In this document: piece by piece, positions 1 to 64,000 of the stretch
Layout: every line of letters begins with the position of its first letter
How positions within the stretch are numbered: position 1 is the first letter of the stretch
Source: Methylobacter sp.
GTDB taxonomy: Bacteria > Pseudomonadota > Gammaproteobacteria > Methylococcales > Methylomonadaceae
Direction of reading: 5' to 3'
NCBI GenBank assembly: GCA_030653175.1
Contig: JAURZV010000054.1
Location: forward strand, 1-64,000
Length of the DNA stretch: 64,000 nt
The notes under the pieces: generated by a model
What the model was told of the DNA's origin: nothing
What the model saw: only the letters and a program-made list of their open reading frames with translations
The model's database searches: none
Translations under genes and position numbers: made by a program

Positions 1-140
1 GTCGGATTTAGAAATTACATTAACCTAATATATTGATTTTAAATGATATTAATTTCTTATTGTTTTTCATTAGAAAAATAATTATTAAATTATTTCAATG
101 GCTTACTAATTTTTGTAAGCTATAATCCGACAGCCTCCTA
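1..140. repeat. MITE copy 1 (IS630/Tc1-like ends), left end outside the window
   Basis: The right end AATCCGACAGCCTCC followed by TA (124-140) is the exact inverted complement of the left end of the second copy at 5164. The first nine bases of this copy lie before position 1, so its full length would be 149 bp, equal to copy 2. The interior is AT-rich, has no coding capacity and differs from copy 2, while both ends and a subterminal hairpin are conserved. TA at the outer ends fits the TA target duplication of IS630/Tc1-mariner elements. It has inserted into hsdS. Confidence 0.8.
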
Positions 141-1044
141 GAGTGTTATCCGTAACTCCAAATTTTCCGGTTGCTCTAGTTAATAGCCCTGCGTTCGCCC
201 CAACTCTAGCTGCTAATATGAAACTCCCAGCGAAAGTATCACTTGTTGTTTTTCCAATAACCCCGGTTGAACCATATAAGTCATAGGTGCCATTAGCGTC
301 GCTTTTATCTTTTCCCGAAGAGATGCTAGAGCAAATGCTCTCTAAGGGTTTCTCTGGCCACTCCCCCACATCCCGAAACTCAGGAAAGCGCAGTTTGGGG
401 ACGGTTTCGCCTTCGGCGGGAAATAGCTGCTGCATCAGGCCTTTTTTATGGGCTTTAAGTGCGTCAATTTTTTGGCTTTGTGCAGTGATTAGTTCGTCGA
501 GGGAAGACAGACAATCGGCGATTTTTTGTTGTTCTTCTGGATGAGGGAAAGGAAGAGGCATATCCATAAAGTCATCGTTTGTGATGCTCATGCGATCATG
601 TCTCGCTCCGCTATTGGAGACCTCACGTAAATACGAATACCAGTGTGTTGACTTAAAATAATGCTCGTAAAAGTCGTTGTTATCTCTATGGAATCTAAAG
701 ACAGTGTAAAGTGGTGACATTACACCTAACCCAATCTTATTTTTAGAAATTGGCCCAACTGGCGCGATATTGGATATTCGCGGGTTGTATACGTAATCAC
801 CTTCATTGACGATGAAATAACCATCTAGGTTATTTTTATTGGCAATATCTTTATCAAAGTAGTCCCGTTGATCCACAATGCCATCTGCCGCAGAGTTTGT
901 TAGAACGTGATTTACTTTGCTTCCTTTATTTTTAATTGTGACCTTTTTTGCCAGTTCTCCCAGCTTTTTTTCCTTCCACTCCCCCGCATCCCGAAACTCA
1001 GGAAAGCGCAACTTCGGCACAAGGCCTGTTTTTCGTTGTGTCAT
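106..1044 (-). pseudogene. hsdS: Type I restriction specificity subunit HsdS, truncated by a MITE
   Basis: HsdS gives the HsdM/HsdR complex its DNA target. Visible are a first target recognition domain (about residues 30-165), a central conserved helix with EEQQKIADCLSSLDELI (170-186), and the start of a second half introduced by a repeat of the N-terminal motif PKLRFPEFRD (residues 10-19 and 216-225). The second recognition domain stops near residue 302; the last ten residues (GGCRIIAYKN) are encoded by the MITE end. The protein is 312 aa, against roughly 400-450 for the family, and has lost the second half-site domain and distal helix. The start overlaps the stop of the rhuM-like gene (1041-1044). 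hsdM is not in the window. Confidence 0.85.
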
Positions 1045-2081
1045 GGTTTTTCTGCCTTTGTTTGCCGGCCTAGCGCCTTTACCACCCGGTCAAAGTCGCT
1101 TTCAAACAGGCGATCTTGCACGATGCGGTATTTTTCAAATTCGCTTTCTGCGTGTGCCTTGGCAATTTCCGCCGTGACTTTGCCTGCATCCTGCAAAATT
1201 TCACGGTCTGTCGCCTCGATAAACCGGTTCAGGCGGGTCTCCCAGTCTTGCATGGTCATCGGAATCTGCCGAAGCGCCATGTCTTCCGCAAGATCCAGAT
1301 AAGCTGAGACCAAGCGCTGCATTTGAGCCATTTCGTTTTCGGTCAAATAGTTCTTGGCAACGGCCACGTCGAATTTCTGGATTTTTCCTTGGGGTGCATC
1401 TTTCCAAGTCGTCAGCCCCATGTTTTCTTTCTCGGCGTCGGCGCGGTGGTAAATGACTTCTGCCGCCGTTTGCCCATGGATGGCCCAATGCAGCTTGTTT
1501 TGTACGGTGGCGAAAAAACGCTTGGTGGCCTGTGCGGTCAGGTCATAGTCAATCGACGTGGCATAAATATCGGTGATTTTTTGGTAGAACTTGCGCTCGG
1601 AGAGGCGAATTTCTCGAATGCGCTGCAGCTGTTCTTCAAAATAGCGCTTGGTGAGCACCGAGCCGTCATTCTTTAAACGCTCATCATCCATCGCAAAACC
1701 CTTGATGGTGAACGATTCAATGATGGTGGTTGCCCATTTGCGGAATTGCACGGCGCGTTCGGAGTTAACCTTGTAGCCGACGGCAATGATCGCGGCAAGG
1801 TTGTAGTGCTTGGTGTCGTAACTTTTGCCGTCTGCCGCAGTTATTCGAAAATTTCGAATAACTGCGGCTTCTTCCAGCTCGCTGTCGGCAAACACTTTTT
1901 TCAGATGGTAGTTGATGGTGTGGGTTTCAACGTTATAGAGCAACCCCAGCATCTTCTGGGTGAGCCAGACGTTTTCATCGGCGTACACCGCTTCCACGCC
2001 GCCATTGCCGCCGGCAGCGACGAATGTCAGATATTCGGCCGCCGATGAACGCACCCTGGATGTCTCGATTTTATTACTCAT
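1041..2081 (-). CDS. RhuM-family (virulence RhuM) protein
   Basis: A 346-aa protein of the RhuM family, named after a Salmonella pathogenicity-island gene and often found inside type I restriction loci; its biochemical role is not established. The N-terminal part contains the conserved stretch VWLTQKMLGLLYNVETHTIN (about 38-57), which looks like a DNA-binding or Bro-N-like segment, followed by HYNLAAIIAVGYKVNSERA and a helical C-terminal half. It overlaps the hsdR 3' end by 8 bp and the hsdS start by 4 bp, so the three genes were translated as one operon. Unlike both neighbours, this reading frame is intact. Confidence 0.8.
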   Translation of the reverse strand: MSNKIETSRVRSSAAEYLTFVAAGGNGGVEAVYADENVWLTQKMLGLLYNVETHTINYHLKKVFADSELEEAAVIRNFRITAADGKSYDTKHYNLAAIIAVGYKVNSERAVQFRKWATTIIESFTIKGFAMDDERLKNDGSVLTKRYFEEQLQRIREIRLSERKFYQKITDIYATSIDYDLTAQATKRFFATVQNKLHWAIHGQTAAEVIYHRADAEKENMGLTTWKDAPQGKIQKFDVAVAKNYLTENEMAQMQRLVSAYLDLAEDMALRQIPMTMQDWETRLNRFIEATDREILQDAGKVTAEIAKAHAESEFEKYRIVQDRLFESDFDRVVKALGRQTKAEKP

Positions 2082-5000
2082 ACGCAGCCAACCCCGAAAT
2101 CTCGCGCCCTTGGGCGAGTTTGTTCAACATCGGCACCAGGTCTTCCATTAGCGCCAGTTCTGCTTTTGTGCGGGCTTTCCAGCCTAGCTCTAAGGGTGCG
2201 AGTAAGTCGCTCAATTGTTCGCCATCAAAAATCATGCGGCTCATAATGCCATCCACAAAGGCTTGCAGGGCTTGGGCTTGCAGGCCGTGTTTGTCGGCTA
2301 TGGCAGCCAAGTCTTTGGCGGATTTTGCGGCTTTAAAGGCTTGGTAGCCTTCGCGGATGGCTTTTTCGCTTAATGCTTCTCCCGCTTGCAGGCTGTTGAT
2401 ATAGGCGATGATGTCTTCGCGCTCGTCCATTAAATTGGCGCTGGAACTGATCAGGTCGATCAGTTGCTGGCGGGTCATTTTTTGTTTGCCGGTTTTTTGC
2501 GTGGATTTGGCAATCAGACCCATGATGTAGTCGTAGTCGATGACTGCCGAGGCAAAGAGCACAAATTCAAAATCCAGTTGTTGTACTGTTTCGTCTACAT
2601 CGCCGCCTTTGTCTTGCTGGTCTTTTAACCGTTGAGCGGTTTCGAGATACATGCCTTTAAAAGCGCGCAGGGTGTCTTCGGGCAGCAGTTGTTCAACGCT
2701 TTCTCTGCTGTCTTCACCTAAATCGGTGTATTGATCAAGCTGGGTTTTCAGGCGCTGCACTTCTTTAAAGTGGTTGATAAATTCGGCGCGGGCGTTATCG
2801 CCTTTTAAGTTGGTCACTTGTTCCGGTGCGCAATCCAGGCCTTGGGATTGCATAAAGGTATCGAGCTTGCTGAGGGCGTCTTTGAGTTTATCGATGACCA
2901 CGGGGGCTGGATCCACCAGCCAGATTTCTTTGGCTTGTTCGGTTGATTGGCCGGAAAACAGTGCAATGGCGGCGTCCACTTCTTTTTCCTGCCCGCGAAA
3001 ATCCAGCACATTGCCCCAAGGCTTGCTGTCGTTCAGTACGCGATTGGTGCGCGAGAAGGCCTGAATCAAACCGTGATATTGCAGTTTTTTATCCACGTAC
3101 AGGGTGTTGAGGTATTTGGAATCAAACCCGGTGAGCAGCATGTCCACCACAATGACGATGTCGATTTTGTTTTTACGCGGGTAATCCTGGTTGGAATATT
3201 TGTGGTCTTTAATCCGCTGCTGCACATCCTGATAGTAGAGGTCGAACTCGTTAATGTTGTGGTTGGTGCCGTACTGCTTGTTGTAGTCGGCAATAATGGC
3301 CGTTAACGCGGCTTTTTTCTGTTCCGGTGCTTCCTGGTTGTCGGCCTTTTCTTGCGGCAGGTCGTCTTGCAGCTGTTTAATATCGGCAACGTTCTTGCCG
3401 TTTTGATTGTCGATGTCTTTTGCCAGTGCCTGAGTGGGCGGCGAGAACACGCAGGCGATGTTCAGCGGCTGAAAGCTGTCGTCTTCCGCCAACTTCTGTG
3501 CCTGTAGGGTAAGGAATAAGTCGTAGTATTCAATAGCGTTATTGATGGAGGCCGTTGCCAGAATCGTGTTAAAGCGGCGCGAGTTGGTGGCGGCATCGTG
3601 TTTCTTTAAGATTTCCTTCACGACGGCCTCTGGTGGTGGAGTTATACCAGTTTTTGGGCCCGATTTAGGTTTGCTTGTGCCTTCGGCTTTATTGTCTTTT
3701 CCGAAATAATCGATGTGAAAGCTCAGCACGTTTTTGTCATCAATGGCGTGAGTGATGGTGTAGGCGTGCAGTTCTTTTTCGAATATATCTTTGGTGGTTT
3801 TAAAAGAGCCCACGGTGCCGTCGATTTGTTTGTAGCTGGCGTTGTCGTCAAAAATCGGTGTGCCGGTAAAGCCAAACAACTGCGCGTTAGGGAAGAATTC
3901 TTTAATGGCTTTGTGGTTTTCGCCAAATTGCGAGCGATGGCATTCGTCAAAGATGAAGACGATGCGCTTGTGGCGTAGTGGCTCCAAACGCTCTTTGTAG
4001 GTGAGCTTGCCTTTTTGTTTGTGGCTTTGGTTGCGCTTGCTGTTTTCATCCAGCGCGCCAGGCCGAGCTTTTGAATAGTAGTGACAATCACTTTGTCGGC
4101 GTAGTCTTCCGATAACATGCGCCGCACCAGGGTTTCGGTGTTGGTGTTTTCTTCTACGCAGCCCTCCTGAAACCTGTTAAATTCCTCGCGGGTTTGGCGG
4201 TCGAGGTCTTTACGATCCACCACGAACAGGCATTTTTCAAGGTCCGGGTTGTCTTTGAGCAGCGTGGATGCTTTAAACGAGGTGAGGGTTTTGCCGCTGC
4301 CGGTGGTGTGCCAGATGTAGCCATTGCCCCGGTTTTGATGGATGCAATCGACAATCGCCTTAACCGCATAGATTTGGTAGGGGCGCATGATCATCAGCTT
4401 TTGCTCGCTTGCCACCAGTACCATGTAGCGGCTGATCATTTGGCCCAGCGTGCATTTGGCCAGGAATGTGTCGGCAAAATCGTGCAAGTGGGCGATTTTG
4501 TTGTTGTCTTCATTCGCCAGTTGGTAGATGGGCAAAAAGCGCTCGTCGGCGTTAAAGCTGAAATGCTGGTTGTGGTTGTTGGCAAAGTAGTAGGTATTGC
4601 TTTCATTGCTAACAATAAACAGCTGCATAAAACAGAGCAGCGTATTGGTGTAGCCGTTGCCGGGGTCGTTTTTGTACTCGACAATTTGCTCCATGGCGCG
4701 GCGCGGGCTGACCTGGAGTGTTTTCAGCTCAATCTGCACGACGGGGACGCCGTTAATCAGCAGAATCACATCATAACGGTGGTGGCTGTTGTCGGTATTG
4801 ATGCGTAGCTGGTTGATGACTTCAAAGTCGTTTTTGCACCAGTCTTTGATATTGACCAGGGTGTATTGCAGGGGCGTGCCGTCTTCACGTTGAAAAAAAT
4901 TGCGCTCACGCAGGGTTTTGGCGGCGGTGAAGACGTCGGCGGTGACGATTTCGTCGCGCAGGCGGGCGAATTCCGAGTCTGTTAGGTTGACTCGGTTAAG

Positions 5001-5129
5001 CGCCTCGAATTTGTTGCGGAAGTTTTGCTCTAGTGCCTCTCTATCCCGAATATCAGTGCGATGGGTGTATTTAAGATCGGTCAACTTATGAATCAAGCTT
5101 TGTTCGATCTGGTTCTCTTTTATGGTCAT
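2074..5129 (-). pseudogene. hsdR: Type I restriction enzyme subunit HsdR, frameshifted
   Basis: HsdR is the ATP-dependent translocase and endonuclease subunit. The first reading frame (5129 to about 4055) has the nuclease core, DVILLINGVPVVQIELKT near residues 118-135, and Walker A HTTGSGKT. The second frame (to 2074) has the DECH box, the GFDSKYLNTLYVDK segment and motif VI QAFSRTNR. The two frames meet at 4053-4058, where GCGCGC stands in place of the GCGC needed to read LGLALDENSKR. One extra GC dinucleotide therefore breaks the gene; without it the product would be about 1018 aa. The break is inside the motor domain, so the product is probably inactive unless a sequencing error is the cause. 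Confidence 0.88.
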
Positions 5130-5163
5130 TTGTAACGTTCAAAAAATGTTCTGTGACTGATCC

Positions 5164-5312
5164 TAGGAGGCTGTCGGATTTAGAAACTATAAAAATATAA
5201 CAAATTGATTCATAAGGATATTATTTCACTGGCGAAAAATACCAGGAAAATAGTTTTTCAATGATTTCAATTACTTACTGTTTTTAGTGAGCCATAATCC
5301 GACAGCCTCCTA
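5164..5312. repeat. MITE copy 2 (149 bp with TA ends)
   Basis: Perfect 17-bp terminal inverted repeats, TAGGAGGCTGTCGGATT at 5164-5180 and its complement at 5296-5312, enclose an AT-rich noncoding core. The length equals that of the copy at the left edge of the window. It lies 35 bp upstream of the hsdR start, so the two MITEs bracket the whole restriction locus. Confidence 0.85.
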
Positions 5313-5391
5313 GAGGATTTTAGCAGGTTGGTAAAAAACTCCCCGATATATTCTCTTTCCTTAAAGGGAGTCTACATAGTGGACCACATTA

Positions 5392-5667
5392 GGGAAGCGC
5401 TGAACAAATCGAATTCCAGCCACAATTACCAGACAAGCTGATTTTTTTCAAAAATTGCCGCTTGGTAACACGCGCAATAAATGGTATTTTTAGTCATTTC
5501 CCCCGATTTTTCTTGTTAATCTGTCGTTTTCGGGAAACGACAGTCGCATTTTGCCCTCAGGCAGCCATCAGCTGCCGCCTGAGCATGTACAGATTTGCCA
5601 GTCCCACAGTCCCACCAGCAAGTTGACCTGCGATGCATTTTTCTCCAGCCCCCGATAGCGAGTCTTC
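5392..5667 (-). mobile_element. IS5-family remnant: transposase C-terminus and terminal repeat
   Basis: On the minus strand, the text directly after the surface-protein codons YWRLLDPNG reads KTRYRGLEKNASQVNLLVGL, and in the next frame LANLYMLRRQLMAA then stop. This matches the end of IS5-type transposases (RYRGLxKNxxQ...LANLWMxRRxL). The two frames are separated by a tandem 8-bp duplication (GTGGGACT). At 5392-5410 lies GGGAAGCGCTGAACAAATC, which resembles an IS5-group terminal repeat. Only the last part of the element survives. Family identity is from motif recognition. Confidence 0.6.
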
Positions 5668-7601
5668 CATTGGGATCCAATAACCGCCAATAAGGTGTAT
5701 AAGTGCTCCCTGATGAACTTTTATAATCGAAATAAAACCGTTCGCCCGCCGTGGCATTGAACCGATACAGGTCGGTCTCATTGGCCGGGCTGAGCTGCCC
5801 GCTCACGGCCGTCCCCAGCGTCAAGGCCGTGGCTTGGGCTATGTCCACAATACGCGGAAACTGTAGTTGCCTACCATTGCGCCATTGCCGTCGATAATGA
5901 GCGTGTAGTCGCCAGCGACCAGATCGTAAACGGCGAACCGCCAAGGTTGCCGGAATCCGTGCCGGTGAAGTTCCTGCCGGAAACCACCGTGCCTTTAGGG
6001 CCTACCAAGGTCCAATTGACGTCACTGTTGCTCAGTGCATCGAAATACAGCCGCTTGGCTTCGCTTAAGCTAAAACTGTAAAAGTCGCGCTGCCCGGCAT
6101 GGGCAATGCTGCTGCTTACCGTATCTCCCACGGTGAGCGTGGCTTGGTCATCAGTGACTTTGTGCACACTGAAGCTGTAGTTGCCGGTTACTCCCGTATC
6201 ATAGACGTAACCTTCTATCAGCAAGGTGTAGGCGCCTGTTTGGGTCAGGGTCAGCGGTTCCTTATCGGCGTAAAAGCCGTCGGGGCCAAACACCAATTGA
6301 CCATAGGGATCTAACAACCGCCAATAAGGATAGCTGCCTGAATAGCTTTTATAATCAAAATAAAAACGTTCGCCTGCAGTGACATTGAATTGGTACAAGT
6401 CGGTCTCATTGGCCGGGCTGAGCTGGCTGCTCACTGTTGTCCCCGGCGTCAGTGCCGTGGCTTGAGCGATGTCCAATACGCGGAAGCTGTAGTTGCCCAC
6501 CATATCGGTATTGCCATCGATAATGAGCGTGTAGTCGCCGGCTATCAGGTCATAAATGGCCGAACCGCCGAGGCTACCCGCATCCGTGCTGGTGAAGTTC
6601 CTGCCGGATACCACCGCTCCTCTGGGGTCTGTCAGCGTCCAATTGACGTTGCTGTTGCTCAGCGCATCGAAATAAAGCTGTTTGGACTCGCTCAGGCTAA
6701 AGCTGTAAAAGTCACGCTGCCCGGCATGGGCAATGCTGCCATTAACCGTACTGCCCAAGCTGAGCGTGGACTGGTCGTCAGTGACTTTCTGCACATTAAA
6801 ACTGTAATTGCTGCTCCCTGTTGCACTGACTCGCCCTTCAACCAGTAGTGTATAAGAACCATCGACTGCCGTAGTAATGTCAGCGTCGTTAGTAACATAA
6901 GAGGGACCGAATACGTTATTCCCATTAGGATCAATTAACCGCCAGTAAGTATTCCCGCCAGTTAAATTCAAGCTATTAAAATAATAATGCTCCCCTGCTG
7001 TCGCATTAAATTTGTATACATTGGTTTGGGTTGCTGAATCCAGGGTACCCGTCACATCGGTTCCTGGGGTAATTTCTTGCGCTTTCAGCACATCAATTAA
7101 GCGGAAATTATAAGCGCCGGTCTGGTCAGTATTAGCATCCACTGTAAGCGTATAATCCCCCACTGCTAAATTAAGCAATGGGCTAGCTGAAGCGTCTACC
7201 GAATCTGAATTAGTAAAACTCCTGTTACCGACTACCGCCCCGTTAGGCCCTGATAAGCTCCAATTCATATTGGAATTGTTGGTCAGCGAATCAAATACGA
7301 TTTGAGTGTTTTGGGTGAGCGTGAACCCGTATTGATCTACTTCGCCTTGCACATTGATCGAACCCGATACTGTTTGCGCCGGATTTAAATCCCCTGACAG
7401 CAGCACTCTGGGTTCCAGGGCTTCAAAACGAATAGAGGAATTAGCGGTTGACTCTTTTGCTTTATTGGCAGCTGAGTCGGAGAACGGTTTTGATTGTCCG
7501 TTAGGCGTTCTAAAGGCCTTTTTAAGCGCTGACATTAATAACGACATTTTAAAAGCAGGATTCCGGACAGAACGATCTTCTTTTTTAATAGATTTACGCA
7601 T
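5668..7601 (-). pseudogene. LEPR-type surface protein with PPC-like repeats, 3' end destroyed
   Basis: The product starts with a basic N-terminus and an LEPRVLLSGD motif (about residues 66-75), typical of large repeat-containing surface or secreted proteins. Then follow alternating beta-rich modules resembling pre-peptidase C-terminal (PPC) domains, recognisable by YWRLLDPxG, GDYTLxxDxN and AGQRDFYSFSLS. The DNA repeats with a period near 630 bp (compare 6088 with 6718 and 5770 with 6400). The frame is lost at about 5944 (one base missing in GGTTCGCCG), shifts again near 5850 (an extra TG), and ends in the IS5 remnant. The start at 7601 follows AAGAGG. It lies 44 bp after the HlyD-like gene and was probably cotranscribed with it. 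Confidence 0.75.
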
Positions 7602-7645
7602 TATCAACCTCTTATGAAATCAGTCCTGTTTCGGACAATTAGTTA

Positions 7646-8485
7646 TTATTTTTTATCTAACTCTGGAAAAACGGCTTTGCATTTCACTCCGGCAGGAATC
7701 TCAAGCTTTGGATTCGGCATCTCAAGAAACACGACAAAAGTTCCGCTTGCCGCATCAATCAACCGGTCAACCATATTCACTTTGGCGGAATAAATACTGC
7801 CTTGAGGAATCTCCGGCGTAACATTTGCCTTCATTCCATGTTTAAGCTCACCAAACACATGCTTCGGCAAGATGACATGAACCCTAAGCGGGTTCATTTC
7901 TGCAACCTTGAAAATATATTTTTTATTCGAACCCAACTCGAACACCTCTCCTTGAAACGCGCCTTGGTCAACTACAACGCCTTCTATGGGGCTTTTAATA
8001 GTTCGTAAATTAAGCAAGCTGTTTTGTTGCTGAAGTTCCAACTTGGCTATTTGGCGATTTTCTTTAGCGACTTGAAGTTCCGCCTCGGACAAACGAAACT
8101 CCGCTTCCGTATCTTCGCTATCTTGCAAAGCCATTAATTTTTGATTCGCCATCTCCTGACGTCGATTAAGCTTCTTTTTAGAAAACTCCATTTTGCCTTC
8201 AGCCATTCGAGTAGGGCCTACTTGCTGAGATTTGAATTTAGCCAACTCCGAAGCTGCGCGTTCTGCATCCGACTCAAGCGTTGCCAAGGTCTGCATTTTT
8301 TCTACCCAGTCGCCACGCTTAACATAAACGCGATCTATCCTGCCAGTGACCGAGCTACCTACCTCAACCATTTGCGCGGGTTCAATCAAACAATCAAACT
8401 CAGCCGCCATACACTTTGAATACATAAAAGCAGCAGCCCACAAGAAGCCAAGTCGGATAAATATACTCAGTAGCATAATTGACAA
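7646..8485 (-). CDS. HlyD/RND-type periplasmic adaptor (membrane fusion) protein
   Basis: A 279-aa protein with an N-terminal hydrophobic segment (about 4-27), a lipoyl-like half (VEVGSSVTGRIDRVYVKRGD), a helical hairpin rich in Glu, Lys and Gln (about 75-150), the second lipoyl half (LRTIKSPIEGVVVDQGAF) and a beta-barrel. This is the plan of adaptor proteins that join an inner-membrane exporter to an outer-membrane channel. No exporter or channel gene is nearby. The next gene downstream is the repeat-containing surface protein, so a link to surface protein export is plausible but inferred. It is short for the family. Confidence 0.8.
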   Translation of the reverse strand: MSIMLLSIFIRLGFLWAAAFMYSKCMAAEFDCLIEPAQMVEVGSSVTGRIDRVYVKRGDWVEKMQTLATLESDAERAASELAKFKSQQVGPTRMAEGKMEFSKKKLNRRQEMANQKLMALQDSEDTEAEFRLSEAELQVAKENRQIAKLELQQQNSLLNLRTIKSPIEGVVVDQGAFQGEVFELGSNKKYIFKVAEMNPLRVHVILPKHVFGELKHGMKANVTPEIPQGSIYSAKVNMVDRLIDAASGTFVVFLEMPNPKLEIPAGVKCKAVFPELDKK

Positions 8486-8914
8486 TAACTATAAATAACC
8501 TGGATAAAACACAGCAAATAACAAAAATTTGGTCCAAAAGCTTCTTTGTAAAACCGGGAATTAAGCATTTAATACCACTAAGGCTATGATATAAAGGAAA
8601 AAACATTGCCGATCATCTTTACATATAGAAGCGAGAAAACGTAGGTTCTCTGAACCCATTGTCAGCATTAAAAAATCGAATAAAGATAACTCCATTTTCT
8701 TTATTCCTCTTTCCCTTGCGTTTTACTTTTTATAGACTGACGAACCGAAAGATACTAGAACTTTGGCTATGCTGCAAATATTTAGAACAAGACCAACCTC
8801 TAACGTAAACAATAGTTCAAAAAACATTTAACACTTTTGCCAATATTGGCGCGAATATCAAATAGATTTTCTTTTAGAGAGATAAAGGATTGATAAGCGG
8901 AAAAAGACAATCAT
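8486..8914. other. Noncoding stretch upstream of the adaptor gene
   Basis: AT-rich sequence with no convincing reading frame, RNA gene or strong hairpin. It should hold the promoter of the adaptor/surface-protein pair, but no clear promoter motif was found. Confidence 0.5.
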
Positions 8915-9164
8915 TCATGTAATTTTTAGCCCGAGTATTTCGTTAAGATTAAACTCTGGAAAATAAGGCAAGATCGGCACAAGGGTTAATTCCTGGTAAT
9001 TCCGACCTTTCGATATTCTCAATGAATTCATGGCTGGTATGAATCGAAGTATGATTAATAACCAACGCTGTCGGTCGTGCAAGGAATTTTGCAAAAAAGT
9101 TGGTACAGACTACAACAACCGCACTGGCATGTTTTACACCTGAGCGGCGTAAAAGAGCTTCCAA
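8915..9164 (-). pseudogene. IS630-family transposase fragment
   Basis: In one minus-strand frame PTALVINHTSIHTSHEFIEN matches the second catalytic region of IS630-type DDE transposases (PTVLVLDNAxIHTS). After a frameshift near 8985 the text continues LVPILPYFPEFNLNEILG, matching LxFLPxYSPELNLIEILW with the catalytic Glu. The N-terminal two thirds are missing and the expected Asp of VLDNA is replaced (INH). It is a dead relic, and could be related to whatever once mobilised the TA-flanked MITEs. Confidence 0.65.
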
Positions 9165-9357
9165 TTTTTCACTTAAAGCGCCCGTTTGCCAGTCAAGTCA
9201 GACAGTGGATATTTTAAAGACAGTCGCATAGCTAAGATTGCCGTTCAATTTGGAAGCTCTTTTCTAAAAAAACCGGCAAAATACACTCTCTAACACAATT
9301 AGTTTCGCCTGAAGGGAATACGGTGAACGATAACAGTAAGCCGTGGCGCTTATCAGC

Positions 9358-9386
9358 AAAAAAAGAGGCGCTTTATGCGCCCCTTT
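9358..9386 (-). terminator. Rho-independent terminator of the transketolase gene
   Basis: Read on the minus strand: GGGGCGC, loop ATAAA, GCGCCTC, then seven T. It begins 14 bp after the stop codon. Confidence 0.8.
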
Positions 9387-9399
9387 ATGATTAATCGAA

Positions 9400-11304
9400 T
9401 TAATCTTTCAGCAGATCCTTAACTTTGTCCATAATCCCTGCCGGATCGATACCTTGATGCGGGAACTGTTCCCAGAGACCGCCACAACCTTCTTTATGCG
9501 TTGCAATATGCGCATATTTTGGGGTCAGGCCACGCTCCAGCAACCAGGAACCAAAGCGGCTACCCAGTCCCGTTTTCCGGTTATACGACTCGACAATCAA
9601 CACCATCGGCGAATTGCCAATTTTAGCCATCATCTCCTCATCAATGACATTCAAGGTAGGTTTGTTGATCAAACCGACATCAATGCCTTCTTGTTTTAGA
9701 CGTTCTACTGCGTCCAACGCCCGATACAACGCTTCGCCGAAGCTGACAATATAACCTTGAGTTCCTTCGCGAATAATTTCATCCTTGCCCGAGACAAATT
9801 TGTAGTCACCGCCAAAATACTCCTGACCGTCAGTATTCAAAATAGTCGGTACTTTAGAGCGGGTCGAGAATACAAAACGCAAACCCGGGTTAAAGAAGAT
9901 GGTTTCCAAACAGGCTTTCATTTGCAGCGGGTCAGCCGGAAAGTAAAGGTTGGTCGCATAACCGTCACTCAAACCATTATCGGCAAACATGTTGTTCAGA
10001 CCGAAATGGCAGGTGTTGTCAGCCATGTCGTCTATCCCTGAATGCGAGAAATGACTGAGCACGTTGGAATGGTTCAATCGTGCCATCGTAATCTCTGAAA
10101 GCAACATCTCCAAGAAAGCACTAAAGGTACCAAAAATACCCTGTTTGCCTGCTTCCATCCCGAAACCGGCCGCTGCCGAAAAGTTACCGCGCTCCATAAT
10201 GCCGGAAGAAATAAACACTTCAGGATAAGCGTTATGAATTTTGATCAGACCGCAGGAACCTTCCAGGTCGCTGTCAACGACGCGAATTTTTTCGATACGC
10301 TCGGCCTCGCTCATCCGGCCCATAATCGCGACGGCTGCATCGCCGAAAACGTTGCGGTTAGCATCCCACTTGTCGCTGGAACCCAGGAATACAGCGTCAT
10401 TTTTTGGTGCTTGAACTGCTTTAAGGTGATCTGCCGCAGCCTGTCGACCGTGAGACTCTAAATACTCTACCGCCACTTTTACCGAGACTACGTCATGGCC
10501 GTGAGTTGAACCTTCCAGTCCGACAATGCCCGGACACATAGGACGATGATTAATAACAGCAACGGGGCCATCGGTGTTAATGGCAGTACAAATACGCTTA
10601 TAAAGATCGTCGATATCTTCGCCGTCGCCTTCCAATACGGTTAAGCCGTGGCCGACCAACGTTTTAGCCGTGGAGCAACCGGGTAGATAGTGTGACGGAT
10701 GACCTGCAATGGTTACGTCATTATCATCAATGATCAATTTAACATTCAGGTTTTGAGCAACTGCAAAGCGGGCGGCTTCTGCGTCATTACCTTCCTGCTG
10801 CGAGCCATCGGAACCCAGGCAAAACAGTACCTTAAGAGGATTAGCGATAGCCACGCCATTGACATAGGGCCACATGTGGCCCAACCGTCCCGAGCTGAAT
10901 TTTACGCCGGGCGTAAAGCCCAGTTCAGGGTGGCCCGGCAAATGAGAATGGGCTGCGCGGTATTGCATCAGATGTTCAGCAGGCAAATCGCCGTTAAGAG
11001 CAGACATCAGGTATTGAGTGGCCACGCGATGCCCGGCTTCGTCAAAAAAAACAGGTACGTATTTAGCTGCATCGCCTCTGAACAAAGCATCCATTATTAC
11101 GACTTCCGGCACAGTATCGTAAGGTCCGCCGGTATGTCCGCCAACGCCTCTCGCAGCGCCGGTAGCCGTAAAAAACACGATCGCGTCGCGGCACAATTGT
11201 ATATTAGCCTTGAGACTGGCCCGTTGTTCGTCAGTCAGTGTCGTATTGTTTGCGTTTAAAGTGATGCGTTGATAAGCGCCAAGATCGATTGGAAATGTAT
11301 TCAT
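9400..11304 (-). CDS. Transketolase-family TPP enzyme
   Basis: A 634-aa thiamine-diphosphate enzyme. The N-terminal region has GGHTGGPYDTVPEVVIMDAL (about 49-68), and the cofactor-binding motif GSDGSQQEGND followed 20 residues later by IIDDNDVTI is clear. The C-terminal third has the Pyr and transketolase C domains (SSGIMERGN, GTFSAFLEM, VESYNRKTGLGSRFG). Transketolases exchange two-carbon units in the pentose-phosphate, RuMP or Calvin cycles. The sequence differs from the classical E. coli TktA type, so the exact substrate is open. An upstream extension of the frame to 11616 is unlikely: the start at 11304 is preceded by AAGGG and begins the conserved part. Monocistronic, with its own terminator. 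Confidence 0.8.
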   Translation of the reverse strand: MNTFPIDLGAYQRITLNANNTTLTDEQRASLKANIQLCRDAIVFFTATGAARGVGGHTGGPYDTVPEVVIMDALFRGDAAKYVPVFFDEAGHRVATQYLMSALNGDLPAEHLMQYRAAHSHLPGHPELGFTPGVKFSSGRLGHMWPYVNGVAIANPLKVLFCLGSDGSQQEGNDAEAARFAVAQNLNVKLIIDDNDVTIAGHPSHYLPGCSTAKTLVGHGLTVLEGDGEDIDDLYKRICTAINTDGPVAVINHRPMCPGIVGLEGSTHGHDVVSVKVAVEYLESHGRQAAADHLKAVQAPKNDAVFLGSSDKWDANRNVFGDAAVAIMGRMSEAERIEKIRVVDSDLEGSCGLIKIHNAYPEVFISSGIMERGNFSAAAGFGMEAGKQGIFGTFSAFLEMLLSEITMARLNHSNVLSHFSHSGIDDMADNTCHFGLNNMFADNGLSDGYATNLYFPADPLQMKACLETIFFNPGLRFVFSTRSKVPTILNTDGQEYFGGDYKFVSGKDEIIREGTQGYIVSFGEALYRALDAVERLKQEGIDVGLINKPTLNVIDEEMMAKIGNSPMVLIVESYNRKTGLGSRFGSWLLERGLTPKYAHIATHKEGCGGLWEQFPHQGIDPAGIMDKVKDLLKD

Positions 11305-11850
11305 AGGTAAACCCTTATTATTAAAGTTAAATGAGTGGTCGATTAAGAAGAAAATGATGTTTGTAAGGCTTAATTTATTTGATGATAAGGTAAAACAGCG
11401 ACTTTCGATATAACATTTTTTGATTGGCAAGAATCTTGGCTTTACGCAGTAAAACATCCGGTCGAGACCCAGATCAAATCTATCTCCAAAACCCCCTTGA
11501 ATAGCTAAAAAACAGCCAATTCGATTGCTTTCTTTCAATTTATTCTTAATCGCCCTAAATGAACAAATATTTTGTAATACGAGGCTTGTTACTATTAGAG
11601 CGGCAGGGCTCCCCACAGTCTAAATAGCGAAAGGATTTAGATAAATGTATGAGTCTTGTGTCCATTGTCCACTGATTATCCACTCCAAAATAAACACTTA
11701 CAGTAATAAAGCATGTCATTCCAGTGATTCGTTACGCAACTGGGCTTTATCGGACGAGAATCAAAACCGACCTGAGGTTTTGCATTTTTCTTTTTGATAG
11801 AACCAGTCGATAATAGCCGCATTATTAATTTAACCATCAATGAGAAAAAA
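11305..11850. other. Divergent promoter region between transketolase and ssb genes
   Basis: About 545 bp with no credible gene on either strand. It separates two divergently transcribed genes and must contain both promoters. I see no clear operator. Confidence 0.5.
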
Positions 11851-12288
11851 ATGAGCAACGTATTTAGTTTTACCGGCACTGTTGGCCGCGATGCAGAAGT
11901 CCGGTATTTACCATCGGGTCAAGCGGTATTGAATGTTACCGTAGCCAACAACATCGGCTTTGGCGATAAGCAGCAAACGCTATGGATCAGGTGTGCGGTG
12001 TGGGGCAAGCGCGCAGAAGGACAGTTGCAAAATTATCTGAAAAAAGGCCAACAGGTGTTTGTCTCGGGTGAACTGAGTCAAAATGAATATCGGGCGCAAG
12101 ACGGTTCGACTAAAACCAGTCTGGAGCTTAACGCCAATATTATCGATTTGGTCGGCAAAAGAAACGAGTCCAACCAGCCGCCGCAACAAAATTATCAATC
12201 TTCCGGTGCGCAAGGCCAGCCATCTGCGCAACAAGGCCCTAGTCATGATAATTTTGATGCGCCGTATGATGACGACATCCCGTTTTAA
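11851..12288 (+). CDS. ssb: Single-stranded DNA-binding protein
   Basis: A 145-aa SSB with an OB fold at residues 1-105 (VFSFTGTVGRDAEVRYLPSG, LWIRCAVWGKRAE, GQQVFVSGELSQNEY), a Gln/Ser/Pro-rich linker and the acidic tip DAPYDDDIPF that docks repair and replication proteins. The start at 11851 gives the standard N-terminus MSNVFSFTG; the longer frame from 11794 adds residues unlike the family. It is slightly shorter than E. coli SSB (178 aa) because the linker is short. Confidence 0.93.
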   Translation: MSNVFSFTGTVGRDAEVRYLPSGQAVLNVTVANNIGFGDKQQTLWIRCAVWGKRAEGQLQNYLKKGQQVFVSGELSQNEYRAQDGSTKTSLELNANIIDLVGKRNESNQPPQQNYQSSGAQGQPSAQQGPSHDNFDAPYDDDIPF

Positions 12289-12291
12289 GTG

Positions 12292-12474
12292 ATGAAAAAA
12301 ACATCGGATAACCCTGCAGCAGACCGGAAAAAGGTGAGTGTTACTGAGCGTAATCTGTTGGTGGCTCATGGGCAAAGTAAAAAGCTTCCGCTCCTGCTCA
12401 CGCCCCTTACCTACATCCATGTAGGCAAAACTGGCGGATATGCGCAAAAGGCTTCAGCCGGATTTGCCGGTTGA
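12292..12474 (+). pseudogene. Small frame after ssb, interrupted by a family C repeat
   Basis: Four bases after ssb an open frame begins MKKTSDNPAADRKKVSVTER. It runs into the family C repeat (12371-12430), which supplies SKKLPLLLTPLTYIHVG, and ends soon after at 12474. The next gene (12440) is in another frame and starts without a good ribosome site. I infer that one gene was split when the repeat entered and shifted the frame. The original function is unknown. Confidence 0.4.
12371..12430 (+). repeat. Dispersed repeat family C
   Basis: Contains AAGCTTCCGCTCCTGCTC, ACGCCCCTTACC and the terminal palindrome CCTACATCCATGTAGG. Related copies lie in phoR (30499-30546), the murF 3' end (59711-59809) and the dciA-like gene (46150-46187, opposite orientation). 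Confidence 0.8.
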
Positions 12475-12763
12475 AGCCGAGCCATTGCCGGCCAGGCAAT
12501 TATTAACCGGGCTGAAGCCGGAAGTCGCCACGGAGTTGAATAAAGCAAGGCAGCTTATTGATGACCGCATTAATGAAATAATGGGTGGTTTTGCTGAAGG
12601 CAAGAAAAACAGGCTGTTTGGTTTCAGGTTCGGTTCTGTTGATGCCTTAAAAACCATGAATATAAAAGCCGCTTTCAAGACCTTAAGTATCGATGACAAT
12701 CTAGTGAAAATGAAGTTGATTGCTGACATGGACTGTCATGGAAAGGAGGTTAAAGAGCATTAA
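12440..12763 (+). CDS. Hypothetical protein, probably the 3' part of a split gene
   Basis: A 107-aa frame without a recognised domain. It is rich in Leu, Lys and Glu and includes GLKPEVATELNKARQLID and GFAEGKKNRLFGFRFGSVDA. The first codons overlap a palindrome (GGCTTCAGCCGG...CCGGTTGAAGCC) and lie just after the family C repeat. The preceding frame from 12292 may be its separated 5' part. It lies between ssb and the ABC-class ATPase gene on the same strand. Confidence 0.5.
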   Translation: MRKRLQPDLPVEAEPLPARQLLTGLKPEVATELNKARQLIDDRINEIMGGFAEGKKNRLFGFRFGSVDALKTMNIKAAFKTLSIDDNLVKMKLIADMDCHGKEVKEH

Positions 12764-12790
12764 CTTCCCTGGTTTTTAAAACCGTGAGGC

Positions 12791-12796
12791 AGGAGG
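12791..12796 (+). promoter_or_regulatory. Shine-Dalgarno of the ABC-class ATPase
   Basis: AGGAGG four bases before GTG; it decides the GTG start. Confidence 0.7.
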
Positions 12797-12800
12797 GCAT

Positions 12801-14546
12801 GTGAACAAATTACAACCGTTACTGGCTTCTATCGCCGATCAGTCTTTTCACAACATCCAAAAACTGCGCGGTACTTATCACTTCCCCCGATTCGAACTCA
12901 GCTTCATCAAAATGCAGGGTAGCCCCGGCGCTAACCCTGCTTCCATTGCGTCGATTAAAGTAGCGCTACAGGACAGTAAAATCCCCGAGCAATTTTTCCA
13001 AACCGCCGAGTGCAAACTGGCGGTGGCCGATTTTTTAATTCGGCGCTTTCGTCACGGCATTGACCGATTCGCGCAGCAAAATCGCGGTAAAGACGGCAGC
13101 GGTTCTTTTAATACCATTACCTTGAGCCAAAAGATGCTGAACAGGGATAGCGTTTTGTTTGGTGACGATGCCGTTTATTTGTGCTTTATCATCAGCCTCC
13201 CTGCTACAGGGCAAGGCGGCGTTTTTGATGCCGAGCAGGCGTGGATCATGTTCAATCAGGAACTGACTGCAATTGTTGACGCTACGTTTTTTTATCAACA
13301 CTACGATGAGCAAACTAGAACGCTGCTCCAGCAGTTTGTGGATGTGCAAAAAATACGCGCCGAGATTATTCAGTTTATGCGACAACATGATCTGGTTGCT
13401 TTTATCGCCAATGATGCAAAGCTGCCGCGGCATAGCGGCGTCGATGACCGGCCTGCTATGGACGAATCTGTTAAAACCTTTCAATCTCCCGCATCGTTAC
13501 AAACAACAATCCCTTTGTCTGATGGCCGCAACATAACCGGCATGGGTATTAAAGAAGGTATCACCTGCATTACCGGCGGCGGCTATCATGGCAAATCGAC
13601 CTTGATGCAGGCGATTTTAGCCGGAGTTTATGCGCATATTCCGGGAGACGGGCGGGAATATGTGGTGACTCGGGAGGATGCCTTTTTTATCAGGGCCGAA
13701 GAGGGCCGCAGTATCCGGAATGTCGACATCAGCCTTTTTATCGGCGATCTGCCGAACGGCCTTAAAACCGATTGTTTTTCATCCGATAACGCCAGCGGCA
13801 GCACTTCGCAAGCGGCCAATATTGTCGAAGCCATTGAGAGCGGCAGCCGCTTGCTGCTGTTTGATGAAGATACCTGCGCAACCAATTTTCTGGTACGTGA
13901 CGAGTTGATCAAAAAAATCCTGGATGCGGCTCAAGAGCCGATCAAGCCGCTTTATTCAACGGTGCGATCGCTGTGGAAAAAACATCATGTCTCGATGATT
14001 TTTGTGGTCGGCGGCCTGGGTTATTTTTTGCAGAAAGCCGATACCTGTCTGCTGATGGATAATTACCGTTGCGATGATATTACCGCCAAGGTGCGCGACA
14101 GGCTTGGGGCTATAGCGGAGGAAGATTCGCCGACCCCCGCTTTTTCCGCATCACGCCGTCTGGCGGCCGGTAATTTCGATCCCGTTTATATCAATCGGCG
14201 CTTGAACAAGACGATTTCAAAACGCATAAAAGATTTACGCAACGCACCAAGGCAACTGGAATACGGCATGGATCTGGTCAATCTGGATGCGGTGGTACAA
14301 ATCGCAGAAGCACCGCAGATTCTAGCCATCGGCTACTGCTTGCTGGCGCTACGAACTCAACTAAAGCAGTCGGGTAATAAACCGGAAACGATCCGTTTTT
14401 GGATAGACCGGATAGAGAGTGAAATAAACAAGCATGGATTAGCCTTCTTGGAGCCTGATTATCCGGGTACCCTTTCCATGCCGCGCAAATATGAACTGGC
14501 GGCTGCTATCAACAGGATCAGATCATTAAGGATTTTTCAGGAATGA
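12801..14546 (+). CDS. ABC-class ATPase (COG3044 / PF09818 family)
   Basis: A 581-aa member of the 'predicted ATPase of the ABC class' family. Walker A is GGGYHGKST (259-267), an ABC-signature-like SGSTSQ lies at 332-337, and Walker B is RLLLFDEDT (350-358). An N-terminal domain of about 240 residues precedes the ATPase core, and a helical C-terminal region follows. No transmembrane segment is visible, so it is probably cytosolic. RNA or DNA handling has been suggested for distant relatives, but the role in bacteria is unknown. It starts with GTG at 12801 after AGGAGG (12791-12796). Confidence 0.8.
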   Translation: MNKLQPLLASIADQSFHNIQKLRGTYHFPRFELSFIKMQGSPGANPASIASIKVALQDSKIPEQFFQTAECKLAVADFLIRRFRHGIDRFAQQNRGKDGSGSFNTITLSQKMLNRDSVLFGDDAVYLCFIISLPATGQGGVFDAEQAWIMFNQELTAIVDATFFYQHYDEQTRTLLQQFVDVQKIRAEIIQFMRQHDLVAFIANDAKLPRHSGVDDRPAMDESVKTFQSPASLQTTIPLSDGRNITGMGIKEGITCITGGGYHGKSTLMQAILAGVYAHIPGDGREYVVTREDAFFIRAEEGRSIRNVDISLFIGDLPNGLKTDCFSSDNASGSTSQAANIVEAIESGSRLLLFDEDTCATNFLVRDELIKKILDAAQEPIKPLYSTVRSLWKKHHVSMIFVVGGLGYFLQKADTCLLMDNYRCDDITAKVRDRLGAIAEEDSPTPAFSASRRLAAGNFDPVYINRRLNKTISKRIKDLRNAPRQLEYGMDLVNLDAVVQIAEAPQILAIGYCLLALRTQLKQSGNKPETIRFWIDRIESEINKHGLAFLEPDYPGTLSMPRKYELAAAINRIRSLRIFQE

Positions 14547-14601
14547 TATAGTCGAGTGCCATCCAGATAAGGATGATGAAAGATTACAATGCCGATCAAA
14601 A

Positions 14602-14647
14602 AAAGACCGCCCCAGAGAGAACAGGGGGTAGACCCGGGGTGGTCTTT
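14602..14647 (+). terminator. Strong hairpin after the ATPase gene
   Basis: AAAGACCGCCCC and GGGGTGGTCTTT form a 12-bp stem with one mismatch. The A-run before it makes it a better terminator for minus-strand transcription, but it lies 55 bp after a plus-strand gene and may work in both directions. Confidence 0.55.
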
Positions 14648-14956
14648 GTAAGAGAGATAATGCGACAAAAACATGGCATCCAGCCCTTCTTTGTCGCTTA
14701 CAGATTAACAAAATATGCAGATGAGGTTTATCAGTACGAATACCTATAGCAACAATCGCTATCCCGCAGCTCTTTGTTATACCGTCAAGTTAATGTCCTG
14801 AATGATTCCGGTTTTGCCGTCTTCAGTTAAATAAACGCCGGTATCGGCTGACATCGAAATTAAGTTTAGATGACACAAAAAATGGCTGCCGGCAGCAGCT
14901 ACAGGACGAGATTGCTTGGTGTACAATAGATTTTTTTATTTAGATTAGGATCAATA

Positions 14957-15289
14957 ATGGAAGCTTACCCAGACAAAACCTGTTCGATAGACCGCCTGGT
15001 CACTCATGCGAAATTGGTAGAAGCGACAAAGGCCGGAATGAAAACGCAGCAACGTCGTGATGGCGTATACGGCTGGCCCGGCGAAACCTTCGACCTGGAC
15101 GGGATGACTTTTGTTGTTACCGATTTAAAACGTCAGCGCTTAGGTGACATGACCGATGCCGATGCCAGGGCGGAGGGCTATCCCAGTCTTGATATGTACC
15201 GGGATATTATCTTGAAAATGCACGCCGGAATGACCTGGGAAGCCGACGCTCTGGTATGGGTGCATAGTTTTGCGGCTCAAGCGGAGTAG
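14957..15289 (+). CDS. ASCH-domain protein
   Basis: A 110-aa protein with an ASCH-like (PUA-related) fold. FDLDGMTFVVTDLKRQRLGD gives the beta-strand core, and DADARAEGYPSLDMYRDI resembles the loop in which ASCH proteins say that a residue 'has to be in a GFxxxxxF' context. ASCH proteins bind RNA, and some (YqfB) hydrolyse N4-acetylcytidine; which applies here cannot be told. It stands alone, followed by a terminator. Confidence 0.65.
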   Translation: MEAYPDKTCSIDRLVTHAKLVEATKAGMKTQQRRDGVYGWPGETFDLDGMTFVVTDLKRQRLGDMTDADARAEGYPSLDMYRDIILKMHAGMTWEADALVWVHSFAAQAE

Positions 15290-15300
15290 TTAAGCGCATA

Positions 15301-15329
15301 AAACCCTCGGCTTTTCCTTCCGAGGGTTT
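15301..15329. terminator. Bidirectional terminator
   Basis: AAACCCTCGG and CCGAGGGTTT form a perfect 10-bp stem between convergent genes (ASCH gene and acyltransferase). Confidence 0.8.
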
Positions 15330-16419
15330 AATATTGTTGATCTTGTTTATACCCGGTTAACGGTGCGGCGACAGCGGCTGCCTTCAAGTCATTGGACATC
15401 AAAGTGGCCATTTTTTGAAACGGCAGCTCAATATATCGATACGAGATCATTGCGAACCCAAAAACAACAGCGATGTAAAAGAAAGTTAACCAACCGACGT
15501 AATTCCCCGTCACTAATTCCTGCCACAAATACACCGTATAAGAAATTCTCCCTAGATAGCATAACTGTCTGTTTTTAAAAACAAGGGCAATCGCTTTAAT
15601 CTGTGTGGGCGTACCCAGCACCATCAGCAGAATCAGCACAGGGTAACAAACCACCTTAATCTGTTTTTCGATTCCAACCGGCAAATAGCCGATACCAGTC
15701 AGCAGCAGCGCAATAACGATTAGCCAGACTGCAACGTGCATCTGACGAATACGGCTGATGATCTTTTCGGGCAACAGTGCTGAGCAGCAACCGGTAAGCA
15801 GAAAAATAAAGTACATGAAATATTCGCCAATAAACAGATGTCCTGTCCTGTTCAATAACACCGAAGCGATGGTCAAACCGCCTATTGCAATCCCAAAGCG
15901 CAAACTGTTATTGACCATCGGTACAAACAGCATCAGCAGCGGAAAAATCAGGTAGAACTGCTCCTCGTAAGCCAGCGTCCATGTGTGTCCTGCAAACCAC
16001 GAACAGCCGTCAGGAAACGGCATATTGCATAAAAACGAGGCTGAGGTGAGCGCTTGTTGCGGCGAAATTTCAATAATGTCCGCTGCATTAAGCAGCAAAA
16101 GGCAGGATAGATACAGCCAAAGCGGCGGAATAATCCGATAAAAACGGCGCACATAAAATGCGGGTAAACAAATCGTGCCCGTCCTGCTTTTTTCCGCAAC
16201 AAGACCGGAACAAATCACAAAACCGCTGATCACAAAAAAGACCAAAACCCCCAGCTCACCCAGTCGATCCAGCTGATCTAAATAAGGTGCCAAAGATATT
16301 ATTTTTAAGCCGCTATAAACGAAAATATGCGACTGAATGACCATAACAACGGCCAGAAACCGCCAAGCATCAATATAATCGATTCTTGCCGGTACAACGT
16401 CTTTATTGGTGTTACACAA
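15328..16419 (-). CDS. Acyltransferase 3 family membrane protein (OafA/YrhL-like)
   Basis: A 363-aa integral membrane protein with about ten hydrophobic segments. The N-terminal signature YIDAWRFLAVVMVIQSHIF carries the Arg and His expected in the catalytic region of acyltransferase 3 proteins, and FYRIIPPLWLYL is also typical. Such enzymes O-acetylate (or otherwise acylate) sugars of lipopolysaccharide, exopolysaccharide or peptidoglycan. No polysaccharide genes are adjacent, so the substrate is unknown. Confidence 0.85.
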   Translation of the reverse strand: MCNTNKDVVPARIDYIDAWRFLAVVMVIQSHIFVYSGLKIISLAPYLDQLDRLGELGVLVFFVISGFVICSGLVAEKSRTGTICLPAFYVRRFYRIIPPLWLYLSCLLLLNAADIIEISPQQALTSASFLCNMPFPDGCSWFAGHTWTLAYEEQFYLIFPLLMLFVPMVNNSLRFGIAIGGLTIASVLLNRTGHLFIGEYFMYFIFLLTGCCSALLPEKIISRIRQMHVAVWLIVIALLLTGIGYLPVGIEKQIKVVCYPVLILLMVLGTPTQIKAIALVFKNRQLCYLGRISYTVYLWQELVTGNYVGWLTFFYIAVVFGFAMISYRYIELPFQKMATLMSNDLKAAAVAAPLTGYKQDQQY

Positions 16420-16579
16420 GGTTACTTATCCTGCTTTAGGAAATGGCGGGGCTACAAGCAGCCCCGGTTTTACGCGGTGTTAGTTTGTTAGACTGTATTT
16501 GGAAAATAGCTTTTACCGGCTTGGCTATTTTAAAGGGTGCTTTATTTAGCGGAGTACTATCTTGTTCATAACTGACTCA

Positions 16580-17146
16580 CTAACCGGCGGCTAAATAATA
16601 CAAGCCGCTGCTTAAGCATATCAATGAAAACAGGGTGTTCATACGCTTACCCGTGCTAAGTCCAATTACGCAACCGATCAGGCAAATGACCAGACTCATC
16701 AACATTAACGACGAGAAATACAATACGGCGCTGGAATCGGCCGGAATTTCTGCGGCATGTGAATAGCCATGGAATACGGCGAAAAACGATACGCCCGGAA
16801 AGAGTATTTTAGAACGTTGTTTTTGACTGATAGTGACCAGCAAGCCAAACGCCACCAACGATAAGGCGATTAATGATTCAACAAACGGAATTTGCACCGC
16901 TACAGCGTTAAGCAAGGCTCCGGCAGCCATCAATGCCAGAAAAACAGCCGGAAATGCAAACAAGGCTTTGCCGCCCTGCTTAGCCGCAATCAGGCCAACC
17001 GCCAGTAATACCAGCAAATGATCGATGCCGGTTAAAGGATGCAATAAACCGCTGATCAAGCTGTGGTCGATATGTCCTCCGGTATGTGCATAGAGCGAGG
17101 GTGATACGAGAAATAAGGCGGCAATCAGCCAGTTTTTAATACGCAT
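16580..17146 (-). CDS. HupE/UreJ family membrane protein
   Basis: A 188-aa protein with a signal peptide (1-20) and about six membrane segments. The family motif HPLTGIDHLLVLLAVGL (about 37-53) carries His and Asp residues thought to bind nickel. HupE/UreJ proteins import Ni2+ for hydrogenase or urease. A NAD-linked [NiFe] hydrogenase is encoded at 40-46 kb in this window, so supplying it is plausible, though the genes are not linked. A second motif with His occurs in FAVFHGYSHAAEIP. Confidence 0.82.
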   Translation of the reverse strand: MRIKNWLIAALFLVSPSLYAHTGGHIDHSLISGLLHPLTGIDHLLVLLAVGLIAAKQGGKALFAFPAVFLALMAAGALLNAVAVQIPFVESLIALSLVAFGLLVTISQKQRSKILFPGVSFFAVFHGYSHAAEIPADSSAVLYFSSLMLMSLVICLIGCVIGLSTGKRMNTLFSLICLSSGLYYLAAG

Positions 17147-17310
17147 AAATGAGTCCTCTTAAAGTTGTTAAATCGGGGTGAACAATGTTCGGCAAGCTTG
17201 CAGTCTATCGTTGCCGTAAAAAAGGCCTCAGTCTATTAACTGGCCTTAGGTCTGTCAACGCTTTATCAACTAATAGGTGTGATTAAAAGTATCGTGCATG
17301 TTACTTCATA

Positions 17311-17374
17311 TAGGGCGTGCCGCGCGCCATAGGAAGTTAAATTTAGACGGAGCAGGCGCGCGCGGCACGCCCTA
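17311..17374. repeat. Intergenic palindrome (TAGGGCGTGCCGCGCGCC type)
   Basis: TAGGGCGTGCCGCGCGCC is matched, after a 26-bp loop, by its near-complement ending in GGCACGCCCTA. It lies 20 bp after the PRPP synthetase stop and may serve as its terminator. No T-run. Confidence 0.65.
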
Positions 17375-17393
17375 CTCAACAGTCAACGCTTTA

Positions 17394-18269
17394 TCAAGTA
17401 ATTGCCTTAATAGCGTCCGCAAGCAGAGCGTCGAGCTTGATGCAGGAGCAAGGATGGTCGATGCTGTCGGTGCTCCAGATGGTTTTGACGCCGGACTTAA
17501 GGATATGAGCATAAGCATCGTCGCAAAACAGGGCGTGGGTGACGACGGCGTAGATGTCTTTGCTGCCTGCGGCTTGCAGCAGTCCGGCTGCTTTAGCAAT
17601 TGTCCTGCCGGTGCTGGCCATGTCGTCGATGATGATCACGGGTTTGTTGCGAAAATCGCCATCCGGAAAGGTCATTTCAACCTGTTTGTCTCCGAGCCGG
17701 TTTTTTTTGGCAATGGCGTAATCGAAACCGATGTTTTCGGCGATAGCGGCAACCCATTGTTTCGATTCGCTGTCCGGCCCCAACAGTACAGCATGGTTGA
17801 ATTGTGCTTTTAAAAAAGTTCCGATTTCATTGGCGGCGGTAAGGCTGATCGCATTTTTAATCGGAATTGCCTGGGTTAATGCCGAGATGCGGTGCAAATG
17901 CGGGTCTACGGTGAGTACATCGTCAAACAGGTCGGCAAGCAGCTTGCCGACGATGCGCTGGCTGACCGCCTCGCCAGGCTGGTTGGCGATGTCCTGGCGC
18001 ATATAGCTTAAATAAGGCGTAACCAGCGTGAGCCGTTTAGCGCCTAATTCCCGTGCGGTAGTGGCGCACAGCAATAGCTCGATCAATTTGTCGTTGGGTT
18101 GATTAAGGCTGCGGCAAACAATAACGTGTTCAGGCAATGACGGCGGCAGGCGGATCAAGCTTTCACCGTCGGGAAAATGATGCAAGACCACTTCCGCCAG
18201 CGGTACGTCAAGCCGGGCCGCCAGACGTTGTGCCTGGCTTAAGTAGTCAGGGAAGACAAGTATTATCAT
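17394..18269 (-). CDS. prs: Ribose-phosphate pyrophosphokinase (PRPP synthetase)
   Basis: A 291-aa enzyme that makes PRPP from ribose 5-phosphate and ATP. It has the substrate segment HHFPDGESLIRLP, the ATP/metal loop TVDPHLHRI, and the PRPP signature PVIIIDDMASTGRTI (about 210-224). It is shorter than the classical allosteric enzyme (about 315 aa) and resembles the archaeal or class III type. It follows the nucleoside phosphorylase gene on the same strand with a 143-bp gap that contains a palindrome. The pair suggests nucleotide salvage through ribose phosphates. Confidence 0.85.
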   Translation of the reverse strand: MIILVFPDYLSQAQRLAARLDVPLAEVVLHHFPDGESLIRLPPSLPEHVIVCRSLNQPNDKLIELLLCATTARELGAKRLTLVTPYLSYMRQDIANQPGEAVSQRIVGKLLADLFDDVLTVDPHLHRISALTQAIPIKNAISLTAANEIGTFLKAQFNHAVLLGPDSESKQWVAAIAENIGFDYAIAKKNRLGDKQVEMTFPDGDFRNKPVIIIDDMASTGRTIAKAAGLLQAAGSKDIYAVVTHALFCDDAYAHILKSGVKTIWSTDSIDHPCSCIKLDALLADAIKAIT

Positions 18270-18324
18270 AGGTTAAAATTATTCCTAATTAAAAGCCGGT
18301 GTTACGCAACGACTAAGAAATTTT

Positions 18325-18368
18325 CACCACGAAGACACGAAGAAATAAAACTTCGTGTCTTCGTGGTG
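18325..18368. repeat. CACGAAG palindrome, copy 1
   Basis: CACCACGAAGACACGAAG and its exact complement CTTCGTGTCTTCGTGGTG enclose 8 bp. Related hairpins lie at 20054-20114 and 39606-39666, all between genes. Confidence 0.85.
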
Positions 18369-18412
18369 AGTAAAAAATGCTTAACCCTGGAATGATCTTT
18401 CATAGAAATCAC

Positions 18413-19948
18413 CTAAAAGGCAATCAGCGACTTAATGATTTGTTCTTCGCTGCCTATCGTATAGCCGTTGTTTTGAATGGCTAACTCCTGAGCGAATTTA
18501 AAATCGGTAGGAAATTCAGCATAGATACAATATAAAGTGTCGCCTTTTTCTACCGGACCACCCACTTTCTTAAATAAATCGACGCCTGCTTTTTTTATCT
18601 TCGGCGCACCGGCAAGCCGGGCTATTTTTGCCATTTGAAAGTTGTCGATGCTGGTGACTATTCCGGCACTATCGGCCAGAACCTCATGACAAAGACTGCC
18701 GGGATGCAGGTCGATTATTTTTGCACCTTGCGCCTGAATCAATGCATTCATTTTAGCTCCGGCCCGGCCCGATTCGAGTATGTCGCGGGCAATGGCATAA
18801 CCTTGGCCGCCGCGTACGTCGGGATCGAATTCAATGATCCTGCCGGCCAGTTGCAAGGACTTCTGGCGCAAATCGAACGGCGCATCAGGATCGTTTTGCA
18901 GCACCTGCATAATGTCCCGGGCTTCCAGTACCGGGCCTATGCCTCGCCCTATCGGTTGGCGGCCGTCGGTAATCATCACTTCCAAATGAATGTTGAGCCG
19001 GTCGCCGACAAATTCAAACAGTTTTCGCAAGGCCAGCGCCTGGCTCATGTGCCGCACCTTGGCGGTGGGGCCGACCGGAATATCGATAATCAGGTGCGTG
19101 GAGCCGGCGGCCAGTTTTTTGGATAGAATCGACGCCACCATCTGTCCCTGAGAATCAATGCCCAGCGGGCGTTCAACAGAAATCAGCATATCATCGACCG
19201 GCGCGAGTTTGGCCGTACCGCCCCAGGCCAGACAGCCGCGTTCCTGGCGCACAATGTCGTGCAGCTGATCCGGCGTCAGATTGACCTCGGCCAGCACTTC
19301 CATGGTGTCGGCCGTGCCTGCAGGCGAGGTGATCGCGCGGCTGGAGGTTTTCGGTATCAACATGCCGTGCGCGGCAACAATAGGCACGACCAGCATGGAA
19401 GTGCGATTGCCGGGGATGCCGCCGATGCAATGCTTGTCGGCTACCAGCGATTCATGCCAGTTCATCGTGTCGCCGGATTGCAACATGGCGCGGGTAAGAA
19501 AAAACAGCTCGTCCCGATCGAGATTGTTTTGCCCGGTCGCAACCAGGAATGCAGCCATTTCCATTTTTGAATAGCGGGTTTCGACAATATCGTTGGTTAT
19601 GCTGTTAAAGTCAGCCTGACTGAGGCGTTCGCCGTTGATTTTGCGGCGCACCGCATCCATCGACTTAGGCGCTTCCGCATGATTGACAGTGACTAGGCAA
19701 CCTTCAGCGACATTGAGCTGCGCAAATGCCTGTTCGGACAAGCCCAGCTCCCCCGGCTGCACGATGGAGCTATCATCGACTACATTAAGAACCGCAAGCA
19801 CCTTGGAACCGTTGGTGCTAATCAGGATTTTAGACAGCGCCTGAAAACCCTCAGCCCGGTAAATGCCGCACTCGCGGTGCATATAAGCGACGTTTTCATG
19901 ATAGGTATCGATAGCGATACGACGGATTTGCAGGTTGTCATTACTCAT
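18413..19948 (-). CDS. Thymidine/AMP phosphorylase family protein (archaeal type)
   Basis: A 511-aa nucleoside or nucleotide phosphorylase. The catalytic segment [18 protein letters not shown] (about 167-184) and [19 protein letters not shown] (about 200-218) match the AMP phosphorylase group more than E. coli DeoA. An extra N-terminal domain of about 90 residues is typical of that group. AMP phosphorylases split nucleoside monophosphates with phosphate into base and ribose 1,5-bisphosphate; deoxythymidine phosphorylase activity is the alternative. The downstream gene encodes PRPP synthetase, which supports a sugar-phosphate salvage role. No RuBisCO or ribose-1,5-bisphosphate isomerase is visible. 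Confidence 0.82.
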
Positions 19949-20053
19949 GGGATAAAATGGCTGGTAGATAAACTGGATTGATGATGCGGTTTGAGGTGAG
20001 TATTGTCAACCCGCCGAGCATCAATGGGCGGTACGCGTCAACTTAAAGCATAA

Positions 20054-20114
20054 ACCACGAAGAACACGAAGAAAAACCAAGGTAAAACCTTCGTGTTCTT
20101 CGTGCCTTCGTGGT
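20054..20114. repeat. CACGAAG palindrome, copy 2
   Basis: ACCACGAAGAACACGAAG pairs with CTTCGTGTTCTTCGT...CTTCGTGGT across an 18-bp loop. It lies between the divergent phosphorylase and tag genes. Confidence 0.8.
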
Positions 20115-20186
20115 AAAAATTCCATGCCTATTGCATAACATCTGTTACTTAAGTTATGGTCGAAAACTTTAACGCCAGGAACATCA

Positions 20187-20759
20187 ATGAAAAAATGCAC
20201 ATGGGCGCTGTCCAGCCCTAATGAAGAGCAATATCACGATCTCGAATGGGGCGTGCCGGTGCATGATGACCGGCTGTTGTTTGAGCTCCTGATTCTTGAA
20301 GGCGCTCAGGCGGGTTTAAGCTGGTCAACCATTTTGAACAAACGCGACGGCTACAGCTTAGCTTTCGATAATTTTGATGCTGAAAGGATTGCAGGTTACG
20401 ATGATAAAAAAATCAATGCACTGTTGGCTAATCCGGATATAGTAAGAAACAAACTGAAGGTCAATGCGGCGGTCATCAATGCACAGGCTTTTTTGAAAGT
20501 TCAGCAGGATTTTGGCGGTTTTGATGGATATATCTGGCAATTTGTCGATGGTAAACCGCTGCACAATGCCTGGGAAAATGCCGCCGACATTCCGGCTTCT
20601 ACGCGAACCTCCGAGCTGATCAGCAAGGATCTTAAAAAGCGCGGCTTCAAGTTTGTCGGCAGCACCATTTGTTATGCTTACATGCAGGCGACCGGCATGG
20701 TGAACGATCACACCATCGATTGTTATCGACATGCTGAAATTAAGACCCAATATTCATAA
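20187..20759 (+). CDS. tag: DNA-3-methyladenine glycosylase I
   Basis: A 190-aa base-excision repair enzyme that removes 3-methyladenine from alkylated DNA. The N-terminus [19 protein letters not shown] carries the first zinc ligands (Cys4, His17), and [11 protein letters not shown] supplies the C-terminal His and Cys. The catalytic region [19 protein letters not shown] (about 38-56) is intact. The length matches the family (187 aa in E. coli). Followed after 11 bp by the VOC gene, so probably bicistronic. Confidence 0.93.
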
Positions 20760-20770
20760 GGAGAAGCACT

Positions 20771-21211
20771 ATGCGTTATTTACATACCATGGTTCGGGTT
20801 CATGACCTGAATGAATCACTCGATTTTTATTGCAACAAACTGGGTCTGGTCGAATGCGACAGAATGGACAGTGAAGAAGGCCGTTATACACTGGTCTATC
20901 TGCATGCACCGCTGGATGCCTATCAGGCTGAAAAAATGCACGCGCCGTTGCTGGAGCTGACTTATAACTGGGATACCGAAGATTATCAGGGCGGCCGCAA
21001 CTTCGGCCATCTGGCTTATGAAGTCGATAATATTTACGAAACCTGCCAAAAACTGATGGATGCCGGTGTGGTCATCAACCGCCCGCCGCGTGACGGTCGG
21101 ATGGCGTTTATACGCTCGCCGGATATGATTTCTATCGAGCTTTTGCAAAAAGATTCGCCACTGGTACCCTCGGAGAAATGGCTTGCTATGGAAAATACGG
21201 GGAGTTGGTAG
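20771..21211 (+). CDS. VOC-family protein, glyoxalase I-like
   Basis: A 146-aa protein with the two beta-alpha-beta-beta-beta modules of the vicinal oxygen chelate fold. It begins [20 protein letters not shown], with the first metal His, and has [24 protein letters not shown] and [12 protein letters not shown], which carry the other ligand positions of lactoylglutathione lyase. Glyoxalase I detoxifies methylglyoxal; the similarity is good but substrate is not proven. The start follows AAGGAGAAGC. Confidence 0.82.
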
Positions 21212-21292
21212 GAATCTAAGCTGCTCCATGCCCGTTTTGCTTAGTTTTAGAATTATATCTGTCCGCAGATCACGAAAAGAAGAGGTAGCCTT

Positions 21293-21520
21293 ATGAAAAC
21301 TAGTGAATTTGACAAGAATTTTGATGAGGGTGATGACATTCAAAATGTCTTGGACTTATCTAAAGCCAAGAGAAATCCTTGGAAGGAGCCAAGCACGACA
21401 GCTAAATTTTCTGCCGAAGAAACAGCCATTGTTGAATACGCTGAAAGCGATAGCGCCGTAAGTATTGATAATGTAGAAAATGAAAAAAACGCTACACGCA
21501 AATTGCACACTCTCAAATGA
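21293..21520 (+). CDS. Small protein with CopG-antitoxin-like N-terminus, probably degenerate
   Basis: A 75-aa frame. The first 26 residues (MKTSEFDKNFDEGDDI, then LDLSKAKR) resemble the start of CopG/BrnA-type antitoxins, in which a ribbon-helix-helix domain should follow. Here the rest has no such domain and is rich in Glu, Ala and Ser. It is either a relic with an altered end or an unrelated small protein. It sits before another broken antitoxin gene and an intact toxin-antitoxin-chaperone module. Confidence 0.45.
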   Translation: MKTSEFDKNFDEGDDIQNVLDLSKAKRNPWKEPSTTAKFSAEETAIVEYAESDSAVSIDNVENEKNATRKLHTLK

Positions 21521-21550
21521 GCAAGGCTGATCAACGTGGGATGAATCACC

Positions 21551-21911
21551 ATGAAAACAGTAAGAATAAGTATTGATCCTGAAAATCCGGCATCGCTGCC
21601 CGAAGGTAGAGTGGATTTCAACCGTTTAGACGCTACTACCGAACGGGATATTGCCGTTCAGCAACACATGGATGAAACTAATGCCATGTTAGACATCGAA
21701 GGCCGGATGGGGTATTCACCCCATCCGTAATGTTTTCCTTGCCTTTGCCTAACCATAGGCAACTCCAACACTTATCGCTAAACGTTTGGGACGGGGTACA
21801 TACCCCGTCCCGCTTAGAGAGCAAGGAAAACGCCGTCCAACAGGCGCGGCGAAAGCATTATTAAAAATCCTCGACAAAGCGCCTGAAGCGGCTTTGGCTG
21901 CCTTGGAATGA
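21551..21911 (+). pseudogene. XRE-type antitoxin gene split by a hairpin repeat
   Basis: The 5' part reads PENPASLPEGRVDFNRLDAT and TERDIAVQQHMDETNAM, matching the start of HTH antitoxins in which DAEAMQDAARFARRVR would follow. The frame then enters a repeat (21703-21830) and stops at 21730. After it, PTGAAKALLKILDKAPEAAL is the usual C-terminus of the same family, ending at 21911. The HTH core is missing, so insertion came with a deletion. Confidence 0.6.
21703..21830. repeat. Two-hairpin repeat inside the broken antitoxin gene (family D-like)
   Basis: GGATGGGGTATTCACCCCATCC (21705-21726) and GGGACGGGGTACATACCCCG with TCCC (21788-21811) form two perfect hairpins; TTTTCCTTGC and GCAAGGAAAA form an outer pair. 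The layout resembles the 120-bp repeats after uvrB, including AACGTTT before the second hairpin. Confidence 0.7.
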
Positions 21912-22033
21912 AATTAACTCGAAACACGCCGCCATATTAAAGCATGGGAATGTTGGGCATAGACTGTATGCCCTACAAGATTGTAAAAACGAAAAATTAG
22001 TGAGATAAGGTTATGTCGTTTCTACGTTACTCG

Positions 22034-22501
22034 TTATAAAGGCAAGCGATACAAAGGAATTGCAAATGACGGTAAGCCTAAACGTTTTGCTGTTGATGAT
22101 GCATATTCTCGCCAATAAGGCCATACGTTAAAACCCACATTGTAATTTGCAAACTCAGTAATTGCTTCATCAGGCAATTCTTCAAGCATTGCATAACAAG
22201 CAGAAAATGTTGCAATTACTTCAACGACAGTGCCGCTTTCTTTTTCGTCATCAGGCAATCCTTTCGGTAAGGCTCTAAAGCCTGCTACATAGCGAAAAAC
22301 AATTAAATTCATGTGTTCATGGTCAGCACTTTCTCTAGAGATTATTCTTGAATCTTTAATGAAATGTTTGAATTGAATTTCAATCGGCGTTACTTCTGCT
22401 AAAGGACAAAAATCATCTTTAGTTTTTATTTCCGCAGAATGAAGAAATATATCCTGTATGACTAATCCTTTGTGTGCTTGTTGAACTAACTCCTTATTCA
22501 T
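22034..22501 (-). CDS. SecB-like chaperone of a toxin-antitoxin-chaperone module
   Basis: A 155-aa protein with the SecB pattern: an N-terminal strand region, VVEVIATFSACYAM (the FxCEVxxxGxF strand of SecB), then FNVWPYWREYASSTAKRLGL, matching NILFPYARExITxxxxRGxFP of SecB, and a terminal hydrophobic FAIPLYRL. It is the third gene after a HigB-like toxin and an HTH antitoxin. The ATG at 22501 overlaps the antitoxin TGA (ATGA), so this start is preferred to 22522. In known TAC systems such a SecB protects the antitoxin by binding its C-terminal extension. Similarity was judged by motif only. Confidence 0.7.
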   Translation of the reverse strand: MNKELVQQAHKGLVIQDIFLHSAEIKTKDDFCPLAEVTPIEIQFKHFIKDSRIISRESADHEHMNLIVFRYVAGFRALPKGLPDDEKESGTVVEVIATFSACYAMLEELPDEAITEFANYNVGFNVWPYWREYASSTAKRLGLPSFAIPLYRLPL

Positions 22502-22881
22502 GCCGCTTCTGCTTTTTGCCAATCTGGATAATCTTCTGCAATAGGCTCGGCTTTACTCACAATTCGATAACACAAAGGAAGCAAAACCACAGTTGAGTTT
22601 TCCCACTGATAAGAATCAGTGCCATAATCGACAGCTTTTTTCTTGGGCGTAAATTTAATAGACACTTCCGCATCCAGCGCAAATGCAATGTCTGATAATG
22701 ATCTAAGCGTCATATTCCTAGAACCTCCAAGCATCTGAGTAATAAACGATTTTGATTTATTTAGCAATCTTGCCAATTTTACCTTAGAGATATTTTCATC
22801 TTCCATTGCTACAAGAATATCTTCAGTAACGTTCATGATAAGACTTTCACGCGCATATACTCTTTCTTCGTTGTTCATCAT
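22498..22881 (-). CDS. HigA-like HTH antitoxin with C-terminal extension
   Basis: A 127-aa protein. An HTH domain spans about residues 20-75 (LARLLNKSKSFITQMLGG, then MTLRSLSDIAFALD). It is followed by some 50 residues with an aromatic and hydrophobic patch (SYQWENSTVVLLPLCYRI), the kind of exposed extension that in TAC antitoxins is the chaperone-addiction segment. The gene starts one base after the toxin stop and ends in an ATGA overlap with the chaperone gene. It probably neutralises the toxin and represses the operon. Confidence 0.75.
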   Translation of the reverse strand: MMNNEERVYARESLIMNVTEDILVAMEDENISKVKLARLLNKSKSFITQMLGGSRNMTLRSLSDIAFALDAEVSIKFTPKKKAVDYGTDSYQWENSTVVLLPLCYRIVSKAEPIAEDYPDWQKAEAA

Positions 22882-22882
22882 A

Positions 22883-23263
22883 TTATTCCTCTATTTTTCT
22901 CCAGTTATTGCATACCTTGTCAATATCTGACTTTTTCAATTTATCGAAATCTTTATAGATGTAATGACTTATGTAATAGGTATTTGGTGTATTTTTAGAC
23001 AACCAGATATACGCCCTTATGGGTATTTTTTTTAATGCTCTAAAGTGTGATTTATCTGGCAACTCCCCTTCCTGGGGAAAATTCTCATTAGACATCCTGT
23101 CACCATCGCCAAGCCTCTTAATGATTGCCGTCATTTGAGCCTTGTATTGAGTGCGCCTGTTTTTGGGATGCTTAGCTATTGCATGATTAAAGCTTTCCAC
23201 AGCGCCTTCACAATGGATAATGTGAAATTTACTTCCTTTGTAATTTTGCATAAACAAGCTCAA
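22883..23263 (-). CDS. HigB/RelE-like toxin of the TAC module
   Basis: A 126-aa basic protein of the RelE-like mRNA interferase type. The core HFRALKKIPIRAYIWLS and TYYISHYIYKDFDKLKKSDI resembles the central strands and C-terminal segment of HigB-like toxins (FxALKxxxRxYF...YYISHxIxKK). Toxin first, antitoxin second, chaperone third is the order of the HigBA-SecB modules described in Mycobacterium. Catalytic residues cannot be assigned with certainty. Confidence 0.68.
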   Translation of the reverse strand: MSLFMQNYKGSKFHIIHCEGAVESFNHAIAKHPKNRRTQYKAQMTAIIKRLGDGDRMSNENFPQEGELPDKSHFRALKKIPIRAYIWLSKNTPNTYYISHYIYKDFDKLKKSDIDKVCNNWRKIEE

Positions 23264-23358
23264 CCTGCAGTTAACTTATATATTAACCTTTATTTGTAAG
23301 AGATGAAATAGCGTAGTTATAAAAGGTGGAGAAAAAAGCTGCCCCACCCTATAAAAAC

Positions 23359-24540
23359 TTAAATCGCCTTCTTAATCCGCTCCAACGCATTTTGCAGATT
23401 AGCCATGCTGGTGGCTATCGAAATCCTGATATGCCCAGGCGTGCCGAACGCGGAACCGGGCACTAACGCAACACCGGCTTCTTCGATCAAATATTCGGAA
23501 AAACCAAGGTCGTCATTGATGTTATCCAGTCTGGCAATCAGCTTTTCCACGTTAGGGAACACGTAAAACGTGCCGTCGGTTTCAAGGCAGTCAACGCCGT
23601 CTATGCTGTTGAGTTCGGCAACGACATAATCATGGCGCTTTTTAAATTCAACGCACATGTCGTCGATAAAGCTTTGATCGCCGGTTAGCGCGGCTTCGGC
23701 GGCATGCTGTGAAATCGAGGTCGGGTTGGAGGTGCTTTGCGACTGGATAGTGGTCATCGCCTCGATCAAATCCGCAGGCCCTGCGGCATAACCGATACGC
23801 CAGCCGGTCATCGAATAGGCTTTGGATACGCCGTTCATGACCACGGTGCGATCATAAAGCTCAGGATGCGCGTTCAAAATGTTAACAAACGTGCCTTTCT
23901 TCCAAAGGATGTGCTCGTACATATCATCGGTGGCGATGATGATGTTGGGAAAATCCTTAAGCACGTCGCCCAGCGCTTTAAGCTCTTCCAGACTATACGC
24001 AACGCCGGACGGGTTGGACGGGCTGTTGATAAAGATTAACCGCGTTTTATCGGTAATGGCCGCGCGCAACTGAGCAGGCGTTATTTTAAAATTTTGCTCC
24101 TGCGTGGTTTCGATAATAACCGGCACACCGTCCGCCAATAAAACCATGTCAGTATAGGAAACCCAAAACGGCGCTGGAATGATGACCTCGTCGCCGTGGT
24201 TAAGCAGGGCCTGGGTCAGGTTGAATGAGCTTTGTTTGCCGCCGCAGGAAACCAGAATCTGCTTGGCTTGGTAATCAAGACCGTTATCGTTCTTGTACTT
24301 GGCGATAATGGCTTTTTTCAGGCTGGGTATGCCGTCGACTGCGGTGTATTTGGTGTAGCCGTTCTCGATAGCCTTAACCGCCGCAGCCTTGATATGATCC
24401 GGGGTATCAAAATCCGGCTCGCCTGCGCCCAGGCCGATAATGTCTTTGCCCGCAGCGCGCATTTGAGCGGCCCTGGCGGTAATCGCCAACGTAGGTGATG
24501 GTTTAACTGCCTGGACTCTGTTAGAAAGTTTGATGCTCAT
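23359..24540 (-). CDS. aspC: Aspartate aminotransferase, class I/II (type Ib)
   Basis: A 393-aa PLP enzyme that interconverts aspartate and 2-oxoglutarate with oxaloacetate and glutamate; type Ib enzymes can also use prephenate. Visible are GAGEPDFDTPDHIK (about 38-51), the tyrosine loop PAPFWVSYTDMV, NSPSNPSGVAYS, the PLP lysine in NGVSKAYSMTGWRIGYAAG (about 235-253) and the arginine region PGHIRISIA. Full length for the family. Monocistronic and divergent from uvrB. Confidence 0.9.
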   Translation of the reverse strand: MSIKLSNRVQAVKPSPTLAITARAAQMRAAGKDIIGLGAGEPDFDTPDHIKAAAVKAIENGYTKYTAVDGIPSLKKAIIAKYKNDNGLDYQAKQILVSCGGKQSSFNLTQALLNHGDEVIIPAPFWVSYTDMVLLADGVPVIIETTQEQNFKITPAQLRAAITDKTRLIFINSPSNPSGVAYSLEELKALGDVLKDFPNIIIATDDMYEHILWKKGTFVNILNAHPELYDRTVVMNGVSKAYSMTGWRIGYAAGPADLIEAMTTIQSQSTSNPTSISQHAAEAALTGDQSFIDDMCVEFKKRHDYVVAELNSIDGVDCLETDGTFYVFPNVEKLIARLDNINDDLGFSEYLIEEAGVALVPGSAFGTPGHIRISIATSMANLQNALERIKKAI

Positions 24541-24629
24541 GTTTCCCCGTGTAAAATCAATGTCAAAGGTGAAGCGGATTATACCCTATGTATAATGGCT
24601 TACTAACATTCAGGTGCTAAATTATTGGC

Positions 24630-24659
24630 ATCGTTCCCTCGCTCCGGCTTGGGAACGAT
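24630..24659. repeat. Intergenic palindrome before uvrB
   Basis: ATCGTTCCC and GGGAACGAT enclose 12 bp, 29 bp before the uvrB start. It could affect uvrB mRNA but looks like a dispersed palindrome. Confidence 0.6.
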
Positions 24660-24688
24660 AAAGCAGTTATGTTTATTGAGAAGATTAA

Positions 24689-26701
24689 GTGAAAAAGAAG
24701 TTTAAAATCCACAGCCGTTTCCAGCCTGCCGGCGACCAGCCTACCGCGATACAAGCCTTGGTTGAGGGCCTGAATGACGGCGAAGTGCATCAGACTTTGC
24801 TGGGCGTGACCGGTTCCGGCAAAACCTTCACGATAGCCAATGTGATTAATCAGGTGCAGCGCCCGGCGATGATTATGGCGCCTAATAAAACCCTGGCCGC
24901 GCAACTGTACGGCGAGATGAAGGAATTCTTCCCGGAAAACAGCGTCGAGTATTTCGTCTCGTATTACGACTATTACCAGCCGGAAGCTTATGTTCCGGCC
25001 TCCGACACCTTTATCGATAAAGATGCAGCGATCAACGAGCATATCGAACAGATGCGTTTATCGGCGACCAAGGCGTTAATCGAACGGGACGATACGATAG
25101 TGGTTGCCACGGTTTCGGCCATTTACGGCTTGGGCGAGCCGGAATCGTACTTCAAAATGGTGTTGCATCTGGTCAAGGGCGACATGATTAACCAGCGCGA
25201 CATCCTGCGGCGGCTGGCCGAAATGCAATATACCCGCAACGACATCGACCTGCGCCGTGCGACCTACCGGGTGCGCGGCGAGGTCATCGATGTGTTCCCT
25301 GCCGAATCGGACAGCGAAGCGTTACGGATAGAATTGTTCGATGACGAAGTGGAGCGCTTGTCGTTATTCGACCCGCTGACCGGCGAAATCATCCGGCGGC
25401 TGGCGCGTTATACGATTTACCCGAAGAGCCATTACGTCACGCCGCGAGAGCAGCTATTGGAAGCGGTTGAAGCCATCAAGGTGGAACTCAAGGAGCGCCT
25501 GGAACAATTGCGCTCCTTGGATAAACTGGTCGAAGCGCAACGGCTGGAGCAACGGACGCTGTTCGACATTGAGATGATTCTGGAGGTCGGTTATTGCTCC
25601 GGCATCGAGAACTATTCCCGCTACCTGTCCGGCAGAAGCGCGGGCGAGTCGCCGCCAACGATGTTCGATTACTTGCGCGACAATGCGTTGGTGATTATCG
25701 ATGAAAGCCACGTCGCCGTGCCGCAAATCGGCGCGATGTACAAGGGCGACCGGTCGCGCAAGGAAACGTTGGTTGAATACGGCTTCAGGCTGCCATCCGC
25801 GCTGGATAACCGCCCGCTGATGTTCGATGAGTTTGAGTTGAAAGCGCCGCAACGGATTTATGTATCGGCAACGCCGGGGCCTTACGAACGGGAGCATTCC
25901 GGCGTTTTTGCCGAGCAGGTGGTCAGGCCGACCGGCTTGCTTGATCCCGTCGTGGAAGTGCGCCCGGCAACCACCCAGGTCGATGATTTGCTGTCGGAAA
26001 TCAACAAGCGCGTTGCGGTAAAAGAGCGGGTGCTGGTGACCACGTTAACCAAGCGGATGTCCGAAGACTTGACCGAATATTTATCGGAACACGGGGTGCG
26101 GGTGCGTTACCTGCATTCCGATATTGATACCGTGGAGCGGGTCGAGATCATCCGCGATTTGCGGCTGGGGCAGTTCGATGTACTGGTGGGCATCAACCTG
26201 CTGCGCGAAGGGCTTGATATACCGGAAGTGTCATTGGTTGCGATACTCGATGCCGACAAGGAAGGTTTCCTGCGTTCGGTCGTGTCGCTGGTGCAAACCA
26301 TCGGCCGGGCGGCGAGAAATGTAAACGGCAAGGCGATTTTGTACGGCGATAAAATCACCAAATCGATGCAGCAGGCGATTGATGAAACCGAGCGTCGCCG
26401 TGAAAAACAGCACCAGTTTAATATTGAGCACCATATAGAACCAACGACCATTTTTAAGTCGGTAACCGATATTCTACAGGTATCGATACCCGGTTCAGGC
26501 ATGACCAGCGCCAATAAGCTGCTGAGTAAAGTGGCGGAATTTTCGGCCGACTACAAGGCGACCATGACACCCAAACAGGCGGGCAAGAAACTGAAGCAAC
26601 TGGAAGACGCGATGTATCAGCATGCGAAAAATCTTGAATTCGAGCAGGCGGCGAAGATCAGGGACGAAATCAAGGTGTTGCAGGAGTTGATGTTGGTTTA
26701 A
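24689..26701 (+). CDS. uvrB: Excinuclease ABC subunit B
   Basis: A 670-aa helicase-like damage-verification subunit of nucleotide excision repair. Walker A is [13 protein letters not shown] (about 36-48), the beta-hairpin region [12 protein letters not shown] follows, then the DEXX box [12 protein letters not shown] and motif [11 protein letters not shown]. The C-terminal UVR domain ends [19 protein letters not shown]. The length equals E. coli UvrB (673 aa). It starts with GTG. Confidence 0.96.
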
Positions 26702-26737
26702 CCCATCGCATCGGCGTTTGATTATGATGGGTTTCGG

Positions 26738-26857
26738 CCCAAGCGGGGCGGGGTTTGCAACCCCGCCCCTAACGTTTCCGCAGCGCCTAAGCAAAGTGGT
26801 TACAGTTAATCAACGCAAAACGTTTCGGACGGGGCAACATGCCCCGTCCGGCTTGGG
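26738..26857. repeat. Family D repeat, copy 1 (120 bp)
   Basis: Ends CCCAAGC and GCTTGGG. Inside are two hairpins, GGGGCGGGGTTTGCAACCCC with GCCCC, and GGACGGGGCAACATGCCCCG with TCC, joined by about 60 bp containing AACGTTTCCGCAG. Two more copies follow at 26897 and 27161. Confidence 0.85.
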
Positions 26858-26896
26858 AATACGCATGTAAGCATTTCCAATGCGGGGCAAGGGTTG

Positions 26897-27424
26897 CCCA
26901 AGCGGGGCGGGGGTTGCAATCCCGCTCCTAACGTTTCCGCAGCGCCTAAGCAAAGTGGTTACACTTAATCAACGCAAAACGTTTCGGACGGGGCAACATG
27001 CCCCATCCGGCGTGGGGTGGATGAGGAGTCCATATCCTTTTATCAAGACATCATGCTTAACCCTTCAAAAACCGCAAAGTCTCATGTTCAACATCAACTT
27101 TTATGGTATCCCCGGCGACAAAATCGCCTGCCAGTATCTTCTGAGCCAACGGATTTTCTTCCCAAGCGGGGCGGGGTTTGCAACCCCGCCCCTAACGTTT
27201 CCGCAGTGCCTAAGCAAAGTGGTTACAGTTAATTAACGCAAAACGTTTCGGACGGGGCAACATGCCCCATCCGGCGTGGGGTGGATGAGGAGTCCATATC
27301 ATTTTATCAAGACATCATGCTTAACCCTTCAAAAACCGCAACGTCTCATGTTCAACATCAACTTTTATGGCATCCCCGGCGACAAAATCGCCTGCCAGTA
27401 TCTTCTGAGCCAACGGATTTTCAA
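26897..27424. repeat. 264-bp tandem duplication: family D repeat plus clpB 3' end
   Basis: 26897-27160 and 27161-27424 are near-identical units. Each has a 120-bp family D repeat (26897-27016, 27161-27280), 40 bp of spacer and the last 34 codons of clpB. The right unit includes the true clpB end; the left unit is a detached copy with a few base changes. Confidence 0.85.
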
Positions 27425-29897
27425 GTTGCTGCTGAATAGCGCGTTTCATTGGCCTTGCGCCGTAAACCGGATCAAAGCCCGCCTCGCCTAACAAATCCAT
27501 AGCCTCCTCGGTAATTTCAAAACCGATTTCGCGATCCTGCAAACGCTTACGCAAGTATTCGATTTGAATGCCGGAAATAGCGCGAATCTGTCCGCGTCCC
27601 AACGAATGAAACACCACCGCTTCATCAATCCGGTTGATGAATTCGGGACGGAACTTGGTGCTGACGATGTCCATGACCGCCGCTTTCATCACCGAATAAA
27701 GCGCTTCGCCCGACAGCGATTGAATAATATCCGAGCCCAGGTTAGAGGTCATCACGATAATGGTATTCCTGAAATCAACGGTTCTGCCCTGCCCGTCGGT
27801 CAAGCGACCATCATCCAGCACCTGTAACAGGATGTTGAATACATCGGGATGGGCTTTTTCAATTTCATCCAGCAAAATGACCGAATACGGTTTGCGCCTG
27901 ACCAGTTCGGTCAGATAGCCGCCTTCTTCATAACCGACATAGCCCGGAGGCGCACCGATCAGACGCGCCACCGAATGCTTTTCCATAAACTCGGACATAT
28001 CGATGCGCACCATCGCATCGGGCGTGTCGAACATGAATTCGGCCAGCGCCTTGCACAGCTCGGTTTTACCGACGCCGGTCGGCCCCAGAAACAGGAACGA
28101 GCCATTCGGACGGTTGGGATCGGATAACCCGGCCCTGGAACGGCGAATCGCATTACTGACCGCTTTCAATGCTTCTTCCTGACCGATCACCCGCTTGCTG
28201 AGCTGCTCTTCCATCCGCAACAGTTTGTCGCGTTCGCCCTCCATCATTTTCGACACCGGAATGCCGGTCCATTTTGAAACCACCTCGGCGATTTCTTCTT
28301 CGGTGACCTTGTTGCGCAACAAGGTCATTTTCTGTGTTTCAGCCGGTGCGGCTGAATGCAGCTGCTTTTCCAGCGCCGGAATAATGCCGTATTGCAGCTC
28401 GGACATTCGCGCCAGATCATTGGCGCGGCTGGCCGCTTCCAGTTCGGTTCTGGCCTGTTCCAGCTTTTCTTTGATTGATGCCGAACCCTGCAACGAGGCT
28501 TTTTCGGCCTTCCAAATTTCTTCCAGATCGGAATATTCTTTTTCCAGATCGGCGATTTCTTCTTCCAGAATTTCCAGGCGTTTTTTCGAAGCGGCATCTT
28601 TTTCTTTTTTAAGCGCCACCTGCTCGATTTTTAACTGAATCAAACGCCGATACAGCTTGTCCATTTCCTCCGGCTTGGAATCGATTTCCATACGGATACG
28701 GCTGGCCGCTTCATCGATCAGATCGATAGCCTTGTCCGGCAACTGCCGGTCGGCGATGTAACGGTAGGACAGGTTTGCCGCCGCAATAATGGCCGGATCG
28801 GTAATATCAACGCCATGATGCACTTCGTACTTCTCCTTCAAGCCGCGCAGAATGGCGATAGTGTCTTCAACTGACGGCTCATCAACCAGCACTTTTTGAA
28901 AGCGGCGCTCCAGGGCCGCATCTTTTTCGACATATTTGCGGTATTCATCCAGCGTCGTTGCGCCCACGCAATGCAATTCGCCGCGCGCCAGAGCCGGTTT
29001 CAGCATATTGCCCGCATCCATTGCACCTTCCGCCTTGCCTGCGCCGACCATGGTGTGCAACTCGTCGATAAACAAAATCACCTGCCCTTCCTGTTTGGCA
29101 AGATCGTTTAAGACCGCTTTCAGACGCTCCTCGAATTCGCCGCGAAACTTGGCTCCGGCAATCAATGCCGCCATATCCAAAGCCAATACCCGCTTGCCTT
29201 TGATGCCTTCAGGCACTTCGCCATTGACGATGCGTTGCGCCAGTCCTTCGACAATCGCGGTCTTGCCGACGCCCGGCTCGCCGATCAACACCGGATTGTT
29301 TTTGGTGCGACGCTGTAAAACCTGAATGGTGCGGCGGATTTCATCATCCCGTCCAATAACAGGATCAAGCTTGCCTTGTTCCGCGCGTTCGGTCAGATCA
29401 ATGGTGTATTTTTTCAAGGCCTGACGCTGCTCTTCGGCATTGGGATCATCCACCGGCTGACCGCCGCGCATCGCATCGATGGCTTTTTCCACGGCCTGTT
29501 TAGTGATCCCCGCTTTTTTAAGCAAGTCCTGAAGCAGCCCTTTTTCTTCAAAAGCCGCCAATAAAAACAGCTCACTGGAGATGAATTTGTCGTTGCGTTT
29601 TTGCGCCAGTTTGTCGGTTAAATTCAGCAAGCGCGATAATTCATTGGAAATCTGCACGTCGCCGCCGGAGCCGCTGACCGTTGCCAGACGATCCAGCTCC
29701 CTAACCAGCTCGGTACGCAGCAACTGCGTGTTGATGCCCATCTGGGCCAGCATCGGCCTGATGCTGCCACCCTGCTGATCCAGCAAAGCCAGCAGCACAT
29801 GGGTCGGCTCGATGAATTGATGGTCTTTGCCCAAGGCCATACTCTGAGCATCAGCCAATGCCGTTTGAAACATGCTGGTTAATTTGTCCATACGCAT
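27321..29897 (-). CDS. clpB: ATP-dependent disaggregase ClpB
   Basis: An 858-aa Hsp100 chaperone that, with DnaK, resolubilises aggregates. It has the N domain, AAA1 with Walker [11 protein letters not shown] (about 203-212), the coiled-coil middle domain (about 400-525, [17 protein letters not shown]), AAA2 with [15 protein letters not shown], and [20 protein letters not shown]. Length equals E. coli ClpB (857 aa). ATG at 29897 is preceded by GAGG. The 3' end has been duplicated downstream together with a family D repeat. Confidence 0.96.
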
Positions 29898-30097
29898 AAT
29901 ATTTACCTCATCATGGAGTTTTTTAAGTTACTGCTAACATGGGGGATAGTCCGACTGTTTTCAAGCGGGCTGTTTAGGCGAGGCGAATAGCTAATCGTGA
30001 AGTATGGCTACAGCTCAATCATGTAAGGTAAGCGACGCAATGCCTTCATAACTTGATTGGCCCGAAGGTATGGCAAGGACAGCCATGCATGACTCGG

Positions 30098-31423
30098 CTA
30101 ATTACAAGCCCGCTTAACCGGAAAATGACAACTGAAACAACTGCCCTTGCCCAATTCACTGACTATATTTAACTTGGCGTCATGCCGCATCAGCACATGT
30201 TTGACGATAGCCAAGCCTAGTCCGGTGCCGCCCACCTTCTTAACGCGCTTAACTTCAGACCGGTAAAATCGTTCGGTCACGCGGGGAATATCGGCCGCCG
30301 CAATACCTTCGCCCTGGTCCTCAACATCCAGCACGATGCTATCGTTGAACCGATACCAGCGCACTTTTACCACGGAATCTTCCGGCGAATATTTAAGCGC
30401 ATTGCCCAGCAGATTGGTAAAGGCACTACGCAATTCCTGCTCTTCGCCAGTGATATGCTTATCTGTTTCCAGAGTTAATTCGATCCGGGAAGAAACGTTG
30501 CCTACAGGATGTAGGTAAGGGGCGAGAGCAGGAGCGGAAGCTTTGCCGTTCATGGTTTCCGCTTCCTTACAAATCTGGATTAATAAAGCAGGGATATTAA
30601 CGCACTCGGTTTTCTTCTGCCGGGTTTCCAGACGTGTCAGCAACAATAAATCATCGACCAGATGCTGCATACGCTCAGTCTGTCCCTGCATTTGCTGAAA
30701 CGAGGTGGTCAACAAGGGTGACTCGCCATCATCCATGTCCTGCAAGGTTTCCAAATAACCTTTTAGTACGGTCAGGGGCGTTCTGAGTTCATGCGACACA
30801 TTAGCCACAAAATCCTTGCGCATCCTTTCCATTCTTTTCAGCTCCGTAACGTCCTGAGCCAATAACAGGCGCAAACCTGCGCCATAAGCGATAATCCGCA
30901 CCGCCAGGGTTGTGCGGTGGTTTACCGGGGAAGGTAATATGACGGGCTCGTTATAATTTCCGGATTTAAGATAGCGAATAAATTCAGGGAATCGAATAAG
31001 ATTGGGAATGCGCTGGCCTTTATCCGATTGTTGCAAGCCGAACACTTCTCTGGCCGCTTTATTCGCCCACTCAATCTCGTCATTGGCGCCCAAAACGACG
31101 GCTGCATCCGGTAACGCTTCGGTAGACTGACGAAACTGGTCAACCATTTTGCCCAGTTTCTTTTTGCGTTTTTTTTCGTTCTTTTTAATACGGTAGACAT
31201 GATAATAAATCTCTTCCCAAATGCCGGTCGTCTTGGGATATTTGGCTCTGCCCCCTGTTCGTATCCATCTTTCAAACCGGTTAATCTGGAATAGCTGGCG
31301 CATTAACATGCCCAGCGTCAACAACAGCGCCAAGGGCATAAAAAGCCCGGTCATTCCACCCACTATCGACACCGCTAAAAACAGCAGCAATCCGGTAAGG
31401 AGTTCTTTTTGCCAGACATCCAT
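30098..31423 (-). CDS. phoR: Phosphate regulon sensor kinase PhoR
   Basis: A 441-aa membrane histidine kinase that phosphorylates PhoB under phosphate limitation. Two hydrophobic segments lie in the first 45 residues, a PAS domain spans about 95-190, the HisKA box is FVANVSHELRTPLTVLKGY (about 208-226), and the ATPase domain has NALKYSP, DQGEGIAAADIP and GGTGLGLAIVKHVL. Between HisKA and the ATPase N-box lies an extra stretch, KASAPALAPYLHPVGN, encoded by a family C repeat; E. coli PhoR has only a short loop there. It follows phoB with 5 bp between. Confidence 0.92.
   Translation of the reverse strand: MDVWQKELLTGLLLFLAVSIVGGMTGLFMPLALLLTLGMLMRQLFQINRFERWIRTGGRAKYPKTTGIWEEIYYHVYRIKKNEKKRKKKLGKMVDQFRQSTEALPDAAVVLGANDEIEWANKAAREVFGLQQSDKGQRIPNLIRFPEFIRYLKSGNYNEPVILPSPVNHRTTLAVRIIAYGAGLRLLLAQDVTELKRMERMRKDFVANVSHELRTPLTVLKGYLETLQDMDDGESPLLTTSFQQMQGQTERMQHLVDDLLLLTRLETRQKKTECVNIPALLIQICKEAETMNGKASAPALAPYLHPVGNVSSRIELTLETDKHITGEEQELRSAFTNLLGNALKYSPEDSVVKVRWYRFNDSIVLDVEDQGEGIAAADIPRVTERFYRSEVKRVKKVGGTGLGLAIVKHVLMRHDAKLNIVSELGKGSCFSCHFPVKRACN
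30499..30546 (-). repeat. Family C repeat inside phoR, in frame
   Basis: 48 bp encoding about 16 residues. Contains GCTTCCGCTCCTGCTC and the hairpin CCTACATCCTGTAGG at its far end. It lies in a surface loop between the two kinase subdomains. Confidence 0.8.
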
Positions 31424-31428
31424 ATTGC

Positions 31429-32151
31429 TTACAACGGCGCTGATACAGAAGCGGTTGATGGATCCGTTACTGAAAACCGGTAGCCGAAACCGCGCACGGT
31501 TTGAACCAAATCCTCCCGTCCGTGCTCACCCAGAATTTTTCGTAACCTTCGTATATGCACGTCAACGGTACGCTCTTCGATGTATACGCTACGCCCCCAG
31601 ACCTGATCCAGTAGTTGGGTGCGATTGAATACTTTATCGGGATGGGTCATAAAAAACTGCATTAAGCGGAACTCGGTCGGGCTCACTTCCAGTTGCTTAT
31701 CGCCGATGCTGAGCCGGTGCTGTTCGGTATCCAGTACCAGATCGCCCAAGGCGATTTGCGCCAGATCGTTTATTTTTCCGCTTCTGCGCAAAACTGCGCG
31801 GATACGCGCCACCAGCTCTTTGGGTGAAAAAGGTTTGGTCATATAATCATCAGCGCCGATTTCCAGGCCTCTAACTTTATCCTCTTCCTCACCTCGCGCC
31901 GTCAGCAAAATAATAGGCAGTTCCCGATACATGGGGTCTTTCTTTAAGCGTCTGGCCCACTCAACACCGCTGACTCCCGGCAACATCCAGTCCAGCAGAA
32001 TCAAATCAGGCAAGGCCGCATCCAGGGCTTTTTGCCCGTCCTCCGCATCAGCAGCCGCAATCGACCTAAAGCCGGCCTGCTCAAGCACCATCATCAACAT
32101 CTCTCTGATGGCATCTTCATCCTCAACAACGAGAATATTTAAATTAGGCAT
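31429..32151 (-). CDS. phoB: Phosphate regulon response regulator PhoB
   Basis: A 240-aa OmpR/PhoB-type regulator. The receiver domain (1-120) has the acidic pocket VEDED, the phospho-acceptor Asp in LILLDWMLPGVSGVEW, and the Lys in YMTKPFSPKEL. The winged-helix domain has SPTEFRLMQFFMTHP and RTVDVHIRRLRKILG. The start at 32151 gives the canonical N-terminus MPNLNILVVEDE. It heads the phoB-phoR operon. No pst genes are in the window. Confidence 0.94.
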   Translation of the reverse strand: MPNLNILVVEDEDAIREMLMMVLEQAGFRSIAAADAEDGQKALDAALPDLILLDWMLPGVSGVEWARRLKKDPMYRELPIILLTARGEEEDKVRGLEIGADDYMTKPFSPKELVARIRAVLRRSGKINDLAQIALGDLVLDTEQHRLSIGDKQLEVSPTEFRLMQFFMTHPDKVFNRTQLLDQVWGRSVYIEERTVDVHIRRLRKILGEHGREDLVQTVRGFGYRFSVTDPSTASVSAPL

Positions 32152-32207
32152 AATTAAATTAAGATAAGAATAAACGAACATTTTAACAAATTACATATTA
32201 CCTTTTT

Positions 32208-32235
32208 ATGACAATCAGGATTTGCTTATTGTCAT
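32208..32235. promoter_or_regulatory. Palindrome with PhoB-like half-sites upstream of phoB
   Basis: ATGACAAT and ATTGTCAT are separated by 12 bp, 57 bp upstream of phoB. TGTCA is the PhoB half-site, but a Pho box needs direct repeats and here they are inverted. Autoregulation is possible; the site could also serve the divergent PhnD-like gene. Confidence 0.35.
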
Positions 32236-32395
32236 GTGAACTTAAAACCACCTCACAAAAGAGGTTCAAAAAAATTCCAAAACTCATTTGTTACGCGTAT
32301 CATTTCGTTCACCTTATCTGCGCATTAATACCTGTTTTGCAGATTAACGTCGCGTAACTCGATGACCGCTGCCGCAGAGCTTCGACCTTAACATA

Positions 32396-33445
32396 ATGAT
32401 TGAAATTTTACGCCGATATAGTCTGATAACGCTGCTGTTGATCTTTAACTTCACTGTTTCTGCCGACGCCTCCTCCTTGGAATCCGTAACGGACAAAGCC
32501 AAGACCACCCAAACATCGAAAGAGGATTCCGAACATCAAGAAACTGTCATCATGAAATGGTGGAGATTATTATTGGATTTACCGTTGCTTGCGGGCTGGA
32601 ACAAGCAGTCCGATGATATTTATGAACCCAGTTTCAGTGCGCAAAGCAAATCTAAAACTCCCAAATATATAATAGGTATCCATCCATTGCATAATCCCAA
32701 ACGGCTGTTTGAAGTTTACGGCCCCATCGTCGATTTTCTTAACGCAAACATGCCTGAAGCGGACTTTACCCTGGAAGCATCGCGTAATTATGAAGAATTT
32801 GACCGGAAGCTCTACAGCGGACACTTTGATTTTGCGATGCCCAATCCTTATCAAACCGTCAACTCGCTTAAGCATGGCTATCGCGTGTTCGGCAAGATGG
32901 CCGATGACGATGATTTTCGCGGCATTATTCTGGTGCGTCGCGACAGCGGCATTAACACCGTCGCCGACCTCAAGGGCAAAGCCGTATCCTACCCTGCGCC
33001 GACTGCGCTGGCAGCAACTATGATGCCCCAGTATTATCTGCATACCCACGGCATTGATATTAACCGCGACATTGAGAACCGCTATGTCGGTTCGCAGGAA
33101 TCCTCTATCATCAATGTGCTGCGCGGACATGTCGCGGCCGGAGCAACCTGGCCGGTGCCGTGGAAAACATTCAGCAAGGAAAATCCCCAGTTAGCCGCCC
33201 AGCTCGAAGTCAAATGGAAAACCGAGCCGCTGCAAAACAACGGTTGGGTAGTGCGTAAAGACTTGCCGACGGAGGTAGCAACTAAGTTTGCCACATTGTT
33301 GTTTAATCTTGACCGGCATGAACAAGGCCGGGAAATGTTGGCGCGTATCCCGGTTACCCGTTTTGAACCGGCTAATGATGACAGATATGGACCGGTACAG
33401 GACTTTATTACGACTTTCATCAAAACAGTGCGACCTTTAGACTAA
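32396..33445 (+). CDS. PhnD-like phosphate/phosphonate-type periplasmic binding protein
   Basis: A 349-aa secreted protein with a signal peptide (about 1-26). From residue 90 it matches PhnD-type binding proteins: YIIGIHPLHNPKRLFEVYGP, SGHFDFAMPNPYQ, GIILVRRDSGINTVADLKGK and ATWPVPWKTFSKENPQ. Such proteins bind phosphonate, phosphite or other oxyanions, or act as sensors. No permease or ATPase gene is adjacent. Instead, 11 bp downstream, begins a membrane-bound GGDEF-EAL protein, so it probably feeds a sensor rather than a transporter. It is transcribed divergently from phoBR, which hints at phosphorus sensing. Confidence 0.8.
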   Translation: MIEILRRYSLITLLLIFNFTVSADASSLESVTDKAKTTQTSKEDSEHQETVIMKWWRLLLDLPLLAGWNKQSDDIYEPSFSAQSKSKTPKYIIGIHPLHNPKRLFEVYGPIVDFLNANMPEADFTLEASRNYEEFDRKLYSGHFDFAMPNPYQTVNSLKHGYRVFGKMADDDDFRGIILVRRDSGINTVADLKGKAVSYPAPTALAATMMPQYYLHTHGIDINRDIENRYVGSQESSIINVLRGHVAAGATWPVPWKTFSKENPQLAAQLEVKWKTEPLQNNGWVVRKDLPTEVATKFATLLFNLDRHEQGREMLARIPVTRFEPANDDRYGPVQDFITTFIKTVRPLD

Positions 33446-33456
33446 ATTTAGAGTAA

Positions 33457-36400
33457 ATGGACATAATGACAACGGGTCGTAATCGAAGCAAAACGCAACG
33501 GACTTTTTTTAACGGCTCCATTCGGCATCAATTGGCATGGTCATTTGGCAGTGTTGCGCTAATTATGATGATAGGACTTGCAGGCCTGTTATTCGAACAG
33601 CAACGTAATTTTCTTTATAGCGCCGCCATGCAGCAGAGTAAATCGCTGACCACATCGCTAGCCGGCAGCAGCGCATCATGGGTATTAGCCAATGATATTG
33701 CCGGATTAAAAGAAGTGTTACAGGGCTTTGTCGGCTTACCCGATCTCGAACGGGCCTATATCTTATCGTTGCGCGGCGAAGTGCTGAGTTCCACACGATC
33801 TGAAGAAGCCGGGCTATTCGTTACCGATGCGCAAAATCAAAAACTGTTAAGCTCTCCGCCAACAACTCAAGTGCTGCTGTCCAATACTCATCAAATTGAT
33901 GTTGCCGCACCCGTCATGGCCGGGCTGCGCCATGTAGGATGGGCGCGGGTGGAAATGACCATGAACGGGGTCAATGCCAATCTTCGCTCCGTTGTGATCA
34001 TGGGCGTAAACTTTATAGCATTCGCGGCGCTGACAGTAGTAAGTGCAGCAATACTACTGGCACGAAGACTTACGAGAAGATTGCATCACCTGATGCGGGT
34101 AGCCGCCGAGGTCGAGAAAGGGAGCCTTAACGTGCGAGCACATATCTCAGGCCAGGATGAGGTTGGTATACTGGCGCGCGGTTTCAATCAAATGCTGGAC
34201 GCCCTGTCCAATTCCGAACGGCAGCGGGAACGAATCAACCACCTGTATGCGGCATGGACCCAAAGTGCCGATATTATTGTGCGCGAGTCGGACGAGGTTA
34301 AGTTGCTGAATGAGGTCTGCCGGATCATAGTCAATCATGTTGCTTTTAAGCTGGTTTGGGTGGGCATGATTGAACCGGATGGCTGGGTGCGTGCAGTAGC
34401 CGCCAGTCCTACCGATTCTACCTGTCTCCGGAATATCAAAGTCTCGGTGGATGAGGCATTGCCGGAGGGACGCGGACTGATTGGGGCGGCAATCCGGGAA
34501 GCTGTGCCGAAAATTTCCAACAACTTTCTCAATGAACCCAGTACGCGACCATGGGTTGCCAGGGTCGTTGCAGAAAACATTAACGCGGCGGCGGCATTCC
34601 CGCTCATGCGTGGCGGCCGCTGCATCGGGGCGATTGCCGTCTACTCAGAGGAACAAGATTTCTTTACCCCCGACCTGATTGACCTGATGCGAGGACTGAC
34701 TGATGATCTTTCCTATGCGCTGGATAATTTCGACCGCGAGAAACTACGGCTCAAAGCCGAACATGAGCTGCGCATTGCGGCGGCAGCGTTTGAATCCCAG
34801 GAAGGCATACTCGTTACCGATGCCGACAACAATATCTTGCGCGTCAACAAGTCGTTTACCGAACTAACCGGTTACAGTGCCTATGAGATTATCGGCAAAC
34901 CCGCAGGCATACTCAACTCCGGCCGGCAGGACAGTGAATTTTATGCTGCTATGTGGGAAAGCATCAACCGCGATAAATACTGGCAAGGCGAAATCTGGAA
35001 TAAAAGAAAAAATGGCGACGTCTATCCTGAATGGCTGTGTATAACCGCTATTACCAGTCCTGAGGGTTTGGTTACCAACTATGTCGGCACCTTCACCGAC
35101 ATCAGTCAGCGCAAGGCCGATGAACAGCGTATCAAAGATCTGGCTTACTACGATCCCCTGACCAAGCTCCCCAACCGTACCTTACTATTTGATCGACTCA
35201 ATCTGGCGCTCAACGCCAGCAATCGTAACAAGACTCATGGCGCGTTAATGTTCCTCGATCTTGACAACTTCAAAACGCTTAACGATACCTTAGGGCATGA
35301 TCGGGGCGATCAATTGCTGATTGAAGTGGGCCGACGCTTGCAAAGTTGTGTGCGGGAAGTTGATACCGTAGCCAGACTGGGTGGTGATGAGTTTGTGGTC
35401 ATGCTGGAGTGCCTCGACGAACAAGAGATTGAGGCTGCCATTCAGGCCCACACAGTTGCCGAAAAAATTCGCAGTAATCTGGCTGAATTCTACCTGTTGA
35501 AAAGCAATATCGATCGCGACGGTTCCCTACCATCTGCGACACTCCCGCCATCCCTGGCAGTCGGTCGCGACGGTTCCCTACCATCTGCGACACTCCCGCC
35601 ATCCCTGGCAGTCGACAATAAACTACAACCTTTTGTCGAACATTATTCCACGGTCAGCATTGGTTTTGTACTGTTTCTGGGTCACGAAACCAGTAGCGAA
35701 GAACTGCTTAAACGCGCCGATCTGGCCATGTATCAGGCCAAACAAGCCGGGCGAAATGTGATACGCGCTTTTGTTCCTGAAATGCAGGAGGCTTTAAATT
35801 TACGGGCATCTTTGGAGACTGATTTGCGCAATGCGCTGGATCGCAACGAATTGAGCTTACATTATCAGATACAAGTAGATGTATCCGGGCAGCCGGTGGG
35901 TGCGGAGGCGCTAATTCGCTGGAACCAGGCCGAGCGCGGCATGATTTCTCCAGCCGAATTTATTCCACTCGCTGAAGAAACCGGCCTGATTCTGCCCATC
36001 GGCCATTGGGTATTGAAACAAGGCTGCGAAACTTTGGTTGACTGGGCAAAATACCCTGAAACCCGCGAGCTGAAATTGGCGGTAAATATCAGCAGTCGAC
36101 AGCTTAGTCAGGCTGATTTTGTAGAGCAAGTGCATGCAATATTAGCGGAAACCGGCACCAACCCCGCTCTGCTCAAATTGGAAATTACCGAGTCCGTGAT
36201 TCTGGATAATGTGGAAGATACTATTGCTAAAATGCATGCAGTCAGGGAGTTGGGGGTCAACTTTTCGATGGATGACTTCGGTACCGGTTATTCCTCACTG
36301 TCTTATCTGCAAAAACTACCTTTGGAGCAGTTAAAAATAGACCAATCATTCGTCAGGAACATGGCTTTTAACAACCATGACTCGGCTATTATCCGAACCA

Positions 36401-36591
36401 TTCTGGCACTGGGAAAAAATCTTGCTCTTAACGTCATTGCCGAAGGAGTAGAAACGGAGATTCAACGCGAACATCTGGCAAATTACGGATGCCTGGTATT
36501 TCAGGGGTATTTATTCGGCAGACCTGTTCCGGCGGATATATTCAAACAAAGCCTGTTGGCGGGACAGACGGAAAAACCGTCATTACTTTAA
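33457..36591 (+). CDS. Membrane GGDEF-EAL protein with HAMP, GAF and PAS domains
   Basis: A 1044-aa c-di-GMP enzyme. Transmembrane segments near 25-45 and 178-200 enclose a periplasmic sensor. Then come HAMP (about 205-255), GAF (about 275-430), PAS (about 440-560), GGDEF (about 570-770, with RLGGDEFVVML intact) and EAL (about 790-1040, with GAEALIRW and MDDFGTGYSSLSYL). Both catalytic signatures are preserved, so it could make or degrade c-di-GMP. Inside GGDEF, before the strand VSIGFVLF, two tandem 51-bp repeats add 34 residues. It follows the PhnD-like gene after 11 bp, and that protein may be its periplasmic ligand receptor. Confidence 0.88.
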   Translation: MDIMTTGRNRSKTQRTFFNGSIRHQLAWSFGSVALIMMIGLAGLLFEQQRNFLYSAAMQQSKSLTTSLAGSSASWVLANDIAGLKEVLQGFVGLPDLERAYILSLRGEVLSSTRSEEAGLFVTDAQNQKLLSSPPTTQVLLSNTHQIDVAAPVMAGLRHVGWARVEMTMNGVNANLRSVVIMGVNFIAFAALTVVSAAILLARRLTRRLHHLMRVAAEVEKGSLNVRAHISGQDEVGILARGFNQMLDALSNSERQRERINHLYAAWTQSADIIVRESDEVKLLNEVCRIIVNHVAFKLVWVGMIEPDGWVRAVAASPTDSTCLRNIKVSVDEALPEGRGLIGAAIREAVPKISNNFLNEPSTRPWVARVVAENINAAAAFPLMRGGRCIGAIAVYSEEQDFFTPDLIDLMRGLTDDLSYALDNFDREKLRLKAEHELRIAAAAFESQEGILVTDADNNILRVNKSFTELTGYSAYEIIGKPAGILNSGRQDSEFYAAMWESINRDKYWQGEIWNKRKNGDVYPEWLCITAITSPEGLVTNYVGTFTDISQRKADEQRIKDLAYYDPLTKLPNRTLLFDRLNLALNASNRNKTHGALMFLDLDNFKTLNDTLGHDRGDQLLIEVGRRLQSCVREVDTVARLGGDEFVVMLECLDEQEIEAAIQAHTVAEKIRSNLAEFYLLKSNIDRDGSLPSATLPPSLAVGRDGSLPSATLPPSLAVDNKLQPFVEHYSTVSIGFVLFLGHETSSEELLKRADLAMYQAKQAGRNVIRAFVPEMQEALNLRASLETDLRNALDRNELSLHYQIQVDVSGQPVGAEALIRWNQAERGMISPAEFIPLAEETGLILPIGHWVLKQGCETLVDWAKYPETRELKLAVNISSRQLSQADFVEQVHAILAETGTNPALLKLEITESVILDNVEDTIAKMHAVRELGVNFSMDDFGTGYSSLSYLQKLPLEQLKIDQSFVRNMAFNNHDSAIIRTILALGKNLALNVIAEGVETEIQREHLANYGCLVFQGYLFGRPVPADIFKQSLLAGQTEKPSLL
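35512..35613 (+). repeat. Two tandem 51-bp family A repeats, in frame in the GGDEF domain
   Basis: Units 35512-35562 and 35563-35613 are almost identical. Each encodes RDGSLPSATLPPSLAV. The first half of the unit can fold as GTCGC...GCGAC. Both are in the sense orientation. Confidence 0.9.
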
Positions 36592-36594
36592 TCC

Positions 36595-36643
36595 TGTGGG
36601 AGGGGCCTTAGCCGCGACAATCGGGGCTAAGGCCCCTCCCACA
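36595..36643. terminator. Long perfect hairpin after the GGDEF-EAL gene
   Basis: TGTGGGAGGGGCCTTAGCC and its exact complement enclose 11 bp, 3 bp after the stop. No T-run, so it may be a dispersed palindrome that acts as a terminator or mRNA stabiliser. Confidence 0.6.
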
Positions 36644-36880
36644 AATCATAAACTACTGCCGGGGTCTGAATACTTACATCATAACCCGACCACATAATTT
36701 TACCCCGTCCAGCACAAGAAAAAGCTTTGCCGTGCCGCTCAAGATCCTATTTTTTGCCTCCTGATTAGCACGATGCTTCAGCCAAACACGTAGATATGCT
36801 GACGAAGGAAGCGCATCGTTCTCGATGGATAGGCTTGATATGGCTGCGCTTCACTGCGTTCAACACATCTACGAGCTGTT

Positions 36881-37287
36881 GTGGGGGCGGCACCGATTCT
36901 CCCTACTTCAAAGGCGGCAAAATTGACGCTTTCTACGACCGCAAGGATAACGGCGATTTTTAAGTCAACAGTATCTTATGGAGCCCGATTTTTAAAGGCA
37001 GTCACGACATACAGGTATCTGAAACAGGCGGACAGGACATTAACTACTTCGGCGGCTTTGCGCGTCCGTTGCTGACGCGCCTCGAACTCGGCGATTTAAT
37101 TCCGGGCGCACAGGAAGTTCTGCAGGGCGATAGCAAACAAACCGAGATGCAAGGCGAATACCCGCTTGCCGTTCGGCTTTTGGCGGCGGATTTGTCGATA
37201 GAAACCTCAGCGATCAGGATATTAAATTCGCCAAAATTTCTTATCGGAATGAGTGGCAGTCTATTAAATACATCGTCTTTTTTGTAA
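36881..37287 (+). pseudogene. Decayed coding remnant of unknown family
   Basis: The text reads as protein in pieces: TDSPYFKGGKIDAFYDRKDN then a stop, FKGSHDIQVSETGGQDINYF, and ARPLLTRLELGDLIPGAQEV. The pieces are in different frames with stops between, and no start or ribosome site is visible. I do not recognise the family. The rest of the 36644-37483 gap shows no gene. Confidence 0.35.
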
Positions 37288-37483
37288 AAAAATGAATCTT
37301 ATTCAGCAATACAATTCCGTTAAGACAGTTTTTCTAGGTATTTTAACTTATTGAAGTACAATCAAATAAATCTAAAATGACCTGTGTTATTTGTCCGCAC
37401 GCCAAGGACAAACTTTTTTCTCTGCAGAACTTGGGTTTTGCACATACAATTGACTCTCAACCCAACACCAAAAGGTAATCCCG

Positions 37484-37828
37484 ATGAAAAATTTATATAA
37501 ATCAACTGCCGTCCTATTACTGTTGTTACCCATAAGCATGATAAGTTCCGCCGCTGAACCGCAAAAAGCCGACGAGCCAATGAAAGAAATGGGCATGCAT
37601 CAGGGCATGGGCATGATGGGTGGCATGACTGAAGAACAAAAAACTGAACATATGCGCACCATGCAGGAACATATGCTGATGATGCATGACCTCTCAAATC
37701 AGATTTTGTCAGAGAAAGACGCCGCCAAAAAAGAAGCGTTAAAAAATCAGCAATTGGAGCTCATGAAATCGCACCATGCTCAAATGATGCAACACCGCCA
37801 ACAAAAGATGCAAGAACGTAAGAAGTAA
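37484..37828 (+). CDS. Small secreted Met/His-rich protein
   Basis: A 114-aa protein with a clear signal peptide (1-23, cleavage after SSA). The mature part has a Met/His cluster (MHQGMGMMGGM, about 40-50) and a long helix with repeated Met, His, Gln and Lys (HMRTMQEHMLMMHDL). Such composition suits copper binding in the periplasm, or a short Spy/CpxP-like chaperone. Neither can be proven from sequence. It lies 160 bp before mscL on the same strand, with a palindrome between. Confidence 0.65.
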   Translation: MKNLYKSTAVLLLLLPISMISSAAEPQKADEPMKEMGMHQGMGMMGGMTEEQKTEHMRTMQEHMLMMHDLSNQILSEKDAAKKEALKNQQLELMKSHHAQMMQHRQQKMQERKK

Positions 37829-37912
37829 ATATATCAGGAAGGCGAATACTGGAAATTATAACTTTCAAGGCCGAACAAACAAGGAACTTTAACCCGGAAC
37901 TGTCTATTCACT

Positions 37913-37939
37913 CGTCCCCAGGCTCTCTGCCTGGGGACG
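37913..37939. repeat. Intergenic palindrome before mscL
   Basis: CGTCCCCAGG and CCTGGGGACG enclose 7 bp, 50 bp before mscL. Confidence 0.65.
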
Positions 37940-37990
37940 CAAGCAAGGCATCAGCCTTGTGAGTGCAATAAAAAATAAAGGATACCGATT

Positions 37991-38401
37991 ATGGGCATGT
38001 TACAAGAATTTAAAGAATTCGCCATCAAGGGCAATGCTATTGACATGGCCGTGGGCATCATTGTCGGCGCCGCTTTCGGCAAAGTTATTTCATCCCTTGT
38101 TGCCGATGTATTCATGCCGCCGATTGGCGTATTGATCGGTGGCGTAGACTTTACCAAGCTGGCATTTACCCTACAAGAAGCAGCTGGAAACACGCCTGCA
38201 GTGACGCTTAATTATGGCAATTTTATTCAAGCCCTGGTTGATTTTACCATTATTGCCTTTGCTATTTTTATGGCGGTAAAGTTCATCAATAGGCTTAAGA
38301 AAAAAGAAGCTGCGGCTCCTGCAGTCACTCCAGAGTCCTCCGGAGAAGAACGGCTATTGACCGAAATTCGGGATTTGCTCAAGGAAAAAAATAACCAGTA
38401 A
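37991..38401 (+). CDS. mscL: Large-conductance mechanosensitive channel
   Basis: A 136-aa channel that opens under membrane tension to release solutes. TM1 carries [19 protein letters not shown] (about 15-33), the periplasmic loop follows, TM2 is [17 protein letters not shown] (about 79-95), and a charged cytoplasmic helix ends [14 protein letters not shown]. The length matches E. coli MscL (136 aa). A ribosome site AAAGGA precedes the ATG. Confidence 0.95.
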
Positions 38402-38723
38402 ATTGAAGTTAGTCGTTATTAGGAATAATGGCTGCGATGCGTATCCTACATGGCTGTTGATACGCAAGCGTATGCATTGCGTTAGTTAACAGTTGTTTCT
38501 TTTACATTGTTAACGAAAATATTAACACTTAAAGACTCAAAATGAAGCGCCAAAGATAGCTACTGACCTGTTCAGAAAACGTCCGCTTGTCGGACAAACG
38601 TTAATTGCCAAGAGCATATGTTATGCATTATGTTATTTTTGGTTTAGCAACGAACTTGATGAATACGGCCAGTTTTCGAGCCATTTCATAAAACTACACT
38701 TGAGATTCCAGCTTAATATAGTA
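38402..38723. other. Gap between convergent mscL and hypB
   Basis: About 320 bp without a gene. A small inverted repeat GCGTATC...GATACGC lies near 38437-38467. Confidence 0.5.
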
Positions 38724-38804
38724 GCCGAAGCTGGTAAAGCGACATTTGAAATGCCCTAGCCCTCTCCCGAGGGGAGAGGGGACTTTGTTGCTTTACCAAC
38801 TTCG
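38724..38804. repeat. Nested palindrome at the hypB 3' end
   Basis: Outer arms CCGAAGCTGGTAAAGCGAC and GTTGCTTTACCAACTTCGG (two mismatches) surround CCCTCTCCCGAGGGGAGAGG. It encodes the HypB tail SPLPSGEG and may end transcription of the hydrogenase operon. Confidence 0.75.
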
Positions 38805-39571
38805 GACCCTATATGTCCGGCCAGCCAATCTGTCCAGACTGAAAAATTATCGCCTTTGGTAGATGACAGCTGGATGATTTGGATGTCGGGATTGACCTGC
38901 CTGGCGTAGTTAATGCATCGCTCCACATCAAAATCGACATAAGGCAGTAAGTCGGTTTTATTGATCAGCATTAAATCCGCAGCACGAAACATATCCGGAT
39001 ATTTGAGCGGTTTATCGTCGCCTTCAGTCACTGACAGCACCACGACTTTATGCGCTTCGCCCAAATCGAATGACGACGGACAGACCAGGTTACCTACATT
39101 TTCTATGGCCAGCAGGCTGTTGGCTTTTATGCCCAGCTCCATCATCGCATGACCAATGCCGTGCGCATCGAGATGACAGGCCCGGCCGGTGTTGATTTGC
39201 AACGCGGGCACACCGGTGGCTCTAATCCGATCAGCATCATGCTCGGTCTGCTGATCGCCTTCGATGACTGCAATTGGAAAACGGTCTTTCAAGACTTTAA
39301 TGGTTTCTACCAGCAAGGTGGTTTTACCGGCGCCGGGACTGGAAACCAGATTCAACGTAAAAATATTATGCTGCTGAAAATAAGTCCTGTTTTGCTCCGC
39401 ATAAGTATTATTTTTACTAAGCAAGTCCTGCTCGACTTTAACCAGGCGCTCTGTTTCATAATCATGATGTTGATGACCGTGGTCATGGTCATGCTGATGA
39501 ACTCGCCCGTTTACAGGCTGGAGTCTGTTGTTAATTTTGCCGGGTTGGCTGCAACCGCATATTCCGCACAT
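38756..39571 (-). CDS. hypB: Hydrogenase nickel-incorporation GTPase HypB
   Basis: A 271-aa maturation GTPase that delivers nickel to the hydrogenase large subunit with HypA. It has the N-terminal CGICGC nickel motif, a His-rich stretch HQHDHDHGHQHHDYE (about 27-41), the P-loop SSPGAGKTTLL, and the LMLINKTDLLPY specificity motif. The last eight residues come from a palindromic repeat. It is the last gene of the hox operon; hypC, hypD, hypE and hypF are not in the window. Confidence 0.94.
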   Translation of the reverse strand: MCGICGCSQPGKINNRLQPVNGRVHQHDHDHGHQHHDYETERLVKVEQDLLSKNNTYAEQNRTYFQQHNIFTLNLVSSPGAGKTTLLVETIKVLKDRFPIAVIEGDQQTEHDADRIRATGVPALQINTGRACHLDAHGIGHAMMELGIKANSLLAIENVGNLVCPSSFDLGEAHKVVVLSVTEGDDKPLKYPDMFRAADLMLINKTDLLPYVDFDVERCINYARQVNPDIQIIQLSSTKGDNFSVWTDWLAGHIGSEVGKATKSPLPSGEG

Positions 39572-39605
39572 AAATGATGACCTGTAAGAGTGTTAGTGTT
39601 TTATT

Positions 39606-39666
39606 CACCACGAAGACACGAAGTTTACGAAGAAAAAACGACAAAAAACTTCGTGTCTTCGTGGTG
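39606..39666. repeat. CACGAAG palindrome, copy 3
   Basis: CACCACGAAGACACGAAG pairs with CTTCGTGTCTTCGTGGTG across 25 bp, in the hypA-hypB gap. Confidence 0.85.
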
Positions 39667-39686
39667 ATATGTCTTAAGATTATTGC

Positions 39687-40028
39687 TTAGATAACAATCA
39701 AGTCTTTTATTCTCATATCCGCACCCTGAATGACTTTAACAAAAGGGCTTCCGCAATGGGAGCATGGATCATGCGAAGTTTCCATCTCGACTTGCAGACT
39801 GCATTGCTGACAAACTCCCAGTCCCGCTATATCGGAAATGATCAATTCGGCATTTTCCGCCAGTGAATCTTTCATCACTACGTCGAAACCGAACCGCAAT
39901 GCATCCGGCTCCACGCTGGAAAGTTTGCCGATTTCCAGAGTCACTTTGGTGACCTTGCTAAACTTCTGGCTCACCGCATGATTTTCCAGAATTTCCCTGA
40001 CATTTTCCAGGAGGGAGAGTTCATGCAT
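39687..40028 (-). CDS. hypA: Hydrogenase nickel-incorporation protein HypA
   Basis: A 113-aa nickel metallochaperone. The N-terminal MHELSLLENV provides the Ni-binding Met-His-Glu, and the zinc site is CQQC...CSHC (residues about 73-93). The start at 40028 gives this obligatory MHE N-terminus; the longer frame from 40064 would mask it. It lies between hoxW and hypB. Confidence 0.93.
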   Translation of the reverse strand: MHELSLLENVREILENHAVSQKFSKVTKVTLEIGKLSSVEPDALRFGFDVVMKDSLAENAELIISDIAGLGVCQQCSLQVEMETSHDPCSHCGSPFVKVIQGADMRIKDLIVI

Positions 40029-40084
40029 GGCTACCCCTGCCTTGCACCCTTCGGGTAAGTGCAAATCCGCTCCACACCAATTTT

Positions 40085-40567
40085 TTATGCATGATTTGCC
40101 TGTTTCAGCCAGAAATCAAGGTCGGGATTGCGAAGCAAGCGCTCTGCAAATGAGCACGCTTCAACTAAATTAGTTTCGGCGTTTGCGCTCAATCCATCGC
40201 CGAGTTCAAACTTATCGGCTTTGATGCTCAGCAGAAAACACGGCGGCGGCGTTTGGTTTTTTATCGATTGATACACGTCTAAAACCGCCGCAGGACTCAT
40301 CGCGTGAGTCGTGTAGCTTTTGTCCCTGGCGGGCTCCAGCACGGTAAAATCAAACGCATCGACGCAGGCTACGGATGCATCGACAAACAACACCAAGTTC
40401 CTGTTTTCCAGATCCAGCGCATGCTCAATTTGTAATTGGAAGTCGGACAATATTTCAATCGCATCCAAGCTGCAATGAATTTCAACGTATTCCAGCAGTA
40501 ACGGCCCCAGCGCATCGTCGCCGCGACTGAGATTGCCGTAGCCGAACAGTAAAACCGGTTTAAGCAT
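40085..40567 (-). CDS. hoxW: Hydrogenase maturation protease HoxW
   Basis: A 160-aa endopeptidase that removes the C-terminal tail of HoxH after nickel insertion. The start of the fold reads LLFGYGNLSRGDDALGPLLL, with the metal-binding Asp, and LVLFVDASVACVDAFDF supplies the second acidic residue. The ATG at 40567 overlaps the end of hoxH by 8 bp and fits family N-termini; the frame to 40591 is less likely. Confidence 0.88.
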   Translation of the reverse strand: MLKPVLLFGYGNLSRGDDALGPLLLEYVEIHCSLDAIEILSDFQLQIEHALDLENRNLVLFVDASVACVDAFDFTVLEPARDKSYTTHAMSPAAVLDVYQSIKNQTPPPCFLLSIKADKFELGDGLSANAETNLVEACSFAERLLRNPDLDFWLKQANHA

Positions 40568-42059
40568 TATCCCGCTCAATGCGACCGTCACTGTGCTTGA
40601 CCAATTTATCGATCAGCTTGCCTTCAGCATCGACCAACTCAAGTTGCAGGGGCATTTTGCCTACAGCATGGGTCGCGCAGGACAAACAGGGATCGTAAGC
40701 GCGAATCGCCACTTCCAGGTTATTCAACAGGGGCTCGGTCAGTTCCCGGCCGGACAAATATTCCGCCGCCACTTGCCGCACCGATTCGTTCATCGCCATG
40801 TTGTTGCTGGTGGTCGAGACGATTAAATTGGCTTTGGTGACGATGTCGTTTTCATCGACTTGATAGTGATGGAACAAGGTGCCGCGCGGCGCTTCAATTA
40901 CGCCTATGCCTTCATAACGTTTTTCACCTTGCGCCACTAAATCATGGCCCATGATGTCCGGGTCGTTGAGCAACTGTTTAATGCTTTCGGCGCAATGCAG
41001 GACTTCAATCAAGCGCGTCCAGTGAAATGCCAGAGTGCTGTGTACCATCGCTTCGCCGCTGTGCGCTTTAAACTCGACACGGGCGGCTTCCGCCAACGGC
41101 GTGTCGATGTAATCGCAGTTATTGACTCGCGCCAAAGGCCCGACACGATACCAGCCTTGTTCCTGCCCCAGCGACAGCAAATAAGGAAATTTCATGTACG
41201 TCCAGGAGCGGACTTCTTCATGGATATAATCGTTATATTTGCAATAATCGATGTGATCCATAATGGTTTCGCCGTGCTCATTCTTGGCGCGGATACCGCC
41301 GTGATAAAGTTCCAGTGCGCCGTCCGGCTTGGTCAAGCCCAAATAATTGGTGCGTATAGTGGCAAAATCATCGTAATAAGGCAGATTGGAGCAATGCACT
41401 TTTTTTATCAGCGCAACCGAGCCTTCCGCCCAGCTTATCATCTGCTCTATATCTTCCAGCAGATAATCGCGCTCGGCTTTGCTCAGCGATTTATTCATGC
41501 CGCCGGCTATCGCGCCGGTGCCGTGAATACGTTTGCCTGAGACCATGCGAATGACTTCCTGGCCGTATTTACGCAGTTTTACGCCCTGTACGCCGATTTC
41601 GGGATACTCGGCCAATACCGCAACAACTGAGCGCTTGCTGATATCGCTTTCAAATCCGAACAGCAGATCAGGGCTGGATAAATGAAAGAAATGCAGGGCA
41701 TGGGATTGCAACACTTGCCCGAAATGCAGCAAGCGTCTTAATTTTTCCGCTGAAACGGGTAAGTTCTCGGGATCGATACCGACCAGTTGGTCTATGGCTT
41801 TGGCGGCGGCTAAATGATGACTGACAGGGCAGATACCGCATAAACGTTGCACCAAAACCGGCAGTTCCCAATAGGGGCGGCCTTGAATGAACCGCTCAAA
41901 GCCGCGAAATTCAACGATATGCAATCTGGCTTGCTGAACTTTGTTATCCGCATCCAGCAATAAAGTGACTTTGCCGTGCCCTTCAACGCGCGAGACCGGA
42001 TCGACGACAACGCGTTTTAAACTGTCCCGGTTTTCAGCTGTTTCTAAATGTTCGTACAT
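40560..42059 (-). CDS. hoxH: NAD-reducing hydrogenase large subunit HoxH
   Basis: A 499-aa [NiFe] active-site subunit. The N-terminal ligand motif is RLCGICPVSHH (about 72-82), the C-terminal is DPCLSCATHAVGKMPL (about 455-470), and RVEGHGKVTLLLD lies near the start. Cleavage by HoxW is expected after the His of CATH. It is separated from hoxY by a toxin-antitoxin pair, which is unusual. It catalyses H2 oxidation or production coupled to NAD through HoxFU. Confidence 0.95.
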   Translation of the reverse strand: MYEHLETAENRDSLKRVVVDPVSRVEGHGKVTLLLDADNKVQQARLHIVEFRGFERFIQGRPYWELPVLVQRLCGICPVSHHLAAAKAIDQLVGIDPENLPVSAEKLRRLLHFGQVLQSHALHFFHLSSPDLLFGFESDISKRSVVAVLAEYPEIGVQGVKLRKYGQEVIRMVSGKRIHGTGAIAGGMNKSLSKAERDYLLEDIEQMISWAEGSVALIKKVHCSNLPYYDDFATIRTNYLGLTKPDGALELYHGGIRAKNEHGETIMDHIDYCKYNDYIHEEVRSWTYMKFPYLLSLGQEQGWYRVGPLARVNNCDYIDTPLAEAARVEFKAHSGEAMVHSTLAFHWTRLIEVLHCAESIKQLLNDPDIMGHDLVAQGEKRYEGIGVIEAPRGTLFHHYQVDENDIVTKANLIVSTTSNNMAMNESVRQVAAEYLSGRELTEPLLNNLEVAIRAYDPCLSCATHAVGKMPLQLELVDAEGKLIDKLVKHSDGRIERDNA

Positions 42060-42076
42060 AATAATTCCCGTATTAG

Positions 42077-42337
42077 TTATTTCTTATAATGGTACTTACA
42101 ACTAATAACAATCAGTCTATCGGCTTCAACTTTGTATACTAAGCGATGCTCATCATTAATGCGGCGCGACCAATATCCTTGTAACTCATGCTTTAAGGCT
42201 TCGGGTTTACCCAAGCCTGTGTATGGATTACGCGTCGTTTCTTTAATCAGGCTAACAAGACGTTTATAGAGTTTTTTATCCTCTGTTGCCCAGCCGGTAA
42301 AATCCTCAAAAGCACCTTGTTCAAAAGTAATATTCAT
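42077..42337 (-). CDS. YoeB/Txe-type mRNA interferase toxin
   Basis: An 86-aa RelE-superfamily toxin. The C-terminal part GKPEALKHELQGYWSRRIND and EHRLVYKV...SCKYHYKK matches YoeB almost throughout, including the catalytic Glu, Arg and terminal His. YoeB cleaves mRNA at the ribosome. Its start overlaps the antitoxin stop (TAATG). It lies in the hydrogenase operon, 18 bp upstream of hoxH. Confidence 0.9.
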   Translation of the reverse strand: MNITFEQGAFEDFTGWATEDKKLYKRLVSLIKETTRNPYTGLGKPEALKHELQGYWSRRINDEHRLVYKVEADRLIVISCKYHYKK

Positions 42338-42570
42338 TACAGATCGTTTAAATCCGCCGTTACCAATTTCCCCTTTTTAACATTGTCTATCGCTTCTAAC
42401 AGACGTGTTTTATTAGCAGGATCGTGCAATAAATAGTCAGTTTCATCCTGTTCGGCTTGCGCCGTTTCGCAAATGGCAATCTCAATGTCTTTGTGTTGAA
42501 ACTGCGCTTTGATGGATGCTATAAAATTTTCGTTTAACTCATCAGCGTTGATTTTATAAACTGTGTACAT
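42337..42570 (-). CDS. Antitoxin of the YoeB-type pair
   Basis: A 77-aa acidic protein immediately before the toxin gene. The C-terminal region LLHDPANKTRLLEAIDNVKK resembles the toxin-wrapping end of YefM-type antitoxins (LLRNPANAERLLESI), while the N-terminal half (YKINADELNENFIASIKAQF) is not a classical Phd fold. It should neutralise the toxin and may regulate transcription from inside the hox operon. Confidence 0.82.
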   Translation of the reverse strand: MYTVYKINADELNENFIASIKAQFQHKDIEIAICETAQAEQDETDYLLHDPANKTRLLEAIDNVKKGKLVTADLNDL

Positions 42571-42596
42571 AGCTTTCCTCTCACTTGTTGAGTCTC

Positions 42597-43136
42597 TTAA
42601 TCGTAATGAACCAACTCATAAGGCAATGACGGTTCACGCCCTTCAATCAAATCGGTCAGGAATTTCCAGAACACGTCTGCTGAGGGCGGACAGCCGGGTA
42701 GAAAATAATCGATTTTGACGACTTCATGAATCGGGCGCACCTGGTTCAACAGCAAGGGTAGTTCTATATCGCTGGGAATCTGCGGATTTTCCACGCCAAT
42801 ACCATCCAAATAAGCCTCATTCAGACATTCTTCAAGCGGAATATGATTACGCATCGCAGGCAATCCGCCGTTAATCGCACAAGCGCCGACCGCAACCAGG
42901 ATTTTGCAGTTGTTACGAAACTCCCGCAATACATGCACGTTTTCGGAATTGCACACGCCGCCTTCAATCAGACCTATATCGCAGTTGGTACAGTGTTCTA
43001 TGTCGGTAAGCGGCGAGCGGTCGAATTCAACAACCTCAACCAATTGCAGCATCCGTTCGTCTATATCTAAAAATGACATGTGACAACCGAAGCAGCCTGC
43101 CAGCGATGTTGTTGCTACTCTAATTTTATTCGCCAT
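42597..43136 (-). CDS. hoxY: NAD-reducing hydrogenase small subunit HoxY
   Basis: A 179-aa small subunit carrying one [4Fe-4S] cluster that passes electrons from HoxH. The motifs are SLAGCFGCHMSFLDID (10-25), CNSENV...VGACAINGGLP and LPGCPPSADVFW. The start at 43136 gives MANKIRVATTSLAGC and overlaps the hoxU end by 11 bp; the longer frame reads through the family A repeat and is not credible. Confidence 0.93.
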   Translation of the reverse strand: MANKIRVATTSLAGCFGCHMSFLDIDERMLQLVEVVEFDRSPLTDIEHCTNCDIGLIEGGVCNSENVHVLREFRNNCKILVAVGACAINGGLPAMRNHIPLEECLNEAYLDGIGVENPQIPSDIELPLLLNQVRPIHEVVKIDYFLPGCPPSADVFWKFLTDLIEGREPSLPYELVHYD

Positions 43137-43896
43137 GTTTAAGATGCTCCGTCTCGACTGCCAGGGATGGTGGAAATGCCGCATCCGGTCGGGAACCGGA
43201 TGCGGCCAGACTTACTTGATCGATTTGTTTATGATCGTAAATACGCTCGCCAATCGGCACCTGATAACCGGTACGTTTAATCAAAATCGCGCCGGTAGGA
43301 CAAATATGTGCGGCTTGGTCCGTCACTTCCAAATCGGTATCTTTTAACAACCCGCTTTGAGCATTAACGATTAAATGCTTATGGATGCCGCGTCCACTGA
43401 CGGCAAACACGTCTTTACCGTCTTTTTGCTGGCTGGCGCGTACGCACAATGTGCAAAAAATACAGCGATTATGGTCAATCATCACCTCAGCATGAGAGGC
43501 GTCCACTTCCCGGTCCGGGTAAAACAACGGGAAATGGTTATCGAGCATATTTAAATGATAGGCAACGGCTTGCAGCTGACAGTTACCGGTTTTTTCGCAG
43601 GACGGACAAAAATGATTGCCCTCCACAAACAACATCTGAGTGATTTTTTTCCGGTCGTCGATCAGCTCCTGAGTTTCATTCAGCACATCCTGACCGTCCA
43701 TTGCCGGATAAGTGCAGGCCGAACAGTTGCGCCCGTTCACTTTTACCGTACACAGCTTGCAACTGCCGTGCGGGGTAAATTCCGGCTGATGGCACAAATG
43801 CGGAATATAGACGCCGGCAGCCATCGCGGCGTCCATAATGGTCTGACCGTCTTCGAAAGGAATAGTTTTTCCGTCGATGGTAATTGCTTTACTCAT
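43126..43896 (-). CDS. hoxU: NAD-reducing hydrogenase diaphorase subunit HoxU
   Basis: A 256-aa iron-sulfur subunit related to the N-terminus of NuoG. It has a [2Fe-2S] ferredoxin domain (CHQPEFTPHGSCKLC), a His-Cys cluster region (GNHFCPSCEKTGNCQLQ) and a [4Fe-4S] motif NRCIFCTLCVRASQQ. The last 25 residues include GSRPDAAFPPSLAV from a family A repeat, an extension beyond the usual end. The start at 43896 follows GGAG and overlaps hoxF by 8 bp. Confidence 0.93.
   Translation of the reverse strand: MSKAITIDGKTIPFEDGQTIMDAAMAAGVYIPHLCHQPEFTPHGSCKLCTVKVNGRNCSACTYPAMDGQDVLNETQELIDDRKKITQMLFVEGNHFCPSCEKTGNCQLQAVAYHLNMLDNHFPLFYPDREVDASHAEVMIDHNRCIFCTLCVRASQQKDGKDVFAVSGRGIHKHLIVNAQSGLLKDTDLEVTDQAAHICPTGAILIKRTGYQVPIGERIYDHKQIDQVSLAASGSRPDAAFPPSLAVETEHLKHGE
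43156..43207 (-). repeat. Family A repeat at the hoxU 3' end, in frame
   Basis: On the sense strand GCCGCATCCGGT, TCCCG, ACCGGATGCGGC form a perfect hairpin, followed by ATTTCCACCATCCCTGGCAG. Sense orientation. Confidence 0.85.
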
Positions 43897-45676
43897 GTTC
43901 ATTCTCCGTTTGGGCCAAATGCGCGCCGGCATCATCCCGATTCGCCATGCGCCGCGCTGTTTCCAGCGCGCCATCCAAATCAAACCCCGGTTCAAAACTG
44001 ATTTCTTTTAATCGGCTTTGGTACAAATCGGGGTAGCGTTCCAGCGTTGTTAATATCGGATTCGCAGCTGTTTGTCCTAGGCCGCAGTGGCTATAGCTTT
44101 TAACCAGCTGGCACAGTTCTTCGAGCGCGACAATATCGCCCGCCGAACCATGACCATCGACAATTTTATCGATCTGTTTTTTCAGTAACGCGGTGCCGAC
44201 CCGGCAGGGTGTACAAAATCCGCAGCTTTCATGCGCAAAAAAATGCGCGAAATTATGAACCATGTCGAGAATGTTGCGACTGGAATTGAAAATAATGAAT
44301 GACCCGCCGGTGGCCAAATCTTCAAAAGCCAGCTTGCGATCAAACTCCTGATTGGAAATAAAGGTTCCCGATGGCCCGCCTATCTGCACGCCCAGCACAT
44401 CGTCCGCCCCGCAATCGTTAAGAATGGTCTGAACGGTTACGCCAAACGGATATTCATAGATACCGGGACGCACACAATCACCGCTGATACTGAGTATCTT
44501 TGTACCTTTCGATTTTTCAGTACCGATGCTTGCAAACCAATCGCCGCCATTAACGGCAATGCCGGCCGCAGCGAGAAACGTTTCTACATTATTGACGACG
44601 GTAGGTTTGCCCAAATAGCCTTGGGTGACGGGATAAGGAGGACGGTTGCGCGGAATACCGGCCTTGCCTTCCAGCGATTCGATCAGCGCGGACTCTTCTC
44701 CGCAAATATAAGCGCCTGCGCCCAAGCAGATTTCAATATCGAAATCCAATCCTGCGCCCAGAATATTGATGCCCAGCAAACCATTTTGACGACGCTGATC
44801 CAAAATACTTTGCAGCTTGTCGTAAAGATGCAAATACTCGCCGCGCAAATACAAAAAGCCCTGTTTGGCTCCGATAATCGCGGCGCACACGGTCATGCCT
44901 TCAAAAACCTGGTGCGCATAGGAATTTAACAGCACCCTGTCCTTGAATGTGCCGGGCTCGCCTTCGTCGGCATTGCAAACCACATAACGCTCAGTCTGCT
45001 GCTCTTCCGAACAGAATTGCCACTTGATCGCCGTTTTAAATCCGGCGCCTCCCCGGCCCCGCAAGCCTGAGTAGTCAATTTCCTTCAGCGTTTCCTTGAT
45101 GCCTCGTTTAAAGGCCGATCTGAGTGCCGCGCCTTGCTCAATCTGCTGATTCAGCAGTAAGCCGGATTTATAAATATTGTCATCTACCTGAAATAACTCG
45201 ACCGGCCATTCGTCCACGGGTTTTTGTTGATTAATCAGCTCTGCGATTTTATCAATTCCGGAACGATCCAACCGGGTCAATGCATGGCCGTTAACCAAAC
45301 CGGCCGGACCCTGATCGCACATGCCGGTACATGAAGTATTATCCAGGCTGACCACGCCATCTTCCCGGACCTCGCCCACTGCAACATCCAACTTCTTTGC
45401 CAGATAGTCGAGCAGGCTCTTCTTGCCCAACATATGATCAGTTATTGAATCGCTGATCAATAGCTCATATTGTCCTCTGGGGGCCAGATGAAAAAAACTG
45501 TAGAATTCAACGACGCTGATGATTTGCGTCCGGGGAATGTTTAGCAAGCCGGACAGCTGTTCTATCGCTGCCTTCGGTATATAATGATAACGGGATTGAA
45601 TTTGTCTTAGAATCTGCAACAAATGCGTTGCCTGATAATGGCTGTTTTCTGCGATACCCTGAATAAACTGTCTCAC
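43889..45676 (-). CDS. hoxF: NAD-reducing hydrogenase diaphorase subunit HoxF
   Basis: A 595-aa flavin and NAD(H)-binding subunit. The first 150 residues are NuoE-like (ferredoxin Cys in TSCTGMCDQGPAGL), followed by a NuoF-like part with GLRGRGGAGFKTAIKW (FMN/NAD), CNADEGEPGTFKDRV, GAYICGEESALIESLEGK and the [4Fe-4S] motif SCGFCTPCRVGT. The fused NuoE-NuoF plan is that of the Cupriavidus soluble hydrogenase; no separate hoxE is seen. It is the first gene of the operon; the promoter must lie in the 168-bp gap to the dciA-like gene. Confidence 0.95.
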   Translation of the reverse strand: MRQFIQGIAENSHYQATHLLQILRQIQSRYHYIPKAAIEQLSGLLNIPRTQIISVVEFYSFFHLAPRGQYELLISDSITDHMLGKKSLLDYLAKKLDVAVGEVREDGVVSLDNTSCTGMCDQGPAGLVNGHALTRLDRSGIDKIAELINQQKPVDEWPVELFQVDDNIYKSGLLLNQQIEQGAALRSAFKRGIKETLKEIDYSGLRGRGGAGFKTAIKWQFCSEEQQTERYVVCNADEGEPGTFKDRVLLNSYAHQVFEGMTVCAAIIGAKQGFLYLRGEYLHLYDKLQSILDQRRQNGLLGINILGAGLDFDIEICLGAGAYICGEESALIESLEGKAGIPRNRPPYPVTQGYLGKPTVVNNVETFLAAAGIAVNGGDWFASIGTEKSKGTKILSISGDCVRPGIYEYPFGVTVQTILNDCGADDVLGVQIGGPSGTFISNQEFDRKLAFEDLATGGSFIIFNSSRNILDMVHNFAHFFAHESCGFCTPCRVGTALLKKQIDKIVDGHGSAGDIVALEELCQLVKSYSHCGLGQTAANPILTTLERYPDLYQSRLKEISFEPGFDLDGALETARRMANRDDAGAHLAQTENEHE

Positions 45677-45844
45677 TTTATCTCCCTGGCCTTATCTTTC
45701 TGGATGTTTGTGGATATGATACTAGCGGATTATTACATTAAAGCTACTTATTCCCTTACAGAATCTAACTATATCCCACTATCTTGGATTAACCAATAAC
45801 CCGGTGAAGACTTTTCGACGACGCTGATTGACAGACAAATACTC

Positions 45845-46345
45845 ATGGCAAAAAAACCGACTTCTTTTAAAGCGGCATTATCATTCCCAAACCGCACTAT
45901 CGCTCACTTTTACAGCCGGATTGAGCAGCAAAAGCAGGTTCTACAACGTATTCATGACGTGTTGCCGGCGACGATAGCCGAGCATGCACTGCACTGTGTT
46001 GTTAATGGCAAGAAACTGCTGGTTTATACCGATACGGCGGCCTGGGCATCGCAACTGCGCTTTTATAACAGCGCGATTCTCGCCGCTATCGCTCCGGTAA
46101 CCAGGGAGTCGGTCTCGATTATGCAGGTTAAAATTATGGTAGATACGTTGACTACAGGACGTAGGCGAGGAGCGGAAGCTTTGCAGGCAATGTCTCCCGG
46201 CAGAAAGCCGAATATTCCTTCGGCAGAAAAAATAGAGTTCATCCATAACCACAGTCTCACTGTCTCGGATGAACAATTGAAGCTGGCGCTGCTGAGATTA
46301 AGTGCAACGCTGGCAAAACTGTCGAAGCATCAAGCCCCTGCCTGA
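45845..46345 (+). CDS. DciA-like (DUF721) protein
   Basis: A 166-aa protein of the DUF721 family, whose characterised member DciA loads the replicative helicase. The conserved domain covers about residues 10-100 (VVNGKKLLVYTDTAAWASQL, LRFYNSAILAAI). After QVKIMVDTLTT a family C repeat adds GRRRGAEALQAMSP (about 104-117), so the C-terminal linker is altered. The family often lies next to lpxC in gammaproteobacteria, as here (convergent). Confidence 0.78.
   Translation: MAKKPTSFKAALSFPNRTIAHFYSRIEQQKQVLQRIHDVLPATIAEHALHCVVNGKKLLVYTDTAAWASQLRFYNSAILAAIAPVTRESVSIMQVKIMVDTLTTGRRRGAEALQAMSPGRKPNIPSAEKIEFIHNHSLTVSDEQLKLALLRLSATLAKLSKHQAPA
46150..46187 (-). repeat. Family C repeat inside the dciA-like gene, antisense orientation
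   Basis: GACTACAGGACGTAGGCG and AGGAGCGGAAGCTTTGCAGG, the reverse of the copies in phoR and murF and lacking the middle part. The frame stays open. Confidence 0.7.
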
Positions 46346-46368
46346 TAGATCAATCGGGGGCTTGATGC
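46327..46368. terminator. Hairpin between convergent dciA-like gene and lpxC
   Basis: GCATCAAGCCCC and GGGGCTTGATGC, 12-bp perfect stem spanning the dciA-like stop. No T-run; probably stops or stabilises both transcripts. Confidence 0.6.
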
Positions 46369-46379
46369 TCGCAGCAGTC

Positions 46380-47303
46380 TTATGCCGCAGGCCTCGGTGT
46401 CTCGGCAGAACGCATAAAAGAAATAGGGGCGTTTTCTTCATCGTCAAAAGTAACCATTTCCCAAGCCTCTTTATCATTTAATAAAGCGCGCAGTAATTTA
46501 TTGTTCAAGCCGTGCCCCGATTTATAACCGGTAAATTCGCCAATCAAGCTATGTCCCAGAAGATATAAGTCGCCTATGGCATCAAGAATTTTATGTTTAA
46601 CAAATTCATCCGCATAACGCAGCCCGTCTTCATTGATAACTCTATCATCATCGACCACAATGGCATTATCAAGGCTTCCGCCCAAAGCCAGGTTATTTTG
46701 TCGCAGCATCTCAATGTCTTTCATAAAGCCGAAAGTTCTGGCTCGACTCACTTCCTTGACAAAAGTAGTTGATGAAAAATCCATGGTGGCGGTTTTCACA
46801 TGCTCTTCAAAAGCCGGATGTTCAAAATCAATCGTAAAAGTAACCTTGAATCCTTCAAATGGCTCAAATGTAGCCCATTTATCGCCATCTTCAACCCTTA
46901 TGCTACGCCTTATGCGGATATACTGTTTTGGGCTGTCCTGTTCTTCAACCCCGGCAGACTGAAGCAAAAATACAAAAGGCCCGGCACTGCCATCCATAAT
47001 CGGAACTTCTGCGGCACTGACATCTATAATGGCATTGTCTATGCCTAATCCGGCAAAAGCCGAAAGCAAATGTTCTATGGTTGATATTTTCACATCGCCC
47101 GCAACCAGGGTTGTCGAGAGTATGGTTTCGCCAACATTTTCCGGTGTTGCTTCAATGGTCACCGGAGTATCCAAATCGACTCTGCGAAATCTGATCCCGG
47201 TATTCGCTTCAGCCGGACGTAAAGTTAAATAGACTTTATCGCCCGTATGTAGCCCTACACCTGTTGCCCTGATTGTGTTTTTTAAGGTTCGCTGTTTAAT
47301 CAT
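46380..47303 (-). CDS. lpxC: UDP-3-O-acyl-N-acetylglucosamine deacetylase
   Basis: A 307-aa zinc amidase that commits UDP-GlcNAc to lipid A synthesis. The zinc ligands lie in [17 protein letters not shown] (His near 79) and [17 protein letters not shown] (His and Asp near 238-242); the catalytic His is in [14 protein letters not shown]. The N-terminus [19 protein letters not shown] sets the start at 47303. Length equals E. coli LpxC (305 aa). It ends the dcw cluster, as in E. coli. Confidence 0.96.
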
Positions 47304-47430
47304 AAAATAAATAACCCTAAGTAAAGAGGGCAAAAAAGCGTGAATTCTATCACAATCAAACCCCAAAATGGAGACTGAATCCATTGTTCAGCAATTCTCA
47401 GTCCGATTCCAAGGATTATTAAACCACTGA

Positions 47431-47531
47431 AACTTTGCGCTCCGTTGCGTATAACTTTGCGCTCCTCTGCGGTTAATAATGCTTTTTTTAACCGCAAAGT
47501 TACACAGAGTTTATCGCAGAGTTTCGCAAAG
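47431..47531. repeat. Intergenic repeat with CGCAAAG/CTTTGCG arms
   Basis: AACTTTGCGCTCC occurs twice and pairs with GCAAAGTTACACAGAG; CTCTGCGGTTA faces TAACCGCAAAG across a T-rich loop. It fills most of the ftsZ-lpxC gap. The central T-run could end transcription. Confidence 0.55.
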
Positions 47532-47588
47532 GGATCTTATTTCCGGATTGAATTGCTTGATATTTTTCCATAATGAAAATTGCACCCG

Positions 47589-48764
47589 CTAGTCAGCTTG
47601 ACGCCTTAAAAAAGCAGGAATATCCAGATAATCTAAATCCATGTCTTTTTTAGGTTGAGCTCCAAAACGGGTTTCTCTGCCTTCGGTTTTGTTTTGACGC
47701 ATGACCGTGGGCTTATCCAGGCCTTCGTAACTGACTTCACCGGCCACATTCTGATTAATGTATCCAGCTGTCGCTTTCGGCGCAAGCTTAACCACGCGAG
47801 ACGGCAATCCCATTCCTGTAGCAACAACAGTCACTTTAATCTCATCGCCTAACTCGGGATTGATAGACATGCCGATTTTTATAACAGCATCCTCCGAAGC
47901 AAACTCGTGAACAATATTACCCACCTCATCGAACTCTGCAATGCCCATATCAGCGGCAGAAATATTAACCAAAATGCCGCGCGCACCTTGTAAATTAATG
48001 TCCTCCAGCAATGGACAGGCGATGGCTTTCTCAGCCGCTTCGCGAGCCCGATACTCTCCTTTTGCCGAGCCTGTACCCATAATTGCGGCGCCCATACCGG
48101 ACATTACCGTTCTGACATCCGCAAAATCGACGTTAATCATACCGGGATGAACGATAAGCTCGGTAATTCCCTGCACAGCATCCAATAACACATCGTTAGC
48201 CGCTTTAAAGGCATTCACCAACGATACATCGTTGCCCAGTACCGGCAATAATTTTTGATTCGGGATGATGATCAATGAATCAACAAACCTTTCAAGCTCG
48301 GCTATACCCAGTTCCGCAGTTGCCAATTTCTTTTTGCCTTCAAATGAAAACGGCTTGGTCACCACAGCAACCGTCAAAATACCCATGCCTCTGGCAATTT
48401 CGGCAATAACGGGAATCGCACCGGTACCGGTGCCGCCGCCCATACCTGCCGTCAGGAAAACCATATCGGCGCCCTGTAAAACTTCCCTGATGCGCTCTTT
48501 GTTTTCGTCGGCAGCCATTCTTCCAACTTCCGGATTGGTGCCTGCGCCCAGACCCTTGGTTAATTCAACGCCTAACTGGATAATCGTATCAATATTTAAC
48601 TTTCTTAATGCCTGCGCATCGGTATTTGCACAGATAAACTCAACCCCCTCCACAAGACTGCCAACCATGTGGTTAACCGCATTGCCGCCGCCGCCGCCGA
48701 CACCAATAACTTTGATGACCGCATGTTCATTGCTCATATCCATTAATTCATATTTCATTGCCAT
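47589..48764 (-). CDS. ftsZ: Cell division GTPase FtsZ
   Basis: A 391-aa tubulin homologue that forms the Z ring. GTP-binding motifs are GVGGGGGNAVNHMVGS (22-37) and the tubulin signature GMGGGTGTGAIPVIAEIA (about 105-122). The T7-loop region NVDFADVRTVM is intact, and the C-terminal peptide LDYLDIPAFLRRQAD binds FtsA and ZipA. Length is normal. It follows ftsA by 31 bp. Confidence 0.97.
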   Translation of the reverse strand: MAMKYELMDMSNEHAVIKVIGVGGGGGNAVNHMVGSLVEGVEFICANTDAQALRKLNIDTIIQLGVELTKGLGAGTNPEVGRMAADENKERIREVLQGADMVFLTAGMGGGTGTGAIPVIAEIARGMGILTVAVVTKPFSFEGKKKLATAELGIAELERFVDSLIIIPNQKLLPVLGNDVSLVNAFKAANDVLLDAVQGITELIVHPGMINVDFADVRTVMSGMGAAIMGTGSAKGEYRAREAAEKAIACPLLEDINLQGARGILVNISAADMGIAEFDEVGNIVHEFASEDAVIKIGMSINPELGDEIKVTVVATGMGLPSRVVKLAPKATAGYINQNVAGEVSYEGLDKPTVMRQNKTEGRETRFGAQPKKDMDLDYLDIPAFLRRQAD

Positions 48765-48795
48765 TGCCGCTACCCCTTAATTATTTACAAAACTA

Positions 48796-50022
48796 TTAAA
48801 AATTACCCTGAAACCAATTCTTCATTCTTGAGAACACACTTGGGCCGTCAGAATCAATGCTCCTGCCAACGCCCTGGTGTTCTTTTCCATACATTAATAA
48901 CCCGACCCCTGTAGAGTGAATCGGATTTTTTACCACCTCGGTTAACCCTGTCACATTTTGAGGTCCGCCCATACGCACCGGCATATGGAAAATCTCTTCC
49001 GCCAAATCGATCAATCCCATTACTTTTGAACTGCCGCCCGTTAACACTATCCCGGCGGCAATTAACTCTTCATACCCGCTTCGTCTTAATTCCGACTGAA
49101 CCAACAGCATTAATTCTTCATAGCGAGGTTCGATAATCTCCGCAAGATTTTGCGTTGAAATCTTGCGCGGCGCTCTATCTCCGATACTGGGCACCTCGAT
49201 AATTTCATCCACATTCGCCAGCTGCGTTAAGGCACAGGCATATTTTCGCTTAATATCCTCGGCATTGAGCGTCGGCGTACGTAGCGCGACAGCAATGTCA
49301 TTGGTTACCTGATCGCCCGCTATGGGAATCACTGCGGTATGTTTTATGGCGCCTTCTACAAAAATCGCAATATCCGTGGTGCCGCCGCCAATATCAATCA
49401 GGCAAACGCCCAATTCTTTCTCATCATCCGTGAGCACTGAATTACAAGATGCCAATTGTTCCAGCACAATATCATCAACTTCCAGGCCGCAGCGTCGAAT
49501 GCATTTGACGATATTTTGCGAGGCGCTGACACTGCCGGTAACCATATGAACCTTGGCCTCCAGACGAATGCCCGACATTCCGATAGGCTCCTTGATGCCT
49601 TCCTGAAGATCGATCACAAATTCCTGTGGCAGAATATGTAAAATTTTCTGATCCGCAGGAATTGCTACAGCGCGAGCGGAATCTATTACCCTGTCTATAT
49701 CGTACTGGGTCACTTCCTTATCCTTAATGGCCACGATGCCGTGAGAATTGAGGCTTCTGATATGACTGCCCGCAATACCCGCATAAACCGACCTGATCTG
49801 GCATCCCGCCATTAATTCAGCTTCTTCAATAGCGCGCTGTATGGATTGCACGGTCGACTCCAGATTTACCACAACTCCTTTTTTCAAACCGCGCGATGGT
49901 GTTGATCCAATACCTATGATTTCTATATTGCCATCACTGGTAATTTCACCAACAATAGCGGCAACCTTTGACGTACCGATGTCCAGTCCGACTATTAAAT
50001 TACGCTCTGCTTTTTTCGCCAT
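48796..50022 (-). CDS. ftsA: Cell division protein FtsA
   Basis: A 408-aa actin-like protein that tethers FtsZ to the membrane. The phosphate-1 motif is IVGLDIGTSKVAAIVGE (10-26), phosphate-2 is CLIDIGGGTTDIAIF (about 205-219) and the adenosine motif GIVLTGGSSKV (about 333-343). The end SVFSRMKNWFQGNF is the amphipathic membrane helix. Length is close to E. coli FtsA (420 aa). Confidence 0.96.
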   Translation of the reverse strand: MAKKAERNLIVGLDIGTSKVAAIVGEITSDGNIEIIGIGSTPSRGLKKGVVVNLESTVQSIQRAIEEAELMAGCQIRSVYAGIAGSHIRSLNSHGIVAIKDKEVTQYDIDRVIDSARAVAIPADQKILHILPQEFVIDLQEGIKEPIGMSGIRLEAKVHMVTGSVSASQNIVKCIRRCGLEVDDIVLEQLASCNSVLTDDEKELGVCLIDIGGGTTDIAIFVEGAIKHTAVIPIAGDQVTNDIAVALRTPTLNAEDIKRKYACALTQLANVDEIIEVPSIGDRAPRKISTQNLAEIIEPRYEELMLLVQSELRRSGYEELIAAGIVLTGGSSKVMGLIDLAEEIFHMPVRMGGPQNVTGLTEVVKNPIHSTGVGLLMYGKEHQGVGRSIDSDGPSVFSRMKNWFQGNF

Positions 50023-50051
50023 TTTGTTTGCTCTGTGTCACTTTTATAAGA

Positions 50052-50888
50052 TTAGCCATCTATTTCATGTTGCGGATTGGCAATTTTCTTCCGACTGCCA
50101 AGGATGGCGGCCACGACTGCTCCCGGCAGTCTTGCGGCATTTCCCCCATCCCTGGGGGTCAGAAGTGTCGCATCGGTAGGGAACCGATGCGACCAGTCAA
50201 TTTCTTCAGTGCCGGGTTTCCATGAAACCGCATATCCGTTGGGATATCTCAAATCGACTATTGCTATTTTCTCAACCTGTTCTTGTCCTAATACTTCCAG
50301 CGTTTTCAAAAACCGTTGTAATTTCTTTAACTGTTCATTTCGTCCCAACAGTATTTCCAAGCCCGTTGTTAATTTAATCTTCCATGCCCACCGATCATTA
50401 ATAGTAAACTCCGCCATTTTCATGGACTGATCGGCTAATGCCGTGTTAACGCCTTTCATTATTTCCAGCGTCTTCAACTGTTGCTGCTCAGGGCCTTGCA
50501 ATATGGGCAAGGTGTTAAACTGGTCTATATTCTTCGGTGTAATTATCTCCCCCCGTGCGCTGACCAGACTTTGTTGTCCCCACCGCACATAGGGCTTTTT
50601 TTCGCGTATCTTTATGTCAATCGCATCGGGCCAGACTCGTTTAACCGTAACGGTATCGACCCAAGTCAATTTCGAAACAGCCTGATGAATGGCCTGCATA
50701 TCGGCATCGAAAAAACTGATCATCACCAAAGGCTGCAAAGCCGTCTTTATCTCGTCCTTACCGAGGTATTGAAAAACCCCTTCGGTTCTTACATATTTAA
50801 TCGGGATACGCTTAACGCCGTAACCCGCCATCCAGACCAGACCTGTCAACAACAATACGGTCATCATGGCTTTTACAACGGCCATCAC
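50052..50888 (-). CDS. ftsQ: Cell division protein FtsQ with repeat-derived tail
   Basis: A 278-aa bitopic division protein. One transmembrane segment (about 8-25) precedes a POTRA domain (IKYVRTEGVFQYLGKDEI, about 31-48) and the FtsQ/DivIB beta domain ending IVDLRYPNGYAVSWKPG. After residue 232 comes a tail of about 45 residues, of which some 34 (TDATLLTPRDGGNAARLP, then GAVVAAILGS) are encoded by a family A repeat. The tail may be free, since the conserved domain ends before it. Reading continues in frame to the stop 30 bp before ftsA. Confidence 0.9.
   Translation of the reverse strand: MMAVVKAMMTVLLLTGLVWMAGYGVKRIPIKYVRTEGVFQYLGKDEIKTALQPLVMISFFDADMQAIHQAVSKLTWVDTVTVKRVWPDAIDIKIREKKPYVRWGQQSLVSARGEIITPKNIDQFNTLPILQGPEQQQLKTLEIMKGVNTALADQSMKMAEFTINDRWAWKIKLTTGLEILLGRNEQLKKLQRFLKTLEVLGQEQVEKIAIVDLRYPNGYAVSWKPGTEEIDWSHRFPTDATLLTPRDGGNAARLPGAVVAAILGSRKKIANPQHEIDG
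50093..50194 (-). repeat. Long family A repeat in ftsQ, in frame
   Basis: 102 bp. On the sense strand GTCGCATCGGT, TCCCT, ACCGATGCGAC is a perfect hairpin; then CCCCCAGGGATGGGGG and GACTGCCGGGAGCAGTC. After GGNA it is read in a different frame from the murF copy because of one extra base, and both frames are open. Confidence 0.85.
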
Positions 50889-50950
50889 AAATCTGCCTGG
50901 AACTGATTTGCATTTGCCCGTGCATGGCAGGGATAGTTATGCATGACTCA

Positions 50951-51883
50951 TTACCTGCAACTGGTTTCCAAAACACGCCAAACCAACTCTTCAAAATCCA
51001 TACCCGCCTGTCTGGCCGCCATCGGCACCAAGCTGTGGTCAGTCATGCCGGGGACGGTATTAACCTCAATCAACTGGTACTGCCCCAAGTCATCGATAAA
51101 TACATCCACTCTTCCCCAACCTTTAACGCCAACTATCTTGCAGGCCGTTACAGCCAAGTCCCTTATAAACTGTTCCTGGTCCTGACTCAGGCCGCAAGGA
51201 CAATGATATTGCGTCGTCGTTGCCTGATATTTTGCTTCGTAATCATAAAATGTATTGGGCGTTTCCAGGCGAATAACCGGCAACGCCTCCCCCCCCAGTA
51301 CCGCAACGGTATACTCCTTACCGCTAACCCAAGCCTCCGCATAGACATCGCAGCGATATTTCGCCGCAACGCTCAGGGCCGTCAACAACTCATCCCGGTT
51401 GGTTGCCTTGCTCATGCCGATGCTGGAACCTTCCTGTGCCGGTTTGACGATAACCGGGAAACCCAGTTTTTCAATGCAGCCGTCAAGATCAGATTCGTCT
51501 TGCAACAAACACCATTTGGGCGTAACCAGACCGTAACCCTGCCAACACAGCTTGGTTCGGAGTTTATCCATGGTCAATGCCGATGCCATGACACCGCTGC
51601 CGGTATAGGGGATCCCCAGCACTTCCAGAACTCCTTGCAGCACCCCATCTTCACCGCCGCGGCCGTGGATAATGTTAAATACCCGGTCGATCTTTTGCCC
51701 TGCCAACGCTTCAATCGGGCTGCCCGTTACATCAATGGCAACCGCATCGACGCCTTTACGTTTTAAAGCTTCGTAAACGGCCGCCCCGCTTCTTAACGAG
51801 ACTTCTCTTTCCGCCGCCGAACCGCCCATCATTACCGCGACACGGCCGAATTGTTCCGGTTTGTTTAACGCCAATGCTTTCAT
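50951..51883 (-). CDS. ddl: D-alanine--D-alanine ligase
   Basis: A 310-aa ATP-grasp enzyme that joins two D-Ala for the pentapeptide. Motifs are VAVMMGGSAAEREVSLRSG (15-33), HGRGGEDGVLQGVLEVLGIP (about 74-93), VKPAQEGSSIGMSK and IEVNTVPGMTDHSLVP. Length equals E. coli DdlB (306 aa). Its ATG overlaps the murB stop (ATGA). A 62-bp gap before ftsQ carries a small palindrome with GCATGGCAGGG...TGCATGACTC. Confidence 0.96.
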   Translation of the reverse strand: MKALALNKPEQFGRVAVMMGGSAAEREVSLRSGAAVYEALKRKGVDAVAIDVTGSPIEALAGQKIDRVFNIIHGRGGEDGVLQGVLEVLGIPYTGSGVMASALTMDKLRTKLCWQGYGLVTPKWCLLQDESDLDGCIEKLGFPVIVKPAQEGSSIGMSKATNRDELLTALSVAAKYRCDVYAEAWVSGKEYTVAVLGGEALPVIRLETPNTFYDYEAKYQATTTQYHCPCGLSQDQEQFIRDLAVTACKIVGVKGWGRVDVFIDDLGQYQLIEVNTVPGMTDHSLVPMAARQAGMDFEELVWRVLETSCR

Positions 51884-52878
51884 ATTGATTCACCTACCAT
51901 ACAAACCTCCGTCTGCAAGACTACCCCCTGCTGCTGTTCCACTTTATCCTGTACATAATGAATGAGGGCTTCGATGTCCGCTGCCGTTGCATTACCGGTA
52001 TTGACAATAAAATTCGCATGTTTTTCAGACACGCAAGCACCGCCAATCGCGTAGCCTTTTAAACCGGTTTGTTCTATCAGCCGTGCCGCATAATCGCCTT
52101 GGGGATTTTTAAATACCGACCCGCAACTGGGTTGATTGGTCGGTTGTGTTGCCCCTCGTTTTTCCAATAAACCTTTGATCTTCTGCTGGCTCGCTACCGT
52201 ATCGCCTTGCTGTAAAGTCAACAGGCAAGCCAGAAACCATTCGTTTTCAAAGCCCTTTACAGATCGATAACTCACCTTAAAATCCTGTGGCATTCTATGA
52301 GTTACGTTACCCGCCGCATCCAGCATTTCTACACTTTTAACAATAGCCCAGGTTTCTCCGCCAAAGGCTCCGGCATTCATTTTTAAGGCTCCGCCCATGG
52401 TTCCGGGTATGCCCGCCAAAAACTCTGCACCCGTTAAGCCCCGTTCTCCACAAAAGCGCGCCACATGTGCGCACGGAACGCCTGCTTCAACATAAACCGA
52501 GCCGTCACCGGTCAAGCTCATTTCTTTTAATCGTCCCTTGGTATTAATCACCGTGCCGCGTATACCGCCATCCCTGACTAATAAATTACTGCCTAGGCCC
52601 ATCCAAAATACCGGCTCGGCATCGGGCAGAGTCTTTATATATTCGATCAGATCCAACCGGTCTTTCGGGATATACAGTTGATCGGCCGGGCCGCCAACTC
52701 GCCAACTGGTGTACTTCGCCAGTTTTTCATGCTTCAGCAAACGGCCTTTCGGTAATTGCTCCTGCATTACCCTACCTTCTACATCCATGCAGTCGTCGGC
52801 AACCGCTCCATGCGTTGCTCTACCTCCTGCATCCATGCAGTCGTCCTGTGTCGATGCAGTCGTCATTTCAATTGTCAT
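51880..52878 (-). CDS. murB: UDP-N-acetylenolpyruvoylglucosamine reductase MurB with repeat-derived N-terminus
   Basis: A FAD enzyme making UDP-MurNAc. Visible are the FAD site YTSWRVGGPADQLYIPKD, GLGSNLLVRDGG, IPGTMGGALKMNAGAFGGE and the catalytic Ser in QPSCGSVFKNP. The frame gives 332 aa, but the first 37 residues are mostly family B repeat (DDCMDAGGRATHGAVA plus a degenerate second copy). A start at Met38 (52767, MQEQLPKGRLL) would give 295 aa, the usual type I size. Whether the repeat is translated is therefore uncertain. It overlaps ddl by 4 bp. Confidence 0.93.
   Translation of the reverse strand: MTIEMTTASTQDDCMDAGGRATHGAVADDCMDVEGRVMQEQLPKGRLLKHEKLAKYTSWRVGGPADQLYIPKDRLDLIEYIKTLPDAEPVFWMGLGSNLLVRDGGIRGTVINTKGRLKEMSLTGDGSVYVEAGVPCAHVARFCGERGLTGAEFLAGIPGTMGGALKMNAGAFGGETWAIVKSVEMLDAAGNVTHRMPQDFKVSYRSVKGFENEWFLACLLTLQQGDTVASQQKIKGLLEKRGATQPTNQPSCGSVFKNPQGDYAARLIEQTGLKGYAIGGACVSEKHANFIVNTGNATAADIEALIHYVQDKVEQQQGVVLQTEVCMVGESI
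52761..52864 (-). repeat. Family B repeat cluster at the murB start
   Basis: A full 48-bp copy (52798-52845) differs at one base from the copy in murE (61867-61914). A degenerate copy lies at 52761-52797 and a partial one at 52848-52864. The unit contains the palindrome TGCATGGATGCA and an internal AGGAGGT that could act as a ribosome site. Confidence 0.88.
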
Positions 52879-53178
52879 TTCTTATAGAAGCCTTGCTCTG
52901 CAACGTCTCTATAAGGCATAGTCGACATTTCATTAAATATCATTTCAAAACAATAAGTTGTCAGCACTTGCATAATTTATTAAGTAATCGATTTAATTGG
53001 TAAATATCCAATAATGAACGGCAATAGACCGCCTATTTTAATGATTCAACAATAATAATGTACGGCATTAATTAGTGAAAACACATACGCTAAACCACCT
53101 AGGCTATGCTGACTTCTCAATAATAATCATTAAAAAACAAAATATTACGAATCAAAGAGTCAATCACTAGATTAATAT
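52879..53178. other. AT-rich gap between murC and murB
   Basis: 300 bp without genes, strongly AT-rich, the only sizeable break in the ftsI-ftsZ series. It may hold a promoter for murB-ddl-ftsQAZ; I could not fix one. Confidence 0.45.
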
Positions 53179-54621
53179 TTAACATTCCATAGCGAGAGTC
53201 TCTGCCAACAACTGCGGTAACTGCGCGGCAATCTGCCCGACATTGCCTGCGCCCATGGTCAATATCACATCCTCGGCTTTTACGATGCCCGCCAATATTT
53301 GCGGCAATTCCTCCCAGTTTTCGACAAATACCGGATCAACTTGTCCGCGTACACGGATTGCCCTGCTTAATGCTCTGCCGTCCGCGCCTGGAATCGCCGT
53401 TTCACCTGCGGAATAAACGTCCATCAGGATCAACACATCAACGGTAGACAGCACCTGCACGAAATCTTCGAATAAGTCCCGAGTTCGCGTATATCTATGC
53501 GGCTGGAAAACAACTATCGAACGCCGATCCGGCCAGGCCTGACGCAAGGCTTCAAGCGTCGCGGCAATCTCGCGCGGATGATGTCCATAGTCATCAACCA
53601 GTGTCAGTTTGCCCTCACCCATCGGCAAATCACCGTTAAGTTGAAAGCGTCTGCCTATGCCTTTAAACGCCCCCAAACTCTTGATAATGGCATCATCATC
53701 CACCGCCAGTTTGGTTGCGACGCTAATCGCCGCCAGCGCATTGAGCATGTTATGCCAGCCGGGCATATTCAAAGTGACCTGTAACGGCGGATAGCCGCCT
53801 CTTCGTATCACTTCAAAAGAGGTATGCATACCCTCTTGTTTAATATTGACCGCACGTACATCGGCATCTTCATGAACACCGTAAGTCGTTACCGGCTTGG
53901 ATATTTCCGGCAGGATCGCCCTGACGCCTTCATCATCCAGACACATCACCGCCAGCCCGTAAAAAGGAAGATGATGTAAAAACTCTTTAAACGTGTCTTT
54001 TAACCGCTGATAACTGCCTTCATAGGTCGCCATATGATCCTGGTCGATATTGGTGACTATGGCCATCATCGGCTGCAAATATAGAAATGAAGCGTCGCTT
54101 TCATCGGCTTCGGCGACCAAATAATGCCCTAACCCTAATTTGGCATTGCTGCCTGCGCTGTTTAAGCGTCCGCCGATCACAAAGGTAGGATCAAGCCCGC
54201 CCTCGGCCAGAATACTTGCAGTCAAACTGGTGGTTGTGGTTTTGCCATGGGTTCCGGCAACGGCAATGCCGAACCTGAAACGCATCAACTCAGCCAGCAT
54301 TTCCGCGCGCGGAATGACCGGTATTCTTTGAATATAAGCTTCGTCAATTTCTTCATTGCTGCGGTCGATCGCGCTGGAAGCCACCACTACATCGACCTCT
54401 GCTACATTTTCCCGTTTATGCCCGATGTTGATGGTCACGCCCAAGCCGGCCAGTCTTTCTGTGACCGCGCTTTCCTTGATGTCCGAACCTGAGATGTGAT
54501 AACCCAGATTAGACAACACCTCGGCAATGCCGCTCATACCGGTTCCGCCTATGCCGACAAAATGTATCCGGTCGATGCTGCCTAATACTTGAGTGGGCAT
54601 CTGACTGTTTGGAAAAGTCAT
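53179..54621 (-). CDS. murC: UDP-N-acetylmuramate--L-alanine ligase
   Basis: A 480-aa Mur ligase adding L-Ala. N-terminal [19 protein letters not shown] binds the uridine substrate, [17 protein letters not shown] is the P-loop, and [17 protein letters not shown] and [12 protein letters not shown] are typical of MurC. A start at 54621 (MTFPNSQM) follows AAGGATG; the longer frame to 54753 reads through hairpins and is unlikely. Length is near E. coli MurC (491 aa). Confidence 0.96.
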
Positions 54622-54691
54622 GGCGTACATCCTTGTATGCCACCCTGGGGGCGCACTGCCGTGCGTGCAAATCGTCTTTCCTGTCGATTTG
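54622..54691 (-). repeat. Cluster of three hairpins in the murG-murC gap
   Basis: GGCATACAAGGATGTACGCC, GCACGCACGGCAGTGCGC and AAATCGACAGG...CGATTT follow one another. The first contains the AAGGA ribosome site of murC. Confidence 0.6.
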
Positions 54692-55777
54692 TCATAGTCC
54701 CGCCTCGGCCATGCAAACACCGGCAACAACTTCCGTCGCATCCAACCGTGCATATTTTTTTGCTGTTTTACTCATTACATCCAATTGCTTAAGTATCTTT
54801 GTTATATGTTCTACCAGCGTTGCTGCATTCAAATCTTTTTGCATCAATATCAGCCCCGCACCGGCATCGGTTAAATATCGGGCATTAGCTGTTTGATGAT
54901 CGTCAATTGCGTTAGGCAACGGTATAAATATGGCCGGAATCCCTGCTGCGGCGACTTCACTGACGGTCATTGCGCCGGACCTGCAAATCACCAGATCCGC
55001 CCATTGATAGGCCGACACCATATCGCCAATAAAGGCATTCACTTCCGCCTTCACGCCTAATTCTTTATACCGGCTCTCGACTTGCTCCTGCATAGCCGTG
55101 CCGGTTTGATGCCTTACTTCTACACTGTTTAATTCGGCCAGAGCGTTAGGCACTACTTCATTCAATATCTGGGCTCCCTGGCTGCCGCCTACAACTAATA
55201 TTTTAATTCCCCTTTGCCCCTCTTTTTCAAAGTGGGGATTAACCTCCCCCTTTGAAAAAGGGGGATCGAGGGGGATTTCAAACTGTTTTCTTAACGGGTT
55301 TCCGGTAAATTTGGCATTAAGCTTTTTATTAAAACTATCTGGAAATGCTTCCAACACCTGATTAGCCATACGTGCCAACAACCGGTTAGTGGTACCGGGC
55401 ACCCGATTTTGCTCATGAATGATCAGGGGTATACCCAATAGTTTTGCCATGAGCCCGCCAGGCCCCGCTACAAATCCGCCCATACCCAACACCACATCGG
55501 GTTTGCGCTTTTGCAATATTTTCAATGCCTGGATGCAGGCCTTTATCAATAACAATACGGCTGTTATTTTCGACAGCCATCCTTTGCCACGTACACCGGC
55601 AACCGACAACCAGTCGATCTCTATACCCTGCTCAGGAATCACCCGGCCTTCCAGACCCTTCTGCGTACCCAGCCAACTGACCTGCCAGCCTTTTTCGATC
55701 AACGTTTGAGCCACTGCCAGCGCAGGAAACACATGCCCACCGGTTCCTCCAGCCATAATAACGATGCTTTTAGCCAT
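54692..55777 (-). CDS. murG: Lipid II synthase MurG with in-frame palindromic insert
   Basis: A 361-aa GlcNAc transferase making lipid II at the inner membrane face. N-terminal [51 protein letters not shown], and in the C-terminal domain [16 protein letters not shown] and [20 protein letters not shown] are intact. Residues about 167-191 ([20 protein letters not shown]) come from a palindromic repeat at the join of the two Rossmann domains. It overlaps ftsW by 8 bp. Confidence 0.95.
55207..55278 (-). repeat. Palindromic repeat inside murG, in frame (family E)
   Basis: On the sense strand CCCCCTTTTTCAAAGGGGG is followed by CCCCACTTTGAAAAAGAGGGG. Peptide [20 protein letters not shown]. No stop in this frame. 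Confidence 0.85.
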
Positions 55778-56990
55778 GTCGGCTTCTCGCTTGTGGGCGC
55801 GAATTTATTCGCGCTCTTTTAACCTGCCACGCGAATAAATTCGCGCCCACAACAGTCCCTGCGTTTATTTCGGCGACTTCACTTTGCACCCGAAATAACA
55901 ATGCAACCGCACAGCACATGATCATCATGCTGCCGCCGCCATAACTCATCAACGGCAATGTCAGTCCTTTGGTTGGCAAAATCCCCATATTGACGCCCAT
56001 GTTAACGAACGACTGAAAGCCAAACCAAATCCCCAAACCATAGGCAACAAATGCGGAAAACCGTTGGCCCGCCTGTTCCGCAGCCACAGCTATTGCAAAA
56101 GTGCGCCATACCAAAACCGAAAATAAACCAATCACAGTAACCACGCCCAACAAACCCAATTCTTCCGCGATCACTGAAAACAAAAAATCTGTGTGGGCTT
56201 CGGGCAAATAAAATAGTTTTTGTACACCGCTACCCAAGCCCACGCCGAACCATTCCCCGCGCCCGAACGAAATAAGCGCCTGGACCAATTGAAATCCGGT
56301 TTTCAAAGGATCAGCCCATGGATCCATAAAACTGGTGACCCGAACCAGACGATAAGGCGAAAAATAAACCAGTAACATTGCCAGTACGCCAATTACCAAC
56401 AGCAGCACTATGAATTGAGATAATCTCGCTCCGGCTAAAAACATGATACCCATGGCTATCATTATAATAACGACGGCCGAGCCAAAATCCGGCTCCAGCA
56501 ACAACAACAAGCTGGCCACCGAAAACAGCCCCAGCGGTTTGACCAACCCGAAAGCCGCGTTCTGCACTGACTCCTGATATCGAGTTACATACCCGGCCAT
56601 ATAGATGACGGAAAAAAATTTGACCACTTCGGATACTTGTATCCTCATTCCTCCTATCGATAGCCAGCGCACACTGCCGTTAACCTTTACACCGAGACCG
56701 GGGATCAGCACAATAATCAGCAGCAGCAATCCTGCTATAAACAACCGGGGACCATTCTCTTCCCATACCCGCATTGGAACGGCCATCACGATACCGCCGA
56801 AAACCAGCCCCAATCCTATGTGCAGCAACTGCCGGAGAGGATAATACAAGCCGTTACCGGTCATTTTTATACCCAGATGCAATGATGCGGATGACACCAT
56901 CACATAGCCGATCAACAATAAACTGGTACTCACGATCAGCAATACCGGATCTAAATGAAATCGACCAATCCGTACTCGCGATAATCTCAT
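55770..56990 (-). CDS. ftsW: SEDS peptidoglycan polymerase FtsW
   Basis: A 406-aa protein with about ten membrane segments that polymerises lipid II with FtsI at the septum. Family signatures are YVMVSSASLHLG, LEPDFGSAVVIIMIAMGIMF, GSGVQKLFYLPEAHTDFLFS (about 238-257) and KGLTLPLMSYGGGSMMIM. The last 27 residues (GANLFAWQVKRARINSRPQA) come from a perfect palindrome. ATG at 56990 is preceded five bases upstream by GGAGGT that ends a family A repeat. Confidence 0.94.
   Translation of the reverse strand: MRLSRVRIGRFHLDPVLLIVSTSLLLIGYVMVSSASLHLGIKMTGNGLYYPLRQLLHIGLGLVFGGIVMAVPMRVWEENGPRLFIAGLLLLIIVLIPGLGVKVNGSVRWLSIGGMRIQVSEVVKFFSVIYMAGYVTRYQESVQNAAFGLVKPLGLFSVASLLLLLEPDFGSAVVIIMIAMGIMFLAGARLSQFIVLLLVIGVLAMLLVYFSPYRLVRVTSFMDPWADPLKTGFQLVQALISFGRGEWFGVGLGSGVQKLFYLPEAHTDFLFSVIAEELGLLGVVTVIGLFSVLVWRTFAIAVAAEQAGQRFSAFVAYGLGIWFGFQSFVNMGVNMGILPTKGLTLPLMSYGGGSMMIMCCAVALLFRVQSEVAEINAGTVVGANLFAWQVKRARINSRPQARSRHG
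55791..55852 (-). repeat. 62-bp perfect palindrome at the ftsW 3' end (family F)
   Basis: TTGTGGGCGCGAATTTATTC with GCG and its exact complement enclose 16 bp; all of it is inside the ftsW frame, just before murG. Confidence 0.88.
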
Positions 56991-56995
56991 TTACG

Positions 56996-57001
56996 ACCTC
57001 C
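56996..57001 (-). promoter_or_regulatory. Shine-Dalgarno of ftsW, made by a repeat end
   Basis: GGAGGT five bases before ATG. It is the terminal CCCTGGAGGTC of a family A-type repeat. Confidence 0.75.
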
Positions 57002-57147
57002 AGGGAGGGTGGGAGTGTCACAATTTGTAAGGAACAGATGCGACCGACCTCCAGCGATGGTGGCCGCGACTGTTCCAGGCAGTCGTCGGCGTTTCCTCCA
57101 TCCATGGAGGTCAAAAGTGCCGCAATCTGTAAGGAACAGAGGCGACC
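56996..57147 (-). repeat. Family A repeats in the murD-ftsW gap
   Basis: Two units in the orientation of the operon: a long one with GACCTCCATGGATGGAGGAA and GACTGCCTGGAACAGTC, and a short one with GTCGCATCTGTTCCTTAC. They occupy nearly the whole 178-bp gap. Confidence 0.82.
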
Positions 57148-57168
57148 ACTCTCCTAATAGCCGCTCGC

Positions 57169-58608
57169 TCATATGACCGCCACGGATGGCGGGAAACTGC
57201 CGGAGCGGTCAACCAACGCCAATACTGCTTTGGTAAATTTTTCGCCCCTATCCTGATAATTTTTATATTGATCAAGACTGGCGCATGCAGGAGACAGTAA
57301 GACGCTTTCGCCGACATCGGCAAGACCCGCTGCAATCTGTACCGCTTCTACCATATTGTCTGCCGAATAAACAGGGACGCAACCATTCAGGGCCTGCTTT
57401 ATCAGGTCCGCATCCTTACCCATCAACACCACGCTTTTTGCTTTTTCTTTGATCGCAGGCGTCAATTCATTCATGTCGGCGCCTTTCGCGTCACCACCGG
57501 CAATAAGAATCACCTTGCGCGCATAACCCTGCAATGCCGCAACGCAGGCTCCGATGTTGGTCGCTTTTGAGTCATTAACCCAGGTAACACCGCGTATTTC
57601 CGCAACACGCTGCATCCTGTGACTTAACCCTTTAAATTTTCGCAAGGCATCGCACATAATCTGCTCATCCAAGCCCACGGCCACGCCCAAGGCCAAGGCC
57701 GCCAAGGCATTTGCCGCGTTATGCCTGCCTTCAAGCGGCAATTCAGCCAGCGGCATCAGGCACGATTCGTTGTGCATCAGATATTCCGTATCGTCCTTGT
57801 ATGCAAGGTGGAAATCGGCTTTTTTGTTAATCGAGAAGGTAAATGCCTTTCTGCAGTCGTCCCGCATGGCATAGACAACAGGATCATCGGCATTGATGAC
57901 CATGACGCCATCGCCCCTGAAAATTCTTTGTTTTTCCCGTGCGTATTCGGCTAAATCGGCATGCCTGTCCAGATGATCGGCGCTGACATTGAGCACTGTC
58001 GCTGCAACAGCATTCAAGGCTGAAGTTCGCTCCAGTTGAAAACTTGACAGTTCCAGCACGTATAGTTGCGTATTTAACTCCAATAAATCCAAGGCCGGAG
58101 TTCCCAGATTTCCGCCTACGCCCACTTTCATCCCCGCCGCTTTTACCATTTCACCCAACATGGTGGTCACCGTGCTTTTGCCATTTGAACCAGTAATTGC
58201 AACGATTGGCGCTTCAACTGAGCAAGCAAACAAGTCAATATCGCTGACTATTTTCGAACCATTGGCAACGGCTTTAATGATCGCCTGTTCATTCAATGAC
58301 ACGCCGGGACTGATAACCAAATGCGTCGCCACCTTAAACGCGGCATCATCAAACCCTCCGGTAAACACCGGCGTATCGGGCATTTGCTGAAAAAGTTCAT
58401 CCATCATAGGCGGCTTGTGGCGGCTATCAGTAATGGCAAAGTTAAAGTTTAAGCCCTGCAAATAATGCGCAACCGAAATTCCCGTATTGCCAAGACCCAC
58501 AACCAAAACCTTGGCAGTTTCCGGATCCAAAGCAAAATTCTTTTTTAACAATGCGGTAATAGCTGCATTGCTTACAGAATTATGGAAAGAGGCGCGAGCT
58601 TTATTCAT
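57169..58608 (-). CDS. murD: UDP-N-acetylmuramoyl-L-alanine--D-glutamate ligase
   Basis: A 479-aa Mur ligase adding D-Glu. It has VVGLGNTGISVAHYLQGL (about 36-53), AITGSNGKSTVTTMLGEM (about 136-153), NVSADHLDRH and VTWVNDSKATNIGA. The C-terminus VDRSGSFPPSVAVI is a short family A-like segment beyond the usual end. E. coli MurD has 438 aa; part of the excess is at the N-terminus. Four bases after the stop of murD's upstream neighbour order, it follows mraY by 3 bp. Confidence 0.95.
   Translation of the reverse strand: MNKARASFHNSVSNAAITALLKKNFALDPETAKVLVVGLGNTGISVAHYLQGLNFNFAITDSRHKPPMMDELFQQMPDTPVFTGGFDDAAFKVATHLVISPGVSLNEQAIIKAVANGSKIVSDIDLFACSVEAPIVAITGSNGKSTVTTMLGEMVKAAGMKVGVGGNLGTPALDLLELNTQLYVLELSSFQLERTSALNAVAATVLNVSADHLDRHADLAEYAREKQRIFRGDGVMVINADDPVVYAMRDDCRKAFTFSINKKADFHLAYKDDTEYLMHNESCLMPLAELPLEGRHNAANALAALALGVAVGLDEQIMCDALRKFKGLSHRMQRVAEIRGVTWVNDSKATNIGACVAALQGYARKVILIAGGDAKGADMNELTPAIKEKAKSVVLMGKDADLIKQALNGCVPVYSADNMVEAVQIAAGLADVGESVLLSPACASLDQYKNYQDRGEKFTKAVLALVDRSGSFPPSVAVI
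57175..57210 (-). repeat. Short family A-like repeat at the murD 3' end
   Basis: GACCGC and GCGGTC bound TTTCCCGCCATCCG; encodes DRSGSFPPSVAV. Confidence 0.65.
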
Positions 58609-58611
58609 TTC

Positions 58612-59694
58612 TTATCTCAGTTTCAAGGTAGCCAAACCGATCAGCACCAGAATGACGGTAATAATCCAGAATCGCACGATAACCCGAGGTTCCGGCCAGC
58701 CTTTCAATTCAAAATGATGATGTATCGGCGCCATACGAAAAACGCGCTTTCCGGTCATTTTGAACGAGGCCACCTGAATAATCACCGATACCGTTTCCAT
58801 GACAAATACACCGCCCATAATCATTAATACGATTTCCTGCCTAACCAGCACCGCCAATACGCCTAAAGCCGCGCCCAGCGCCAGCGCGCCGACATCGCCC
58901 ATGAACACCATTGCGGGATAGGCGTTAAACCACAAAAAACCCAATCCGGCACCGACTAAAGCGGCACAAAAAACAATGAGTTCCCCTGCATTAGGCAAAT
59001 AGGGTATTGCCAGATATTGTGAGAAGGTCACATGCCCCGATAAATACGCAAAAATCCCCAGGCCGGTGGCGACCATCACGGTCGGCATAATCGCCAGTCC
59101 GTCCAGTCCATCGGTCAAGTTGACTGCGTTGCTGGTTCCGACAATGACAAAATAGGTCAGAACTATATATATCCAGCCCATATCCAGCATGACGTCTTTA
59201 AAGAACGGGACAATCAATTGCGTTTCTGCCGGCAGTATTGCGGTTTTGTACAGAAAAACAGCCGCCATTAGACCTATAACAGATTGCCAGGAATATTTGG
59301 CTTTAGCCGACAAACCGTCACTGTTGCCCTTGATGACTTTTCTATAATCATCGACAAACCCGATAATGCCGTAACCCATGGTCACCAGCAAAATAACCCA
59401 TATATAGCGGTTGCCCAGATCTGCCCACAACAGCGTGCTGAATGCTATTGCGACCAGTATCAAGGCTCCGCCCATGGTAGGCGTACCGGCCTTCTCGTAA
59501 TGCGATTGAGGACCCAACGTACGGATACTTTGCCCGATTTTGTTGCGGCTCAGTTTCCTGATCATTACCGGCCCGATAATAAAAGAAATGACCAGCGAGG
59601 TTAAGGCCCCGAGAATGGCGCGAAAGGTCAGATAATGAAATACCCTGAAACCACCATCAAAGGTCATCAAATAATCTGCAAAATAAAGTAACAT
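58612..59694 (-). CDS. mraY: Phospho-N-acetylmuramoyl-pentapeptide-transferase
   Basis: A 360-aa membrane enzyme that makes lipid I. About ten membrane segments. Conserved catalytic pieces are [39 protein letters not shown] (Asp pair), [16 protein letters not shown] and the cytosolic loop [15 protein letters not shown]. Length equals E. coli MraY (360 aa). No repeat insert is seen in this gene. Confidence 0.97.
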
Positions 59695-59710
59695 TATTTA
59701 TTTCCTGAAG

Positions 59711-59809
59711 TTTTGCCTACATGGATGTAGGTAAGGCAGATAAGGCTCCTGCTATATCTGCATTCACCGCATCCCTGTGGTTCGGGCGTGAGCAGGAGCG
59801 GAAGCTTTC
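59711..59809 (-). repeat. Family C repeat with nested insert at the murF 3' end
   Basis: The outer parts (GAAAGCTTCCGCTCCTGCTC and CCTTACCTACATCCATGTAG) match family C; about 47 bp of other sequence with GCAGATATAGCAGGAGCC sits between them. It encodes the last 30 residues of MurF. Confidence 0.78.
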
Positions 59810-61300
59810 AACCAAAGCGGCCACTACATTCTCCATGCGCTGAGCCCTTGACCCCTTGATCAAAATCGCTTCATCACCTTTTAGTTCTTGCTTTAACACT
59901 TCAATTAAATCATTTTGGGTGTCAAAAAAAGTGGCTCCTTTGCCAAAAATCTTTACAGTATTTCGGGCATCAGAACCTACAGCCAGAAGACGCACGACAC
60001 CACTTGATTTAATTAGTTCGCCCATTTGTTCATGTATTTTTGGGCTTTCAGGCCCCAACTCGCCAAAAGCCCCTAAGACCAGCCAACGCTTCCCGTCACA
60101 GTTAGCCAGCACATCCAGCGCGGCTTTAAGTGACGCGGAATTAGCGTTATAAGTATCATCAATGACGATATTGCCTAACCGACTTACCAGCGGCTGCAAT
60201 CGTCCTGTGACCGGCTTTACGCTTTCCAGTCCCTGCTTGATCTGTTGCGGATCGATGCCCAGCGCCAGGCATGCCGCGGTTGCCGCCAATGCGTTGACGA
60301 CATTATGTCGACCCGCCAGTCTTAGTTTTACCGTCAACTCGCCTGCTGCGGTCACTAATTCAAAGGAAGTAGCGAACGCATGATTAATAATTTCCGTTTT
60401 AACGGAATGCGCCGTCACAGTTGCCCGCTCATCCATCCCAAACGACATGACCTTTCTTGTTCCGGCTACCGATTTCCAGTAGTCGAAATAGGCATCATCG
60501 CGATTAAGAACCGCCACGCCGTCCTGTTTAAGTGTCTGGATTATTTCCCCTTTCGCTTTGGCGACACCGTCAACGCTGCCGAAACCTTCTATATGAGCGG
60601 CTCCCACATTGGTAATGATCGCAACATCAGCCTGCGCATATTGACTGGTATATTCAATTTCGCCGGGATGGTTTGCGCCCATCTCGATGACTGCATACCG
60701 GTGTTGTTCGCTCAAGCGCAACAAAGTTAAGGGTACGCCGATGTCATTATTCAAATTACCTTGGGTAAACAGCGTATTACCATGTGTTGGATCAGAAGCG
60801 CCCAGTATCGCCGCCACCATTTCCTTGACCGTGGTTTTGCCGTTACTGCCGGTAATACCGACGACCGCCAGGGATGGTGGAAGTGTCGCAATCGGTAGGG
60901 AACCGATGCGACCGACCGCCAGGGATGGTGGCCGAGACTGCTCCCGGCAGTCCTCGGCATTTCCTCCATCCATGGAGGTCAGAAGTGTCGCAATCCCGAC
61001 CGATACTGACGCTTTTTTTCGCCAGGCTCCCGCCAATTCAGCCAATGCCAGTCGCGTATCGTCAACAACGATATGCGGTATCGTTGCGGTAATGCCTTGA
61101 TGCACGATTGCCGCTGCGGCCCCGGCTTGCTCCGCCTCGGCCACAAATTCATTGCCATCGAAGTTATGGCCTTTAATCGCAACATAAAGCTGTCCCGGCT
61201 TTATCGCTCTTGTATCAATACTGACCGATGAGATGACACCATCTTCCCCGACCAACTTCCCCTGCACATATGCCGCAATTTCACTCAACATCATATTCAT
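59717..61300 (-). CDS. murF: UDP-MurNAc-tripeptide--D-Ala-D-Ala ligase MurF with two repeat-derived segments
   Basis: A 527-aa Mur ligase completing the pentapeptide precursor; E. coli MurF has 452 aa. The N-terminal domain (SIDTRAIKPGQLYVAIKGHN) ends near residue 100. Residues about 102-146 (MDGGNAEDCREQSRPPSLAV, GSLPIATLPPSLAV) are family A repeats, and directly after them comes the P-loop strand VVGITGSNGKTTVKEMVA. The central and C-terminal domains (NVGAAHIEGFGSVDGVAKAK, IDDTYNANSASLKAALDVLA) look normal. The last 30 residues come from family C. Its ATG overlaps the murE stop. Confidence 0.95.
   Translation of the reverse strand: MNMMLSEIAAYVQGKLVGEDGVISSVSIDTRAIKPGQLYVAIKGHNFDGNEFVAEAEQAGAAAAIVHQGITATIPHIVVDDTRLALAELAGAWRKKASVSVGIATLLTSMDGGNAEDCREQSRPPSLAVGRIGSLPIATLPPSLAVVGITGSNGKTTVKEMVAAILGASDPTHGNTLFTQGNLNNDIGVPLTLLRLSEQHRYAVIEMGANHPGEIEYTSQYAQADVAIITNVGAAHIEGFGSVDGVAKAKGEIIQTLKQDGVAVLNRDDAYFDYWKSVAGTRKVMSFGMDERATVTAHSVKTEIINHAFATSFELVTAAGELTVKLRLAGRHNVVNALAATAACLALGIDPQQIKQGLESVKPVTGRLQPLVSRLGNIVIDDTYNANSASLKAALDVLANCDGKRWLVLGAFGELGPESPKIHEQMGELIKSSGVVRLLAVGSDARNTVKIFGKGATFFDTQNDLIEVLKQELKGDEAILIKGSRAQRMENVVAALVESFRSCSRPNHRDAVNADIAGALSALPTSM
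60863..60998 (-). repeat. Family A repeats inside murF, in frame
   Basis: 136 bp with one long and one short unit in sense orientation. The short unit has GGTCGCATCGGTTCCCTACC and GATTGCGACACTTCCACC; the long unit has CCTCCATGGATGGAGGAAAT and GACTGCCGGGAGCAGTC. Confidence 0.9.
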
Positions 61301-62946
61301 CGTTCGCCTTCGACTGCATGGATGCAGGAGCCATTACCGAGAGCCTTGTACCTTTCGTCTTGAACCTTGCGCCTGTCCAACGCATCCATCACAACTTCCC
61401 TGTCGCTGAAAGGTACGCACACGCCATTGCTTTCCTGATATTGCTCATGGCCTTTGCCCGCAATCACAATGCAATCATTTTTAGTCGCACTTGCCACCAC
61501 TTTTTGTATCGCCTGCTCTCTGTTTTGAATAACTTCAACCTTCGCTGATCTGCAACCGGCCAAAATATCATTGACTATATCCAGCCCGTTTTCGTAACGC
61601 GGGTTATCATCGGTAATAACCACATGATCCGCCCATCGTTCTGCAATTTTTCCCATTTGCGAACGTTTACCCGTATCCCTGTTTCCGCCACAACCGAAAA
61701 CCACCCATAAAGCCTGTTTGCAATGCTTGCGCAAGCTGGATAAAACCTTGTCCAAGGCATCCGGGGTGTGGGCATAATCCACAAAAATCAATGGATCAGT
61801 CTCCGCCCCAAAACGTTCCATGCGGCCAACAACCGGCTCGATATTGGCAAGTCTTTTAGCGGCCTCGGCAACTGCTCCATGCGTTGCTCTACCTCCTGCA
61901 TCCATGCAGTCGTCATTCAATGACTCCCCCATAGCCAGCATGACGGTCAAAACGGCCAGGACGTTCTCTATATTAAAGTCGCCGTATAGCGGCACTTTCA
62001 CCCGCTGAAGTTCATCCCGAAAACGCACATCAAATTCGATGCCGTCCATTTTGTGCCGTATATTTTCTGCATTAACACACTCGCCTGAATCCGCTATTTT
62101 TCCCTTAACGCTAAATTGCCATAGCTGCACCGACTCGGGTACTGCGGCGATAATCCGCTCGCTGTAATCGTCATCCAAATTCACCGCCGCGAAAGCTAAA
62201 CCCGGCGCTTTCAATAACGCCAGCTTGGCCTGCACATAAGCGTCCATCGTGCCGTGATAATCCAGATGATCGCGACTGATATTGGTAAATACCGCGCCTT
62301 TAAATATCACGCCGTTGACCCGGCCTTGTTCCAAACCATGCGAGGAAACTTCCATCGCCACCGTGCGCTTTTTGTTCTTTGCTAATTCAGCCAGTATTTT
62401 CTGAATTGCCAGCGCATCGGGCGTGGTATTCAGCGTCTTGCTGAGCTTGCCCCACTCTCCCCAGCCGAGTGTCCCTATAATCCCGCAGTCATCCAGCATC
62501 TGACTCAAAAACTGGCTGCAAGACGTTTTGCCATTAGTGCCGGTAATGCCGATAACCGTCATAAACCGGGATGGATCGCCATAAAAACGCGCAGCCAGTT
62601 CGCCCAACTTTAAGCCCAGATTTTCCACTGCGATCATCGGCACAAGAGTAGCTGTGTTGGGTTGCAAGGCCTCTACCAGCTGCCGACCATTCCCGGCCGG
62701 ATCAAAAATTACCGCACAGGCTCCGTTATTAATAGCCTGTTCAACATGCACCAAGCCATGCTGCTTGGCTCCGGCCAAAGCAACAAATACATCTCCGCTA
62801 ACTACTTCCCGACTATCCAAAGCCAAACCGGCGACCACCAAGGATGGTGAAAGCATATCCTCCTGATCCGGGAACGAGACCAGCCCGTTTAATAAATCTT
62901 TCAGCCGCAGCACACCGCTACGCGGTTCCTTCAGTCCTGTCTTCAT
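61297..62946 (-). CDS. murE: UDP-MurNAc-L-Ala-D-Glu--meso-DAP ligase MurE with family B insert
   Basis: A 549-aa Mur ligase (E. coli 495 aa). P-loop VIGITGTNGKTSCSQFLS (about 131-148), carbamylated-Lys region, VGRMERFG and the meso-DAP motif TDDNPRYENG are present, so the third peptide residue is meso-diaminopimelate. Residues about 345-360 (DDCMDAGGRATHGAVA) are a family B repeat between MLAMGESLN and EAAKRLANIEPVVGRM. The end GNGSCIHAVEGER contains an inverted partial copy. A possible degenerate family A piece encodes LSPSLVVAG near residue 40. It starts one base after the ftsI stop. Confidence 0.95.
   Translation of the reverse strand: MKTGLKEPRSGVLRLKDLLNGLVSFPDQEDMLSPSLVVAGLALDSREVVSGDVFVALAGAKQHGLVHVEQAINNGACAVIFDPAGNGRQLVEALQPNTATLVPMIAVENLGLKLGELAARFYGDPSRFMTVIGITGTNGKTSCSQFLSQMLDDCGIIGTLGWGEWGKLSKTLNTTPDALAIQKILAELAKNKKRTVAMEVSSHGLEQGRVNGVIFKGAVFTNISRDHLDYHGTMDAYVQAKLALLKAPGLAFAAVNLDDDYSERIIAAVPESVQLWQFSVKGKIADSGECVNAENIRHKMDGIEFDVRFRDELQRVKVPLYGDFNIENVLAVLTVMLAMGESLNDDCMDAGGRATHGAVAEAAKRLANIEPVVGRMERFGAETDPLIFVDYAHTPDALDKVLSSLRKHCKQALWVVFGCGGNRDTGKRSQMGKIAERWADHVVITDDNPRYENGLDIVNDILAGCRSAKVEVIQNREQAIQKVVASATKNDCIVIAGKGHEQYQESNGVCVPFSDREVVMDALDRRKVQDERYKALGNGSCIHAVEGER
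61312..61340 (+). repeat. Partial family B repeat at the murE 3' end, inverted
   Basis: CGACTGCATGGATGCAGGAG on the plus strand, opposite to the sense copy at 61867; encodes SCIHAVE in MurE. Confidence 0.6.
61867..61914 (-). repeat. 48-bp family B repeat inside murE, in frame
   Basis: 47 of 48 bases equal the copy at 52798-52845 in murB. It has no stop and is exactly 16 codons. Confidence 0.92.
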
Positions 62947-62947
62947 G

Positions 62948-64000
62948 TTATGGACCTTTTCGTGTCAACAAGATGGGCATATTGTCCTGCTGATCAGGGG
63001 CAACCTCCAACATCCTCAAGGCTCCCGCCATTACTTTGGAAAACACCGGAGCTGAGACTATCCCGCCGTAGTATTGACCCGCAGAAGGTTCATCAACCAT
63101 GACTACGATAATCAATCGCGGATTTTTGGCTGGCGCCATGCCCGCAAAAACAGAAAAATACCTTTTCTCGACATATCCGCCCGCACCGGCTTTTTTTACC
63201 GTCCCGGTTTTACCGGCTGCGCTGTAGCCATCGACTCTACCCTCATAGGCGGTACCGTCTTTCATAAGCACAGTCTCCAGCATGGCTCTGACTCTCTTGG
63301 CCGTCTTGGCGGAAAACACCCGCTGCTGATCAACATCCTCATCCCGCCTTAACAAGCTAACCGAGTGCAAAATGCCGTCATCTGCCAATGCCGTATAAGC
63401 TCTTGCCAACTGGAGTGCAGAGGCGCTTACACCGTAGCCGAATGACAAAGTCGCCCTATCAAATTCGTGCCAGCTTTGGTAATCAAGCAAGCTTCCACTG
63501 GCTTCTCCGGGAAAGCCGGAGCCGGCAGCAACGCCAAAACCCAGCTTATTGTAAATTCCCCAAAAATATTCCGGCGGCATTCGCAATGCCATCTGACTTA
63601 CCGCAACATTGCTGGATTTTTTCAACACTCCTGTCAAATCCAGCGTTCCATAATTATGCACATCCTTAACCAGATGATTCCCGACCTGATAGAATCCGTG
63701 GGTTTCAAAAACCTCATTCGGCTTTATATACCCCCCGTCCAAGGCAGCCGCGACAACAAACGGCTTGACCGTCGATCCGGGTTCGAATACATCGGTTAAC
63801 GATCTATTCCTGTACAGACTTTCCTTTAAACTCTTTCTGCTATTCGGGTTAAATGACGGCTGATTCACTGCCGCCAGAATTTCCCCGCTCTTTGCATCCA
63901 ATACCACCAGTGCCGCTGATTTTGCTTTGTTAAGGTTAACGGCCAGCTGCAACTCCCGATATGCCAAATACTGGATGCGTTGATCAATGCTTAGCTCCAG
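62948..64000 (-). CDS. ftsI: Septal transpeptidase FtsI (PBP3), C-terminal part
   Basis: The last 351 codons of a class B penicillin-binding protein; the frame is open to the window edge (LELSIDQRIQYLAYREL), so the N-terminal half is outside. The active-site serine is in EPGSTVKPFVVAA, the SxN motif in KSSNVAVSQMA and the KTG motif in SAAGKTGTVKKAG. All three catalytic motifs are intact. FtsI crosslinks septal peptidoglycan with FtsW. Confidence 0.94.
   Translation of the reverse strand: MELSIDQRIQYLAYRELQLAVNLNKAKSAALVVLDAKSGEILAAVNQPSFNPNSRKSLKESLYRNRSLTDVFEPGSTVKPFVVAAALDGGYIKPNEVFETHGFYQVGNHLVKDVHNYGTLDLTGVLKKSSNVAVSQMALRMPPEYFWGIYNKLGFGVAAGSGFPGEASGSLLDYQSWHEFDRATLSFGYGVSASALQLARAYTALADDGILHSVSLLRRDEDVDQQRVFSAKTAKRVRAMLETVLMKDGTAYEGRVDGYSAAGKTGTVKKAGAGGYVEKRYFSVFAGMAPAKNPRLIIVVMVDEPSAGQYYGGIVSAPVFSKVMAGALRMLEVAPDQQDNMPILLTRKGP

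Follow-up and report, generated by a model that had tools for sequence, protein, structure and literature searches.

Three small genes lie on the minus strand at positions 22034-23263 of the window (the whole stretch of DNA analysed here, 64,000 nucleotides of a Methylobacter sp. contig from a genome of about 4.0 Mb). The question they raise is whether they belong together and, if so, what kind of system they encode. The initial annotation described them as a toxin-antitoxin-chaperone (TAC) module. In this study, that description was borne out by the gene order, by the conservation of the partners and by a PDB profile match of the third protein to Rv1957, the TAC chaperone of Mycobacterium tuberculosis. 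We are confident that the trio is a HigBA-like TAC operon of type II. It is a well-supported TAC that is new as a divergent sequence lineage and belongs to a kind already known. SecB-associated TAC systems were said to be best known from Mycobacterium, which is true historically; however, TAC modules have been documented widely in Proteobacteria (PMC4257090), and their occurrence here is therefore expected.

In the proposed mechanism, the RelE/HigB-fold toxin would stop translation, most likely as a ribosome-dependent mRNA endonuclease, and the HTH antitoxin would bind the toxin and probably repress the operon. The antitoxin tail would be held by the dedicated SecB-like chaperone, which by analogy may be tetrameric. 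The chaperone could be drawn off by clients that appear under stress or by a freshly synthesised structural protein of a phage; loss of the chaperone would then lead to loss of the antitoxin and release of the toxin.

Gene organization of the operon

All three open reading frames were found where they had been described (Table 1), and they are intact both here and in another species of this genus. The spacing also agrees with the initial annotation: with an antitoxin start at 22881, the toxin and antitoxin genes are 1 bp apart, and the ATG of the chaperone gene overlaps the antitoxin stop codon as ATGA. The toxin, antitoxin and SecB-like chaperone genes thus show the adjacent layout of a TAC operon, and their transcription as one unit is predicted. 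The same three-gene order recurs, with sequence conservation, across many other genomes and prophages, which indicates that the trio did not arise by chance. The closest named relative of the trio is found in a Methylobacter assembly, where the chaperone is 97% identical.

Table 1. Positions of the operon genes, of neighbouring features in the window and of related loci.
Feature	Position	Strand	Details
Toxin gene	22883-23251	minus	122 aa from ATG at 23251; stop ends at 22883
Toxin, alternative start	TTG at 23263	minus	gives 126 aa
Antitoxin gene	22498-22881	minus	ATG at 22881 or 22878, giving 127 or 126 aa; stop ends at 22498
Antitoxin domains			Cro/C1-type HTH at about residues 15-75, then a variable tail of about 50 aa
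Antitoxin C-terminal tail	22498-22653	minus	candidate segment for chaperone addiction (ChAD); contains W92 and another W close to the C-terminus
SecB-like TAC chaperone gene	22034-22501	minus	ATG at 22501; 155 aa; motif VWPYWREY
Imperfect palindrome GTTAATATATAAGTTAAC	23270-23287	minus	just 5' of the toxin gene; direct reading
Variable site	21700-23360		between glyoxalase-like and aminotransferase genes; matching L133 (1745-3402) and L134 (1873-3923)
Short frame	21800-21915		reads ...GAAKALLKILDKAPEAALAALE
Hairpin CGGATGGGGTATTCACCCCATCCG	21704-21727		followed by a short T run
Head-to-tail repeats	26732-27422		downstream of uvrB
Alternative third gene	L083:3786-4187, L097:3817-4230, L101:3790-4188		in viral relatives of the toxin-antitoxin pair
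Trio in Escherichia phage PhiR70_1	L071:2982-4504		MqsR-, MqsA- and SecB-like

With up to 2 mismatches allowed, the palindrome GTTAATATATAAGTTAAC occurs once in the window. Inverted-repeat and promoter scans did not single it out, and the result of the promoter scan was at chance level. It is a speculative candidate for an operator in autoregulation.

Genomic site and mobility

The operon lies at a variable site, flanked by a glyoxalase-like and an aminotransferase gene, for which two matching loci were identified (Table 1). Within the genus, the site was compared in three genomes. One of them, G012, carries the operon at the same site. Between the same flanks, G020 has a GTPase-domain gene with a neighbour instead of the operon, and G010 has a lipoprotein-like gene and small HicA/HicB-like frames, both of which were read by eye. 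Between the window and G012, dS was 0.02-0.12 in the three operon genes and 0.39-0.48 in the flanking aminotransferase and uvrB genes, values that rest on small counts (15 synonymous changes in all) and on two flank genes lying on one side. The lower divergence of the operon suggests movement or recombination between lineages whose flanks had already diverged; thus, the operon has probably been moved horizontally.

Other features were observed around the operon. The short frame with GAAKALLKILDKAPEAALAALE resembles, on visual reading, what is left of the C-terminus of a further HTH antitoxin. The hairpin CGGATGGGGTATTCACCCCATCCG is strong and perfect and, with the T run behind it, resembles a terminator at the end of a small frame. 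In the repeats downstream of uvrB, a 262-nt unit is present twice (97%) and a 126-nt unit three times.

Possible role in phage defense

TAC modules have been linked to phage defense, and the module studied here may act mainly in anti-phage abortive infection, with a phage structural protein titrating the chaperone and the toxin stopping translation. This reading is a claim about the role of the TAC module and is compatible with its identification as a TAC. By analogy with other systems such a role is plausible, and we put it somewhat short of an even chance. CmdTAC is a characterised capsid-sensing system that responds to the major capsid protein of T4 (PMC11618068), and MqsRAC has been tested as a defence system (PMC9519451). 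HigBAC of E. coli (Mets et al. 2024) is reported to sense the major tail protein of lambda and to be triggered by it (as cited in PMC11980606). Within our own data, modules with the toxin-antitoxin kind of the window occur in viral contigs, chaperone relatives are present in viral contigs and in two phage records, and the operon sits at a site with exchangeable cargo. A trio of MqsR-, MqsA- and SecB-like genes lies directly downstream of cI in the lambdoid PhiR70_1 prophage. On the other hand, no prophage was recognised in the near neighbourhood of the operon, the TAC of M. tuberculosis has been described as stress-responsive, and a variable site would fit any mobile toxin-antitoxin module.

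Lambda keeps its exclusion genes in the region directly after cI. The trio of PhiR70_1 is annotated as hypothetical, and its members are candidate superinfection-exclusion genes.

The toxin has a RelE/HigB fold

The toxin matched no toxin family in Pfam, NCBIfam, PADLOC or PHROGs, and no match to HigB, RelE, gp49 or ParE family models was obtained at E up to 10. A search of 21 members of its family against Pfam and NCBIfam gave no such toxin-family match at E up to 1, and the profile of the family had no match in the PDB. The assignment is therefore made by fold and not to a named Pfam family. The predicted structure (pLDDT 94.7) shows the RelE/HigB (BECR) fold. In VIA-align, the model was matched to the toxin of a pneumococcal toxin-antitoxin system (6af4/6af3, Z 13.9), which we take to be a HigB, and to HigB1 of M. 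tuberculosis (Z 12.9); nearly all of the structural matches listed were RelE, ParE or HigB toxins. The best Foldseek E-value was only 5e-3. The initial annotation had called the toxin HigB-like, a name that suits its fold, whereas no sequence family stands behind it. In the alignment of the 21 members, the invariant residues were E61, F70, K74, R79, Y81, W83, S95, H96, K100 and L105.

From the modelled structure, the toxin is most likely a ribosome-dependent mRNA endonuclease. Because its family has no sequence match to a named one, it is the fold by itself that points to mRNA cleavage, and the fact that the same fold includes gyrase inhibitors (ParE) counts against this assignment. ParE toxins do appear among the matches of the model, at Z 9.5 and lower. 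However, the HigB-type structures clearly come first, and their alignments, unlike those of the top ParE matches, take in the C-terminal helix as far as residue 122. It is thus unlikely that the toxin is a ParE-like inhibitor of DNA gyrase instead of an mRNA endonuclease.

The antitoxin and its tail

The HTH domain of the antitoxin scored 22.3 bits against Pfam HTH_26, just over the cut-off of 22, and HigA structures were among the PDB matches of the antitoxin family profile. With a Cro/C1 (Xre) HTH domain beside a HigB-like toxin, the protein has the features of a HigA-type antitoxin. PADLOC matches to PDC-M64B/C and PD-Lambda-2_B were also found; membership in these systems was rejected, as the matches lie mainly on the HTH domain.

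The segment VVLLPLCYRI of the tail had been proposed as a possible addiction segment, but conservation does not support this proposal: in a 95%-identical copy SCYQI already stands in place of LCYRI (two positions differ), and the segment is not retained in other relatives. W92, by comparison, is shared by at least 90% of the 29 antitoxin family members, and the rest of the tail is variable. Nearly all dereplicated antitoxins adjoining this chaperone family carry at least one tail tryptophan (37/38), and 30 of the 38 carry at least two. In the antitoxins beside this chaperone, tryptophan accounts for 3.5% of tail residues versus 0.7% in the HTH part. These patterns suggest that W92 and the second, C-terminal tryptophan are better candidates for the addiction segment than VVLLPLCYRI. 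In the chaperone-addiction tail of M. tuberculosis HigA1, aromatic residues matter: Y114 is the most critical, W108 is among those on which the tail depends, and W137 is auxiliary (PMC5105189, PMC6377645). The tryptophan-containing tail probably makes the antitoxin prone to aggregation and proteolysis unless it is held by the chaperone, but the conservation of a tryptophan-rich tail could have another cause, such as toxin binding. Toxin-antitoxin pairs lacking the chaperone were considered as a control in the tail comparison; those from viruses proved to have another third gene, and no true two-gene toxin-antitoxin control was found.

The third gene encodes a SecB-like chaperone linked to toxin-antitoxin genes

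In a Pfam search, the window chaperone did not reach the curated score and gave no match to PF02556 (SecB), and 11 of 47 members of its family matched Pfam SecB at E up to 1, the best at 0.0016. Rv1957 came first in a single-sequence search of the PDB (E 0.07) and was the sole PDB match of a profile of the 47 relatives (E 4.2e-8). The motif V-W-P-Y-W-R-E-Y is invariant in the family alignment. The predicted structure (pLDDT 93.1) was matched by Foldseek to 5mtw_C with an E-value of 4.2e-8 and to E. coli SecB with about 5e-6. Rv1957 was also the best structural match of the model (Z 14.9 over 136 residues, 2.5 Å), followed by the SecB proteins of E. coli and Haemophilus influenzae (Z 13.2-12.7). 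Two functionally uncharacterised streptococcal proteins came next at Z about 8.5, and unrelated structures scored about 5. The initial annotation had taken the 155-aa protein to be SecB-like and had named a lack of structural similarity to SecB as the finding that would overturn this; in the model, that similarity is present. Both the PDB profile search and the predicted structure thus give the third protein the fold of SecB, and its sequence lies outside the curated Pfam family. One canonical SecB is encoded elsewhere in the same genome, which suggests that the chaperone of the TAC operon is an extra, specialised copy.

The genes next to 88 distinct relatives of the chaperone were investigated. 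In 86 of these cases the chaperone gene adjoins toxin-antitoxin or antitoxin genes, which are of four kinds: 35 have the toxin and antitoxin kind of the window, 20 have MqsR/MqsA, 14 have HicA/HicB and 7 have another pair of a RelE-like toxin and an HTH antitoxin, and 10 have an antitoxin match only. Two chaperones have no detected toxin-antitoxin neighbour, and for one of them just 36 bases of upstream sequence are available. Neighbours were checked on examples with Pfam, which confirmed MqsA, HicA and HicB; the MqsR-like and the second RelE-like toxins were named by context, as the tested examples gave no Pfam match. The full-length chaperone relatives listed from plasmids are mostly annotated as SecB, and two that were read in context adjoin MqsA antitoxins. 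SecB-like genes have joined several toxin-antitoxin families (PMC4257090, PMC5105189), and the linkage found here agrees with this. An ordinary two-gene HigBA-like module lying beside a stand-alone SecB-like export chaperone, with the adjacency having no regulatory meaning, is highly improbable: the TAC chaperones examined to date can take the place of E. coli SecB in export, which makes an export role possible (PMC6377645), but the start-stop overlap with the antitoxin gene, the linkage in 86/88 relatives across four kinds of partner, the genome's own canonical SecB and a nearest solved relative that is a TAC chaperone and not an export SecB all argue against it.

An alternative third gene in prophages

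In nine dereplicated viral relatives of the toxin-antitoxin pair, this chaperone is absent and a gene of 132-140 aa takes its place (Table 1). Phages HK639 and mEp237 are among the carriers of this alternative third gene, which in them lies downstream of the repressor region. In a midpoint-rooted tree, the toxins of the nine form one group (support 100/98) among SecB-partnered toxins, and a single change of partner is thus sufficient to explain them. A tail tryptophan is present in 3 of the 9 antitoxins with the alternative partner, and two are present in none (Fisher p 5e-5, with the nine representing one clade and one event). When the alternative third protein was compared with the chaperone family by profile, the probability was 1.2% and the E-value 0.044, and searches of PDB and Pfam revealed no relative. 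The protein is possibly an alternative chaperone or sensor. As a tentative and rather doubtful extension, the HigBA-like pair could be an exchangeable core for different "sensor" third proteins, namely the SecB-like protein here and a seemingly unrelated one of about 135 aa in a single prophage clade. The antitoxin tail would change to fit, and the third gene and tail would jointly set the phage protein or stress to which toxin release responds.

These results add a TAC lineage from methanotrophs that is divergent and has structural support. Automatic annotation could overlook such an operon, as neither Pfam nor NCBIfam includes the toxin family and the chaperone is missed by Pfam SecB. The results also provide a comparative set, in which a single chaperone family is combined with four kinds of toxin-antitoxin pair, and one kind of pair with two types of third gene. 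This set can be used to test the tail determinants of chaperone choice and the idea that TAC chaperones are general phage sensors.

Comparison with known TAC systems

The operon shares the order toxin-antitoxin-chaperone with the TAC of M. tuberculosis (HigB1-HigA1-SecBTA, Rv1955-Rv1956-Rv1957). The chaperone of that system is the nearest solved relative of the window chaperone by both profile and fold, its HigB1 is among the best fold matches of the window toxin, and both systems have an HTH antitoxin with two tryptophans in the tail. However, identity in the structural alignments is about 18% for the chaperone and about 10% for the toxin, the window toxin is unmatched by sequence, and no likeness of the tails was noted on informal comparison. 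E. coli HigBAC, as described in PMC11980606, likewise consists of a HigB-type toxin, a HigA antitoxin and the SecB-like HigC. An E. coli TAC HigB is placed in Pfam gp49 (PMC11980606), whereas no Pfam toxin family is matched by the toxin studied here or by its relatives. At the DNA level and with blastn sensitivity, the window module had no match in 5,426 E. coli genomes, and nothing was found in a search for the window toxin in plasmids.

CmdTAC (PD-T4-9) has the same three-gene order with a SecB-like chaperone, and one chaperone relative matched the PADLOC PD-T4-9_C model weakly (E 0.003). The toxin CmdT is an mRNA ADP-ribosyltransferase (PMC11618068), in contrast to the RelE-fold toxin of the window. 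The MqsRAC and HicAB-SecB TAC modules contain the same chaperone family as the window operon and combine it with different toxins and antitoxins.
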